Shown here in pieces: positions 1 to 64,000 of a stretch of 64,000 nt of DNA; the stretch's first letter is position 1; every line of letters begins with the position of its first letter. Position numbers and translations under genes: made by a program. The notes below the pieces were generated by a model. It saw nothing but the letters and a program-made list of their open reading frames with translations. It was not told the DNA's origin and made no database searches. Origin of the DNA: Labia minor (Eukaryota > Arthropoda > Insecta > Dermaptera > Spongiphoridae); NCBI GenBank assembly GCA_963082975.1, contig OY720344.1:35208033-35272032 (forward strand), given 5' to 3'.

Positions 1-311
1 AAGAGACATTAGTGTATAGTCAATAGATATTTTCCTTTAAAAGGAAAATTTAGGCTAATGGGATCTCATACCAAACAAGAAAAATAAATAAAAATGTATA
101 TAAATTTTATTAGAAGGAAAAGAAAATGACATCTAGTTTTTATTAAAGTTTTTATATCATAAAAAGTTGTTTTGAATTTAAACCTTGTTTAAATATTAAT
201 AATAATATTAATAAAATAGTGTAATTTAATAAAATAAAAAATATATTAATCTAGTTATTTTTATAATCAACTAAATAAAAACACTTTATTCCATATTATA
301 TTGTATATGTT

Positions 312-557
312 ATCGTTAAAGTGTATAATGTAGTTATTTCATAGAATATCTAGACAAGTTAAAGTTTATAATAGATTAAAATTTTCATATATATTTTTCT
401 TAGGTATTCTATGAAATAACCAATGAAAGATTGTTAAAAAATTAACACTTTCAAAATTATTTTATAAATTAATAATAATAAAATAATAATTTTGTATATT
501 TTATTTTATTAAATATCTAGTTATTTTATGATATAAGGGATTTCACACTTTAACGGT
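312..557. repeat. Possible short MITE with nested inverted repeats
   Basis: Two inverted pairs are nested here. The outer pair is ATCGTTAAAGTGT at 312-324 against ACACTTTAACGGT at 545-557 (12 of 13 paired). The inner pair is a perfect 16-bp match, 333-348 against 405-420 (GTTATTTCATAGAATA). No coding sequence is visible. The layout suits a small terminal-inverted-repeat element upstream of the receptor start codon. No clear target duplication was found, and chance pairing is easier in AT-rich DNA. Confidence 0.35.
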
Positions 558-667
558 AAAATTAATGTTAATTAAATAATATATTATACTTTAATATTTT
601 TTTTAATATTTTCAAAAGAATAAATAAGCATTCATTTAATTCATTTGTTTAATTTTTATTTTTATAG

Positions 668-965
668 ATGACCCTGTTTCTGTGGTTCTTGGCGGCTCTC
701 ATCCTCGGATCGAGCCTAACAACTGCACATTCATATTCCGAGGAGGAGGAAACAAACAACAGCAGCATCTGGCTTCACCTGGATGATAATGAAACAACAC
801 CTGATCCTCCTCTATCAACAACATTAACAACTCCAACAACTCCAACAATTGTTAATGTCACATGGACAACTCCAATGTTCAATTCACCAATCACAACAAC
901 AGTAATAACAACTACAACGACAACAACGATGATGAATGTGACGGACATCAAAAGCCAATTAGAGG
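668..965 (+). CDS. mtt: Metabotropic glutamate receptor-like (mangetout type), coding exon 1
   Basis: This is the first coding exon of a class C G-protein-coupled receptor. An AG acceptor at 666-667 after a T-rich tract ends exactly at the ATG, so a non-coding 5' exon probably lies upstream. The exon encodes a classic signal peptide (about residues 1-21, MTLFLWFLAALILGSS...). It then has an acidic segment and a Thr/Pro-rich, probably O-glycosylated stretch (about residues 44-90) with N-glycosylation sites such as NVT. The exon ends after one base of a Gly codon at 965, before GTGAAA; reading on past this point meets a stop at once. Joined to the exon at 1207 the frame stays open. The low-complexity N-terminus is not diagnostic, and identity comes from the next two exons. 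Membership is strong; the mangetout assignment is moderate. Confidence 0.78.
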
Positions 966-1206
966 GTGAAATAAAATAAAATTATTTCATTCGAATAAAT
1001 AATTTACTTGTTTATTAAATTTAAAAATAACATTTATAGGCATTTTAATATATAAAATAATTTTTTTTTTAACATATTTTATATTTTTCTCCAAATTGAA
1101 TAATAATATTAATAATAATGTATATTTACGTTTATTTATTATTCTAATTTAATTTTCGAATTTCTATATTCTCGAATATATTTATTTTTAATTTTTTTTA
1201 TTGTAG

Positions 1207-1484
1207 GTATCACATCCCCTAGTCACTCTCTGATCAACACAACCAGTACCCAATCCATTCTCGATGGAGCAAAAATCTATTCATCTGGGCCGCTTTTGAC
1301 CCCAACTCCCACTGTACCTGCTGGTCCCGTTTGGCCAGTAAAACATGCAGCGCTTATTGAAGGTGATGTGATCCTCGGAGGGCTGATGATGATTCATGAG
1401 AGAGAGGATTCGATCACCTGCGGTCCTGTGATGCCCCAAGGGGGCGTTCAAGCCCTCGAAGCCATGTTGTATACCCTGGATCAG
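1207..1484 (+). CDS. mtt: Metabotropic glutamate receptor-like (mangetout type), coding exon 2: start of ligand-binding domain
   Basis: The acceptor TTGTAG precedes 1207 and the donor CAG/GTAAAT follows 1484. Two bases complete the Gly codon split at 965, and the exon then reads 92 full codons, ending in phase 0. The second half contains the motifs GDVILGGLMMIHERED and CGPVMPQGGVQALEAMLYTL. These match the first strand-helix unit of the class C venus-flytrap domain, where metabotropic receptors have GD-x-x-LGGLFPVH and a Cys followed by G-x-Q-x-x-EAM. The ITCGPVMPQGG wording is, from memory, that of the insect mangetout/DmXR receptor rather than the classic mGluR. The first ~40 residues are a variable Ser/Thr/Pro-rich linker. 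The codons are GC-richer than the surrounding introns, as expected for a conserved exon. Confidence 0.88.
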
Positions 1485-3126
1485 GTAAATATTGACAAAG
1501 TTATTAACAATTGGTTCATTATATTCCATTCAATTAGGAATTATCTATTTATAGTAATTAAAACTTCAGTAAACTGTCTTAGAAGTAATTAATTCTAGAA
1601 ACTGAATTCGCATATTGTTATACATTATAATGTAAACAATACTTATCACTTAGCATCTCTTTTGGAAAACTTTTACAAACAATTACTTAAATCTAAAATT
1701 AAACTTAAATGTGTCATTCAAATTAAATTATAGGTTTACTTTCGTTTTAGAAATTTCTCAATCTAATTAACTTTTAATTTAAAAATTTAATTAATTATAA
1801 TTAAATGTTTTTATTAAAAAAGAGCACTTCTCCCGACTTATGTATATGAATATCAACGATTAAAAAATAAAATTACTTCAATTTGACTATTACATTTATC
1901 TAATAAAATTTTTTATTTATTTTAAAGATAACTCTATATTAGAAATGAAGACTAAAAATAACATGCGGGCACCAGCTTAGAACTTAACCCTCTCGTTTCA
2001 TCTAAATTCAACTATCTAATTTTTTATCCTAGCTCTCTGATTAAGACAATATACAATATATATATATAGTATATACCTACCTATAAATTTGATTTTTATG
2101 AAATTCCTTATAATCAAATTATGAAATTAATAGATTTCATAAGTTATGTAAACTAAAGTTATTCTTAAAAAATATAAAACTTATTTTATATTTAATTAGT
2201 GAAAAGGATTAACATAATCAAGACATAATAATTAAAAAAAAATTATTTTGTTTTATTGGACGTTTCGAATACTAAGCTTATTCTTTTTTAAGACTTGACG
2301 TCGACAAAACATTTATTTTATTAAAAAAATAAAATATTTATAATTTATGTTAAAAAATATTTTTATAATGTTTATAATTTAATAAATATTTTGTCGGCTA
2401 ACGTTATGTTTTTTTTTAATTCATTCTCGTAAACTAAAGCTGAACGTGTGCACTTGCGCTTAATTCATTACGCATTTATGGCATTAAATCCGTTGCACCA
2501 AATCTTCTCCCTAGACACTGAACTGGGTATGCATTCGATTACGATGGGTTACTTCTTATAGATAAGGAAAGGGCTACTAAATTAAGCACGGGACATGATT
2601 AGGTTTTCCTACTCTAGCAGTCTCCACCTAACGAAAGTAGTGGCCAATCCTACACTTCCCACTACTTATTTACTAAAAGCTCGTTTATATTTGATTGACC
2701 TTCCTACAAAAGAAAAAATATTCATTATTATTATTATTATTTTACAAAGAATTGTTTAAAATAAATAAAATCAATAGATCCCCGGCTTAAAGATTCACTG
2801 AATAATAGCATCTCAAATAGAATGAAATTTCTGTCCGTTTGATCGTGATTACGAGAATGAGAGGAAATTAATTAGATTATGATCTAATGGAAAAGTTTTT
2901 TCTTTGATTCGTGATACTCTATTCAATTATCATCCTGAGTGATATCGTTTAAAGCGATGCAATCAAGGATAAGTAATTGATTGAAATTTATTCAAATGAA
3001 TTGTATCAATTGATCCAACAGAATAATTAAATTTATCTCCCGTTGCATGTATATGTATATTTGTATATTTAAGAATTTAATATGAATATAAAATTATAAA
3101 TTATGATAAAATAATATCCACTATAG
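1485..3126. other. Intron 2, first part: mostly AT-rich DNA
   Basis: No ORF, repeat copy or RNA gene was recognised. Two patches, about 2425-2700 and 2820-3010, have more balanced composition and higher complexity than their surroundings but match nothing known to me. Confidence 0.5.
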
Positions 3127-4570
3127 CAGGGGTGGCCAACACGTCGACCGCGGTCGACCGGTCGACCGCAAAGGCTTTAAAAGTAGCCCGTGAAGCCAAA
3201 GTTGGACAATTTGTTATAACTTAAATAAATGTTTGAAATTCTTAATTCTATAATTTAATCTTACAATAATAAATTATTTGTGAAACATACACATACTGTT
3301 TATATTTATCCTGATAAGATAAACAATGTAGTAATACTGAACGCGCTCTGTCGCGCTAGTTGGTAGCTGTGTGGCCGTGTGTCTCAAATTGCTTTTTCTC
3401 TGTAGCGAACATAGTCAGGGCGCATATCAGTATCAGTGTGTGTTAGAGAGATTGTAAAGTGACAGTCAGTGAAGTGACAGTCAGTGATAGAGAACAGAAG
3501 TAAGTATGTTAGTTATTGTTTAAAATATTCCGTAATAATAAGGTAAATTCTAAAATAATATTTAACCCTATTATTTTAGAATGAATAATCCAAGTACAAG
3601 CCGAAAAAAAACGTATCATTATCACGGTGAATGGGAAGAAGATTATTTCTTTACTATGATGAAAGATATGTAAATGTATCTGTTTTATTTGCAATGCAAC
3701 AGTAGCTTTGTCTAAGAAAGAAAACGTTAAAAGACATTATCTAACAAATTATAAAAATTACGAAGAAGATTATCCACGTGGCACTGCGTTAAGAAAAGCA
3801 AAAGTGTAACAACTGAAGGCACAAATAACTGCACAACAAAATAGTTTTTCAAAATACAATACAAATTCGAAGACAGCTACGATTGTTTCATTCAGAGTTG
3901 CTGAAACTTTGATTAAACACAACAAACCGTTTCAAGATGGGGAAATATGGAAAGAGGCATTCATTAAAGCTGGAGAAGAATTGTTTCAGAATTTTAAAAA
4001 TAAATCTGAAATAATGACATCAATCAAAAATATGTCGTTATCGCGAAATACAGTTATGCGTAGAACAGAAGGAATGAGCCGAAATCTTGAAGACATTTTA
4101 CATGAAAATATTAATAAATGCGTTTTATTATCATTGCAGTTTGACGAATCTATGAACTATATCGGTACTGCACAATTATGTGTTTTTATTCGAATGGTTT
4201 TCGATGATATATATATGTTGGTTACAGAAGAATTATTAACTATTATTCCAATACATGATCGCACAAGAGGTCAAGATATCTTTGATTTATTTAAAAATTA
4301 TATTGTACGAACAAATTTTTCAATCTGCAATTTGGTATCAATAACCACTGATCCTCATTCCATGAGGAAAGCTAAAATGATTTACTTATAGCTGAAAAAA
4401 AATATTTTCTTTCTAAAACTGTGAATACGAGTAAATAAAATACAAAATTAAATTTTTTTGCCAGATTTTGTAAAATCAGTGTTTCATTTATAAAACTTTT
4501 TTAAAAATTTAATATAAAAAAAAATCTTAATGAAAATTTGTCTTTGAGAGAGCCCTGGGGGGGGGGGGGC
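3127..4570 (+). mobile_element. hAT DNA transposon relic (GTF2IRD2/Charlie type), 3' part lost or unrecognised
   Basis: The left end CAGGGGTGGCCAACACGTCG is a typical hAT terminus. It is followed by palindromic CGGTCGACCG units and a GC-richer leader with a direct duplication of GTGACAGTCAGTGA (about 3460-3490). A transposase relic follows (see the pseudogene at 3581). A possible small intron (AG/GTAAGT near 3500) precedes the coding part. No matching right terminus or 8-bp target duplication was found; a run of 13 G at 4557-4569 lies near the apparent end. The coordinates of the right end are therefore approximate. Confidence 0.7.
3581..4391 (+). pseudogene. hAT transposase relic, N-terminal third (BED finger plus start of catalytic region)
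   Basis: The translation starts MNNPSTSRKKTYHYHGEWEE and runs through a BED-type zinc finger (CICFIC ... H near 3680-3750). Later pieces read KHNKPFQDGEIWKEAF, FKNKSEIMTSIKNMSLSRNT, SLQFDES and AQLCVFIRMVF. These match the widespread GTF2IRD2-like hAT transposases, in which the first catalytic Asp lies in the LDES-type motif; here QFDES keeps that Asp. One frame change near 3670 and a stop near 3807 interrupt it. From 3909 to 4391 it is open for 160 codons and then ends abruptly after VSITTDPHSMRKAK. The usual full length is about 600-700 residues, so the C-terminal dimerisation half is missing. Confidence 0.75.
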
Positions 4571-5241
4571 CGCTTAAGTAAAATTTGTTAATGTATAAAT
4601 TATATTTTGCTAACATAAGCTAATAAAAGAGATTATTTACCTATAAAAATTCAATAATTTTTGGAAAATTTTTGAAAAAATAGCTTTTTTACAGCCTTTT
4701 TTTTTAAAATAAATGCCTTTTGACAGCCTTTTTTAACACAAAAAACTTGCCTTTTTTTTTAAATATTAGCCTTTTTTTGCTCTCTCTACTTATAAAACAG
4801 CTAAGTGGTCGATCCTTCCTTATTTATAAAATTGCAATTGCTCATTAAATTAAATTTCATTTAATTTATCATATTTATAACGGTACCTTACAACAAACAA
4901 CTTTTTATAATTACTTTGTTATCTATTAGTATAATATTAAGTCTTTTGTTTTATTAAATATTTAATTTGAGTTTTATATCTGCATTTTATTCTGAACGAA
5001 TTCAGTTTTACCCTTTACCTTATCAACCGTCGCGGATTCTTTCCCCAAATTATTCTTCAAAATTTAACTAGACTGCTAACCTCTAATTAAATATTAATTT
5101 TAAACCCATTTTTTTCATTAAACCACCCATACTAAAACCAACTTTATACTATAATATATACGTATATATATATAAATTTAAATGCATATTACATTGAACA
5201 CAAAATAAAAATTATTTAGGATCTTTGTATTTATTTTTCAG
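4571..5241. other. AT-rich intron 2 DNA
   Basis: Homopolymer-rich AT sequence with no recognised feature. It ends in the pyrimidine tract and AG acceptor of receptor exon 3. Confidence 0.5.
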
Positions 5242-5353
5242 GTAAACTCACCAAGACATCGTTTATTGCCTGAAGTGACGTTTGGAGCACATATCCTTGA
5301 CGACTGTGATAAGGACACTTATGGCTTAGAAATGGCGCTCGATTTCATCAAAG
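5242..5353 (+). CDS. mtt: Metabotropic glutamate receptor-like (mangetout type), coding exon 3
   Basis: Acceptor TTTTCAG ends at 5241 and donor AAAG/GTAGGT starts at 5354. Entering in phase 0, the exon encodes VNSPRHRLLPEVTFGAH followed by DDCDKDTYGLEMALDF and IK, leaving one base of the next codon. This continues the venus-flytrap domain directly: metabotropic receptors read LPG-(I/V)-x-LG-x-x-I-x-D-x-C-x-x-x-x-x-ALE-x-(S/A)-x-x-FI here. The Cys of DDC is the conserved cysteine of this lobe. The next expected residues (a Ser-rich turn, then the serine-containing ligand loop) were not found downstream, so intron 3 runs past the window end. No frameshift or stop interrupts the three exons. Confidence 0.88.
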
Positions 5354-5757
5354 GTAGGTGTGAACTAAGTCGAAAAATATTTTCTGTTTAATTTAAGATT
5401 GCATTTGTCATTCACCATGGCTATTGGCTATTTATTATTATATCATGAATTGAATTTTTTTGATTGACATTTTCATTATAAAATTTTTGAATAGGTGCTG
5501 TCAATTTTTTTATTTAAAAAATTATGCTTAAATTAATATGTCCAACCACACAGGAGGGAGGAGTGATTCATTGAATTTCTTTAGAAAATTTTTGAATCTT
5601 ATATCAATTTAATAGAATAGAATGTATAGATTTCATTTTTGATATCCTTATTATATTTATAATTTATAAAATAGAAAAGAAAATATTTTCAAGACTAAAT
5701 TCTGGTACTTTTTCTTTTAATAATAATTAATCATATGTTTTAATTAATTAAATATCT
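5354..5757. other. Start of the large receptor intron, nothing recognised
   Basis: AT-rich sequence after the exon 3 donor. No ORF, repeat copy or conserved motif could be supported. Confidence 0.5.
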
Positions 5758-5760
5758 ACT

Positions 5761-5830
5761 AGCTGCTCCGAGCGCCTACGGCGCTCTTCACACCTAGACG
5801 GGGGCTCCGCCCCCTGTACCCCCGAGTGAT
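5761..5830. repeat. GC-rich double hairpin, probably the end of an unidentified repeat
   Basis: Two perfect stem-loops lie side by side in otherwise AT-rich DNA: GAGCGCC/TAC/GGCGCTC at 5770-5786 and GGGGGC/TCC/GCCCCC at 5800-5814, followed by TGTACCCCCG. The style resembles structured ends of interspersed repeats. The family is not recognised, and the element may extend to about 5950. Confidence 0.5.
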
Positions 5831-5967
5831 ACATAGTATTTGGTTGATCTGTATGTAAAAGGTTTTCATCCATTTTGTTTCAATCAGTATAAGTAGATAA
5901 GACATGTATTTGTTTTCTTGTAAAATATATTTTAATTTAATCAGTAAATTAATTATATATTATTATT

Positions 5968-6890
5968 GTATTTATCTAACTCTGTGTCTCTACAGTTTTC
6001 GAAAGTTCTTAGCCGCAGCATCCACATTTCTCTAAGCGCCCCTATCCTGAGCTACAACCAAATCCTACCCTGTCCCATCTCTCCCATGTCCCTTCCTTCA
6101 TTGTCCACCCACCTTGGTCCTTGGTCTTCCACCGGATGTTTCCCAATCGGTTTCTCCCAATTTCTAGTTTCTCCAATTCCAACCACGTCCCCTTCCCATC
6201 CCAGCCTTCTTGATTTTATAACCTTAACTATATCTGGACATTATTTCTCGTTATGCCATCTCCGCCATCCCCCTGTGACCTCATCTTCTTTTGGCCTATA
6301 AATGCTGCGAACAATATTAATCTCACAAATACTCCAAATCTACTCTCGTCTCTCAGAGTCATCGATAGTCTGACCAAACGTCCCGTCTTTAGGTGCTCTG
6401 TCCCAAAAATGTCTTCGGGACACCCTACTGTTTTTTCAATATTTAGGACATTTCGTAATTTTTTTTTCAAAATTTTTTCAATTTAGTTCTAAAAAAAAGG
6501 TATACCGTTTGTCCCGGTTTGGTGTTTTCGAAATATGGTCACCCTAGTCATCGATCAACATGAAAAATAATTGTTTTATATATTTTAATTTTCATCCTCT
6601 TTGATGAGATAAGCCCCTTTACTGCATAATAACAGGCGTTACTCAATTACAACGTCGATTTAAATTCTTCTCGAATATTATTATCCTTCGTGATTAGAGA
6701 TCTTAAGTATTTAAATATTTATACTTTTTCAAATTCTACATTTTGTATGTTAATTGTATGTAAGTCGTATCCGTAGCATAATTCTTGAATTTTTTTGTTT
6801 AATTACATTTCGGTTGATTTTTCCCCAATTTCTCTAATCACATGTCTCCTCCTCCAGTCCAATTTATTTACCTGGCTTAAGAAATTTTTT
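5968..6890 (-). mobile_element. LINE (non-LTR retrotransposon) 3' end, decayed, carrying a hAT MITE
   Basis: Read on the - strand, scattered frames resemble the C-terminal part of a LINE reverse-transcriptase polyprotein. A stretch at about 6760-6590 corresponds to NIQNVEFEKV, FKYLRSLITKDNNIREEF and CYYAVKGLISSK. A stretch at about 6290-5990 corresponds to IKSRRLGWEGDVVGIGETRN, KPIGKHPVE and AQDRGA. The 3' tail GTAGAG-C-CACAGAG-TAGATAAAT recurs at about 10074-10098. Several stops and frame changes are present. The copy is 5' truncated, as usual for LINEs, and is interrupted at 6366-6546. The clade cannot be assigned by eye. Confidence 0.72.
6366..6546. mobile_element. hAT-like MITE (TAGGGTGACC family), copy 1
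   Basis: Terminal inverted repeats TAGTCTGACCAAACG and the complement of GGTCACCCTA bound a 181-bp non-coding element. An exact 8-bp target duplication, GTCATCGA, lies at 6358-6365 and 6547-6554. It sits inside the LINE relic, so it is younger than the LINE. A second copy lies at 18488-18694. Confidence 0.82.
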
Positions 6891-7009
6891 AAAATTTTAA
6901 ATAGAGGGAGAGAGAGAGGTTCTAATTATATATATATATATCTGTTTCTATGACAACAAAAAAGTAAACAAATTACATACATACAAACACTCTCCTTTAT
7001 ATATATTTC

Positions 7010-7185
7010 TGGAAAATGGAACTCCCGCAGCTCAGCTCAGGAGTTACCTAAGATTCTAATTTCTTTTTTATTTTTCATCATTTGAGGTACCCTTCACCTC
7101 AGAAAAATTTGGTTACCTTACTCCTTGTAGTTTAGGCTCTGGAGTTTTTTGCGTACAGACGGACACTATCGTATTAAATATATAG
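7010..7185 (+). repeat. Possible short interspersed repeat with GTCY-like core
   Basis: A moderately GC-rich patch contains AAATTTGGTTACC, then AGTTTAGGCTCTGG and TTTTGCGTACAGACGGACA, and ends in GTATTAAATATATAG. The order AAATTT / GC-containing core / ACAGACGGACA resembles the core of repeats R1 and R2 in this window. There is only one copy here, so boundaries are guesses. Confidence 0.35.
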
Positions 7186-7612
7186 ATTTCTTAAATAAAG
7201 TGGTATTTCCGAATTTTTTCTATAATCCTCTTGTTTTTCATTTAAAATGTAGTTTTTAAAACTCTTAATTTATTAAAATTTAAATAGTTCAAAAATTTAA
7301 ATAATTAAAATTTAAAGGTATTTGTTTCTCGAGAATTCATTTTCGGATAGAATTCTATATAAGAAAACTTTTGTTCTAAAGAAAATGATCTTTCGCTTTT
7401 TTTACTTTTATTATCACTTTGTTAAATTTTTAATTTATCTTTTGAATTTTTGAAGTTGTAATAATTCCACGACACGCCTAATGATTGCGGGGAAGCGTTG
7501 GGATGAGTAAAAAATTAATGTATTGTAATCGGCAACAAGAAAATATGCAAAATTCAGAATTGATGGGTTGATTGAAAGTTAAAATTTGATTACAAAATTT
7601 CATCTAAACCAG

Positions 7613-7697
7613 GGATCGCCAAACTTTTATTATCATCGATCTCCTCATGATTTTTTAAATTTAATTTTCAGAAAATTAAAATAAAACTATCAATGTT

Positions 7698-7745
<48 letters not shown>

Positions 7746-7800
7746 ATTTTAAACATTTATTTTAAAGTACATTATATATAAACAGGCACCTGATTTATAA
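7613..7800 (+). mobile_element. hAT terminus with adjacent (TA)n tract
   Basis: CAGGGATCGCCAAACTTTTA is a typical hAT-type terminal sequence. The following 70 bases are AT-rich and run into a (TA)n microsatellite at about 7698-7741. No second terminus or target duplication was found, so this is a fragment. Confidence 0.5.
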
Positions 7801-7957
7801 AGGTAGAGTGAGTTGATATATAATAATAAAATAATAATAATAATTGCCACTTGCTATTTTCTACGATCCCAAACAGGGATTATTAAAAAATTAGATGTTC
7901 TCATTTTAAAAAGGCCTTTAAATAAGCCTTCCAAACAAAATACAAATTAAAATAAAT

Positions 7958-8432
7958 CTGGAGTGTCTCCACTCGACTATCTCGCAAATTTGAATTGGAT
8001 TAATTAACACATATATATTATATTTAAATTAAATTTGATTATTTAAATTAAATTTAATTAATTAAATTATAAATTTTATACAATTTTTGTGAAAAACTAT
8101 CAAACATATATTTTTATTTTTAAGGTCAGTTTAGAGGAAAAAAAAATGAAGACGTGGTAGGTAATGGTCCTCTTCCGAATGAGCTACATTTCTCAAAAGT
8201 TTATAGAAAACTACGAATTTTGAATAATGCCCCTGTACCAAATTTCATTATTCTAGCTCAAACTATTTTTGCGTAATCTTGTCTACACACACACTCACAT
8301 ATACGCACACACAAACAGACATTTTTCTCAACCTTAGTGAAAATGACTCAGAGGCCTTCAAGACGTATAAAAACATCAAAATCTCGACATCGAAAATTTT
8401 CGTGATCGCAATACTATTTCTGACGAAACAGT
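7958..8432 (+). repeat. R2 interspersed repeat, copy 1
   Basis: R2 begins CTGGAGTGTCTCCACTCG, then ACTATCTCGC. It continues through an AT-rich part and a core (GAGCTACATTTCTCAAAAGT ... TACCAAATTTCATTATTC ... TTTTTGCGTAATCTTGTC). It then has a CA-rich microsatellite, ACAGACATTTTTCTCAACC, and an end GATCGCAATACTATTTCTG. Subterminal inverted repeats and a terminal hairpin are clearest in the copy at 46711-47310. No protein-coding capacity is seen. The layout resembles Helentron-associated non-autonomous elements. Confidence 0.75.
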
Positions 8433-8480
8433 AAAAAAATTGCATTATTTTATAATATATGCATTCATTTTAAATATAAA

Positions 8481-9120
8481 ATAAGTTGACCCGTGGCCAG
8501 GTCCGAACCGACCGACGGTTTGAAGTAAATTAATTAGCGGCTACAGAAACAATTTCACATAATTTTAATATATCTATTAATGTAATAAAAAACAGATATG
8601 GATACATAAATAATAAATATAAACATTTTTAATTTTATTTTATTTATAATATATATGCAAGACCAGGTTGTGACGTCATGAATGGCTGGATGACGTCATA
8701 TAATTTTAAATCAAAAAAAAACTAATAAATATGATTTTCCCGAGGATAAAACCAATACAAAGTGAATGATTTGTGGTGATATATAAAAAAATCTCCTCAT
8801 GTGAAATTTTGTGTGAAAATAACCCTTCCCTTATTATCGTCGATCGCTAATACTACCACTTCCGGTTTCCGGATTTGCACCAAAAGTTGATCAATTCATC
8901 CCACTGATGCATTAAGTAAATATACCAAATTTCATCAAAATCGGTTGGGCCGTTCAGGCTGTACACATCTACGGACAGACGGACGGACGGACGGACGGAC
9001 ATCATGCTAAAAATACTTTTTTCTGTTAAGAAAATGCATGATTCGTGGAGATATGTAAAAATCTCCACATGTGAAATTTGGTGTGAAAACAATACCTCCA
9101 TTACTATCGTCGGTCGGTAA
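8481..9120 (+). repeat. R1 interspersed repeat (DINE-1/Helentron-like), copy A, full length
   Basis: R1 starts ATAAGTTGACC-(C/T)-GTGGCCAGG with CCGACCGACGG close to its start, and ends ATCGTCGGTCGGTAA. The subterminal ACCGACCGACG and CGTCGGTCGGT are inverted repeats. Inside are paired TGACGTCAT motifs, a CACTTCCGGTTTCCGG block, and ACCAAATTTCATCAAAATCG before a (GGAC)n microsatellite. An 80-bp segment occurs twice (CGTGGTGATAT... and CGTGGAGATAT...). The (GTCY)n tract plus subterminal inverted repeats is the described layout of Drosophila DINE-1/HINE elements. No transposase is encoded; the SVRPSVR-type reading frames are only translated microsatellite. Confidence 0.82.
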
Positions 9121-9905
9121 AAAATAAATAGTTCTCCAATTTATATTGTTCTTATATTAATATTTGTGAAATTTTAGTAAGAGTAAAAAATAACAAGAAG
9201 ATTTAATACTCCTGTGATTTAGTTTTTCTGAGATGTAAGAAAAGTAATCAATTTGAAAGAGCGTTTATGAAATGTTGAAAATACAACCAAACACTCTCTT
9301 AATAATAATTTATCAAATAATTTATAGGATATATTTCTTTGTAAATTAAATTTGGTAATTAGATAAGGAAATCATTTCTACCTTACTGATTATATTAATG
9401 TATGTTACAAACAATTTAATATTTTATTTTTAACATTTTGTTCATATTTTCTGGCATTTCATTTTTATTATTTCGTCACAAATAACTGCTTGAATTTTGA
9501 AAATAGATAGAAATATTTCAACTCTAATAAGGGAAGTATTTTATACGGTTGGTATATATTAGGAGTTGAGTTTTATGTGAAATTTTCAATGTGCAAAATC
9601 TCAAATGATAGAAGAATTCAACTGCTAAAATATGCGAGGATATACAAAAGAACCTTCTCTTTAAAATGTTTTATTCTTATATTTGTATGTGACTGTTTCA
9701 CTGCAAATGAAACAGCTAACCATGGAGAATGGTATAATTATTAACGAAAATTATAAATTTTAAATTTAAAATATGAAAATTACATAAATGTACTTATATC
9801 AGCAGGGAGGGTTTGTAGTTGGAAGAATATTATTATCTCACAAAGAAAATAATAATCTTAGAACAAAAAAACAACAAACCATGGAATTAAAATAAATAGT
9901 TTTAA
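9121..9905. other. AT-rich intronic DNA between R1 copy A and a LINE fragment
   Basis: No ORF, repeat or RNA gene was recognised in this stretch. Confidence 0.45.
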
Positions 9906-9921
9906 ATAGAAAAGTTTGCTA

Positions 9922-10110
9922 TGAGCTTGGCAGTGGCTAGAATGGGAGAGAAAAGAATAACAAAACATTTGTAGGTCGAGAAACCGATATGAATATTAGA
10001 CCAAGTTGAGTTGGATAGAGGTATCACACATTTGGAAGAATATGATTGCTGCAACTAAGAACTTTAGATATTTGTAGAGCCACAGAGATAGATAAATGGT
10101 TCTCTAAATA
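9922..10110 (+). mobile_element. LINE 3'-end fragment
   Basis: One frame reads VARMGEKRITKHL then VEKPI, matching the HVARMGEKR-x(n)-GKP stretch near the C-terminus of the LINE also found at 5968-6890 and 48060-50030. The 3' tail TGTAGAGCCACAGAGATAG is shared with the 5968 copy. Stops interrupt it. Only the last ~190 bp are present, consistent with strong 5' truncation. Confidence 0.6.
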
Positions 10111-10417
10111 TAATAATAAATCACATTTTATATCACACAGTGAATTTCTAAAAAGGATCATTAAATATATATTGTATTATTTAATATTTTTAGAATATCT
10201 TTAATCTTTGATTATTTGATAAAAGTAATTTTATAATTTTGATTTGATTAATCTATGCGATTAATGATATATTCATTTGAAAATCCCTTTTCATATTTAA
10301 TAAAAAGATTTAAACTCGTTTAATCTCATTAAAAACAAAGGATTGATTATCGAGTGGTTTTATTGAATCTATTTTTACATTTTATTAAAAAACATAATTT
10401 TTTTAACAATACAAAAA

Positions 10418-11064
10418 ATAAGTTGACCTGTGGCCAGGTCCGAACCGACCGACGGTTTGAAATAAATTAATTTCCAGCTACAGAAACAATTTCAAATAAT
10501 TTTAATATATCTATTAATGTAATAAAAAACAGGTATGAATATAACATAAATATTTTTAATTTTATTTTATTTATAATATATAGCTGTAGTAGCCGGCGTG
10601 TCCGTGATTATAATAAGGAGGCTGTGACGTCATGAAGGGCTGGGTGACGTCATATAATTTTAAATTAAGAAAAACATAATGAAGATGATTTTTCCCGAGG
10701 ATAAAACCAATACATTCGTGGTGATATATAAAAAAAATCTCCTCATGTGAAATTTGGTGTGAAAATAACCCTTCCATTCCTATCGTCGATCGCTAATACT
10801 ACCACTTCCGGTTTCCGGATTTGCACCAAAAGTTGATCAATTCATCCCACTGATGCATTAAGTAAATATACCAAATTTCATCAAAATCGGTTGAGCCGTT
10901 CAGGCTGTACACATCTATACGGACGGACGGACGGACGGACAGACATCATGCTAAAAATACTTTTTTCTGTTAAGAAAATGCATGATTCGTGGAGATATGT
11001 AAAAATCTCCACATGTGAAATTTGGTGTGAAAACAATACCTCCCTTACTATCGTCGGTCGGTAA
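10418..11064 (+). repeat. R1 interspersed repeat, copy B, full length
   Basis: Very similar to copy A: it starts ATAAGTTGACCTGTGG and ends ATCGTCGGTCGGTAA, with (GGAC)n at about 10920-10944. It lacks a short stretch present in copies A and D next to the first duplicated segment. The two copies of the 80-bp segment lie at about 10705-10790 and 10987-11064. The base before the start is A, as in all six copies. Confidence 0.85.
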
Positions 11065-11790
11065 AAAGGAAAGAAATCGAAAAACCGGTAAACCAACAAC
11101 CAAAAAACTTCACCAGAAAACATAATAAATTATTTTATTTAATTTAAAACGGTCTCTAATCTGGTTATCCAAAGAATAAAATAAATAAATAAAATAAATA
11201 ATTAAGATTATTACGAAGAACTCGATTTTTGAAATGAAATGTAAAATGCTTTTGAACGAAATGAGATCTGACCCTTGAATGAAATAACAAATCTCTTTTT
11301 GAGATAAAATTAAATGTTTCCAGTAATAAGTAAAATGGAAGAAAATTAAAAAAAAGTCACATGACTGTGTAATTCATTATAAAATAAAATAAAAAAATAG
11401 CTCGACATTTAGTCGTAAATCTCCCGGCGGAATTGAATTAAATATTTAATAAAGTTTAAGGATTAAAAAGGAAAAGATTTATATTTATTTAAGAAAATCT
11501 TAATCATTCAAATTTTATACCCTTAGCTCAAATTATAAAATATATATAAATATAATCTTTTTATTAATAATAAATAAAATTAAAGTTAAATTACAATAAT
11601 AATTTATTAAAATTTTAAAAATACAAAGATGGGTGGCATAGTAGATATTGTATTACCAAAATAAATATATATGATTAATTCAAACTACTGAGAGCAATTA
11701 AAATTTAAAATAAATAAATGGATTATGATATTTCATTTGATAATCTAAAATATAAGTAAAATATAACTGAAAGATAAAAGAATATATATA
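11065..11790. other. AT-rich intronic DNA, nothing recognised
   Basis: Low-complexity AT sequence without supported features. Confidence 0.45.
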
Positions 11791-12472
11791 AGCTCCTTAT
11801 TCGCGCGCTTCCTTCATTCGCGTTTTCACTATTCGCGGGTAAAATTTCTTGCAACACACATTGAAGTCATTAACTGCGGAAAATGACAAAAAATCTATGC
11901 TAGTTCAAACTTTGACTGCAAACATAACCGACAATAGGACGAAATGGGTTCGAGCAGATAGAATCAAGTGTTATTCAGGAATTACTTGAATCCTAAGATT
12001 TGACCTAAACTGAATTAGAGGAAATTTTAAATTCACAGCCCATTCAAGAAGAGACTTCAACAAGCACTGGAAACGTGATTTTAATTTGAAAAATTTTATT
12101 TAAGGTTTAAGAATGGCAAATGAGCTTTGAGATTTCTTTATGAACATTGACCCGTCTATGGAACGAATTCTTATTTTTAAGAGGTAAATTGCTAATCCGG
12201 TTGCTGCGTATCAGTCTGAATTGAGGGATCTTTTAAAAACTACCAAGAAAGAGAAAATTACAAAATTCTTCAAACCATTGCCTAAGCCTAAAGATGATTA
12301 ATCAAAATGTTCCTAAACTTCAATTAAATTGATTTTATTATTTTTTTTTATATTTTGTCACCTAGGAATGTATCCCCTATAATCCCATATAAATTACCAT
12401 TCCGTATTCACGGTTTCTGTATTCGCGGCATATTTATGGAACATATACTCCGCGAATAAAGAGCTTTTACTG
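11791..12472 (+). mobile_element. pogo/Tigger-type transposon remnant
   Basis: The right end, read on the - strand, is CAGTAAAAGCTCTTTATTCG next to TA, the hallmark of pogo/Tigger termini. The left end keeps TCCTTATTCGCGCG in a degenerate form. Between them, frames at about 11950-12300 read ELEEILNSQPIQEETSTST, then NIDPSMERILIFKR and AAYQSELRDLL, KKEKITKFFKPLPK. This is the C-terminal tail of Tigger/jerky-like transposases (DPSMER-S and ITMFF-type end). The catalytic DDE region and the CENPB-type DNA-binding domain are missing, and stops and frame changes interrupt what is left. Confidence 0.68.
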
Positions 12473-12475
12473 TAC

Positions 12476-13062
12476 TATATCTCTGTTAAATTATTTTGAA
12501 GTATTCATAAAACAGTTAATCTTAACGGAATAACGGAAGATCAAAAGTTGCTATTTCTACCAAATAGATCTGAATTTAATGTAAAGTAATCAAAACTTCA
12601 AATTCCTTAATTTAATATTATTAAAAATAAATAATCTAAATGAAAACTAAGATGCTACAACAGCGTTATTTATATAGCGCAACTTATAAAAATCAAAAAA
12701 TGCAAATAATAAAAAAGTGTCAATTATATTAAATGATTGATTATGATGAGAGTGAGAGTGGAAAATATAAATTTGATGTTCTGTCAGATCTAATATCATA
12801 TTTGTATGCCAAAAGATAATTTGTTTTATTATATTTCATTCTAATTTATGATATACTAAAAATGTTCGAATGAATTATTGATTATTTGGTATATGCTGCT
12901 ATCTACAGCAAAAGCCAATAACTTGAATCCTTCTGATAGCAGCTGCCATCTGGCGTTTATAGAAAGAAATATGAATTTGCTAAAAGCGGATGTTTTAAAA
13001 ATATTATAGATTTATTTTATCTTTTATAATTTATATATCACTACATTTCCATTAAACTTTCA
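12476..13062. other. AT-rich intronic DNA
   Basis: No recognised feature. A patch at about 12890-12965 (GCTGCTATCTACAGC ... GATAGCAGCTGCCATCTGGC) is more complex but unidentified. Confidence 0.4.
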
Positions 13063-13108
13063 ACTATACCACGTTGAATGCATCGGTTCTCGTCTGATCA
13101 CTGAAGGT
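13063..13108 (+). pseudogene. 5S rRNA 5'-region fragment
   Basis: About 45 bases (ACTATACCACGTTGAATGCA, then TCGGTTCTCGTCTGATCACT, then GAAGG) follow animal 5S rRNA from about nucleotide 10 to 52 with only a few differences (TACCACG-TTGAA-GCATCGGTTCTCGTC-GATCAC-GAA). The rest of the gene, including the internal C box, is absent. It is therefore not functional: either a retroposed fragment or the head of a 5S-derived (SINE3-type) element. Confidence 0.72.
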
Positions 13109-13449
13109 TTAAATATTTTCATTAATTAATTAATATATATAATAAATTATTTTTATCCCACCAATATGAGCAACCAAAATTTTATTAAATAATAATAATA
13201 CTAAATATTAGAAACGCATATAGGAATATATTAGTTTCATTTATCATAAATTATTATTTTATTGTATATAATAAAAAATATTTATGAGAAATATAATTGA
13301 AAATTTTATTTTCTCATATCTATTAAAGTTTATCTTTTAGAGTTTATGAACCAAAAATGAGCAATCCAAAATGGAATAACGTAAATATCATAACATAAAA
13401 TTAGATACATTATACCTATATGGATTTCTAATCATAATATTATAAAACA

Positions 13450-13610
13450 AGGACGTTATGGTCCATAAACACAGTTCGAATGCCAATGAAAAGTCTGTTT
13501 ATAATGAAACCAATTAAGAAAAAGACTTGTGGATGCGGGATGTTTGAGTTGCAGAAATGTGGTTGCTGAAGCCAAGATCTTTTGAGCTCAGATATTTGTT
13601 CAGTTTTTTA
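13450..13610 (+). mobile_element. LINE 3'-end fragment
   Basis: Scattered codons (HSSNANEKSVYNETN; a DV-x-VAEMW-like piece; a tail GAGCTCAGATATTTG) parallel the C-terminal end of the LINE seen at 48060-50030, where GEMWLLMLLAF precedes the tail. Interrupted by stops and short. It is weaker than the other LINE fragments. Confidence 0.45.
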
Positions 13611-13887
13611 ATATTCATTAAAATTAGTATGTTAAATTTCTTTTAAATGACTTTTAAAATTTATAGTGAAATTCCTAACTACTTAAATAAAGTCAATAAA
13701 GAAGTTTTTTTTTGCTAAATTTCCAAAAATATTTCTTGAAATTTAATATTTATAAATTATGTATATTACTCTATCTATAATTATTTTTATTTCTAACTCA
13801 TAAATTTATCCAAATATCTACTTGCATATCTAAAAACTATATTGGTTGCACTTTCTCTGAATTGTTGCCGGAAAACTTTCATCTATC

Positions 13888-14510
13888 CAGTGGCGTACCT
13901 AGGGGGGTGCGGTGGGTGCGGTCCGCACCGGGCGGCACTTATCTTGGGGCGGCATTTTTTCTATTTATTTATAGTTGTAAAAAGCAACTTATTCATTTCA
14001 TATTTATTTTTTTTCTTTCTTGAATAATAAATGATTATTATGATTATTATAAGTTTACTATTTGATTTATATAAATTATGAATAACTATATGATTTCGAA
14101 CATTATTCCTCGGTGTAAATAAATGCATTTTAGTGTAAATTTTGAATTCTAATTCCAGGATAATAATTTTATTTTATTGTATTCATTAAAATTCGTTGAA
14201 TTCGTAAACGCATCATCGATTTTTCTTTTGAAAAGCAGGTCGGCGGAAAAAATATAAATATAAATTTTGAGAGCATTATACACGATTTTTCTAGTATGAA
14301 AGCTAGAAGAGTAAATATTATATTAATATGTTTACGAGTGCATACAAATATGTGTAAAAAAATTTACTCTCTGTGTATTAATTAATATTGATTAAATAAC
14401 TTAATAATTTATTTATGTGCATTAATTTATAAATACCACTATTTGTTTGACTTATAATAAAAAAGGCGGCAAACTGGAGATCGCCCCGGGCAGTTCTAGG
14501 TTCGCCACTC
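13888..14510. mobile_element. hAT-like non-autonomous element (CAGTGGCGTA family), copy 1
   Basis: It starts CAGTGGCGTACCTAGG and ends CTAGGTTCGCCACTC; the ends are inverted repeats. It is flanked by an exact 8-bp duplication, CATCTATC (13880-13887 and 14511-14518). The ends are GC-rich (GGGTGCGGTGGGTGCGG; GATCGCCCCGGGCAG) and the 500-bp middle is AT-rich without coding capacity. A relative forms the outer layer of the nest at 46311-47553. Confidence 0.85.
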
Positions 14511-14639
14511 CATCTATCCTTTATATAAAGTGGGATAAAGTTCATGCTGGAACGATAATATTATTATTTATTTTTATTTCAGGTGAACTTAAAAAAGAAA
14601 CAAAACGATTTTTTAAAATATAATATAGTAAGTAAGAAA

Positions 14640-15125
14640 TCATAAAAAAAAATTCCCGTAGTTTTTTATTATTAGATTGTCAAACACCGGGCTTGATTTT
14701 TTTTGCTTATTCAAACTGTGTTGATGTCTAGTGACTCCGCTATTTCCTGTCAGTTTGTGAGCCGGTCTTACTGCACCATTTGCAAAATTTCATCGACTTT
14801 TTTTTACTAGAGCGAGATGAATCTTTGTCATGGAAATTTCCGGAACGGAATCGAACAATTCACTTTAGGATCTTTCGTTCACTCAGTGGTGTATTGTCCC
14901 TGGACACTTCACATTTTTTTCGTCATGTTTTGCAGATAATTTTTTTTTCTCTATAATATTAAAAAAAAAATCACAAAATTTCTTCAGATATTTCATTCAT
15001 TTTTAAAACAATATAACTTTTTATAAGAGAAACAAATTAGAAAATTTTCACAAAAAATATAAGTTGAAAAATACTAAGCTTTTAAGCACAAGTTTGTTTG
15101 AGACCATAGTGTTGTCCAAAATATA
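14640..15125 (-). mobile_element. Tc1/mariner-superfamily transposase N-terminal remnant
   Basis: Read on the - strand, scattered frames resemble a transposase DNA-binding region: CSIPFRKFP, then KKVDEILQMV, then RLTN and QEIAESLDINTV. The layout recalls the second helix-turn-helix of mariner-like transposases (x-EIAE-x-L-x-IS). Stops and frame changes are frequent, no termini were identified, and the catalytic part is not present. Superfamily assignment is tentative. Confidence 0.42.
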
Positions 15126-15646
15126 GATATCAACACTAACTAGTGGCAAAAACAGTTAAGACTATATATATATACATTTATATATTTTATCATAGATTTA
15201 ATTAATAAAGAACTATATATTCATTTATAGTAAATGATAAATTTTTATTAAAGAATAAGATTATATGGAATACCATATATTATAATAATTTCACTAATAT
15301 TCAAAAATAAGTATTTTTCTATGCTCCAACATTAAATCTTGGAACTTGAAGCAAAAAAAACTCATCCCCATGATAGGACATAAAAGTCGTTTGCAGGAGC
15401 CCGGATAAATCATTAACGCTACTTTGACTGAAATGAACACAAAGATTGAAAAAAAAATATTTTAAATTCTATGTCTTCCTTGAATAAAAATGAAATTTAT
15501 TTGTTTTAAAAAATATTTATCTTGAGAAAAATTTACACCATAATAAGATATCTCAATGTAGCTATTCTTATCAACAATTTATAGATTTTTTGTCATATCA
15601 TATTATTATTAAATTAAACTGCTACATAAAAAACAGCTCACATATA

Positions 15647-15841
15647 CAGGGTTATTCAAAAAGATAGAGTAGATTTCAAACATTTATTTCTTCAAGACTA
15701 CAAAAGATAGAAACATGATGATAACGTTAAACGATAGGGAAAAGTTTACAATTACAAGTTTACAATTATGGCACCGTTTATTACACGGATAATATCAATA
15801 GTGGCTCACTTGAAATCTGCCCTTTCGTTTTGAAAAACCTC
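15647..15841. mobile_element. mariner-type MITE
   Basis: The left end CAGGGTTATTCAAAAAGATA and the complement of the right end (GAGGTTTTTCAAAACG) form terminal inverted repeats that extend inward through AGATTTCAA. The element is 195 bp, flanked by TA on both sides, with no transposase coding. R2 copy 2 starts 30 bp downstream. Confidence 0.72.
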
Positions 15842-15871
15842 TATATTTATTATAATGTATTTACACCATTT

Positions 15872-15992
15872 TTACTATCTCGCCAGAGATAGTATTGCGA
15901 TCATAAAAATTTTCGATGTTGAGATTTTGATGTTTTTATACGTTTTGAAGGTTCCTGAATCATTTTCACTAAGGTTGAGAAAAATGTCTCTG

Positions 15993-16024
<32 letters not shown>

Positions 16025-16222
16025 GACAAGATTACGCAAAAACGGTTTGAGCTAGAATGATGAAATTTGGTACATGGACATTATTCAAAATTCGTAGTTT
16101 TCTATCAACTTTTGAGAAATGTAGCTCAACCGGAAGAGGGTCATTACCTACAACGTTTTGATTTTTTTTCCTCTAAAGTGACCGTAAAAATAAAAATATA
16201 TGTTTGATAATTTTAAAATAAA
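15872..16222 (-). repeat. R2 interspersed repeat, copy 2, 5' truncated
   Basis: In + orientation it begins TTACTATCTCGCCAGAGATA, the complement of the R2 terminal hairpin. It runs through TTGCGATCA, the (GT)n tract at about 15993-16013, ACGCAAAAACGGTTTGAGCT and GAGAAATGTAGCTCAACCGG. It stops after TATATGTTTGATAATTTT, so the AT-rich 5' part of R2 is missing. Confidence 0.75.
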
Positions 16223-16836
16223 AAATAAAAAAACAACATATAATACAACATAGTCTATTTCCTATTTGGATAAATGAGTTTATAATAAAACATAGAAAAT
16301 AAAAAGGTTGTAAATTTCGTTGATGTGCATAAACATGCTTTTGAATTTGGATGTCTATTCAAATCTTTTTTTTTTATTATTATTTTTATACTATTTGAAT
16401 ATTCAATAGAATTTTAAAGAGAATTTGGTTGATGTCTGCTTACACTATAGAGAGAGAAAAAATATCGAGAAAATTATATGTGAATATAGTTGTTGGGATA
16501 AAGGGTGCTATTCATGTGCAAACGCCTTCTGTTTAATAAAACGAATCACGCAATTTTTATTAGGCTCTGCATACAAATCTATTTGGGCGAAACTTTCAAT
16601 AGAGATTGACAATGCAACTGAAATCTTAATGGATATAATTTTATTCATTTATATTATTTGCATTTTATCCTTGGAGAATTGATTTTTTTGAAAACCCACG
16701 ACATAAGTCTTCATTTCTGATATTTTTTTTATATATATAAGAAAGAAATGGACAGTTCGATTTTACATTGATGGTTTCTTGTCAATTTAAATATAACAGT
16801 AAATGAACAAACCCATCCCAAACCCAATCTTCATTT
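16223..16836. other. Unassigned AT-rich stretch with an 85-codon open frame
   Basis: A + strand frame at 16425-16682 is open for 85 codons (starting MVDVCLHYRERKNIEKI) and has a Cys-containing middle (CSWDKGCYSC-like). It has no recognised domain and no splice context that favours it. I do not call it a gene. Confidence 0.3.
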
Positions 16837-16900
16837 CAGGCATGTGCAAATACGGTCCGCGAGCCGCATCCATGTTATGTTATTTTAAAACTTAGTCTTT
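16837..16900 (+). mobile_element. hAT terminus fragment
   Basis: CAGGCATGTGCAAATACGG followed by TCCGCGAGCCGCATCC follows the common hAT terminus pattern CAGG-x-GTG-x-CAAA-x-ACGGCCCGCGGGCCGCATCC. No opposite end was located, so only this terminus is annotated. Confidence 0.55.
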
Positions 16901-17212
16901 ATCTAAATATTTTAACCCCTATTCAATAGAAAGTGAAAATCCAGAGTAAACAAAAATATATATTTCAATAAACAGAAACAAATTGAAGGGTTTAAATATT
17001 TTTATTTCTCTTTTATTTAAATTAAATTATGTTTCTTGCATTCTAATACACATAGTATATTTATATCTAGTTTAGATTTTTCAAAAAAAAAGATATTTTT
17101 TTAAAATAATTTAATTTATCAAGTAGTTATTTATATATTGATTTAAATAAAAATAAGAAGCCACGTCTAAATTCGTGGTTTTTCGGAAATCTTAGTTTTT
17201 TTTAAAGAAATA

Positions 17213-17391
17213 AGCTGGAGTGTCTCCACTCGACTATCTCACAATTTGAATTGGATTAAATAACATATATTATAAGTATTTAGATTAAACATAATTAAAT
17301 TATAAATTAAAATTAATAAATTATATTTATTAAACCAGCGCGTGTTTGGCTCCTTGTTGATGGTACCAAATTTTTGTGATCGCAATACTAT
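17213..17391 (+). repeat. R2 interspersed repeat, copy 3, internally deleted
   Basis: It has the R2 start AGCTGGAGTGTCTCCACTCG and the AT-rich 5' region, then AAACCAGCGCGTGTTTGGCT (shared with the 46711 copy). It then jumps directly to TTTGTGATCGCAATACTAT, the R2 3' end, so the core and microsatellite are missing. Confidence 0.7.
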
Positions 17392-17563
17392 AAAGGAGAG
17401 GAGTTGTGCTTTGGAAGGTGCTACCGGCTGGTTTTAAATTATAATACATTAATATTTTTATAAACGCATTGACTGCGTCAACATAGACTACTTTATTATT
17501 ATTTAAATATTATCTGTCTCGCGATTTTATCTCATTTTTCCCCTTAGTATGAATCTTCTAGAT

Positions 17564-17826
17564 TAGTGTTTCTCAACCTTTTTGGACCAAACTTCGTAAG
17601 GTCGGCCTTATAATTCGCCCCCTATAAATTTTAACAGATAAAAATTGCATGATAATCCCTAATATAAAGTAGGTACACTTGGTGATACTTAGAGCTATAT
17701 TGAAAAATAGAGTTTCAGAATCTGATCGCAAAATCATCTCACCTTTTTTTTAGAGTTGAAAATGATTTCGCCCCCCAAAGATAACTATCCCCCTCATCAC
17801 CCTCTTTAAGATGTTGAGAATCAATA
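17564..17826. mobile_element. hAT-like MITE (TAGTGTTTCTCAACC family), copy 1
   Basis: It starts TAGTGTTTCTCAACCTTTTT and ends GTTGAGAATCAATA; these are inverted repeats. It is flanked by TCTAGAT at 17557-17563 and 17827-17833. The 263-bp body contains C-rich inner segments (ATTCGCCCCCTATAAATTTT; CGCCCCCCAAAG) shared with the copy at 49460-49823. Non-coding. Confidence 0.8.
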
Positions 17827-17833
17827 TCTAGAT

Positions 17834-18479
17834 GGTTTTCTTACTTTGTTAATTTGAAATATAAGTTTGGAGTTTGATATATGATCACATGTCATCTTTT
17901 ATTAATTACAATCATTAATTGTTACTATTTGAAATTTAAATATTCAAATTTTTTTGAAAAATTATAGTAAATTAAATTCTTAATCTTTAATAATCTTTAA
18001 TAATATTTAGTTTTCGATTTATGTTTTTAATGGATTTCATTTTTAGTTTCCAGGATAGATATAATAATCCGTAGGATTTGTTTAGACAGGGTGACATTTA
18101 TTTTCAAGAAGATTTTCTTGTCAGAAAATCGAATGATTTTACTCAAGTTGGAAAAATTACTTACCAAAAATCCATTTTTTTTTTATTAACACTTTTGAGG
18201 AAGACAAATACAAACACATCGACTCAAGTTAAAACAAAGTATAAAAAAAGAATAGTTTCATAAGATATTTATTTAATAATAAGATTTATTTAAAGTGAAT
18301 TAAAACATACTTATTTATTTCATTGTAAATCCGATTACGTGAAAATATATAATCACAGAGAAATTTCTTGATTGATCTTTAATTAATCAATTGATTTTAT
18401 ATGAAATGTCTGTAATCTGATTTAGTTTAGTTTAATTTTGGAATTGAGTTTCAGTTATATATTATTGTATAGAGAGTAG
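17834..18479. other. AT-rich intronic DNA, nothing recognised
   Basis: No ORF, repeat or motif could be supported here. Confidence 0.45.
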
Positions 18480-18487
18480 GATATAGG

Positions 18488-18694
18488 TAGGATGACCAAA
18501 CGACCCGTTTTTCTGGGATTGTTCCGTTTTTAGGTTCGACAAACGGTTTACCTTTTTTTTAGAACCAAATTGAAAAAATTTTGAAAAAAGAGTACGACAT
18601 GTCTTATATATTTAAAAAACGGAACAATAAGCTGTCCCAAAGACATCGGAACGCCGGGACAGAGCACCTAAATAAGGGACGTTTGGTCACCCTA
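18488..18694. mobile_element. hAT-like MITE (TAGGGTGACC family), copy 2
   Basis: TAGGATGACCAAACGACCCG at the left and AGGGACGTTTGGTCACCCTA at the right are inverted repeats. An exact 8-bp target duplication, GATATAGG, lies at 18480-18487 and 18695-18702. The body (207 bp) is non-coding and relates to the copy at 6366-6546 in inverted orientation. Confidence 0.85.
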
Positions 18695-18731
18695 GATATA
18701 GGAGATATAAAAGATCAAATAAATAAAATAA

Positions 18732-19041
18732 TGAGGAGATTTTTTTATATATCACCACGAATCATGCACTTTGTATTGGTTTTATCCTCGAGAAAAATCA
18801 TATTTATTAGTTTTTTCTTAATTTAAAATTATATGACGTCATCCAACCATTCATGACGTCACAGCCTGGTCTTACATATATATTATAAATAAAATAAAAT
18901 TAAAAATATTTATGTTATATCCAAATCTGTTTTTTATTAAATTAATAGATATATTAAAATTATTTGAAATTGTTTCTGTAGCTGGAAATTAATTTACTTC
19001 AAACCGTCGGTCGTTTCGGACCTGGCCACAGGTCAACTTAT
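18732..19041 (-). repeat. R1 interspersed repeat, copy C, truncated
   Basis: The - strand R1 copy keeps the 5' end (complement ends GGCCACAGGTCAACTTAT) and the TGACGTCA pair (GACGTCATCCAACCATTCA...). It breaks off at ATGAGGAGAT, inside the first 80-bp segment. The microsatellite core and the 3' end are missing. Confidence 0.78.
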
Positions 19042-19764
19042 TAGTATATACATACATATTATAAACTATACACAAATAATTTTATTATTATGATTATTAT
19101 CCATTTAAGAAATATCTATAGGTACTTTATATTTATTTTTAAAATATTATTTCATACGAATTTATTTATTCAAAAATTTAATTAACAAAGAATGAACAAA
19201 TTTTTTAATTAAAAATCCCATTTATAAAGTAAACTAACTTTTTCTCTCTCCCTCTCTCTATAGGTTGGTTTACATGGTTGTCTTAGTCGCATCCTCCCTT
19301 GTATTGTCTTTAATTTGGAACCATTCGATTCGTTAAATTCATAGAAACTATTTCATCTCTAAAATAACACAAAAGTCAAAACATAGGTACTTAATCACAG
19401 AAATTTGAAAATACAATTCATTTATTTAATATATATATATATATATACATAAGTACTTTACTAAAAAGAACCATAACAAAAAAAAACTTAATTAAATCCT
19501 TTTCTTTTGTTTCCTTATTCAAATACTTCACAAAATCACCTCCCTTTGTAAAAAAAAAGAGAATTTTATTCTATTTATTTCTTATTATCCTTTTATAAAA
19601 AAAAACATGGCATTTGCAAATTCTCTAATCTTCTTTTCTTTTCTGGACTCTTGAAATATTTGATTCAAGTTTTCTAAAAAGAACAATTGAATTTTTATCA
19701 GGCTTTGCCTTTTTCTTTATTGATTGAGGTGTAAATTAGGATAGGGGTAAAGGGTTGGAGAGAT
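19042..19764. other. AT-rich intronic DNA with pyrimidine tracts
   Basis: A CT-rich tract ending in TATAG/GTTGG at about 19240-19263 looks like a splice acceptor, but no conserved exon follows. Otherwise nothing was recognised. Confidence 0.35.
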
Positions 19765-20004
19765 TTGTGGCTCAAATTTTATCCCTCCATTGGCAAACGA
19801 AGTCAGCAGGTGGCTGTTGCAACGATTCGATTTCAGTACTCGTTATCGTTCGAACTGCCTCTGTCTCTTATCAGTCCTATTCTCGAAGCGTGGTCAATTT
19901 TCAATTTACCTCTTAACTTCTTATCAGTTCAATTCGTTGAAACCATATTGCGCTCGTTATTTGATATAATGGATCATCTTACTTTCAATCAAGGATTTAA
20001 ATAA
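19765..20004. promoter_or_regulatory. Unexplained balanced-composition block, possible regulatory element
   Basis: About 230 bp have clearly higher GC and complexity than the flanks and no repeat match in the window. The block contains two CTTATCAGT sites about 50 bp apart (GATA-factor-type GATAAG on the - strand) and an E-box-like CAGGTG. A 79-codon + frame spans it (starting MWLKFYPSIGKRSQQV) but has no splice sites or recognised domain. Regulatory function is inference only. Confidence 0.3.
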
Positions 20005-20884
20005 GGATTCAAGCCAACATTATTTCATCTCATCATTCATTATCTTCTATTATTTATAGTAATATTATTTTGAGAAGCCTTGGAAAAACTAATATTTCTT
20101 ATTAATTAAAAAAAATGTATACATAATAAATATTTGAAATGATTTTATTTCTTTAAAATTAAATAAATAAAATAAATTCTCATTTTAAATAATATTAATA
20201 TGATATAATTTAATATCAATTTATAATCAATATTTAATATCAATTAATTTTGATTGAACACTTTTTGTTTGAAAGTATAAATTAATATGCTTTTTACAAA
20301 GTGCTCTTTCTATCTAATCAAAAATTAAAATAATACAATTAAGAAATCATTAGAAAGTTCTTGAATATTTTCAAACAAACTTTTTTTTTTTAAATAAAAT
20401 CTTATATATAAAATCTTAATAGTTCATTTGTGAAAATGTAAAAATGGTAATAAGTTACAATCAAAGAGAGTGTATGGTCAGAAGTATATGGTAAGAAATA
20501 TAAGAAGTAATTCCAGTACTTACTATATATCCTTTAGACATCAAACAATTCAGATGTCTAGATATAGTTTCACTGTAAAGTCCATTGACACGCGATATCT
20601 TTAAAACTACTAGCCACACCAATTATTTCTTAATACGATATCTATGATGAATTTCTCATGTAGCAGCTTTGAGATAGTTTTTTTTTGATGGGAGACGAAT
20701 TAGAATATTAATATTTTATACATAAAGGATGTTTCAATCGGAGCGCAATATTTTAATATTCAATAAAACATGGTTTTCTGTAGAAAACTATAGAAATATT
20801 TATTGATTTATAGTATATATATATTTATAAACATGATGTCTGTTTTTCTGTTTATCCTTCGCTATATTTTCGGATTACGAACAA

Positions 20885-21397
20885 AGCGACTTTTTGAATG
20901 AAATCTAGGTTTTTTGATAAAAAATTATTTTATTGTATTTTTTCAACGTAGTCTCTTTGAGCTTTATACACTTCGTCCAAAGTTTCTCCAATTTTTTTAT
21001 CCCTCCCAAAAAATAAGATTTGTCGATGACATCAAAATAGCTTTGTTTGTGAGATGCTTTCATCGTTGGAGTCAAATCTCTTTCCGTCGAGCCATTTTTC
21101 AGGTTTGGAAACAAGAAATAGTCACTCAGGGCTAAATCCGGAGAATAGGGCGGATGAGAGAGCAATACGCATTCTAATTCATGGATTTTCTTTGAAATTC
21201 ATTTTATTTTCATTTTTTTCTTCTCAAATCACGAGATAGTCTGCTATTAATGGATGTCAAACAAAAACTAAAAGACCCACCTGGTTCAAATTTAGATAGT
21301 TGTCTGCTGACAGGAACAGTGTTGCCTTTTCATTTAACAGACGGGAAATTCAAAAAGTCATGGGCTTATTGACCTGCCCTTGTTTTTAGGTGCATTT
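20885..21397 (-). mobile_element. mariner transposon, internally deleted, copy 1
   Basis: The - strand frame 21165-20905 encodes the transposase C-terminus: LSHPPYSPDLALSDYFLFPN, then KNGSTERDLTP, DKSYFLGGIKKLEKLWTK and IKLKETTLKKY. This contains the third catalytic acidic site region of mariner (YSPDLAPSDY-F-LF). At the 5' side (right), AGGGCAGGTCAATAAGCCCA resembles a mariner terminus. The transposase N-terminus and the first two catalytic Asp residues are missing. A near-identical shorter copy lies at 23015-23430. Confidence 0.78.
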
Positions 21398-21399
21398 GT

Positions 21400-23010
21400 G
21401 TTCCTGAAGACCAAAGTGATGCTTCTGGATGAGTTTATCCTTTGCATAGTTTTCTCATTTCTGAAACCTTAATTCGAAACCTTTTTTATTATAAAATTGT
21501 TATGATAATAAATGTATTTATATTTTTTTGATTTTTTTTTAAAATAGATGTTTAAGATTATAATACAAGATACCAGGGTGACATTCAATTCTGATTCTCT
21601 TCTTTTCTTGAAACCTTACCGCTCACAACTAAATTGTCCTCGGGTATTCTGATATAATATTAAACAAAAGAACAATACGTCAATATTTCAACTGTTTTTT
21701 TTTTAAATTAAACAATATATTTTTGGAGTTATACTATACTTTTAATTTATTTTTATAGATATTAAAATCTATATGTAATATAATATTGCTATTAATGATG
21801 TTGTTAAGTTAGACTAAATAAAGACTCATATATAATTATTATTGAATCCCATTAGTTTTTTTTTACAATGAAAAACGATCATACATGTTAAATCTATTCT
21901 ATCTTAAAATAAATTTAATATCTCTTCACTTATTTATTATTTTAATAAACTTTTAATATTTTAATAACCTATATGATTATTTATAAAAATTTTATTAAAA
22001 CACAATACTTAAGTTAGTTATTAAGTTGAAAAATAAATAAACAAATACTGAAATACATTTTTTAATTTTGTATTTAATTTTATTTTCATTAGATAATCCA
22101 CTCTCATATGTTTATAAACCTTTTTATATTGTAGTCAATTTGTATATTTCGAATGATTTATAATCCATATGATCAATATGTCTAAAATAATATTGTATTT
22201 TTTTTCAATGGATTTATTATTATTATTATTATTATTAATAATTTGTTGTTTTTTTTGTTTTATGAAAAACCGTATACCTATTGATTTAATATAGATTTAA
22301 CATAAATATAAAGTTATCAAAGAGATGGATTATAGTATTAAGAGCTTTCAAGAGTAAACTAAATTAATAAAGCGCTGTATTTTTTAATATATGTTTGTTT
22401 TTTCATAAATAAAGATCATGAGCCTTTAATCCTTTTCTTGTATACTATTATTCTGTTTTTAATCATACATCTCTATTTACAGAATGTACTTTAGAATAAG
22501 TTCATTTTAATTCTGTTTATCTGAGTTTGCAGAAAATAAGACAAGGATGATGACGACTTAAAGAAAATGTAAGAAATTTGATTCAACCGGGCAATCAAAG
22601 AAGAAAAAGAAAAGAGTTTTAAATTAATTTTATCTAAGAAAAACAAAACAAACCTTTTAACAATGAAATCAACGTAGGCTTTATTTAAAACAATATTTAT
22701 TTTAAACGTAATGATCTCGGCTCCCATCCGAATGGATCTTAAGATTGAATTACGGCTGTTTTTCGCTGTTTTTTCAAAAGATAAAAACTTTACCCCTGAA
22801 CTTCATTATAGAATTTGATAACAAAGTATCGATATGCAAATGATTGTGTTACATTTTTATGTTTAGTTGGGCCCAACTATTTGAAAAATAATTATTCAAA
22901 AAAATCAAGCAATCAATAAATAATTTCCAATCATTTAATAAATATTCAAATTGTATTTCTTTTAACTCTTTCCAGCCAAAACTTCTTTTATTATATATAT
23001 ATATACATAT
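21400..23010. other. AT-rich intronic DNA between two mariner copies
   Basis: Contains an (ATT)n tract at about 22210-22235. No coding or repeat feature is supported. Confidence 0.45.
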
Positions 23011-23014
23011 AGAC

Positions 23015-23430
23015 GAGGCGAGATCCATAACTTTATGAATGAAACCCAGGTTTTTGGATAAAAATTATTCTATTTTCAACGTAGTCTCCTTCGAGCTCTA
23101 TACACTTTGTCCAAAGTTTCTCCAATTTTTTATCCCTCCCAAAAAATAAGATTTGTCGATGACATCAAAATAGCTTTGTTTGTGAGATGATTTCATCGTT
23201 GGAGTCAAATCTCTTTCCGTCGAGCCATTTTTCAGGTTTGGAAACAAGAAATAGTCATTCAGGGCTAAATCCGGAGAATAGGGCGGATGAGAGAGCAATA
23301 CGCATTCTAATTCATGGATTTTCTTGGAAATTTACTTTTTTCTATTTTCTTCTCAAATCACGAGATAGTCTATTTCATTTAAGAGACGGGAAATGCAAAA
23401 AAGTCACGGACTTATTGACATGCCCTCGTG
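23015..23430 (-). mobile_element. mariner transposon, internally deleted, copy 2
   Basis: The - strand frame 23298-23098 encodes LSHPPYSPDLALNDYFLFPN, KNGSTERDLTP and DKSYFLGGIKNWRNFG. This is the same C-terminal transposase piece as at 20905-21165, but with a small frame change near the end. The right end GAGGGCATGTCAATAAGTCC is the 5' terminus. It lacks about 100 bp present in copy 1 next to the 5' terminus, so the two copies share the main deletion but differ in detail. Confidence 0.78.
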
Positions 23431-24998
23431 TATATATATTTATATTTTATATTTATTATATATGTATAATCTGTATTATATAGATATTACAAAGAAAAAC
23501 AAAAGTCAAACGAAATTTGAATACTAAATGATTCAATCATTTTATAAATAACAATTTGATTAAATCTAAACATAATAGTGAACAATATTAAAACATATTT
23601 TGCGAGTCTAAAATTTGATTAAATAAAAATTAAATGAAAACATCTTTCTATTCAAGGTAATTTTATTTTAAAGTAGATATTCGCTCAATTCAAAAATAGC
23701 GTCTTCTTTTAAGAGATTTATTTGAGATTTTAATCTTTTTTTAAAAGATATTCAGAGCATATTAAATTTTATTGTAATTGAATTTGTTAGCTGGTTGGGA
23801 GGAGGTAGAAAGTAGAAGGGAGGGGGGATCTGGTGGCAAGTTCTGCGAGGCAAAAATACTTGGAAATTTGAAATATAATAGAAAAGAAATTACAATTATA
23901 TATTATGTATATTACGAAATTGATGAAAAGAATTTTCACAGGAGACTAATTACTTTTTATATATTAACTATAATAATATATATGAATACTAAATTTAAAT
24001 ATTTTTTAAATTTATTATTGTTATAAATAGTCACGAATAAATCTTTCTAGAAGATAATTTCTAACAAAAAGATATCTCATCTCATCAATCATTGGAGGAT
24101 ATCTTTTTAAATCGACTTTAGAAACTCAAAAAAGAAACAGTTTTAAAAAAAAATTTAAAAAATGAATGGAATTTAGGTGATTATCCATTTTAGATAACCG
24201 TCTTTGTGAAGAAGTTACATTGTAGTTTAAAAGTACTTTTACAAAAGACAAAGAATGGAGAGATGATGAGAGAATGAATGGGAACAAATAAAAGGTTAGT
24301 CAAAGTATGGCTTGATCTGAGGGAGGTTCAACCGTTTTTTATTTTATTTATTTATTTTTTTTTTTTTGTGATCACACTGTCATTTATTTATAAACAAGCT
24401 TTAATTTCGAGTAGTTAAATTTAAATGAGAAAATAAAAGAATTAATTTCAAGGGAGATTCTAAAATCTAAATTAACACCTCTTCTTGAATTGCTCTGACC
24501 TGATTGACGCATTCCATCATTCCACTGTATCTGTTTACTTAAATCTCATCAATTCTCCTCTGGGTTTAAGATTGAATTTAAAAGTTGATAAGCTATTTAA
24601 TAAATAAAAATGATTTGTTTATTTGTATCTCTATTAAATATATATTTTTTTAATTTTTATACCCTAATCAATTTTTTTTTTAATTTTAAATTAAAATCTA
24701 CATATTCCTTATACATTATATATAATTAGTGCTACAAAAGTTATCTCAATCTCAAACTTGAAATATTATTTATTTTTTAATAAAAATTTTACAAATAAAA
24801 AAGAATCTATTCAACTAATTCATTTATATGAATCGTTTTTTATTAGCAATTTTGCTATTAGACCTTAGTTAATAAACTCTTCCTATATGTTTAGAGAAAA
24901 ATAATTTCTTTCATATGTTAATAAACGTTTAACCCTTTATAAAAGTTCCATTATCTTTGAATAAAAAATAATTATCAAAAATAATGAACAGTTTTAAT
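23431..24998. other. AT-rich intronic DNA
   Basis: No supported feature. An 82-codon frame at 23778-24026 has no recognised similarity. Confidence 0.4.
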
Positions 24999-25000
24999 TA

Positions 25001-25297
25001 TACAAGGTTTGTTCAAAAGAAAAGGTGAATTTTGAATTATTTCGAAAAGTATTTATTTATTCATCAATATTCATTTTGTCCCCTTCAAAGTAATTCCCCT
25101 CAAATTCGCTTATGCTACCTCTTCTTCCAATTGTCGAAGAACTTCTGAAATGCGCTTGTTTGTTTCAAAAACAAACTACTAATCCAAAATGGCTGATATT
25201 GTTAACATATAAGAAACATATGTGTATCAACATAGCAAAAAAAAAATTTCGATAATCGAATGTACAAATTCTCCTTTTCTTTTGAACCGACCTCGCA
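25001..25297 (-). mobile_element. mariner-derived MITE
   Basis: TACAAGGTTTGTTCAAAAGA at the left and the complement of the right end (TGCGAGGTCGGTTCAAAAGA) form terminal inverted repeats of about 30 bp, flanked by TA (24999-25000 and 25298-25299). On the - strand a relic of the extreme transposase C-terminus is visible (EFEGNYFEGDKMNIDE, compare GGEYFEGD of mariners). All catalytic regions are missing. Confidence 0.78.
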
Positions 25298-25299
25298 TA

Positions 25300-28200
25300 T
25301 TATTATTATTATATTATATTATTAATAATTTTAATACATATATTATTAAATATTTTCTATTATTTATTATTATTATTGTTATACAAGGTAAATATAATAG
25401 AGATTCGATGTGGAAATAGAAAAATTGAACCACGTTTATTTAATTATTTTATTTTTATTTCAATCTATCGACTTCAAGTTTGTCAGACCACTCCTTCTCT
25501 AATCACTAAGCTACCATTCCTTTCTTGAACATTCTTTTTATCTTGACATGAATTTAATCTTTTTAATTTTATGATGATTTAATCATCATATTTATTAAGA
25601 ATGCTCCTATTTATAAACCTAAAAGTTTTTATAAAAATAATAGATTTCAGATAAAACGATTAATTTCTATAATTATTTTTTAAGCTTAGTTCTTTGATTG
25701 TTGATTTTTTATTAAAATTATATTAAAGGGAAGATATAAATTATTATGAAATAAATAAATCAATTTATAATCTTTTATTGAAAAAGATGTATAAGGTTTA
25801 TGGTTTCGAAGTCGTTGTCTTCATTATCATTGAGATCTTTTATAATTTATTATGATAAGCAACTTTGTTGGAAATTTGACACCGTTTTTTCTAATTTTAA
25901 ATGATTTATTAGAGAAAGTTATATTATTTATATTTATTTATTTATTTATTTTAAATTAATTTTTCCAAGGCACATCTCTCTCGTTATATCTATTATAATT
26001 GCAATTTGGAGTAAGTGAAGGATTGATTTTAAATTTATTGGGCTAATTATTAGAGATATATATTTTTTTCTCATCTGTCATTAAATTTATCAAGCGTTGT
26101 TAGAAATTATTGTTTGGTTGTTATCTAATTGATAGTAAAATTAGTATACGCTATTATCATTCATTTATTCATTTCTAAATGATTCGTTATAATCAATAGT
26201 GAATTAAGACTAGTACATAGAAATATAAATTGAAATAGGATGAGAAAAATTCATTTTTTTAATGTTGACATCAATTAGATTCCGATTTTAAATCCAAATC
26301 GAGTTATTAAAAGTTTTTCTCTTTATCTCTAAATTAAAATGATACTAATCATAATAGAAACTCTTCTTTTTTTCTATAATGATGATTTAATAGAATATTT
26401 TATAAAGTGTTTTATTGTAAAGAAAATAACTTATCATTTATATAAATTTTTATTTTATATAATTATTATTTGGAAGATAAAAATAATATATTATTTTGAT
26501 ATAATTTGAAAAATAAATCATATTATTTCCTTTTTTAAATTAATTAATAATAATTTAATAAAGGAATATAAATAAAATTATTTTTTATGAATTTAATTTA
26601 GTTAATTTTTTTGTAGATTAAAATGAATAGAATACTAAGTTGGTGATTGCTTAGTCGCCTCTCACAGGTTGCATAGAGGCAAGAGGTTTTTGATTGGCTT
26701 CTATATTGTATAGAATCAAACGAACTTCATAAACAATATCATAATATAAATAAAATAATTGTAAAATTATACATAAATATAAATCTAATGGTGGGCCGGA
26801 TGGTCTGAACAAATTATGAAATGAAAAAATAAGTAAATAATTTATAACTAACCTTTCTACGGATAAAACATCTCTTTTTAAATCATTTATATTTTTATAC
26901 ATTATTAAAAAAGAAATTACAATAAAATTTAACTAGTATTTTTAAATAATGAATTCAATTGTGATATTTGCTTGAAAATGACAAAAAAAAAAATAAATAA
27001 AAAAAGTAAAAGATGAATGAAAGGCTAGAGAGGTGAAAGGAAAATAAAATGAAAAATCACACTATATTGAGTGATTCTGTAGAAAATAGGGTTGGACAAA
27101 TGGGAGGTGCTTACCCTTGGACAATAGAGATAGATATCTAAGCTCTATTTGAGAAAATCCAAGGTCACTATTGGATGAGAATGAAAGGGCCTTAAGACAT
27201 GAATAAGCTCAAAATCAATCTTTCTGATCTTTCGGTTTGCCTCTCCACGTGTTAACAAATATAAATAAATAATCTTGCTTTACTGGCATTTATTTTTCAT
27301 TTGTAAATAAAGTTAGATTATAAAAAATAAAAAATAACATTAAAATTAATTTTAGATGCTTAAATTTTTATTTAAAACTAAATTTAAATATATATATATA
27401 ATATTTATTTTAATGCAATCTCAATTTTTATAAATATTTCGTTGTTTCGAAAATCATGCTGAATCCATTTTTATTACACTAATTGATTAAAGGGGTTATA
27501 ATCTTCTGTGATCGTTTGATTAATATTAATGACTAGATAATACTCGCTGATTATATAATTGAAGTAGATAATTTTTAAATCTAACAGATAAAATGGAGAG
27601 CAGAACGCTTCTTTGTAAGGATGTCATTGAGATAAAGGCACAATAATTACCAAAATACTTGTGATATTGATATTGGTGAAACAAAATTATTTTGATAGAA
27701 TGGAATAAAAACATTCCATATGCAATCAATTCTAGATAATAGGAATGTTTGTAACCCTTTTGTAGTGGTTAATAATTCTCCTTAAAACAATTTTTGTGTT
27801 AGTTGATAAAGACCTTGATACTCTTTATTAATTAAAGTAAAAGTTAATTTATATTTATTTAACAAGTAAAGAAGAAGTATAGAAAGTAGTTATATAATTA
27901 ATTTACATAAATAAATAAATATATATAATTGAACATCCAATTTCGATTTTTGAAATAAATATTTTAGCTTGAATTTTAGCACAATTACTTACCATACCAT
28001 TTAAAAAATAATAAATTATTATTATATAAAAAAACTGAAAATCTGATATATTGTTTTCCTTTTATTTTTGAATTTATTTTTTTACATTTCGATTCACAAA
28101 TCAAGTTTTTAAGATTTTTTTTATTTATAAACTATTGATTGTAAATTTACATTTTTGTTTATATTTTTTATACAGAATTTTTTAATAGAATTATTTTGTG

Positions 28201-28334
28201 AATCATTTTGGTATTAATAATTATTTATTAAATTATATCCCATTATCCTTTAATCCTATTTCAAAGTTAAAGTTATTTTGTATATTTAGGTCTATATTTT
28301 TAAATTTTTATTTGTATAAAGAATTTACTAAGTT
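25300..28334. other. AT-rich intronic DNA, 3 kb
   Basis: Long AT-rich stretch with homopolymers. Slightly more complex patches lie at 26640-26830 and 27060-27250, but no gene, RNA or repeat could be identified. Confidence 0.4.
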
Positions 28335-29236
28335 TGTAAAGAGACTAATCGAGCCAAACGTTGGGCTGCCACTTTGTAAGGAGGACCGTTTCAAGTTGGG
28401 GTCACTTTGTAGACGATCCTCTTACGTTGGGTGCCAATTTATAAGGGGATCTAATTATTGGGCACTTGTAATGACCCACGATGACCGTGAATTGTTAATT
28501 ATGTTAAGTTAATGATGGGCGCCAACTTTGGATATCCCAAAGTATAAAAGTGTGTTGAAAAATTAAGGGAAAAGGGAAAACACAATAATAATGTTCACAT
28601 TAATTTACTTTAATTAAGTAGATAAAATTAACAAATTAAATATACAAATTTTAAATAGAAAAAAATAAGAAAATGTAATTCACTATTGTCACTGGAATTA
28701 GCAGAAATAATTATCACAGGGGGTGATGATAAGGATTATACACAAATAATTATATCACGGGACGTGATAAGTATAGGTTATATCAGGATGATATCACTTG
28801 TTCGACTGTATCACAGGGTGTGATAAAAATGATTATATACAAAATAATTATATCACGGGACGTGATAAATACCAGGTCATATCGGGATGATATCACTAGT
28901 TAAACTGTATCACAGGGTGTGATGATAAAAATGATTATATACAAAATAATTATATCACGGGACGTGATAAATACAGGTCATATCAGGATGATATCACTTG
29001 TTCCACTGTCCATTCTCAACTGTCTAAAAATATTAAAACTTGGAGGGATGGTTCCTCCCCTTATGTGAAATATAATATCTATATATATATTACATTTTAA
29101 GAATAATGCGACCAAATAACTTTGTTAATAAAAAAAAAAGGGAATAGAAAAACAAAATAAACTAAAAAATAGATAAACAAAATAAAATGTATAATAAAAA
29201 AAAATAACTAAGAATATAAATACTTTGTCCGTTACA
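28335..29236 (-). repeat. 3' LTR of the gypsy-type element
   Basis: 902 bp, apparently identical to the 5' LTR. It contains three tandem palindrome-rich units of 97-101 bp (28712-29008) and a ladder of primer-site-like motifs at its U5 edge (28335-28530). On - it begins TGTAACGGACAAAG. Confidence 0.93.
28712..29008. repeat. Three tandem palindromic units inside the LTR
   Basis: Units of 97, 99 and 101 bp start at 28712, 28809 and 28908. Each carries TATCACAGGG-(T)GTGAT, then TATATCACGGGACGTGATAA, then a TATCAGGATGATATCAC-type motif (one unit has TATCGGG). That is three imperfect dyads built on TATCAC/GTGATA per unit. The same array is repeated in the other LTR at 32199-32495. Such clusters are candidate transcription-factor sites (inference). 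Confidence 0.88.
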
Positions 29237-29249
29237 TCCTCCCCCTCTG
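29237..29249 (-). other. Polypurine tract of the LTR element
   Basis: On the - strand AGAGGGGGAGGA ends exactly one base before or at TGTAAC of the 3' LTR, the position and composition expected of the plus-strand primer of LTR elements. Confidence 0.8.
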
Positions 29250-29280
29250 ATTCCGAGGTCTTTTGATTGAGGGATCAGCC

Positions 29281-31197
29281 CTAGGAACGGACAATTTTTG
29301 GCCTTCCTCGCTTACATAGAGGAACTACTGGAGTAGAACGCGTGTCGTGGCTTAGACGCAATGCTGATGTATGAGGGGGAACAAGTCCTTGAGTAAATAA
29401 ATGTTTTTGAGTTTGTGGTGGCTCCATAACTCCTGGTGGGCCCCGATGGGATGTCGGAGACCCCACCAGCTGTCTATATCGGACAGCAGGATCTTCTTTG
29501 CTGACTTTGGTACCGTCCATGGAATCGACGGCCCTTTGCAGCGCATTCAAACAACCGCCTGTGTTTATATCATGTCCAGCGTAAGGAGTTGGCTCTCCCC
29601 CTGGTTGAAAGACAGTTTCATGTTCTTTTAATAAATGGGCAAGTTTTATGTTCTGTTCCTCAGTTAGCTGAATAGTGTTTTCAACAACAGTATTATTTTC
29701 TTCAGTGGTGCAGAGATTTTCTCGAATAAATTTGTATTTTCTCTTAGGATAATTATGAAAATACCAGCGATTGTTTCGCATATCTAATACTAAACCTGCT
29801 TTTCTGAGGAAGTCAAGACCTAATAGTGATCTATTTCCACTAACATTGGGTAGGAATATCATTTCTATATGTATTATTTTATTTTTGATTTTTACAGGAA
29901 CTGTAGCTAATAACACGGAATGTATACGCTTTTTCCCGTCAGCTAAAGTTAAGGAAAGATTATCTACTTTAAAATGTTCTCCTCGTTGTCTTAAATAGCT
30001 GAGAAGACGCTGACCGCCAATAGAGCGAGTGGCCCCGCTGTCAACGCAAATAGAACCAGAAGCTTCATAGATGGAGGCTTCTATTAGAGCGAGTTTAGTA
30101 TCTCTATCTGTAGTAACGTTACACTGTAAGGCTTGTGCGTTGGTAATTTCCTGCTTCGGATTGCAAGTTAGACACCTAGGTTTGGTGACTCCTGGAGTTC
30201 CGCAGCCGTAGCAACGAAGTGTTGAAGAGTCAGTCTCTTCTTTTTGTTTTTCACGAGGTTGTGAGTTTCTAAAGGGTTTCCGATCATAATATTTCGATTT
30301 AGGGGGTTCGATAGATTTATTTGAAGGGATTGTTTTTGAAAATGGGGCCCTTAAGTTATCATAGGAGTCGAATTTTTCTGCGAGATCGAGGGGATCTACC
30401 AGTGTTTCCCAAGAGTCGAGGAAGTGATCTTTGCATTCGGATGAACACTTTCTCTTCATTTGATCAGCTAGGATCAAATTTTTAAGTTGATCAAAATTTT
30501 CAATTTTTAGATCGGACAGCCAGGCTTCTAGATAACCGCGTAGATTGAAGTAAAAATCTTTCCAAGTGTTTTCTGATGTCTTCTTGGAGGTGGAGAAAAG
30601 TTTTCTTATTTTATCCGTAGTTAATTTAAATCGGTGAAGTAGGAGCTTCTTAATATGTTGATAGTCTTGGGCGACTTCATTTGGTTCTCTAATTATTAGA
30701 GTGGTAATATCTGTGGGTAAGACCGAAATAAGATAAGTGACCCATGCATCCTCAGATATGCCAAGAAAATTCATTTGTCTTTCGAAAAGACGCAGATACG
30801 TATTAATATCGTCATCGTTAATTTTAAATAGAGGTAAGAATTTCAATATATCTACTTTCGGTTGAAGTGGGGTTGGTGATTCTACCTGGTTCACTACGGT
30901 TTGAATTCGGAGTTTCTCTAGTTCAAATTGTCTTTCCTTCTCCTTTTCTTCTCTTTCATCTTTCTCCCTTTCCCTCTCTCTTTCTTCTTTCTCCCTTTCC
31001 CTCTCTCTTTCTTCTTTTTCCTTCCTATCCTCTATGATGGTCATAAGTAATTCCCGTGTAAGGTCTTCATCATAATCAGGCAATGACGTGATGTCATTTT
31101 TTATATCGATCCTACGAGAATCTAAATTCATAACTATTCCTAATTCCTGTGCTAAAAGGATAAGATCCTCCTTTTTCCCTTTGCCGAAAAATGACAT
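29281..31197 (-). CDS. Gag-protease polyprotein of the gypsy-type LTR element
   Basis: 638 codons. About residues 57-98 form a highly charged Glu/Arg/Lys coiled coil. Residues 115-285 are a retrotransposon gag domain (DINTYLRLFERQMNFLGISE; QHIKKLLLHRFKLT; LADQMKRKC), like the SCAN-related gags of arthropod Ty3/gypsy elements. Residues 329-345 form a knuckle (CYGCGTPGVTKPRC). The protease starts at VDSGAT (D386) with the flap region LTLADG and the LLGLDFLRKAGL C-terminal motif. A GGEPTPYAGHDI-like stretch further on resembles the protease-RT linker of such elements. Retroelement fossil, although this frame looks intact. Virion-like particle assembly and maturation are the family roles. Confidence 0.9.
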   Translation of the reverse strand: MSFFGKGKKEDLILLAQELGIVMNLDSRRIDIKNDITSLPDYDEDLTRELLMTIIEDRKEKEEREREREKEEREREREKDEREEKEKERQFELEKLRIQTVVNQVESPTPLQPKVDILKFLPLFKINDDDINTYLRLFERQMNFLGISEDAWVTYLISVLPTDITTLIIREPNEVAQDYQHIKKLLLHRFKLTTDKIRKLFSTSKKTSENTWKDFYFNLRGYLEAWLSDLKIENFDQLKNLILADQMKRKCSSECKDHFLDSWETLVDPLDLAEKFDSYDNLRAPFSKTIPSNKSIEPPKSKYYDRKPFRNSQPREKQKEETDSSTLRCYGCGTPGVTKPRCLTCNPKQEITNAQALQCNVTTDRDTKLALIEASIYEASGSICVDSGATRSIGGQRLLSYLRQRGEHFKVDNLSLTLADGKKRIHSVLLATVPVKIKNKIIHIEMIFLPNVSGNRSLLGLDFLRKAGLVLDMRNNRWYFHNYPKRKYKFIRENLCTTEENNTVVENTIQLTEEQNIKLAHLLKEHETVFQPGGEPTPYAGHDINTGGCLNALQRAVDSMDGTKVSKEDPAVRYRQLVGSPTSHRGPPGVMEPPQTQKHLFTQGLVPPHTSALRLSHDTRSTPVVPLCKRGRPKIVRS

Positions 31198-31821
31198 TTT
31201 TAATAGGATAATTAAATTTAATGTTAACCAAAGAGAAAAAAAAATTAATTAATTAATCAAAATTAAAAGTTATTTAGTCGCGTACAATTGAATTATACAA
31301 TGTTTAATTATAATATAAGGTAATTGAAATATAATTTAAAATATATAAAAGTATTTAAATATTTGAAAATATAGTGATATTTTATCAATTTTATTAATTC
31401 ATTAATTTAAATATAATGTAGTAGAATAAAATTTAAAGTTTTTAAAAAAAAATTTTCAAATTAAACATATAAATTAATTAATTATAACTAATAATAATAT
31501 TAATATATTCAAACTATTTTTATTGAATTAGAATTAAATAGATAAATATTCTATTTGTTAGATAAATGTGAAAATTAAAAATAAAAAAAATAATTAACAA
31601 GTGTTAAATCTTATTATATGTATTAAACAAGAAGATATAATTTATTTAAATTTAAAGTATAAAAGTAAAAGTTTTAAATTTTTATTTTATTAATTAAATA
31701 TTAAATTGTACTATAAGTCCGTTGAGATGAAAAAATGATGATACTGCTCACCAAAGATGAATAATGTACTTTTCTCAGGAGCCGTGGTGTACTAATCGGG
31801 CCTCAGGTTGGGCTGCCACTT
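31198..31821 (-). other. LTR element leader with primer-binding-site region
   Basis: About 600 bp of AT-rich untranslated leader lie between the 5' LTR and gag. The primer-site candidate on - starts TGGCAGCCCAACC, two or three bases inside the LTR edge (about 31806-31818 on +). The tRNA it would match is not identified. Confidence 0.65.
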
Positions 31822-32723
31822 TGTAAAGAGACTAATCGAGCCAAACGTTGGGCTGCCACTTTGTAAGGAGGACCGTTTCAAGTTGGGGTCACTTTGTAGA
31901 CGATCCTCTTACGTTGGGTGCCAATTTATAAGGGGATCTAATTATTGGGCACTTGTAATGACCCACGATGACCGTGAATTGTTAATTATGTTAAGTTAAT
32001 GATGGGCGCCAACTTTGGATATCCCAAAGTATAAAAGTGTGTTGAAAAATTAAGGGAAAAGGGAAAACACAATAATAATGTTCACATTAATTTACTTTAA
32101 TTAAGTAGATAAAATTAACAAATTAAATATACAAATTTTAAATAGAAAAAAATAAGAAAATGTAATTCACTATTGTCACTGGAATTAGCAGAAATAATTA
32201 TCACAGGGGGTGATGATAAGGATTATACACAAATAATTATATCACGGGACGTGATAAGTATAGGTTATATCAGGATGATATCACTTGTTCGACTGTATCA
32301 CAGGGTGTGATAAAAATGATTATATACAAAATAATTATATCACGGGACGTGATAAATACCAGGTCATATCGGGATGATATCACTAGTTAAACTGTATCAC
32401 AGGGTGTGATGATAAAAATGATTATATACAAAATAATTATATCACGGGACGTGATAAATACAGGTCATATCAGGATGATATCACTTGTTCCACTGTCCAT
32501 TCTCAACTGTCTAAAAATATTAAAACTTGGAGGGATGGTTCCTCCCCTTATGTGAAATATAATATCTATATATATATTACATTTTAAGAATAATGCGACC
32601 AAATAACTTTGTTAATAAAAAAAAAAGGGAATAGAAAAACAAAATAAACTAAAAAATAGATAAACAAAATAAAATGTATAATAAAAAAAAATAACTAAGA
32701 ATATAAATACTTTGTCCGTTACA
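31822..32723 (-). repeat. 5' LTR of the gypsy-type element
   Basis: 902 bp, offset by 3487 bp from the 3' LTR and with no difference noticed. It carries the same three palindromic units (32199-32495) and the same U5-edge ladder of primer-site-like motifs (31847, 31882, 31913 and about 32001). Confidence 0.93.
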
Positions 32724-32727
32724 AGTT

Positions 32728-33364
32728 TTATAAATTAATCTCGTTTTATCACGTCTCTATTGTACCAATCAATAACACAAAAAAATGATATTTTTTTATT
32801 CTCATTGCCTTTTTGTGCTCAACTTTAATCCCAATATGTCGGTTACCATTAAAAAAAAAGTTAAAAATTAAAACCAACACAAAACATCGATAAAAAAAGT
32901 TTACAGATTTGAAATATTGTCAACCAATACTTATATATGTATATAATAAATATTGGATCATATTAGAGCTTTTACTTTGATTAGTTGAATACCATCTCTT
33001 TTTTTTTATATAAAAATGTTTTTATTTTATTTTTTCCTATAATCAAATTAGTTTTTATAATTATTTTGCCAATATAACATATTATTAAAAACAAATTTAA
33101 TAATAAAATGAAAAAATCAATTATTTATTAATTTAACCAAAATGATAATATGTATTTATTATGATAAATAAATTGTTCTAATAATTTAATTATTTTATCA
33201 AAAACGAGGAATGATAAAATCATTTAACGTTTTTTATTTGTTTTAGTTGAAGAATAAATAAATAAAGTGGTCTCAGGGGAAATTTGCATGGATGAATCAA
33301 CTGGCATATAAATGTATTCCTATTATATACATAACTAGAGAAATCGCAATATTGTGATATACTA
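32728..33364. other. AT-rich intronic DNA, nothing recognised
   Basis: Continues the host sequence interrupted by the LTR element; no feature is supported. Confidence 0.45.
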
Positions 33365-33923
33365 CACTGCTGGCCAAAAAAAGCGTAGCACTTATTTTTC
33401 TTTATAAATAATTAATAAAGTATAGTTACAATGGAATGAAATTGAATAAACTTTTAATATGATATTTTTTAATCTTTCTAACTAAGTCTGATAAAAATTT
33501 AAAACATTTTATTTAAAAATTACAATTAAAATAAAATACAAACGAATAATTTCATATTTATTGATTTTTGATGAAATCCGATATCTTTCTTATTCGAAGA
33601 ATCTGTTATACTAAGTGGCATAATTTTGATGTGTTTAGTAGAAAAGACACTCAAATAATGAATTTCAAGCATATTAACAAAAGAAAAACAGGAATTAAAA
33701 AAATATAATAAAGATATCAGATTTCATCAAAAATCAATAAATATGAAATTATTAATTGTAATTTCTAAATAAATTGTTTTAAATTTATATCAGATTTATT
33801 AAGAAAAGATAAAAAATATCATATTAGAAGTTTATTCAATTATTTCATTGCATTATATTTAATTCTAGTTTATTAATTATTTTTAAAGAAATCTAAGTGC
33901 TACGCTTTGTTTGGCAGGCAGCA
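33365..33923. mobile_element. Tc1/mariner-type MITE forming a long hairpin
   Basis: 559 bp flanked by TA. The left arm (33365 to about 33600) and right arm (about 33708 to 33923) are inverted copies over more than 200 bp with few differences. They start CACTGCTGGCCAAAAAAAGC and (complement) TGCTGCCTGCCAAACAAAGC, both followed by GTAGCACTTA. Shared inner landmarks are AATATGATATTTTTTA and TTTATTGATTTTTGATGAAATC. A 105-bp loop lies between. The termini resemble Tc1-like ends. No transposase is present. Confidence 0.85.
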
Positions 33924-36890
33924 TATATATATATATATTTATAATAATTATTTAACTTTGTACAAAAAAAATGTTTCCTTACTTCTTTCCTTTTTCTTAT
34001 TGATAGTTTTTATTTTAATTTATGAGTTTTGATTTATGTAGGTACTTACTACTTCTATGTTCACATTTATATTTAATTCATTATTAACTGAATATAGTGA
34101 TTATATATATATATATAGGTAAAATGATCAAGTTATCATTATAAATTCTTTTTTAATATAAATTCCAAGTAGAAATTAGTATTTTTGAAAGAGGTAAAAA
34201 GGAAAGTAATACCCTTGTAATTGTTATATTTTATTAAGAAACGATTTATTAAAATATGGTTTATGTTCACTAATAAGTTTTTTATGTCTTTCTATTATCA
34301 AATGATTTACAAACTGTAAGACAATTAAAAATAATATAAAGTATTTATTATCTTATTATAGTAAATATTGATTTGATTTTCTTGTCTATAAATTAAAACA
34401 CCGATTTATTCCATCTGATAAAGGAAATTAATTTCATTACCTTGGACTACGATAATTGGTATTTCATATTTTCACCATCATTCATATGTTAATTGCCTTT
34501 TATAACATCAATCACTGCATATATTTCACGATTCAAGCAGCCCCTCCAAATTTGCCTATATCCTTCTTTTACACAGTTTAATTTATTTTCTAATATAATT
34601 GAAAAAATAATCATCATCATCATTTAAATCCTAATTTAATGATAATAATTTAATGATGTCTAGTATCCCCTTACTAATAAAATATAAATAAAATTTACTA
34701 TTCTAAATGAATGTTATTAATGTTAGTTTTCTCCGTCTATGTTGATACTATAATATTTGATTTGGATAAGGAAAAAGGAATTCTAAATCTAAAATATTTG
34801 AACTATAATAAATCGCAATACGTGTACCACTGGAGCTGTCCGAGAAAATAAATGGCTTTTTTGTAAATGGTAAAAATTCTCGGGGAAATAGTATTGATTG
34901 GGGATTTCATTCAATGTTGACTAAATATTGACAAAATCAACCAACATGAGAACAAATCAACATTTCATAATAAACGATACAATCAGTATAAATGTGCTGC
35001 GAATTTTATGATATTAGTTAAATTATTTTTATTCTTTATCAGTCATATAGTAGAGATTTTGTAAAAATAAAAAAGTCCTATTCATTTTATAGAAATATAC
35101 ATATATATATTTATATAATTGGACCAGTTAGAAAGGTCTGTGATAAGTGATGCTTATTGCTTGAATGTTATTATCATGTCCATAACTTCATTTTATACTC
35201 GCTTCTGTTTAAATGAAAGGAAATGTCACTCTTAAATGATCATTAATGTCTTAGTCGTTTTTCATGACACACAACCAGGGTGTTAGACACTTTATTAAAT
35301 TAATAGGGATATAATCCAAATAACTCAAATCATCGAAGGATGGATGGATGAAGTAATTTAACTTAAAAGAAATTATGACGATTTTATAATGGCTCAATGT
35401 TTTCAACATAATATTATTTAAAATATAAAATAGCTTTAAATATTTTATAAGATATTTTAAAAATGAATTTTTTTTATACCTTTTTGAGATCTATACACAT
35501 TCTAATCGACCTTTGTATTTATTAGGATTAATTATTTAATATTAAAACTAATTGAAACTTAAGTTCGACGAATTAGGACAATAATCACTAAGCTACTACC
35601 ACCTGTGTATATTTTCGTTTTAATGATTAAATATTCAATTCAATGAATTTTACTTAAATACTTTATTTAAATATTAGATTATTAATTCGAGTATTGATTT
35701 ACTTAACTTTTGAAATTATTATTATATTAGTAACATTCTTAATATTATAATTATATTTAATTATTTAGTTTTTCTAAATCATTGCAATTATTTGTAAATA
35801 TATATATACATTTCTGTAAATCATATTTTTCACTCTTCTTTATAATTATTTTGAAAATATCATAGTAATTGCATAATTTCATTGCAATTTTACTCAAAAT
35901 TATTTATTTTTTATTAAAAAAATAAATAATATATTTGTTTATTTGTTCGTTTATTAAAATTCTAATAAGATATGATTCAAGAAATAAATAAACAAAGAAA
36001 ATAAGATAATTATAAGATTAAACAAAAGAAAAAAAAAATTGGAAGAGAAATCAATTTTCAAATTGCCTTTAGATAATTAATTGGGATTAAAGCTGAGAGA
36101 TCTATCCAAACCCATTTAAACATTATTTGAAATATAACAAAACTCATAAATTCCAATATGTATAAATTTCCACATATTAACATATTTAAATTAAACGTTG
36201 ACAAAAATGAAGTAATGGAATTTAAAAAAAAATATATAAACATACATAATTAATTAATATATATATATATATATATATAAATCCTAATATAATAACAAAA
36301 AATCTTTTAAAATAATTAAAATTAAAATCTCTGATATAAGAAATATTTAAATATATCTTAATTTATAATATTATATGTATATATATTTTATTTATATTCT
36401 CATTACTCTCCATCTTTGTTAAAGTCCTTTCTATTCAAATTATTTGTTTTATTTTAAAATAATATAATTTTTAAGATCAATGAGATAAAAATAAAAATAT
36501 ATACAATATAAAAGTAATATTTTATTTAATTAGTCGCATAATAAATATATAATTAATATAATTCTTTCTTTTTCAGGTAAGATACAATCCATCCAAATGT
36601 TTCATGGTTTAGCTTAATCGCAAGTAAGTATAAATTTGAAATATAAATGTTATTAAAAACTGATGAACATTTGTAAATTACCTAGTAAATTATACTTGTA
36701 TTCATTAGCAGGAGATAAATGGAATTCAACTTTTTAATTAGACCCATTGACGAATTTTTTCTATTTTAATAAATTAAATTCTAAATTTGACAATTTGTTT
36801 TTTTTTAATTATATTATTAATTCAGTATGGAGGATTAGTACTAATTGTACGAGAGTGTCATAGTATCTTCATCCATAATTTAACATAATT
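33924..36890. other. AT-rich intronic DNA, 3 kb
   Basis: No gene, repeat copy or RNA recognised. A splice-acceptor-like TTTTTCAG/GTAAG at about 36575 is not followed by an open conserved exon. A slightly complex patch lies at 35130-35300. Confidence 0.4.
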
Positions 36891-36904
36891 TAATTCTGGG
36901 TGGT

Positions 36905-36990
36905 TTTCACATAGATTAATGAGATTTGAATTTCGACGTTTCCGTGCCCATTTTAGTGTCATTTTCAAGATTCAAGGGATTTTTAGGATT
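36905..36990 (-). mobile_element. Penelope-like or related retroelement tail fragment
   Basis: On the - strand CTTGAAAATGACACTAAAAT, then GGGCACGGAAACGTCGAAAT and TCAAATCTCATTAATC. The sequence GAAAATGAC ... CGGAAACGTCGAAAT is the phrase I know from 3' untranslated regions of Penelope-like elements. Short and without coding sequence; family assignment is tentative. Confidence 0.45.
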
Positions 36991-37031
36991 CTGGATCTTA
37001 ATTAATTTTGGATGGGTAAAGTTTGACTTAC

Positions 37032-37099
37032 TGTGTGCTTGGAAGCTTTAATGTAACTCCGGCACAAGCTAGCATTGATACTGAGACAATCACTCGCAC
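37032..37099 (-). CDS. Candidate small exon of an unidentified gene, - strand
   Basis: On the - strand a pyrimidine-rich TTTATGTTTCAG is followed by a 68-base segment and then a consensus donor GTAAGT. Its composition is well above the local AT level. One phase gives exactly 22 codons, ASDCLSINASLCRSYIKASK plus HT, with two Cys; another gives VRVIVSVSMLACAGVTLKLP. Neither is recognised. It could be a nested-gene exon, a lncRNA exon, or part of the retroelement remnant directly downstream. No partner exon was found. Confidence 0.3.
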
Positions 37100-37109
37100 C
37101 TGAAACATA

Positions 37110-37488
37110 AACGGACATATATATAATTATCAAAAGATTGTAGAAAACATTTTTTCATAATATATATATTCAATTCAAATTTTGTAAACCCTTCCTGATA
37201 GTGTTTGTATTTTATTTAATGTCTAATGATTTATTCTAATTCTAATAATCTAAGCTGGCTTTTCATGTTGTTATGATCTTTCTTTATAGCTGAAGATGGA
37301 TCAACTAATACTCTAAAATCAAATTTATTCTGAAGGATCACCAAATATATACATTTTATAAAATATATTTTTATTTGAATTCTAATTCTATTTCTGTAAT
37401 TTAAAAAAGAATGTCGAGTTTCTATTAAATAATTTTTGAGCATTATTAAATCATTTTTTAACTAATCTGGTAAATGATATTTAGTACA

Positions 37489-37525
<37 letters not shown>

Positions 37526-40520
37526 TTGTATTTCCACTGGTCCAATGAGACAGTATTTTGAGAAAGTTATGTTTTTCGAAACTATTGATCAATTCTATGG
37601 TAAACACATAGTGTTCTGTTTAAGTTAACTTAACTTAATTAATTAATTAATTTTGTTTTCCCAAATAGAGCACGTTCTTAATATAAATATTTCAATTCAT
37701 ATAAAAGTGAAGAAATCTTAAAAATAAGAATAATTTAAAATAATATACGAGTATAAAATTTTAATGATCAAACAGTTGTTCTTTATTTTGACTAGATTCC
37801 ATAAATATTTTAAAAAGGGCAGTCTGTAGAACTTTTTATTAGCAGTATTTAAACAAGTGTAAACACATGTATGTAATATCTATGTGCTAGGATCCAATTT
37901 AGCTGCTAGTTCAGGTTAGATTCTCTTTAATAAAGATAAGCTAGCTAGGTTGTGTTGTGTTTATATCCATTTATTCATAACGAAACATTTCGCCATCCCA
38001 CCTTCCTGCCAGTCTCTCTTCACCACCTTACTGGATAACATAAACAATTTAATGTATGTATATACCCTGGTATTCACATGTTTTTCCATATGCATATATA
38101 ACGAGAGAGAGACTATTTTTATTGAATTTAAAAACTCATTAATTTAAATTTGTTTTTTTTATATCTTTCATCCGTCATTTTTGTAAAGCTTCAACTTAAA
38201 TAGTAAGGTGAACCTCAAACTAATTGAGTTAATTTCTAAAGTAAATATGACTCTAATATAGTCCAGTTCATGTTTTTATGATAACTCACCTGTCAAGATA
38301 AACTCTTTATATCGTCCAAGTATATTTCATAGAGAAAAACAACATTGATTAATCCAGTCTGTCGTAGATCCTTTCTCTCTGTCTCTTTTTATTTTGTAAC
38401 TTTCTCTAACACTTTGAATTCTTTAGGTTCAAGTGAATATTTATTTTGGACAAATATTACAAGAGGAATGATATAAAAAGAAACAACATAACAAAATAAA
38501 ACAAGAAAATAAAATAGAAGCCTCAATAAATACATATAAAACGCTGTTTCACTAAAAAAATAAATAATATTTTTTTTATTTTAATCTTTAGGCGTTTATC
38601 ATTAAGGAAATTATGATTCGATTTAATTATATATTAATTAGGCTAATTAATCATAATAGAGTGATTATTATTGTGGCTTAGATCCATGCATATGAAATTC
38701 ATTCTTTGCATAAATGCACGAATTTTGATCGAATAAAATATGATAATTTCTATGAACGGCGACGTAATCCATTCTGACAGTTAATTAGATGGTATTTTCT
38801 GCTATTTATTCACCTGTGTTTTCATTGGTTTTCAAATTCATTTAATAATGATGAACCCTTTGTCTATTTTTCAGCCTTCCTTTCAAATTAATTTACTAAG
38901 TTATTCAGCAACTTTCCATCTTAACAATATATTTTATCAAAAAACAAACTTCTACCATTTGTATATGAAACTTTTCACTGTAAATGAACCACACCCAGCA
39001 GTAGAAATCTCTCGCCCAATTTCTCTTTATTCAGATGCAATGTTATCTCCCCTAAAATGTTTCACCGACCTCATATTTCAAATAAATCATTCTTATCTAG
39101 ATTTATTACAAAAAATAAATTATAATACAATTTTTAATAGTAAATTTCAAATTTTAAATATTATTTTTGGTACTTTGAATTATTTATTATAATTACCTAT
39201 AGTACGTATATTTACCACCGGGTAAAATTAAAAATAAATTCAACTTTATAAATGAATCTTGAATTTTAATAATTAATTCATTTAAATGCAAAAATAACAA
39301 TGAGTATATATATATATATATATATAAATAAAATAAAATATTTCTAAATATAGTTTATATATTTTTGAAGGATGTGTTTTGAAGATATGGAAAATCAAAA
39401 TATAAAATATATGTAATCTTTTTATCTTTGTTTGCAACCACATTCCTCCTATAGTTTCTATTCTCGTACCTAGTTTTTATTTTCTACGTATATTTGGTAT
39501 ACTAACCGGTTGCTACTTAATTGGTTCCCCAAACACAATCGTCAATCTTTCCTCACCCATTTGAACCCTGTCGCCACCTTCTCAATTTATAACTCTGAAT
39601 ATGTATTATAGGACATTTGATTCTTTATATAAATGTTACAAGGAATTTTATTTTCAAATATTCTGAATCTATTTTCTTACAAAATCATAGACTAATCTTG
39701 TAAAAATAACAAAAATAATATTTTTAAAGATTTTAATTATAATTGGGTTCGGCAATGAGAGAGAGAGATATTAAATGTATTGAATCATTTTATAGCACAA
39801 TAACATGAAATTCACTAAATCCCATAAATATTTGAATTCTTTGTTTAATTGTATTTTCCATTTCTCTCTAATATAGCTAATCAAGTATGTTAATGGTAGA
39901 TTAAATAGAATAACGTGTCCTGAAACATTTCGTATTTCAAATTTTTTTGATAGTTGATTCTTCATTCTAACCCTACCTTAATTATCTCTAAACAAATTAG
40001 AATTTATTTTCAGAAACTCTTTTAAAATAAAAATTTGAAAAAGTTTTTCAAATGTATATCATATCAGTCGCAATATCATAAGAGATATCTAATTTTATGA
40101 AAAAATTATTATTTCATATTATTTTTTTTAATTATTTCTTTCAAAGTTTTTTTAAACAAATCATTAAGTATAATATAATTTATTTCTTTATTATTAATGT
40201 TGTTACATTGTGGAGCTGGTATTAGGGTCTAGAAAAAACTTTGATAATGAATGACAAAATAAAAGTTTTTGGAACTTACCAATAATCTAAAAGTAACAAT
40301 AAGTTGTAATTAAAATCAAATTGAGAGTCAAATATTTATGAAAATATCAATAATAAATGTCTAATGTCATTTATCATTAGACGTAATGCACCAATATCTA
40401 AATTGACAGCCCCTTGTAATTAGGCATCCAATTATACATTTTACTAGAATTTTTTTAAATTCAATTAAAATACAAATATTTTTATAGTTAATATAATATG
40501 ATATATATATTAAAAAAAAA
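37110..40520. other. AT-rich intronic DNA, 3.4 kb
   Basis: Contains (TA)n tracts at about 37490-37522 and 39306-39326 and a 114-codon + frame at 38848-39192 with no recognisable domain, which I do not call a gene. A more complex patch at 37960-38050 is unidentified. Confidence 0.4.
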
Positions 40521-40640
40521 CCTCCGACTTTTGTACGTCCTACGCAAGGACAACGCCTATCAAGTCGGTTATATCATCTAGGTGTGTTTGCGCATGGCTC
40601 CAACATTTGTTGGCAAATTTTAAATTTGCCACCCCCTTCC
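40521..40640. ncRNA. Structured GC-richer segment of unknown type
   Basis: A nested stem-loop is visible: CCGACTT (40524-40530) pairs with AAGTCGG (40562-40568) and encloses GTCCT/ACGCA/AGGAC (40537-40551). A second dyad, GGCAAATTT/T/AAATTTGCC, lies at about 40613-40631. It could be part of a repeat or a structured RNA; there is no family match. Confidence 0.3.
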
Positions 40641-40753
40641 ATTATAATTTTTAATTATATTGTATATATATATATTATTAATAGATATTTTGGTAAACAA
40701 AATATCAAAAAACCTGACTTAATTATTGTAATATTTTAAAAAAGAAAATAAGG

Positions 40754-40874
40754 GAGGCAAAAGGAATTTTCCGACCCCCACTCTTTGTTTTTGAAGTTTA
40801 CCTAAGACAACAATATCCAACTCTCATTCTCATTCTATCGCCATCCGCTAACCACTATGCAAGATTGAGCCTCC
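40754..40874 (-). repeat. tRNA-related SINE-like element
   Basis: On - it starts GGAGGCTCAATCTTGCATAG. GCATAGTGGTTAGCGG (40845-40860) is an excellent pol III A box. About 25 bases further, GAGAGTTGGATATTG sits where a degenerate B box would be. The tail TCGGAAAATTCCTTTTGCCT precedes CCC. GGAGGC and GCCTCC at the two ends are inverted. No tRNA fold is intact, so a tRNA-derived SINE or decayed tRNA is the best reading. Confidence 0.48.
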
Positions 40875-41639
40875 ATTATCTATTGGAGAAATTTGTAGTG
40901 TTTTTATATATATCAAATTTAAAATTAATTCATATATCTGCAAATCCTAATTTGGATTTGAATTACAAGCGGAGTCTTTTGGTAAATTCCACACGCCATT
41001 TCTAGCGTTTTGATTCGGTTTTCGCCAGTGGAAAGTTCCTTTTTCATGAATCATTACAGACAATTATTTCCCATACATTGTTATTTTTTGTTCTTTACTT
41101 TAATTAAATTATATATTTGTATCTTAAAATTAAAATTCGATTGCTTTTTCTATTTCTTTACCACCCTTTCAATCTAATTTCTTTCATTTGGATAATTTTT
41201 TATTATATTATTTATTTGCCAGGTACCTTCCAGTCTTTCTTTTAGAGAAGTCCGATCAGCCTTATCCACCTCCTTATTCCAATAATTTTGCATATTTTCT
41301 AAAAAATATTGCTGGCGACTACATGGTCATTCATTTATTCCTTATCTTTAACTCAATACTTATCCCTTACTAATTAAATTCATATTATTATCATTTCCAA
41401 AATTTTCCCATTCCATTTAATAATCCAGGCGAACTCTTTCTCGCCCCTTCAAGGTGTCCTATGATCAGTAGAACGAGTCCTATAAAACCTTTACCTTGAT
41501 ATTCTTGATCGGAGACGCTACTTTTTATCAAATAACTATTCCCCAATGTTGATCCCGGAGGCTGGGTTAACTCCGTCTAGTCAGCCGACACTCAACATGG
41601 AATAGAAGATTTTTTAAAAATGAAACTATAACCTCTTTT

Positions 41640-41740
41640 AGAATATATGTCGACGTTCCTGTCTCATTTCAGGACCCTTTTCAGGACAATGGAACAAAAC
41701 GTCGAAAGAAGTTAGACATTTTAATTTATAAACCTTACTG
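41640..41740 (+). repeat. Inverted GTCGACGTT / AACGTCGA motif, possible Penelope-like remnant
   Basis: TCGACGTTCCTGTC at about 41650 faces GACAATGGAACAAAACGTCG at about 41690, with TTTCAGGACCCTTTTCAGGA between. The arms are imperfect inverted copies of a GGAAC-x-AACGTCGAA phrase similar to the tail at 36905-36990. Confidence 0.35.
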
Positions 41741-41943
41741 GAGACTTCTTGCTGACTCCTTATCCATTATACATTAATCAGAAAATTAGCAAAAAAATGT
41801 ATTATATAATAATCCAAAGATTTTATTTAATTAATATTTCATTTCAAATTCATATGAAATTATTCTATTGAAAGATAAAATTTCAAAATATATTAATTAA
41901 AAAAAATTGAAATTTCTATCTTTAAAAAAAAATTTATTTATTT

Positions 41944-42241
41944 TTTTTTATTTATAATGAATCGTGTAGGTTTCTGAAAAGGCTTACTCGTATGCGGGGT
42001 TCTCCGGGGTGGATCCGATCCGAGTAGCATATTCGGGAAGCCGAGTATGAGGTTGTAGAGGGTAAATGATAAGAATGCGGCTGGAGTAGGGGCGTCGACG
42101 GGAAGAGGAAGGGATGAATGGCGCCGCGCCGGCTGCCGGTGCTGGAAATCAGTTGCGCCGAAGCCGATGTCAAGGCAGCACCGAACCACCCGGCACATTC
42201 ATGCATACCAAACAAACAGCGAATGTTCTAGTGTGCTAATC
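41944..42241 (-). mobile_element. GC-rich retroposed insert of unknown origin
   Basis: About 290 bp near 50% GC, rich in CpG, sit in DNA that is about 80% AT. On the - strand the insert starts about GATTAGCACACTAGAACATT and ends in an A-rich tail (AATAAAAAAAAATAAATAA). The sequence AATTTATTTATTT occurs directly on both sides (41931-41943 and 42242-42254), as expected of a target duplication, although its AT simplicity weakens this. Two overlapping - strand frames (86 and 87 codons) run almost through; neither is recognised. SINE, processed pseudogene of an unknown transcript, or transferred DNA are all possible. Confidence 0.55.
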
Positions 42242-42254
42242 AATTTATTTATTT

Positions 42255-42570
42255 ACTTCGAATATATATAAATATATAATTTTTTTTTTCTTATGCTTAG
42301 TGATTATTTTTTTTTTTAATTTGCCTAGTGATTATAGATTAGGTATCACGCGTCGGAAAATACTTCTAAAAAACTAGGTAAAGAATATAACAAGTTTATT
42401 ATTTTATTCTAAAAATCATAAATATATCTACTAAAATGATATTTATCACTAAAAATGATTGTATTTACATTTGTTTTTTTTTATAATTATTGAAATTTAA
42501 TATCACGAAAAATCATTACCATAAAAACAATCTAAAATGCATTATTGTTTATGCATATTATATTTATTTC

Positions 42571-42607
<37 letters not shown>

Positions 42608-45600
42608 TATAGTCATCACGGAAAAAATAATTTACAATGAATTATTTATAAATAAGTAGGATTAATACCTTTTATCTATATTTAATTATATTAAAATACA
42701 GCCAATTTTGTTAATAAAAAATAAAGAATATTATAATTATTATATTGATTATTAAAAATATTTAATATTAAAATAGAATCTACACTTAAAATCGGATAAT
42801 AATAATAATAATAATAATAATCATTATATATAGAAAATTAATTAAATAAATATTTAATTTAATATAAAAATACTATGAATGCATGTTAGTTTCAAATACA
42901 ATTATGAATTATTATTTGATCTTGAGAAAGATATCTAATTGCCGTTAGCGAGTCATTAACATTAAATTAATCCAGATAATGAATAGATGGGGTTTAACTA
43001 CTTACATTTTTATTACTTATTTATTATATGAATATGTATTTATTAAGTTATTAAAAATATTTCTTAACTAATTGAAAAATTTCGTCAATTATAATAAAAG
43101 TCTATTCACAAATATTTATATTTATGATCTTATAAATATTTATATATAATCTAATTTACATTATAATTTATTTTATCATATAATTAATTATAAATTTTAA
43201 TATATATTCTTAACCGTATTAAAATAAAGACGAATGAAAATGTAATAATAATTTGTTGCCTTATATTACATCATTACATTAATACCATTGAGTATTTATT
43301 ATAAAATTTAATCACCCTTTCTCTCTAATATTTGAAAAAAAAATATTTTCAAATATTTATTTACAAATGAATTATTAAATAATTAGTTTTAACCAATAGT
43401 TATTTTTAATATAGAAATTATAATTTTTAATCGATTTAGTTATTTAAATAAATTCATATTATTAAGGAATTGTTTTTATTTTTCATAAGTTTTAGTAATA
43501 TTTAATTTATTTGAAGGTAATTAATTTTAATTTATCATCATCTCACCGTCCATCTTTAGTGTGTAATATCAATGAAGAACTTCTAATGGTCGTTAAAAAC
43601 TACATTGAAAAAATATGAAAATAAGATTGTATTTTATGGTAAATTCTTAAAATTAAAATTAAAAAAATATTTTTTAGTGATAAATACATTTTGTAACCTT
43701 TTAATTTTTTTAATATTATAAAATCTAAGTATTTTATAATAAAAAAAAAATGTAAAATTCGTTACTATTTTATTATTAATTATATAAAACCAAATATATA
43801 TATCGAATTACACAGTGAATATTTTAAATATTTTAATAATTTAAATAAATTATCTCAATTGAGAAAAAAATATTAAATTTATTAAAAATAATTAATAATT
43901 CAATCACCCATTAAAATACTTTAATAATTTTCAATTTATATACATAAATATATATCCATATATTATATATATATAGGGATATATATTCATTATTTAAATT
44001 TTTTACACCATTTTATTTTATTTTATTTCATTTTTTTATTATTTTTTTTTTCATAAAAACAATTAAATTACCAATTGATAAAATAATGTTGAAATCTAAT
44101 AATGAATTATATATTCCCAATATATTTAATATTACTTTGAAGGTGATTAAGTTCACTGTAATATGATTACTCAAATATAGTGTATGCTAACCTAAAATAG
44201 AATATAAGGATATATGAATTTGATTAATAATACTAGATTAATTTACTAGATAATATATATTTTATTCATAGATAAAAATATTATTTTAACTTATTTTTAA
44301 TATTTTATCATATAAGAAAAGTTAATAATATTTTTAATTGTTGTGTGTTTGATAAAACGAATAAAATTCTACATAAATTGATCATGGAGTTTAGGAATTT
44401 ATATATTATTCAACATATATATACATATATAAAAATTTTATCCGAAAAGATAACAAGAGCGACAAACAGTTGATATGTTGAGGGTATACTTTAAAAATTA
44501 TTATAATGAAAAACATTTTAATTGTTTTTAATTTAAATGTATTCTTATTTATAGATAGAAGTTGTTGAAACTTTTCTTCTAGGAATGTGTTAATTTCATA
44601 TTCACAACCCTTGTTAACATAATTTTTATTATAAACAATTAAAGTCAGAATATAATATTTTTGAACTCTATATTGGCTAGACAAATTTTATATTTCTCTC
44701 TAGTAGAATGTTATTCTCCATAATTAATTAAACATGAATAAATTCAAATTAAGTTTTATTTTGTAGATAAGATAAAATAAATATTTTTAACATTTTTATG
44801 GCATTATTTATTTCTACAAGAACATAAGTAGAGAAACATTTAATAATTTCACTTTTTTTTCTCTTAAAAAAATCAATTATAATAGCTCTTTCAACATCAT
44901 TTTCATTACAAAAAGAAATTCTATTAATAAGAAGATGTAGAGGGGAAAAGCTTGGAAGGTAGTATGACCTGAACATTAAATTCAGAAAAAATTACTTTTT
45001 TATATTTTTAAATGTTCTTGATAAAGAAAATGAATTGTCTTTTAAATTTACTTGGGGTTTTGATCTCAAACCATATCAATTACATATTGGGTCCACTTTC
45101 CATAGAAGGAAGATTTTATAAATATTTTAAAGAAAAATCACAAAAGAAATTATTATGATATTTTCTTTAATGTTGCAAATTTAATTTAAATAATTTTATT
45201 TTCTATTATAAATAACAGAAATTCAATTATTTCAAAATAAATTACATGTTTAATATCAAAGAAATCTCTGCATTATATATAATATAAATTAAATTTAGTT
45301 TGGTATGGATGAAATTTTACTATCAAATATTTTTAATTCCTAGAATTTTATATATTTTTTATTTTATTTTTATAATTTCAAATAAATTAATTTAAAAAGC
45401 TACTCAGGAATATGAAATTTGAATTTAGTTTATTTTAAGTTATTATTTTTTTATTAGTTCTAGGAATCTAATCCAGTTTACACATTAATATTCTTCACAA
45501 ATATTATATTTTAAATTTATGTGATGTCTGAGAGAAACTTTCATTATCAATTTCAGTAGTTCAATATTATTTCGTAGAGCTACACTGTTGATTAGTTTAT

Positions 45601-46310
45601 AAATAATAATTTAATTTTATAAATTTAAGATAAATAAACATATAAAATTAATACTCGTAGTAAAGTAATTTAGTAATAAGAATTAGAACACATTTATGAC
45701 CCATATTGTATAATAATTAGAAAGTGTTTTATAACAAGTGATTTATATCAAACTGTGATATTATTTGTTGATGACAATGAATAATGAGTGCATTAGGATA
45801 TAATTAAATAAAGTACACGATGACCCACTATAGTATGTTTATTTTAATATTATATGCAAGAAAGGAAATAAAATATTATATTACCTATTTCTTAATAAAA
45901 AAAGTTTTAATAATATTATTTTTCTATATTTCCATCAATATATAATAAAAAAGGAGAATATATTTTATAACTAATAATAATAGCTATAATATACATTAAT
46001 ATGGAGAATATTTTTAAATTACGATATAATATAAATAAATAAATAAAATTATATAAAAAAAAAAATGTTAAATTGCTTTAAAAATATATGAATCATCCAA
46101 AATTTAAAATAAAAATAGTCATTATTCAGTTTCTTATTGCTTATAACGCTAATAAAAGAATTTTATAAATAATACCAGATTTATATTTTATTCTACTTTT
46201 AATAAAAAACACAAAACAAACGTTTCGAAAGAAAATATGTGGAATCATTTACAAATTTCCTTTATTATTAAACGTAACCAGCAAACATTTAATAATTAAA
46301 TATTTATATC
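42255..46310. other. Very AT-rich intronic DNA, 4 kb
   Basis: The poorest stretch in the window: long A/T runs, a (TA)n tract at about 42567-42604 and an (AAT)n tract at about 42799-42820. No coding, RNA or repeat feature is supported. Confidence 0.5.
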
Positions 46311-46464
46311 CAGTGGCGTTGGGCCGGAGGGACACGGAGGGGGGCGTGTGCCCCCCCCCCCCAAACATTGTGCAAAATATAAATCTAAAAGTGATTAGTT
46401 TTGTAACTGAGAACCCAAAAGTAAAAAAAAACAACTTTAAATTACGTTTAAGTATAGTCTAAAC

Positions 46465-47456
46465 CACAGAGGTGGCTAACCCAAATGATCTTGCGGGCCA
46501 CTTTGGAAATGCATCATAACTTCGCGGGCCGCAAATAAAATTATACATACCCATATTAGATTTAGACCCATTATAGATATTGTTTGGTGTGACAAATTGC
46601 AAAATAATGAATTTTTATTATGTTTACTATTTTTTTACATAAAAACATATATAATATAATAAAAATGATACTGTAAAATTGTAAAAAATATATAATACTA
46701 AAAATAAATTAGCTGGAGTGTCTCCACTCGACTATCTCGCAATTTGAATTGGATTAAATAACATAATATATTATATTTAAATTAAATTTAATTAATTATA
46801 AATTATAAATAATAAATATTAAACCAGCGCATGTTTGGCTTTTTATTGATGGCACCATGGCACGTGTTGGCGCGTGAGATTTGCAGTGTTAAAAAATTAA
46901 TTCTGGTACTTTCAGCAATTCAATCAAGCTGAAATTCTATATATAGCAGTTTTATACAATTATTAATCATGTGAAAAATTATCAAACATATATTTTTATT
47001 TTTACGGTCACTTTAGAGGAAAAAAAATCAAAACGTTGTAGGTAATGACCCTCTTCCGGTTGAGCTACATTTCTCAAAAGTTGATAGAAAACTATGAATT
47101 TTGAATAATGTCCATGTAGCAAATTTCATCATTCTAGCTCAAACCGTTTTTGCGTAATCTTGTCTACATACATACACACACACACACACACACAGACATT
47201 TTTCTCAACCTTAGTTAAAATGATTCAGGAACCTTCAAAACGTATAAAAACATCAAAATCTCAACATCGAAAATTTTCATGATCGCAATACTATCTCTGG
47301 CGAGATAGTAAAAAAGAAACAACGAAATAAAAAAAATGAAATCATATTTATTTCACTAGTGCGATATTTGTTTCATGAGGGCGCAGAATATAAAAGTGTG
47401 ATGAATCTCGCGGGCCGCAAAAATGTTTACGGCGGGCCGCGGGTTGGTCACGCCTG
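46465..47456. mobile_element. hAT-like element (CACAGAGGTGG family), middle layer of the nest
   Basis: Its ends CACAGAGGTGGCTAACC and GGTTGGTCACGCCTG (complement CAGGCGTGACCAACC) are inverted. GCGGGCC segments follow at both sides. The 8-bp flanks GTCTAAAC and ATCTAAAC differ at one base (46457-46464 and 47457-47464). It contains a full R2 repeat and no transposase frame. Confidence 0.8.
46711..47310 (+). repeat. R2 interspersed repeat, copy 4, full length, innermost layer
   Basis: It starts AGCTGGAGTGTCTCCACTCG with ACTATCTCGC at about 46730 and ends with a perfect hairpin, ACTATCTC/TGGC/GAGATAGT (47290-47309). So the subterminal ACTATCTCGC and GCGAGATAGT are inverted. The core has ATTTCTCAAAAGTTGATAG, GCAAATTTCATCATTC, CAAACCGTTTTTGCG, a (CA)n tract at about 47172-47194, then ACAGACATTTTTCTCAACC. 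Non-coding. It defines the family's ends best in this window. Confidence 0.82.
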
Positions 47457-47553
47457 ATCTAAACGTTATGAATAAAAAATAATTTATTTTTTCAGGGGAT
47501 ATCCCCGGTCCCCCCCCCTGCCCCCCAACATAATAGATCACGCTACGCCACTG

Positions 47554-48060
47554 CTTATAACATTATTTCTTAATTTAATATTTTTTCATTTATTCAATAT
47601 TTTGTAAATAATCGTCTATAATTCCTTTCTAAATAATAACTTTATTAAATTAATTATAATATTATTACTTAAATTAAATTAAATTAAAATGTAAAGGATA
47701 TTTATTTAAATCGTATTATATAATAATAGTTATAAAAGTTGATTTTAACAAGAAACAATAATACATTTAAGTTGGAAAGTTTGTTCCTCCCTGATTATAC
47801 CAGATCAAAATCCGACCAACTAATAAATAACTATATCAATCTATTTATAATGACGATTAATGTATGCATAATGCAATATTATATATGTTAAGATTTAATT
47901 AATGGGAATTGTGTGTAATTGTAAAACCTCTTTTATTTAAGTTAATTTTAAATTGATATAATTAATTTGTTTATTAATTTATTCATTCAATTTCAAATAT
48001 TGTATATTTTTATTCATATATTTTAAGTTATAATTGAAATTGAACTGATTTGCCTCGGGA
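47554..48060. other. AT-rich intronic DNA, nothing recognised
   Basis: No supported feature between the nest and the LINE relic. Confidence 0.45.
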
Positions 48061-48199
48061 ATAGCAAAGGAAGGGTTAGATACTGGATTCAAGTATCAAG
48101 AACATTTGTAATTCGAAATGGCTTAAAGCAATGATACTCATTATCAGCAATTTTATTTAATCTAAATTTGGAATAGGTGATTAGACAAATTGAAGAGAA

Positions 48200-48828
48200 A
48201 TAAGTTGACCTGTGGCCAGGCGCAGAACCGACCGACGGTTTGAAGTAAATTAATTTCCAGCTACAGAAACAATTTCAAATAATTTTAATATATCTATTAA
48301 TGTAATAAAAAACAGATATGCATATAACATAAATATTTTTAATTTTATTTTATTTATAATATATATGTAAGACCAGGCTGTGACGTCATGAATGGCTGGA
48401 TGACGTCATATAATTTTAATTAAGAAAAAACTAATAAAGATTATTATTCTCGAGGATAAAACCAATACAAAGTGCATGATTCGTGGTGATATATAAAAAA
48501 ATCTCCTTATGTGAAATTTGATGCGAAAATAACCCTTCCCTTCCTATCGTCGATCGCTAATACTACCACTTCCGGTTTCCGGATTTGGACCAAAAGTTGA
48601 TCAATTCATTTTACTGACGCATTAAGTAAATATACCAAATTTCATCAAAATCCGTTGAGCCGTTTAAGCTGTACACATCTATACGGACGGACGGACGGAC
48701 GAACAGACATCATGCTAAAAATACTTTTTTCTGTTAAGAAAATGCATGATTCTTGGAGATATGTAAAAATCTCCACATGTGAAATTTGGTGTGAAAACTA
48801 TACCTCCCTTATTATCGTCGGTCGGTAA
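48200..48828 (+). repeat. R1 interspersed repeat, copy D, full length, inside the LINE
   Basis: It starts ATAAGTTGACCTGTGG and ends ATCGTCGGTCGGTAA, with (GGAC)n at about 48684-48700 and both 80-bp segments. LINE codons on each side (ATTGAAGAG and AATAAAATA) rejoin in frame with an overlap of at most two bases, so no sizeable target duplication was made. Confidence 0.85.
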
Positions 48829-49459
48829 TAAAATATTATTCAATCAAACAAAAAAAATTAAAGTATTAGGTTATGCAGATGATTTAAATATAATTGGAGA
48901 GAGAGATTCTGATAAATTCACAAAACGACCCCATGGATAAATTCATTAATACAGCAATAAATAAATAAATAAATAAATATCAGCTCAAGTTTCTATTTGG
49001 AAAATAAAATATTTAATAATTGAAAGGAATCAATTCACAATACATAAAATCTTAAAAGTTTTCATATAATATGGAATTAAAATATATAGATAAGAGTAGA
49101 GTTTAAATACATACTTAGGACCTATAATACGAAAGACAATATCGTTCAAAGGTTTATTTAAATTAGGATTACTATCGGGTAGTGTTTATCATTATTCGAA
49201 ATTATTAAGGAAGATTATAAAAAGTTAAAATCTATCAATTTATTATTTTACCTGATATACTGAGACATCGTCCATGGCATTGGAAGGCGATAATAGCTTT
49301 AGAATGTATTTGTAAATATAATGTATTTTAAGATTTATGGAATACATTAAGATCAATTCACAGGAGAATGCATAATAAAGAATTATTACCTGTGCATTTT
49401 AGAATTACAAAATCGAGGAGGTTTCGAAGGATGGGGCATTTGATTCGAATGCGTTAGAT

Positions 49460-49823
49460 TAGCGTCTCCCAACCATTTTGGACTAAACGCCCACTTCGTA
49501 AGGCCGGCTTCATAATTCGCCTCCCTATAAATTTTAACAGATAAAAATTGCTTGATAATCCCCAATATAAGGAAGGTACACTTGGAGATACTTACAATTA
49601 GAGCCATATTGAAAAATCGAGTTTCAGAATCTGATCGAAAAATCATCTTACCTTTTTTTAGAACCATATTGAAAAAAAGCGGAAATATTTAAAAGCCCGA
49701 CCGCAAAATCACCTTAGAGTTGAAAATGATTTCGACCCCCAAAAATCACTATCGTCTCCCAAAAGCGTATAGTCAAATAATCGCCCGCTTTAAGATGTCG
49801 ATCGTCCAGGTTGAGAATCACTA
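49460..49823. mobile_element. hAT-like MITE (TAGTGTTTCTCAACC family), copy 2, inside the LINE
   Basis: Ends TAGCGTCTCCCAACCATTTT and GGTTGAGAATCACTA are inverted repeats. The 8-bp flanks CGTTAGAT and GGTTAGAT differ at one base. Compared with copy 1 (17564-17826) it is about 100 bp longer through a partly duplicated middle (ACCATATTGAAAAA occurs twice). Confidence 0.82.
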
Positions 49824-50030
49824 GGTTAGATAATTCGTTAGAAATTTATTTATTGAGAAATAAATTAGGAACTGGTTGATGAGTACACCAATTACACGCT
49901 AAGTTGACAATATAAGAGAATTTGGTGAAATAGAAAGTGGTTGGTGATAGTTGAGCATAGAGAGTTGGAGAAATGTGGTTATTGATGCTTTTAGCATTCG
50001 GGTTGTTAGATAAATATTTATTCTATGAAA

Positions 50031-52205
50031 ATTTTATTTTTATTATTTTAAATAAAAAATTATCTTAAATTATTGAAACTTTATATTTTCTTGAAAAAGT
50101 ATTTCATTTGCAACTCTAAAAATATTAGAAAATTACTTATTTTTAAGAAAATTTAACCAAATTTTTGTTGTAAATATGTACTATATCTAATATATGGTAT
50201 TTAAGCCCATTTTATTGATTTCCATTTACTCTTTCCTTTTATATTAAAAAACATCTAATCTTTAAGTTTTTTTTAACATTTCTCCAAGAAACAAATAATT
50301 ATTTATCTTTAATACATATATAAAAGTAAACATTAATTAATATTTAATTTCACCGTAGAATCTTATCGCTATTATTTTTTTTAAATATATCATTAATCAT
50401 CTATTAAAAAAGTATTAAATAAAAGAAAAAAAAATTAAATAAAATTAAAAGAATTTGACAAAAATTAAATATATATATAATAAAAAAATCCCATTTTAAA
50501 AAACTCGCTAAATTTTTATTTTATTTTAAAGTAAAGAGATTCACAGATAGAAATGCAAATGAGATAAAAAAAATTAATAAGTCCTTTGACCAAGGGGCTT
50601 TCATTTACTTTTCCCTCAAAATCTGTGCCCCTTAATTAAATAATTTAAATACTTTTATACTTTGAAAAATTTGAATAGATTACTGGATAAATAGAACAGC
50701 AGCATCCTCTTAGAATCCAACGATCTGAGAATAATTAAGCAAAATTAAACAAAGGATTCAAATATCTATTAATAATAAAAAATAATTATAAAATGAATTA
50801 TTATGAATTATCAGTTATTATTATAATAAAATATTTATTGTTTGATCGATTTGAATAAAATAAAAGTCAAAATGTATCAATAATCAAAATAATAAATGTT
50901 TTTATAAAGCGTTTAATACCATATAGAAACCTAATGAAGCAACATGAGCACAATAAAAGGGTAGGTTTGTTTGTTGTAGCCCCTGAAGTAGATTTCACTC
51001 TTAAATCTGATGTCAAAAAATATGTATATTACGTTCTGTAAAAGATTCTTGTAGCATTCACTTTACTGGTATAAGCCTCATTTTATAGTCTGAAATATAT
51101 ATAAATAATAAATAACTTATCGATAACTTTTTATCAGAGAGTCACAAAAAATTCAAATTCTCCAGTTCATAAAACATAAAGACTTCTAAAAAGTTTTAAA
51201 ATTGTAATTAATATTCAGAATAAAAGATGTGTATCCTAAATAAATAATCATAATATTGATAATAATTAATAAAGAATATTTTGAAATTGTAATATAATTA
51301 TTAAAAGTATATTAAAGTAAAAAAAGCTTATAATTTTGAGAAAACAATCATTTTTACGATTGTCACAAGAATAGAGATTTTATACTTTAATTAACATCCT
51401 CAATCAATAGGATTATAATAACAAGCCTGCAGCCATATAATCGTACAAATATTTTTATAAAAATTGGAAATTTTTAAATTCAGATGCTATTATATCAATT
51501 AAAGATTAAAGGGTATCGGAATTATTATTTTCAAGAAACAATATGTTAATAATTTAATTTTTGTTAATCAAAACGTATATTATATAAAATTGATGTAAAT
51601 TCGAATATATTTTGTAATTATTATAATTGAAGTATAAACAAATGAATACTTTACGAAAATGATATATTATTTTAAGAAAATTGCATGTATGTTCAGAAAT
51701 ATTAATATTATTATTTTCAATTATACCAACTAGAACGAATATCTATTCCATTCTAATATTTATATTTTATAATTATCTCTAATTGTACATGGTCTTTAGA
51801 TCATATTAATATTCAAAATATTCTAAATAAGGGTTTATGAAAACCTTCGTCTTCATTCAATGCCTACTTTGGTTCAGAGAATCTGTTCTTCCATGTTCGA
51901 CTAAGAATATAAATATATTAATTCTAGCAATTCCATCCAAAAATTTTAAAAATATTTAAATTAAAATATATAATATAAAATAGTAAATTATATTAGGTAT
52001 TTATTATATCCAGAGGATTTAATTATATTTTTTTAAACACAACTTCACACTATTCCCGCATAATCATTATATGTTTGAAGATCTGATATAGCAATGCTAA
52101 ATTATAAATTGAATCTACGTGGTAGTTTTAGGGTTGGTACCATTTTAAATATTAGAGCATTTTCATCATTTTTCTCTTTTTCCCCATAAGAAAAGTAAAA
52201 ATGCT
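50031..52205. other. AT-rich intronic DNA, 2.2 kb
   Basis: No gene or repeat recognised. A slightly more complex patch at 50930-51090 matches nothing known to me. Confidence 0.45.
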
Positions 52206-52209
52206 TTTC

Positions 52210-52440
52210 AAGCCATTAAGAAATTAACGGATGTATTTAGAATTTTGATAATAATCCAGTGCCAGAACTGATTTGCAAAATTTAGATCCGGAAATTTTGA
52301 TGTCGAAGATGTACCACTTACTTGAAGGCCGGTTGAAGCTGATAAAGACACGATAAAGACATTTGTTGATTTTTTGGACGGTAAAACCTTTACCTCAACT
52401 GAAGAGGGTAAAAAAATAATCTGGATCACATTTTATTGCT
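52210..52440 (+). mobile_element. mariner transposase N-terminal fragment
   Basis: A + strand frame reads FAKFRSGNFDVEDVPL, then RPVEADKDTIKTFVD, matching the W-F-x-KFR-x-GNFD-x-ED-x-PRSGRP linker between the two helix-turn-helix units of mariner transposases. Two stops interrupt it (one just before FAKF and one after PLT). No termini or catalytic region follow, so it is a short relic. Confidence 0.7.
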
Positions 52441-53680
52441 AACAAATATTTATGCATTATACACAAATTGTATTTCAGTTTTACAAAAAAACAAAAAACA
52501 AAAACGGAATTACTTTCTGAACAAAATACATAATTAAATTATTAAATTATTTTTATATATTAAATATTTATCATTTTAATTCTTTATTTAAATGTATGTA
52601 TAAAAATAAAATATTGTAAAATTCAAAACGAAGTTGATAAAACGCAAAGACAAATATGATGGAGAGTGGTAAAGATAAAAAAAAATTATGAATAAACCCT
52701 CACAGTTTCAAAGTAATAAAATATTAATTTATTATTCATATTATGTATTATATTTTTTTGTTTATTCTAATAAAGCTTATATTTAAAAAAATAATAATTT
52801 TAATTACTTTTTTTCAAAGAAAGTCAATTTCATTGAAATTGGTGTTAATCAAATCGCTCTTATAGTAAACTTACTTACCATAATATAAGTATATACCTAT
52901 AAAATACTATATAAATAAAAAACTTAATTTGTTTCAAGGATAGGTAGCATCTTGTCAAAATTGAGAAAATACACTTTAATAATAATCCTTCCCAATCATT
53001 TCTAATAGGATTAACTCTACAAATTGTTTGAAACATTTTAAAAATGATTAAAAAATCAAAAGGATTATGATCATCGATTTAAATTTCGTTTAGAGACAGA
53101 CAGATGCAATTATAAATTTCATTGGATTTCTATAAAAAATAAATTCCGAATTTTATTCATTTCATTTCATTTCAAGGGTTCGATAATTTGAATTTGTAAT
53201 GAGATAATTGAAATTTGGATATAAAATTATAAATCGAAAATCGTGTTAATCGGGATATTCATCTATTTTTTATATATATATTCAATAATTTTAAACTCTC
53301 ATTAGTAATATATTCATTAAAAAATAATTATCATTAATGAATTATTTTTACAGATACTTAATTTTGAAATAAAACATGATTATTTATAAAAACAACATAT
53401 GGAAAATAAAATTCATTTTATACTTTTAAGGATAATTCATTTATAAAATAGCAAATTAGTTTAAATTAGTGTAAAATTAATATAGTTTATTAGAATATAT
53501 AGAGAACAGCAAATCGACCGGAATCAAGTAAGAATTAAAGGTAAGAAATAAAAATCACTTATTGTTTTCATCTATTATAAATGACAACGTTTCGGTATAT
53601 ATTTTATTTTTCGCTGTGGAGATTGATAGTAACTATCTACACCTAAAGATAATACTGATCAGGGACTGAAACATCGTCAG
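52441..53680. other. AT-rich intronic DNA
   Basis: No supported features in this stretch. Confidence 0.45.
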
Positions 53681-54280
53681 ACCGACGATAGTAGGGGAGG
53701 TATTGTTTTCACACCAAATTTCACATGTGGAGATTTTTACATATTTCCACGAATCATGCATTTTCTTAACAGAAAAAAGTATTTTTAGCATGATGTCTGT
53801 CCGTCCGTCCGTCCGTCCGTATAGATGTGTACAGCCTGAACGGCTCAGTGGATTTTGATGAAATTTGATATATTTACTTAATGAATCAGTAGGATGAATT
53901 GATCAACTTTTGGTGCAAATCCGGAAACCGGAAGTGGTAGTATTAGCGATCGACGATAGAAAGGGAAGGGTTATTTTCACACCAAATTTCACATGAGGAG
54001 ATTTTTTACATATCACCACAAATCATGCACTTTGTATTGGTTTTATCCTCGAGAAAAATCATATTTATTATCCAGCCATTCATGACGTCACAGCCTGGTC
54101 TTGCATAGATATTATAAATAAAATAAAATTAAAAATGTTTATATTTATTATTTATGTATCCATATCTGTTTTTTATTACATTAATAGATATATTAAAATT
54201 ATTTGAAATTGTTTCTGTAGCTGGAAATTAATTTACTTCAAACCGTCGGTCGGTTCGGACCTCGCCACAGGTCAACTTAT
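53681..54280 (-). repeat. R1 interspersed repeat, copy E, nearly full length
   Basis: On + it begins ACCGACGATAGTAGGGGAGG (the complement of the R1 3' end) and ends GGTCAACTTAT. The microsatellite GTCTGTCCGTCCGTCCGTCC lies at about 53797-53821. Its 3' end reads GTCGGTCTG rather than GTCGGTCGGTAA, and one of the two TGACGTCA motifs is lost by a small deletion. Otherwise it is close to copies A and B. Confidence 0.82.
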
Positions 54281-55127
54281 TATTTCTTACTTCCAATTCC
54301 CGTCGATTTTCAGTTCTCTTTATATTCTAATTAACTAATATTAATATACAATTGAATTGGATAAAAGAATTTAAAATTAATTTTATTTTTCATTTGTTGT
54401 TTTTAAAAATAATCATATTCATATTTTTTCAGTTTGATTTTAGCTTACATCACTTGTTTTAACCTGTGATTTAATTTATTAATTGTCAATATAAATAATG
54501 TTTTATATTTACTTAAAATTAAAACGTTATTTTTTATGTTCATTTTGTCAGATCCTACTTAAATTGCCTTTAACAGTATAATAAATAAATCCATAAAAAT
54601 TTAATAATAATGTTTAATAAATAATTGAGGTGTATGTACTTATTGTATATCATTTTCCTGTTTGATTTTCTAAGCATAATCTCTTTTGAAAATCTCTCTC
54701 TTTATTCTATACTTTGAACAATTTCAATCATTTATTCAAAGGACTATGTTTATTTTAAGCCACTCTCCATTTGACTACGCTTTACTCAATTCCATTACAA
54801 AAAAAACGATTTCGATACTATACCGTTTGTTTATATTCAACTCCATTTTGAATATTGAGATGGAAGTATAATTTTTTTAAAATATGAACCTTGAAAAATA
54901 ACATCACTTCTACTGTCAAGCATTGAAAAAATATATTAAAATTAAAAAAGGTATAAATTACATTCACTTAAGTGGCCGTTTCTGAATAAAAAATAGACAA
55001 TATTTGACATTTCATCAAGAACCGCCCTTCCTCCTCCTCTCTTTTTATCCTCTATATCTACATCCTCTATTCACTCTTCATTATATCATTTCACTCTATA
55101 TAACCGAAAAAATTTTGCTTATCCTTA
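54281..55127. other. AT-rich intronic DNA
   Basis: A 61-codon frame at 54686 is not recognised. Nothing else is supported. Confidence 0.4.
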
Positions 55128-55434
55128 ACACATCGTTCAATAAGTCTCGAGACTAACCCAGAGATGGTGCTAGTAGTACCAAAGTGGCCACGTTTCCATA
55201 GAGTGCGAATCTCTACATGAAACGTGTAAAAATTTCACGTCGATCGGACCACAGACAGCAGTTATCGAGGATAGAGTAAAGTCACTTTGTAATTTGTTTG
55301 AAAAATGGAAAAAAGGGAGTTTCGCGTTTTAGTAAAACATTGTTTTTTAATGGATAAAAACACCGTAGAAGCCCAGAAATTGAAAAAAAAAATGATGTTT
55401 TGGTGTTAGTCTTGGGATTTATTGAACGATGTGT
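55128..55434 (+). mobile_element. mariner MITE retaining the transposase start
   Basis: Terminal inverted repeats of about 28 bp (ACACATCGTTCAATAAGTCT; complement of the right end ACACATCGTTCAATAAATCC) are flanked by TA. After a 150-bp leader the + strand encodes MEKREFRVLVKHCFLMDKNT and VEAQKLKK, the start of a mauritiana-type mariner transposase. It then jumps to the right terminus. Everything after residue ~27 is deleted. Confidence 0.85.
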
Positions 55435-58400
55435 TATACCATGATTTATAATTAAAAAAAATAATTGTGCCACAATTATTTACTATAAAATATTACATCA
55501 TTTTTCAAAAAGTTTTTTTTTTATTTTTATTAAATTTTTTACTTTTTTTATAAATCACATTATTATTTAATATATTACAATTTAATATAATTGTACTTAA
55601 TGTCCAATCATTCATTATGCGGCCATATATATAAGAGAGATCACGCTGACGTCACTGGTAGGTAAAAAACCAGCAGGATTACCAATTCTGTAGTGTGTTA
55701 TTGTTAAATTTGAAAAATATGGGCTTTTTAGAATTTCAAAGCATTTACACTAAATTTTTGTTGAATTATAAATTAAACATTTTATAATCAGTCCCAAGAT
55801 TAAGAAACTTAATTGGTTCTCCTTATCTCAGCAACATTCCATTGCTAACATTCTGGATTTGCCTACCAAAATGATGTAAATAAATAAACAGTCTCCTCTG
55901 GTTTGAATCGAAAATAATAAGAGAAAAAGTGATAAAATGAAACAAAATCAAGTTGTAATTATAACAGCTTTGCTTTAATTATAATTTTAATTTTTTTTTT
56001 ACTGTATAGTATAATATTTTAACCTAAACTAATTTTTATCCAGAATACACCCCTTTCTCATTTTATTTATTATTGATGAATTTTTTATAAATGCAATAAA
56101 AAATAATATCTAAAAAAATATTATACTGGAGAGAAATATTAAAAACTTTAAAATATAACAATTAGCATAATTTATAAATATTAACTTTTAAAAAATATAG
56201 TTTACATATTTAGCAAAGAAAAACTTTTTTATTAACATATTTCAAATTTCACAATAAGCTTAAAAGATATTTAAAAGCAATGGAATATAATTAATTTAAA
56301 TAAAAAAAATTCTATTGAATTCAACTCAATGGCACTAATGAACTTGGAAATTTTTGTTCGTAAAAATCACTCTTCCTTATCCTGAGTCCCTTCTATTTCA
56401 TTTCTTATACATCTGATACCTACATATTTTACTTTTATTGCTTTCCCAATCGGTTTCTCTCTAAATAAATTTTAAACATTTCTTTATATATTCCAGCCAC
56501 ACAACCCACCCGACTTTACCTAACATGGCCATCCCTTACATTGATCATCGAAAATTTTTTATAATAAAAATGATCAAGTGATATTTTTTTAAACTTTGGA
56601 ATATTTTTTGTTAAAGAATGAAATGTTTAATATAATATGTGCGTTGGAGAATTACTTTCATCACTCTTCACTGTGAATATTTGTTTAGTATTGAAGATTA
56701 AAATATCAAAGTCAGTATAAAAAATTCTTTTGATGTCTTCGATAAATTTAAATTATACATACCCAATAAAATTGAATCAATTTCTTTCTCAAAATGGAAT
56801 TGAAATCCTTTACATTTTTAATTAAATTATAAATTCCTTACAAATTGAAAAAATTAACAAATTAAATTCTATTCTAACGCCTTTTAATTATTAATTATTC
56901 TAATTTAATTAAAATGCAATTAAACTTTATTAACTACTAGTTGAAAAACTTAACTGTAAAATATCATACACAAGTCTGATTTTTAAAGATTAATGAATGC
57001 TATTTAGTAAATAAAATTATAAATATAAATCTATATATATATGGATGTGTGTATTGAAAACTCAATGAGAAATTGATATAAAAAAACCAAAACCTAGCTG
57101 GTAATTCACAAAAGGAATTGCATGAGGTTTCCTCTCTGAAACAGTTCAATATCCAAGATAAAAGGAGATCGTCTGTTTCTAATTTTCTATCCTTTTCCTC
57201 TCTTCTCAAAATCTATTTCCCTTATTCACTGTAGTGGATAAATTGGCGGTTAAACAAAGACGCATCTTTGCAAGTGTGAAGAAATTAAAATCAATATGAA
57301 ACAATAATCAGGCAAAGTGTTATCATTTCAAAATCTCAAAGCCTTCCATTAATTTAATTTATTTTAATTAGTATAAGCCTCACTTTTGATAACCTTTAAT
57401 AAAAATATCCACTGATGTATATTACTTTATTTTAAAACTTTTCCGTTTTAATTAATTTATTTAATAAAAATAATAAAAGAAAAAAAAAATATTAAAATTA
57501 TAAAAATATGCATTCTTTTTGTTGTATAATAAAAGTTATACAAAATCGAATAAAATAAAGGAATTGAATAAATAGATTTTTCAAAGAGACAAATCTTTAT
57601 GAATATATGTATAGGTAGAATGTAAATCTAAATGAGCATTTTATTTACATTGAGAGTAATTTGTATCAAATGGATGGGAATTTTTTTATTTATATACAAT
57701 TTATATATACTTTGGAAATTAGTATTTTATTTTTTTGCAATAATGCAAAAAAATATATTAATGTTTTTATGTTAATAATTTTTTAAAAATTTATTTATAT
57801 ATCAGCCCTGAATAGTAAATAATTAAATAAATTTTATTTAAAAGGGTTTTTAAACAGATAAAAAAAGTTCACAGATTCTCTTTTATTAAAATAAAAATAT
57901 TTCTGGTCCTTTAGCTTCCACAAGGGTGTAATTATTTAAAAATATTTGTTTGGCTCTTAACTTTTATAGACTAAATTCTAAAAAAAAATGCAGTTATATG
58001 TATTTATATATATATTTTTTATTGATAAATGTTTAAACATTTCTTAGAATTAACAAATAATTTGTTAAAGCGAAACAGATATTTTTCTTTAAAATTATTT
58101 CGCAACAATTAACAATTTAAATATATTAATTTAAAATTTATTTTTGGAGATACCTAAGATTTATTTTAATTTAATTCTATATTTCATAAGTGTTTAATTA
58201 TGATAGCTAATTAATAGCTTGGTTTTTATGATAGCCATAAACAATCTGTGAGAAATTTATTTATTAATCTAATAATAATAACGTTTATAGAGTACTAAAT
58301 TAAAATTATACAAAAATAAATAAAATAATAATTTATAGGAATCTGATATTAGATTATATTAGAATATAATTCATTTTTATTATTTTTATTGTATTACATT

Positions 58401-58480
58401 TCCTATTAGAATACATTTACTATGTAGGATATAAATTTAATAATAAAAATAATGTTGGCTTGTAAATAATAAAGTACCGG
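55435..58480. other. AT-rich intronic DNA, 3 kb
   Basis: One patch at 55620-55700 combines TATATATAAGAGAG with GCTGACGTCAC and resembles a promoter, but no transcript or ORF follows. Another balanced patch lies at 57110-57290. Nothing else was recognised. Confidence 0.4.
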
Positions 58481-58502
58481 GACTCCGAGCCTCGGCTCGG
58501 TA
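58478..58502. repeat. GC-rich perfect hairpin
   Basis: CCGAGCC/TC/GGCTCGG at 58485-58500 in otherwise AT-rich DNA. ACACCGAGCTG at about 58563 repeats part of it. It may be the end of an unrecognised element. Confidence 0.4.
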
Positions 58503-58857
58503 ATTAAGTTAAAAAAAATAATTCATTATTATTGGGTTTGGCTGGTAATATTAATACTTGAGACACCGAGCTGATATACAATTCTTTAATTATTTATTGC
58601 AATTATTAAATGTTGCATCATTGCATCAATCTGATTAAAATGATTGGAACTTGGGGTCCTCAATAATACATAAATATGTATTATTAGGTATGTTTCTAAG
58701 TGCATGAATATTTTTTTTTTATTGGAAGAATGATAAATATATATAATTATAAAATATTATTAAAATATATATTTTTAATTTTATTTCGAAATTAAATAAA
58801 AAATTTTAAAATATTTTAAATAAAAAAAAATATTAATACAATATCCTTTAAAAAAAG

Positions 58858-59085
58858 GCGGGAGTCAAATTTCAATATGGATGACATAGTGTCGTCATCC
58901 ATATATAAATTTAAATTAAGAAAAAACTAATGAAGATGTATTTTTCCAGAGATGTGATCAATAAAACTTAATTTTTCTTTATAAATACTATATCTAATGT
59001 AAATTTCAAAAAAATCGTTAGAGCGGTTTTTGAGAACCCATGGCCAAACAAACAAACAATTTTAGCTAGCATAATAAGATAAGAT
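58858..59085 (+). repeat. R1-related chimeric repeat
   Basis: The first part, TGACATAGTGTCGTCATCCA and then TTTAAATTAAGAAAAAACTA with ATGAAGATG, aligns with the TGACGTCA-AATTTAAATTAAGAAAAA region of R1. The second part, AAATTTCAAAAAAATCGTTA then GAGCGGTTTTTGAGAACCCA and (CAAA)n, has the same core plan but a different sequence and ends TAGCATAATAAGATAAGATA. Single copy; boundaries approximate. Confidence 0.5.
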
Positions 59086-59089
59086 ATAT

Positions 59090-60763
59090 TTTAAATATAT
59101 TTTATGGATCATTGATACAAAATAATGAAGAATATATAAAGAGACTAGAATTTTGCAAGGTCTTTGACTTTCTAAGAGCAATGTTTATTAGATTGACTCT
59201 AATTTAAATAACTTTCATCCAAGTCATCATTTAAATAAATTTATAAACTAGACTTGATCTTGGACTAATGCCGGATAGGACTCCTTTGATACTTTTTATA
59301 TCCGGGCAACAATCTAATTAACTAGCCAAGTTCTGGACCCTTCCAATGGGGGACAATAGGCTTAATAACTGACAGCTCCGTTGGAGAACAGCCCCTAAAG
59401 CCAGTTTAAGAGGCGAAATTTCAACCTCATGGAAATTTCAGTGTAATTTTATATTGAAAATATGTTAATAGTTAATTTCAAGAAAAAAATAGAGTGAAAT
59501 TTAAAAAAAATACAATTTATATAATTTACTTAATTGTATTATATAAAATACAAAATATAAAGTTAATGAAATAAAAGTTTATTATTAAATCTATTAAGTG
59601 GAAGTTTTTATTAAAAGAATGGAAATTTTTAAATATTAACTAATCAAAAAAAATTATTATAAAAATAATTTATTTAACTCACAAGTCGATTATGATCTTG
59701 AAAGATTATAAGGTTTATTCTTACCAAAATGAACTCTTCTGCCTGGAATTTATAAATTAATTATTTTATTTATTATTAAATTTATATAATTATTTTACTT
59801 ACTTTTTTTCTGGGATGACGTTTGTATAAATAAACCTAGAAAAATAAATTTTATAATTCCAAAAAAAAAAAAATTTAAATGTTTGAAAATCTCCTCAATA
59901 TTATCAAAATATTTATCTATATATGTAATAAAATTTATAATTAATAAATAATTTCCTAAACCTTGGTGTGAATGAGTTTGGTACACAAAAAGTAAAAAAA
60001 TGGTCGAACCTTATTATTTAAAGATAGAAAATCAAAGATAGTGAGGGTAAATTATATAAAATTAATATAGACACAAATACATTGCCTAAAGGTTTATTTA
60101 TTAAATAACTGTCAAATGTAAATAACTTTAATAGAAATCATATTTGCAATTTAATTACATTGTTTGTACAATTTATTAATTACATATTAGTTTAAATTGG
60201 TATAATCATCATTCGAGAACAAATATATTTATGACTAGATAATCAAAAAAATGTAATAGTATTAATTTTTACAAAGACCCTTTATGAATTTTTAGTTTGT
60301 TATCCTGGGAAAGTATTAAATTAATTTAAGTAATTCAATTTCAAAGGGTTGAATTGTCAAATATTTATTTTTTAAAAGAAAGTTACCAGTCTAATGAAAT
60401 ACTTTTAATAATAAATAAAAGATTCAAATAAATTATAAATTCAGGTATAAACTTTAATGGAATATACGTATATTATTGAATAATTTAAAATAAAACCTCA
60501 TAATAATTAATAATAGAATAATATCTTTTTCTATTTTTATGAAGAGTTAATAATGATTTTTAATTATTATTCAATAAATTAGGATATATTTTCATTATTA
60601 TATTAAAGTATTTCTTATCCTTAACAATTTTTGATAAACTGTATTTTATTTTCTCTTCATAATTAATCTAATTATTAATGACTTAATATATATATATGTT
60701 AAGATGTTTAAATAATATGTTACAAATTGATGGGTTAATTTATAATTATCCCTACGAAATATA
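59090..60763. other. AT-rich intronic DNA with one GC-richer block
   Basis: A 200-bp block at about 59230-59430 (for example GATCTTGGACTAATGCCGG, CTCCGTTGGAGAACAGCCCC) is more complex than the flanks but unidentified. The rest shows nothing. Confidence 0.4.
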
Positions 60764-60765
60764 TA

Positions 60766-61572
60766 ACATGTGGGCTGAAAAGTACACATACATGACGCCA
60801 CTAGTATCAAATCCATATTTTGTTAGTTAGCCCTAACCTTCAAAAGACGCGTGGATAAATTTGACAGCTGTTGCACAATTAGTATCGGAGTTATAGTATT
60901 TTCTGTGAAAGAACTTTTGTTAATTTGAAAAAATTGAAAAAAAGGTATTTTGTGTGTTGATAAAGCTTTGCTTTTTGGCAAAAAAAAATACTGTTGAAAC
61001 AAAAGCTTACATTATTGGACTATGAATATACAAGGCGAAATGAGCACCTTAGACGATGCACGCGTGGACGCCCCAGAGAGGCTGTTACTGACGAAAACAT
61101 CAAAAAAGTCCACAAAATAAGTTTTGATGAAGTTGAGTGAGATAGCTGAGAACCTAAAGATATCAAAGGAACGTGTTGGTCATATCGTGCATGAATATAT
61201 GGATATGAGAAAGCTCTGTTCAAAATGGGTGTCGCGCGAGTTGACAATCGACCAAAAACAACAACGAATCGATGTTTCTAATGAGTGTTTGGAGCTGTTC
61301 AAACGTAATAAATCCGAATTTTTGCGTCGATATGTGACTATGGATGAAACATGGTTCCATCATTTCACCCCGGAGTCCAATCGACAGTCAGCCGAGTGGA
61401 CTGCTAGCCTATTTTGAAGCTAAAGACAAACCATATTATAAAAATGGTATCGAAAAATTATATGACCACTATAATCGATGTATCGCCATCGAAAGGAACT
61501 ATATTGAATAATAAAAACAAGTGATATAAATTTTTTTTCTATGCTAGCCTACGAACTTTTCAGCCCACCTGC
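60766..61572 (+). mobile_element. mariner transposon (mauritiana type), internally deleted
   Basis: 807 bp between TA dinucleotides, against about 1.3 kb for intact relatives. The termini share GTGGGCTGAAAAGT (left ACATGTGGGCTGAAAAGTAC; complement of right GCAGGTGGGCTGAAAAGTTC). The ends are not identical further in. Confidence 0.88.
60930..61510 (+). pseudogene. mariner transposase relic
   Basis: In order: VFCVLIKLCFLAKKNTVETK (start region), a degenerate piece ending RPREAVTDENIKKVHKI, then an open run 61124-61417 with LSEIAENLKISKERVGHIVH (second helix-turn-helix), RELTIDQKQQRIDVS and MDETWFHHFTPESNRQSAEW. The last holds the first catalytic Asp in MDETW. The frame then changes and resumes with AYFEAKDKPYYKNGIEKLYD and HYNRCIAIERNYIE, the true C-terminus. 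The segment with the second and third catalytic Asp is deleted, so the protein cannot be active. Frame breaks also lie upstream of 61124. Confidence 0.88.
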
Positions 61573-61574
61573 TA

Positions 61575-63876
61575 TATTTCACCAGAACCTAAAAAACATT
61601 ACAGATAAAGTTTATGCAAATGTAAATGTTTTCATTCAGGCAGCTCTGAAAAGGACTAAAGCTAAAGAAAAGATGTTTGAAAGAATTTTAGGTTAAATAT
61701 ATGTTTAATGTGTTAATAAAGTTGAAATTAAATATAAATAAATAAATTCTTTAAAATAAATATGAAATTATATAAATTTAATTTTCTATACTAAATTAAA
61801 ATAAAAAATTTAAATTATTTATTAGATACATTAGATATTTTCTACTGGAAAAAATCGATGAATATTTCAAATATTAAAAATAACTAATAAGACATTTTTT
61901 TTTAATTTTAATGCTGCACAAAGTATAAATAAGATTATAGGCAATAAAAAATTTATCATTTGTAACTACTGTTACCTTCATCTACCTCTCAACTATAATG
62001 TTGAAAAATCATAATTTATTCACTTTTTTATACATATTCATAATAATAAACCACTATAATATAAACATTTATTGTCAGTGTAATATTTTTTTATTAAAGT
62101 TAATTTCAGAATAAATTCAAAGATTAATATTTATTTATATCATCAAATAAAAGAGAAAATAAAGAAAAAATCTTGAGTTTAGGTAAATATTTTTATATAT
62201 AATTTACTTATGGCTTTTTACAAAATAAATATTAAAAAAAAATTCTAAATTTATACTTTCTCTAGAGATTATTATAATATATTTATTTTTGTAAAACTTA
62301 AATAAGTCACTTTTGAATAACTTTTGATATATTTTGTATTAAATTATGTATATAATAACATTTTATATTATCGGTAATAATAGATATAGGAGTATATATA
62401 ATTATTACTGTAATAAATTTTAAATTTTATTTAGAGGACTATTAAATGATTAGATTAGATTAGCTTAAATTAATTTTATTTATAATTTAAGAAGTGGTTT
62501 GACTGAATTTAAAGAAATTTCTCTATTTTTAATTTTTTTTATTTGTTTATTTTTAATTACTTTTAATTTTTTATTTATTTTATATTATTAATCATTTATA
62601 AAGGATATGATTTAAAACAAAAATAAATCAAACTAAAAAATATTTTAATGATTTATATTAACTTTATGAAAGTAAATAGATTTAATGTTTAAATTAAGTT
62701 ATTATTAATCGAATTATATGGAAAGGAAAATCAATTTGCGCCGAGAAGTCAATCATGGATGTCCATAAATCACAAATAGGCACACTAATTGCTAACAACA
62801 TAATTATATATTGATAATAAAATCAACATATAATAACTCAATAATATTTTTAAATTGACTAGAAAAATATTTTTTCATATCGTTTTAAAAAATATTTATA
62901 TGTATTTGTATAATATATTAATGAAAATTAAAAAAAAATGAATAATTTATATTGGTGAACAAAGGGGGCTAAATGGCATAAGCCTGTATCCAAATAAAAA
63001 AAAAACATTATATAAATATAACTGATCTATTTATTTATTATTTGTTTTGCTTTGTAAAGAGGCCTTTTAAAGTTTTTCTAACAATTTTTACTTCAATATA
63101 CTTGTTAAAAATTATTTATTTATCTATTATAGATATCTAATTATTGATCTGAATGTAGTATAAAGTATGATTGGGCTTTATACAAAAATTTTGACTTGAA
63201 TTATTATATTTGTTTATTAATTTATATAAATGATTGATTTTTTTAAGAAGAGTAAAATGACCTTATAGTTGAAACGACCTAAATACAAATGATGATAATA
63301 ACAATAAAAAGAAGAAATGGTCAGAACCATGATAATGAAATTCTCGAAGTAAAGTACACACAAATTGCTTTTGGGTCTCTTTCTTTTTTTCTCAAAATTT
63401 TAATTTAAATTTTATTGTATGCTTTAGAATTAACATAAATATAAAGATTATCAACATTTTGAATTTTTCAGTTTTGTATTCAAAATTTCATTTAATCATA
63501 TGATGACCAACTTTTAATACGAGAAATTAATTTTAGATTTTTTTGTTGAGAATTTCACATAGAAATGAATATTATTACTAAATAATGTATCCAAATAATC
63601 CAAATTTGACTATATATATATTCTTTATAAATATTCATTGATTTTAGGAATAAACAATGATGAGGCATATGTTATGAATATTTCGAATGACTTTATCTCA
63701 TAGAGGGAGAGAGAAAGAGAGAGGGAGAGAGAATTAGTTGTAAGACTTTTTTAAAATCATTATCATATCAAATTCGAATGAATGAAAGTAGATTATAATT
63801 TGATTTAAGGTTTTTTTTATAATTAAAAATGTATGCCTAAATATATTTGATCTCAAATAAAGGTATACCATATAAA
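61575..63876. other. AT-rich intronic DNA, 2.3 kb
   Basis: Contains a GA-rich tract at about 63702-63732. No gene or repeat recognised. Confidence 0.45.
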
Positions 63877-64000
63877 ATAAGTTGACCTGTGTCCAGGTCC
63901 GAACCGACCGACGGTTTGAAATAAATTAATTTCCAGCTACAGAAACAATTTCAAATAATTTTCATATATCTATTAATGTAATAAAAAACAGATATGGATA
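63877..64000 (+). repeat. R1 interspersed repeat, copy F, cut by the window end
   Basis: The first 124 bp of R1 (ATAAGTTGACCTGTGTCCAG ... AAACAGATATGGATA) match copies A and B closely. The rest lies outside the window. Confidence 0.85.

Follow-up and report, generated by a model that had tools for sequence, protein, structure and literature searches.

A ladder of primer-site motifs inside the LTR edge of a retrotransposon is consistent with outward growth of U5

Here, we describe an LTR retrotransposon in which the U5 end holds an array of motifs resembling the element's own primer-binding site (PBS). The array is real and unusual. All of its rungs (R1 to R5) are confined to the LTR side of the edge, the site in present use (R0) and the rungs R1, R3, and R5 resemble the primer site for tRNA-Lys1,2, and the terminus of the LTR is duplicated. 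On balance, we lean towards the explanation that the U5 end grew outward by capturing its own primer site, probably repeatedly. One outward step, in which R1 was engulfed and R0 came into use, almost surely took place. Several steps probably did, in an order and with a cause of duplication that we infer.

The window, by which we mean the whole stretch of 64,000 nucleotides analysed, is AT-rich and contains the complete element on its minus strand (28335-32723, 4,389 bp). Two direct LTRs bounded by TG...CA, a short target-site duplication, a primer site (R0) by the 5' LTR, and a polypurine tract by the 3' LTR identify it as an LTR retrotransposon:

28335..29236, minus strand: 3' LTR, 902 bp; its outer edge abuts host DNA
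31822..32723, minus strand: 5' LTR, 902 bp, from alignment and TG...CA trim
28331..28334, no strand: target-site duplication AGTT, one side, read from the sequence
32724..32727, no strand: target-site duplication AGTT, other side, read from the sequence
29237..29248, minus strand: polypurine tract AGAGGGGGAGGA, adjoining the 3' LTR and just before it, read from the sequence

The LTR pair was aligned within the window (28333-29236 and 31820-32723), where 904 of 904 positions are identical, and the bounds listed above, of 902 bp each, follow from trimming both LTRs to TG...CA. With identical LTRs, an equal edge in both of them, and AGTT on each side, the edge of the element is exact and the element is young. 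Throughout the text, "U5" denotes the edge-proximal part of the LTR. The LTR also carries a 102-bp repeat three times in tandem (32199-32496, and again in the other LTR at 28712-29009; 89% matches). These repeats hold palindromes such as TATCACGTCCCGTGATA, with four of such kind counted in the 5' LTR, which we take to be GATA-like half sites, possibly forming an enhancer or insulator array.

The internal part of the element contains the following frame:

29281..31197, minus strand: single long frame from the first ATG, with a gag-like part carrying CxxC motifs and then an aspartic protease motif (DSGA)

The frame comprises 655 aa from stop to stop, and its first ATG is located at 31197. Within the 2,585-bp internal part, Pfam scans covered this frame and two of its pieces. 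They returned a weak match to an aspartic protease family (PF13975) at E 2e-4, which is under the curated cut-off, and no match to reverse transcriptase or integrase. The part ahead of the protease motif appears gag-like in our interpretation, with no curated gag match; its Pfam comparison gave DUF7041 at a sub-threshold E of 0.04, and comparison with the sequences of solved structures gave weak matches only, the best (E 0.019) being to coiled-coil chimeras. The reverse transcriptase, RNase H, and integrase encoded by an autonomous element were not found in the scanned long frame, and with respect to the pol features of Ty3/gypsy (Metaviridae) elements, reverse transcriptase and integrase are absent from the scans and the protease match lies below its cut-off. 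The C-terminal part of the gag-protease frame shows an apparent run-up to reverse transcriptase, followed by unrelated-looking sequence, as if most of pol had been deleted. The element looks non-autonomous yet recently mobile, presumably via enzymes from elsewhere, since its LTRs are identical.

Other features were observed in the window. An open stretch at 1119-1589 (+) aligns with metabotropic glutamate receptors in their N-terminal part (best E 1.7e-9), which indicates that the DNA comes from an animal; Pfam gave no match over this stretch, which is the sole host gene identified in the window. A large imperfect palindrome at 33357-33930, which aligns with its own reverse complement over 618 positions at 73% identity, is perhaps a fold-back or MITE-like element. 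In addition, a dispersed repeat, TACAAAGTG.ATGATT.GTGGTGATATATA, occurs in at least three places (8756-8785 and 48466-48495 on the plus strand, 18746-18775 on the minus strand).

In the orientation of the element, the junction reads ...CTCTTTACA / AAG TGGCAGCCCAACCTGAGGCCCGATTAGT..., with the slash standing for the edge, and AAG (31819-31821) forms a 3-nt spacer between R0 and the LTR end. The 3' LTR, whose edge abuts host DNA, ends identically. In the scheme of reverse transcription, the sequence upstream of the primer gives rise to both LTRs. The edge shared by both LTRs therefore implies that the cycle producing this copy was primed at R0. The following sequences surround the edge:

31800..31818, minus strand: R0, the primer-binding site now in use, TGGCAGCCCAACCTGAGGC, beside the LTR edge
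31791..31830, minus strand: outer copy of the 40-bp unit (leader, PBS R0, and LTR end)
31831..31870, minus strand: inner copy of the 40-bp unit, entirely within the LTR, carrying R1

The two copies constitute a direct repeat, identical at 35 of 40 positions and differing at 31799, 31803, 31804, 31806, and 31827. Besides the PBS, the unit includes TTACA and AAG. An exact 20-mer, GTTGGGCTGCCACTTTGTAA, is present at 31807 and 31847, and again at 28360 in the other LTR; when up to three mismatches were allowed, no extra site was found in the window and none in 100 shuffles. The motif at 31807 straddles the edge, with the primer site outside and its TGTAA forming the LTR end. R0 and R1 are primer-site sequences lying in tandem, 40 bp apart, and two such sequences suffice for a tandem PBS. 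These results bear out the tandem 40-bp repeat across the LTR/primer-site edge reported in a preliminary description of this DNA, both in the exact 20-mer and in the 35/40 unit, and the weaker motifs that it quoted at 31882, 31913, and about 32001 are present as given there. The rungs inside the LTR are listed below:

31840-31858, minus strand: R1, primer-site motif, 16/18 identities with one inserted A; duplex -28.4 kcal/mol
31880..31900, minus strand: R2, decayed rung TCTACAAAGTGACCCCAACTT, score 23 to the R0 core; duplex -10.8 kcal/mol
31911..31932, minus strand: R3, rung CTTATAAATTGGCACCCAACGT with no inserted A, K12 score 19, second-best in 64 kb; duplex -21.3 kcal/mol
31942..31959, minus strand: R4, doubtful rung ATTACAAGTGCCCAATAA, score 14 to the R0 core; absent from the preliminary description
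31999..32020, minus strand: R5, innermost rung ATCCAAAGTTGGCGCCCATCAT with exact TGGCGCCCA, K12 score 18; duplex -19.4 kcal/mol

In plus-strand coordinates, the unit cores start at 31827 (R0), 31867 (R1), 31900 (R2), 31932 (R3), 31959 (R4), and 32020 (R5). Going outward from R5, successive cores are 61, 27, 32, 33, and 40 bp apart, with no constant period, and likeness to the R0 core declines inward only roughly (R1 40, R2 23, R3 24, R4 14, R5 20). The inserted A (TGGCaGCCC) and the leader sequence CGATTAGT are common to R0 and R1 and are both missing from R3 and R5, which retain the 3'-end-pairing TGGC.CCCA. R2 is identifiable as a unit (ACAAAGTGACCCCAAC) yet weak for tRNA pairing. The duplex of R4 reaches -12.1 kcal/mol for the motif and -15.5 kcal/mol in a 24-nt scan, weaker than a non-rung site (-18.1 kcal/mol). 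Judged by their sequences, R0, R1, R3, and R5 are clear primer-site motifs and R4 is a doubtful one.

Within 31863-31913, the spacer of R3 (CGTAAGAGGATCG) is nearly inverted with respect to the R2 end plus the R1 start (CGGTCCTCCTTAC), and the minimum-energy fold predicted for the region pairs these near-inverted stretches in a long stem. The predicted RNA fold of the region is ordinary (z -1.45, with 6 of 100 shuffles equally good), and a structured RNA element was rejected as an explanation of the array because the fold is unremarkable. TATAAA occurs within R3 (31925-31930, minus strand), the sole ATTAAA of the LTR is at 32101 (minus strand), and AATAAA is absent from the LTR. If TATAAA or ATTAAA is used, the transcript would end near or inside the ladder.

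The repeated motif had been described as primer-site-like, and it indeed resembles the tRNA-Lys1,2 primer site, an 18-mer (K18) printed in the relevant passages of PMC8775094 and PMC1084362. R0 and R1 each show 16/18 identities to this site, with one inserted A. In a free alignment, the 18-mer fits the R5 unit better elsewhere (12/18) than at the rung. The predicted duplex with the 3' end of tRNA-Lys1,2 amounts to -26.1 kcal/mol for R0, where a perfect site would give -41.8 kcal/mol; the engulfed R1 pairs slightly better than R0 (-28.4 kcal/mol). Duplex energies are a weak test, in that a non-rung site at 31952-31975 gives -18.1 kcal/mol, near R5 (-19.4 kcal/mol). Partial self-complementarity of the primer site also brings the opposite strand over the ladder region to as much as -20.9 kcal/mol.

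A PBS in use is rewritten from its tRNA in each cycle and should match that tRNA. R0 is imperfect with respect to tRNA-Lys1,2, though a used site should stay exact, and the primer may therefore be another tRNA. Either there is a host tRNA that fits R0, or rewriting is rare here, or mismatch-tolerant priming persists. According to the tRNA rules that we assume (C61, A58, C56), the frame of R0 without the insertion does not look tRNA-like; on these rules we set aside a tRNA matching, at its 3' end, R0 minus the extra A, and read that A as a probable insertion. ARAGORN detected no tRNA gene in the window and an Rfam scan of it gave nothing at gathering thresholds, by which a tRNA gene in the window was rejected as the source of the motif. 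In HIV-1, altered tRNAs that prime away from the PBS yield aberrant, non-productive products, according to the part of PMC3832253 that deals with them, and a cost may therefore attach to priming at two sites.

The motifs were then assessed statistically with K12 (TGGCGCCCAACG), the first 12 bases of the tRNA-Lys1,2 PBS, a query taken from outside the window. On both strands of the 64 kb, the top four distinct places are R1 (score 20), R3 (19), R5 (18), and R0 (18), all on the strand of the element, and the next place scores 16. The 3' LTR copies of R1, R3, and R5 score equal to the 5' LTR copies. The 200-bp U5 without R0 contains three K12 peaks of at least 18 (R1, R3, and R5). When U5 was subjected to 2,000 dinucleotide shuffles, 1,994 had no such peak, six had one, and none had two; with 2,000 shuffled queries, four gave one peak and none gave two. 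R2 and R4 fall below 14 with K12, and the opposite strand of U5 has one peak of 14. Scanning the 64 kb in 200-bp segments (both strands, steps of 100, n = 1,276) identified five segments with at least two K12 peaks of 16 or more, all five on the minus strand and over the two U5 ends.

Other queries were applied to the inner rungs and to the flanking regions. For R2-R5 alone (160 bp), the observed summed score was reached by none of 1,000 shuffles with K18 and by none of 1,000 with the R0 core; overlapping windows led K18 to count some rungs twice, in real and shuffled sequences alike. With the R0 core as the query on R1-R5, the count of five peaks was matched by 1 of 1,000 shuffles and the scores were not matched. 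Neither K18 nor the R0 core gives a peak that reaches 14 in the leader beyond R0 (594 bp), and the remaining LTR (693 bp) has zero K18 peaks and three weak R0-core peaks (14-15). On the opposite strand, R1 likewise gives a K18 score of 18 in each LTR. Chance as the source of the whole array was rejected by the K12 ranking, the shuffles, and the segment scan.

By definition, a PBS lies outside the LTR. The PBS copies inside the LTR therefore imply that the edge moved or that the site was copied inward, and R1 and R0 are most simply explained by a tandem duplication after which the outer PBS served for priming. Each step would involve the tandem duplication of a short stretch comprising the LTR terminus (TTACA, the integrase end), AAG, the PBS, and some leader. 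The primer tRNA would then begin minus-strand synthesis at the outer PBS copy, and the inner PBS would become part of U5 in both LTRs, because both derive from sequence upstream of the primer. As the terminus is duplicated too, the new edge would retain a functional integrase end usable by integrase, and the captured PBS copy would then be free to decay. The youngest step would be the one that left R1 inside and R0 outside (still 35/40), with R2-R5 being older and more decayed. The inserted A and CGATTAGT, common to R0 and R1 and missing in R3 and R5, fit a series in which R1 is the youngest. The duplications might be caused by misalignment at the second strand transfer, with the tRNA-copied PBS pairing with an imperfectly matching PBS; we speculate that the mismatch between R0 and the tRNA might favour such misaligned transfers and hence duplications.

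Several observations speak against serial growth, including the irregular spacing, the weakness of R2 and R4, the imperfection of R0, and the single copy of the family observed. The preliminary description had proposed that the edge grew outward more than once. One step of this proposal is supported by the presence of the terminus in the unit and of PBS-like copies inside the LTR, whereas its repetition is weakened by the decay of the inner motifs.

The array could alternatively have been built by tandem duplication in the leader and engulfed in one event, with the edge jumping from about R5 to R0. One edge move suffices for this explanation, HIV-1 provides a known case of a PBS duplicate lying downstream of the original, and no intermediate edge appears in the data. 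We nevertheless regard it as unlikely. R1 resembles R0 much more closely than any inner rung does, and neither the inserted A nor the leader end common to R0 and R1 occurs in R3 or R5, which suggests that the units formed at different times; moreover, the leader retains no unit. Ordinary tandem duplication in U5 by slippage would leave the edge unmoved and reduce the PBS likeness mostly to the self-likeness of a short repeat. The 102-bp repeat, present three times in the inner LTR, indicates that repeats do grow here, but the sequence that R3 and R5 match is an external one, the tRNA-Lys1,2 PBS, and the match of R5 includes TGGCGCCCA, at which R0 and R1 have the extra A. As PBS copies in the LTR require an edge move or an inward copy, slippage is distinctly improbable.

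Selection might instead have maintained the array, whatever its origin, as extra annealing sites for tRNA-Lys that serve primer loading or concentration, packaging, or folding. The pairing of R1 with tRNA-Lys1,2, at least as good as that of R0, and the retention of TGGC.CCCA in R3 and R5 are consistent with such a role. Good pairing is lost in R2 and R4, however, the leader side is without rungs, and the fold is as unremarkable as noted above (z -1.45, 6/100 shuffles as good), which together make this explanation very unlikely. That the 40-bp repeat alone is real and the weaker motifs are chance resemblances is hardly credible: R2 and R4 are indeed poor tRNA sites and the energy of R5 is close to that of a non-rung site, but none of 1,000 shuffles attained the summed score of R2-R5, and two of the four top K12 places in the 64 kb are R3 and R5.

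If outward growth by primer-site capture is the correct explanation, it could operate as a ratchet, in which duplication of terminus, PBS, and leader is followed by outer priming, so that U5 would carry a series of former primer sites ordered by age and the present edge would be merely the latest. We give this generalization an even chance. Under such a ratchet, priming at an engulfed site would re-shorten the LTR, producing stepped length classes within one family. Changes of LTR length and U5 over time are hard to study because LTRs vary greatly. If primer-site capture is general, many U5 regions would hold fossil primer sites that show past tRNAs and their order, LTR ends would become a readable record, and family assignment based on length would need a correction for stepped edges.

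Relatives were sought in viral, prokaryote, and plasmid collections, the first two of which possibly exclude records of the window's own genome. No relative of the gag-protease protein, queried as 566- and 499-aa stretches, appeared in the viral or prokaryote contigs, the exact 21-mer has no match in the viral contigs, and the plasmid collection contains no relative. A loose rung pattern gave four viral matches, in which the 60 bases on either side are not LTR-end-like. The exact Lys1,2 PBS gave 1 viral and 12 prokaryote matches, at loci of 58-74% GC, and the preceding 50 bases are not LTR-end-like.

Known systems show parts of what is found here. HIV-1 MAL carries a 23-nt insertion downstream of the PBS that arose from partial PBS duplication, and 14% of isolates carry that insertion, as given in the passage of PMC3185550 on this insertion. 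It provides a precedent for the first half-step, the duplication of the PBS, but it is a single partial copy in the leader, outside the LTR, and that passage of PMC3185550 does not mention a move of the edge. An HIV-1 with stable dual PBSs (Li et al. 1997, Virology 238:273, cited in PMC11181671) is, by its title, similar to the present element in that two primer sites are kept through replication; by the same title, two different tRNAs are involved there, whereas here the copies resemble the site of one tRNA and lie inside the LTR. In simian endogenous retroviruses, the PBS varies between tRNA-Lys1,2 and Lys3 (PMC8775094, in its section on primer sites). These elements share the evolution of the PBS and the same Lys1,2 PBS with our case, but in the account of that section the site is replaced in place and not captured into U5. 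Tandem repeats are also present in U3 of LTRs (PMC3601003, in the portion concerned with them), which resembles the present case as repeat growth within an LTR, and the present element has such a repeat too. The U3 repeats can act in transcription, according to the same portion of PMC3601003, while the ladder is instead located at the U5 edge and made of primer-site units. Among the matches listed, mainly from open-access literature, there is no account of a multi-rung primer-site ladder inside U5 or of an LTR edge growing serially in this way, while duplicated primer sites are already known from HIV-1.
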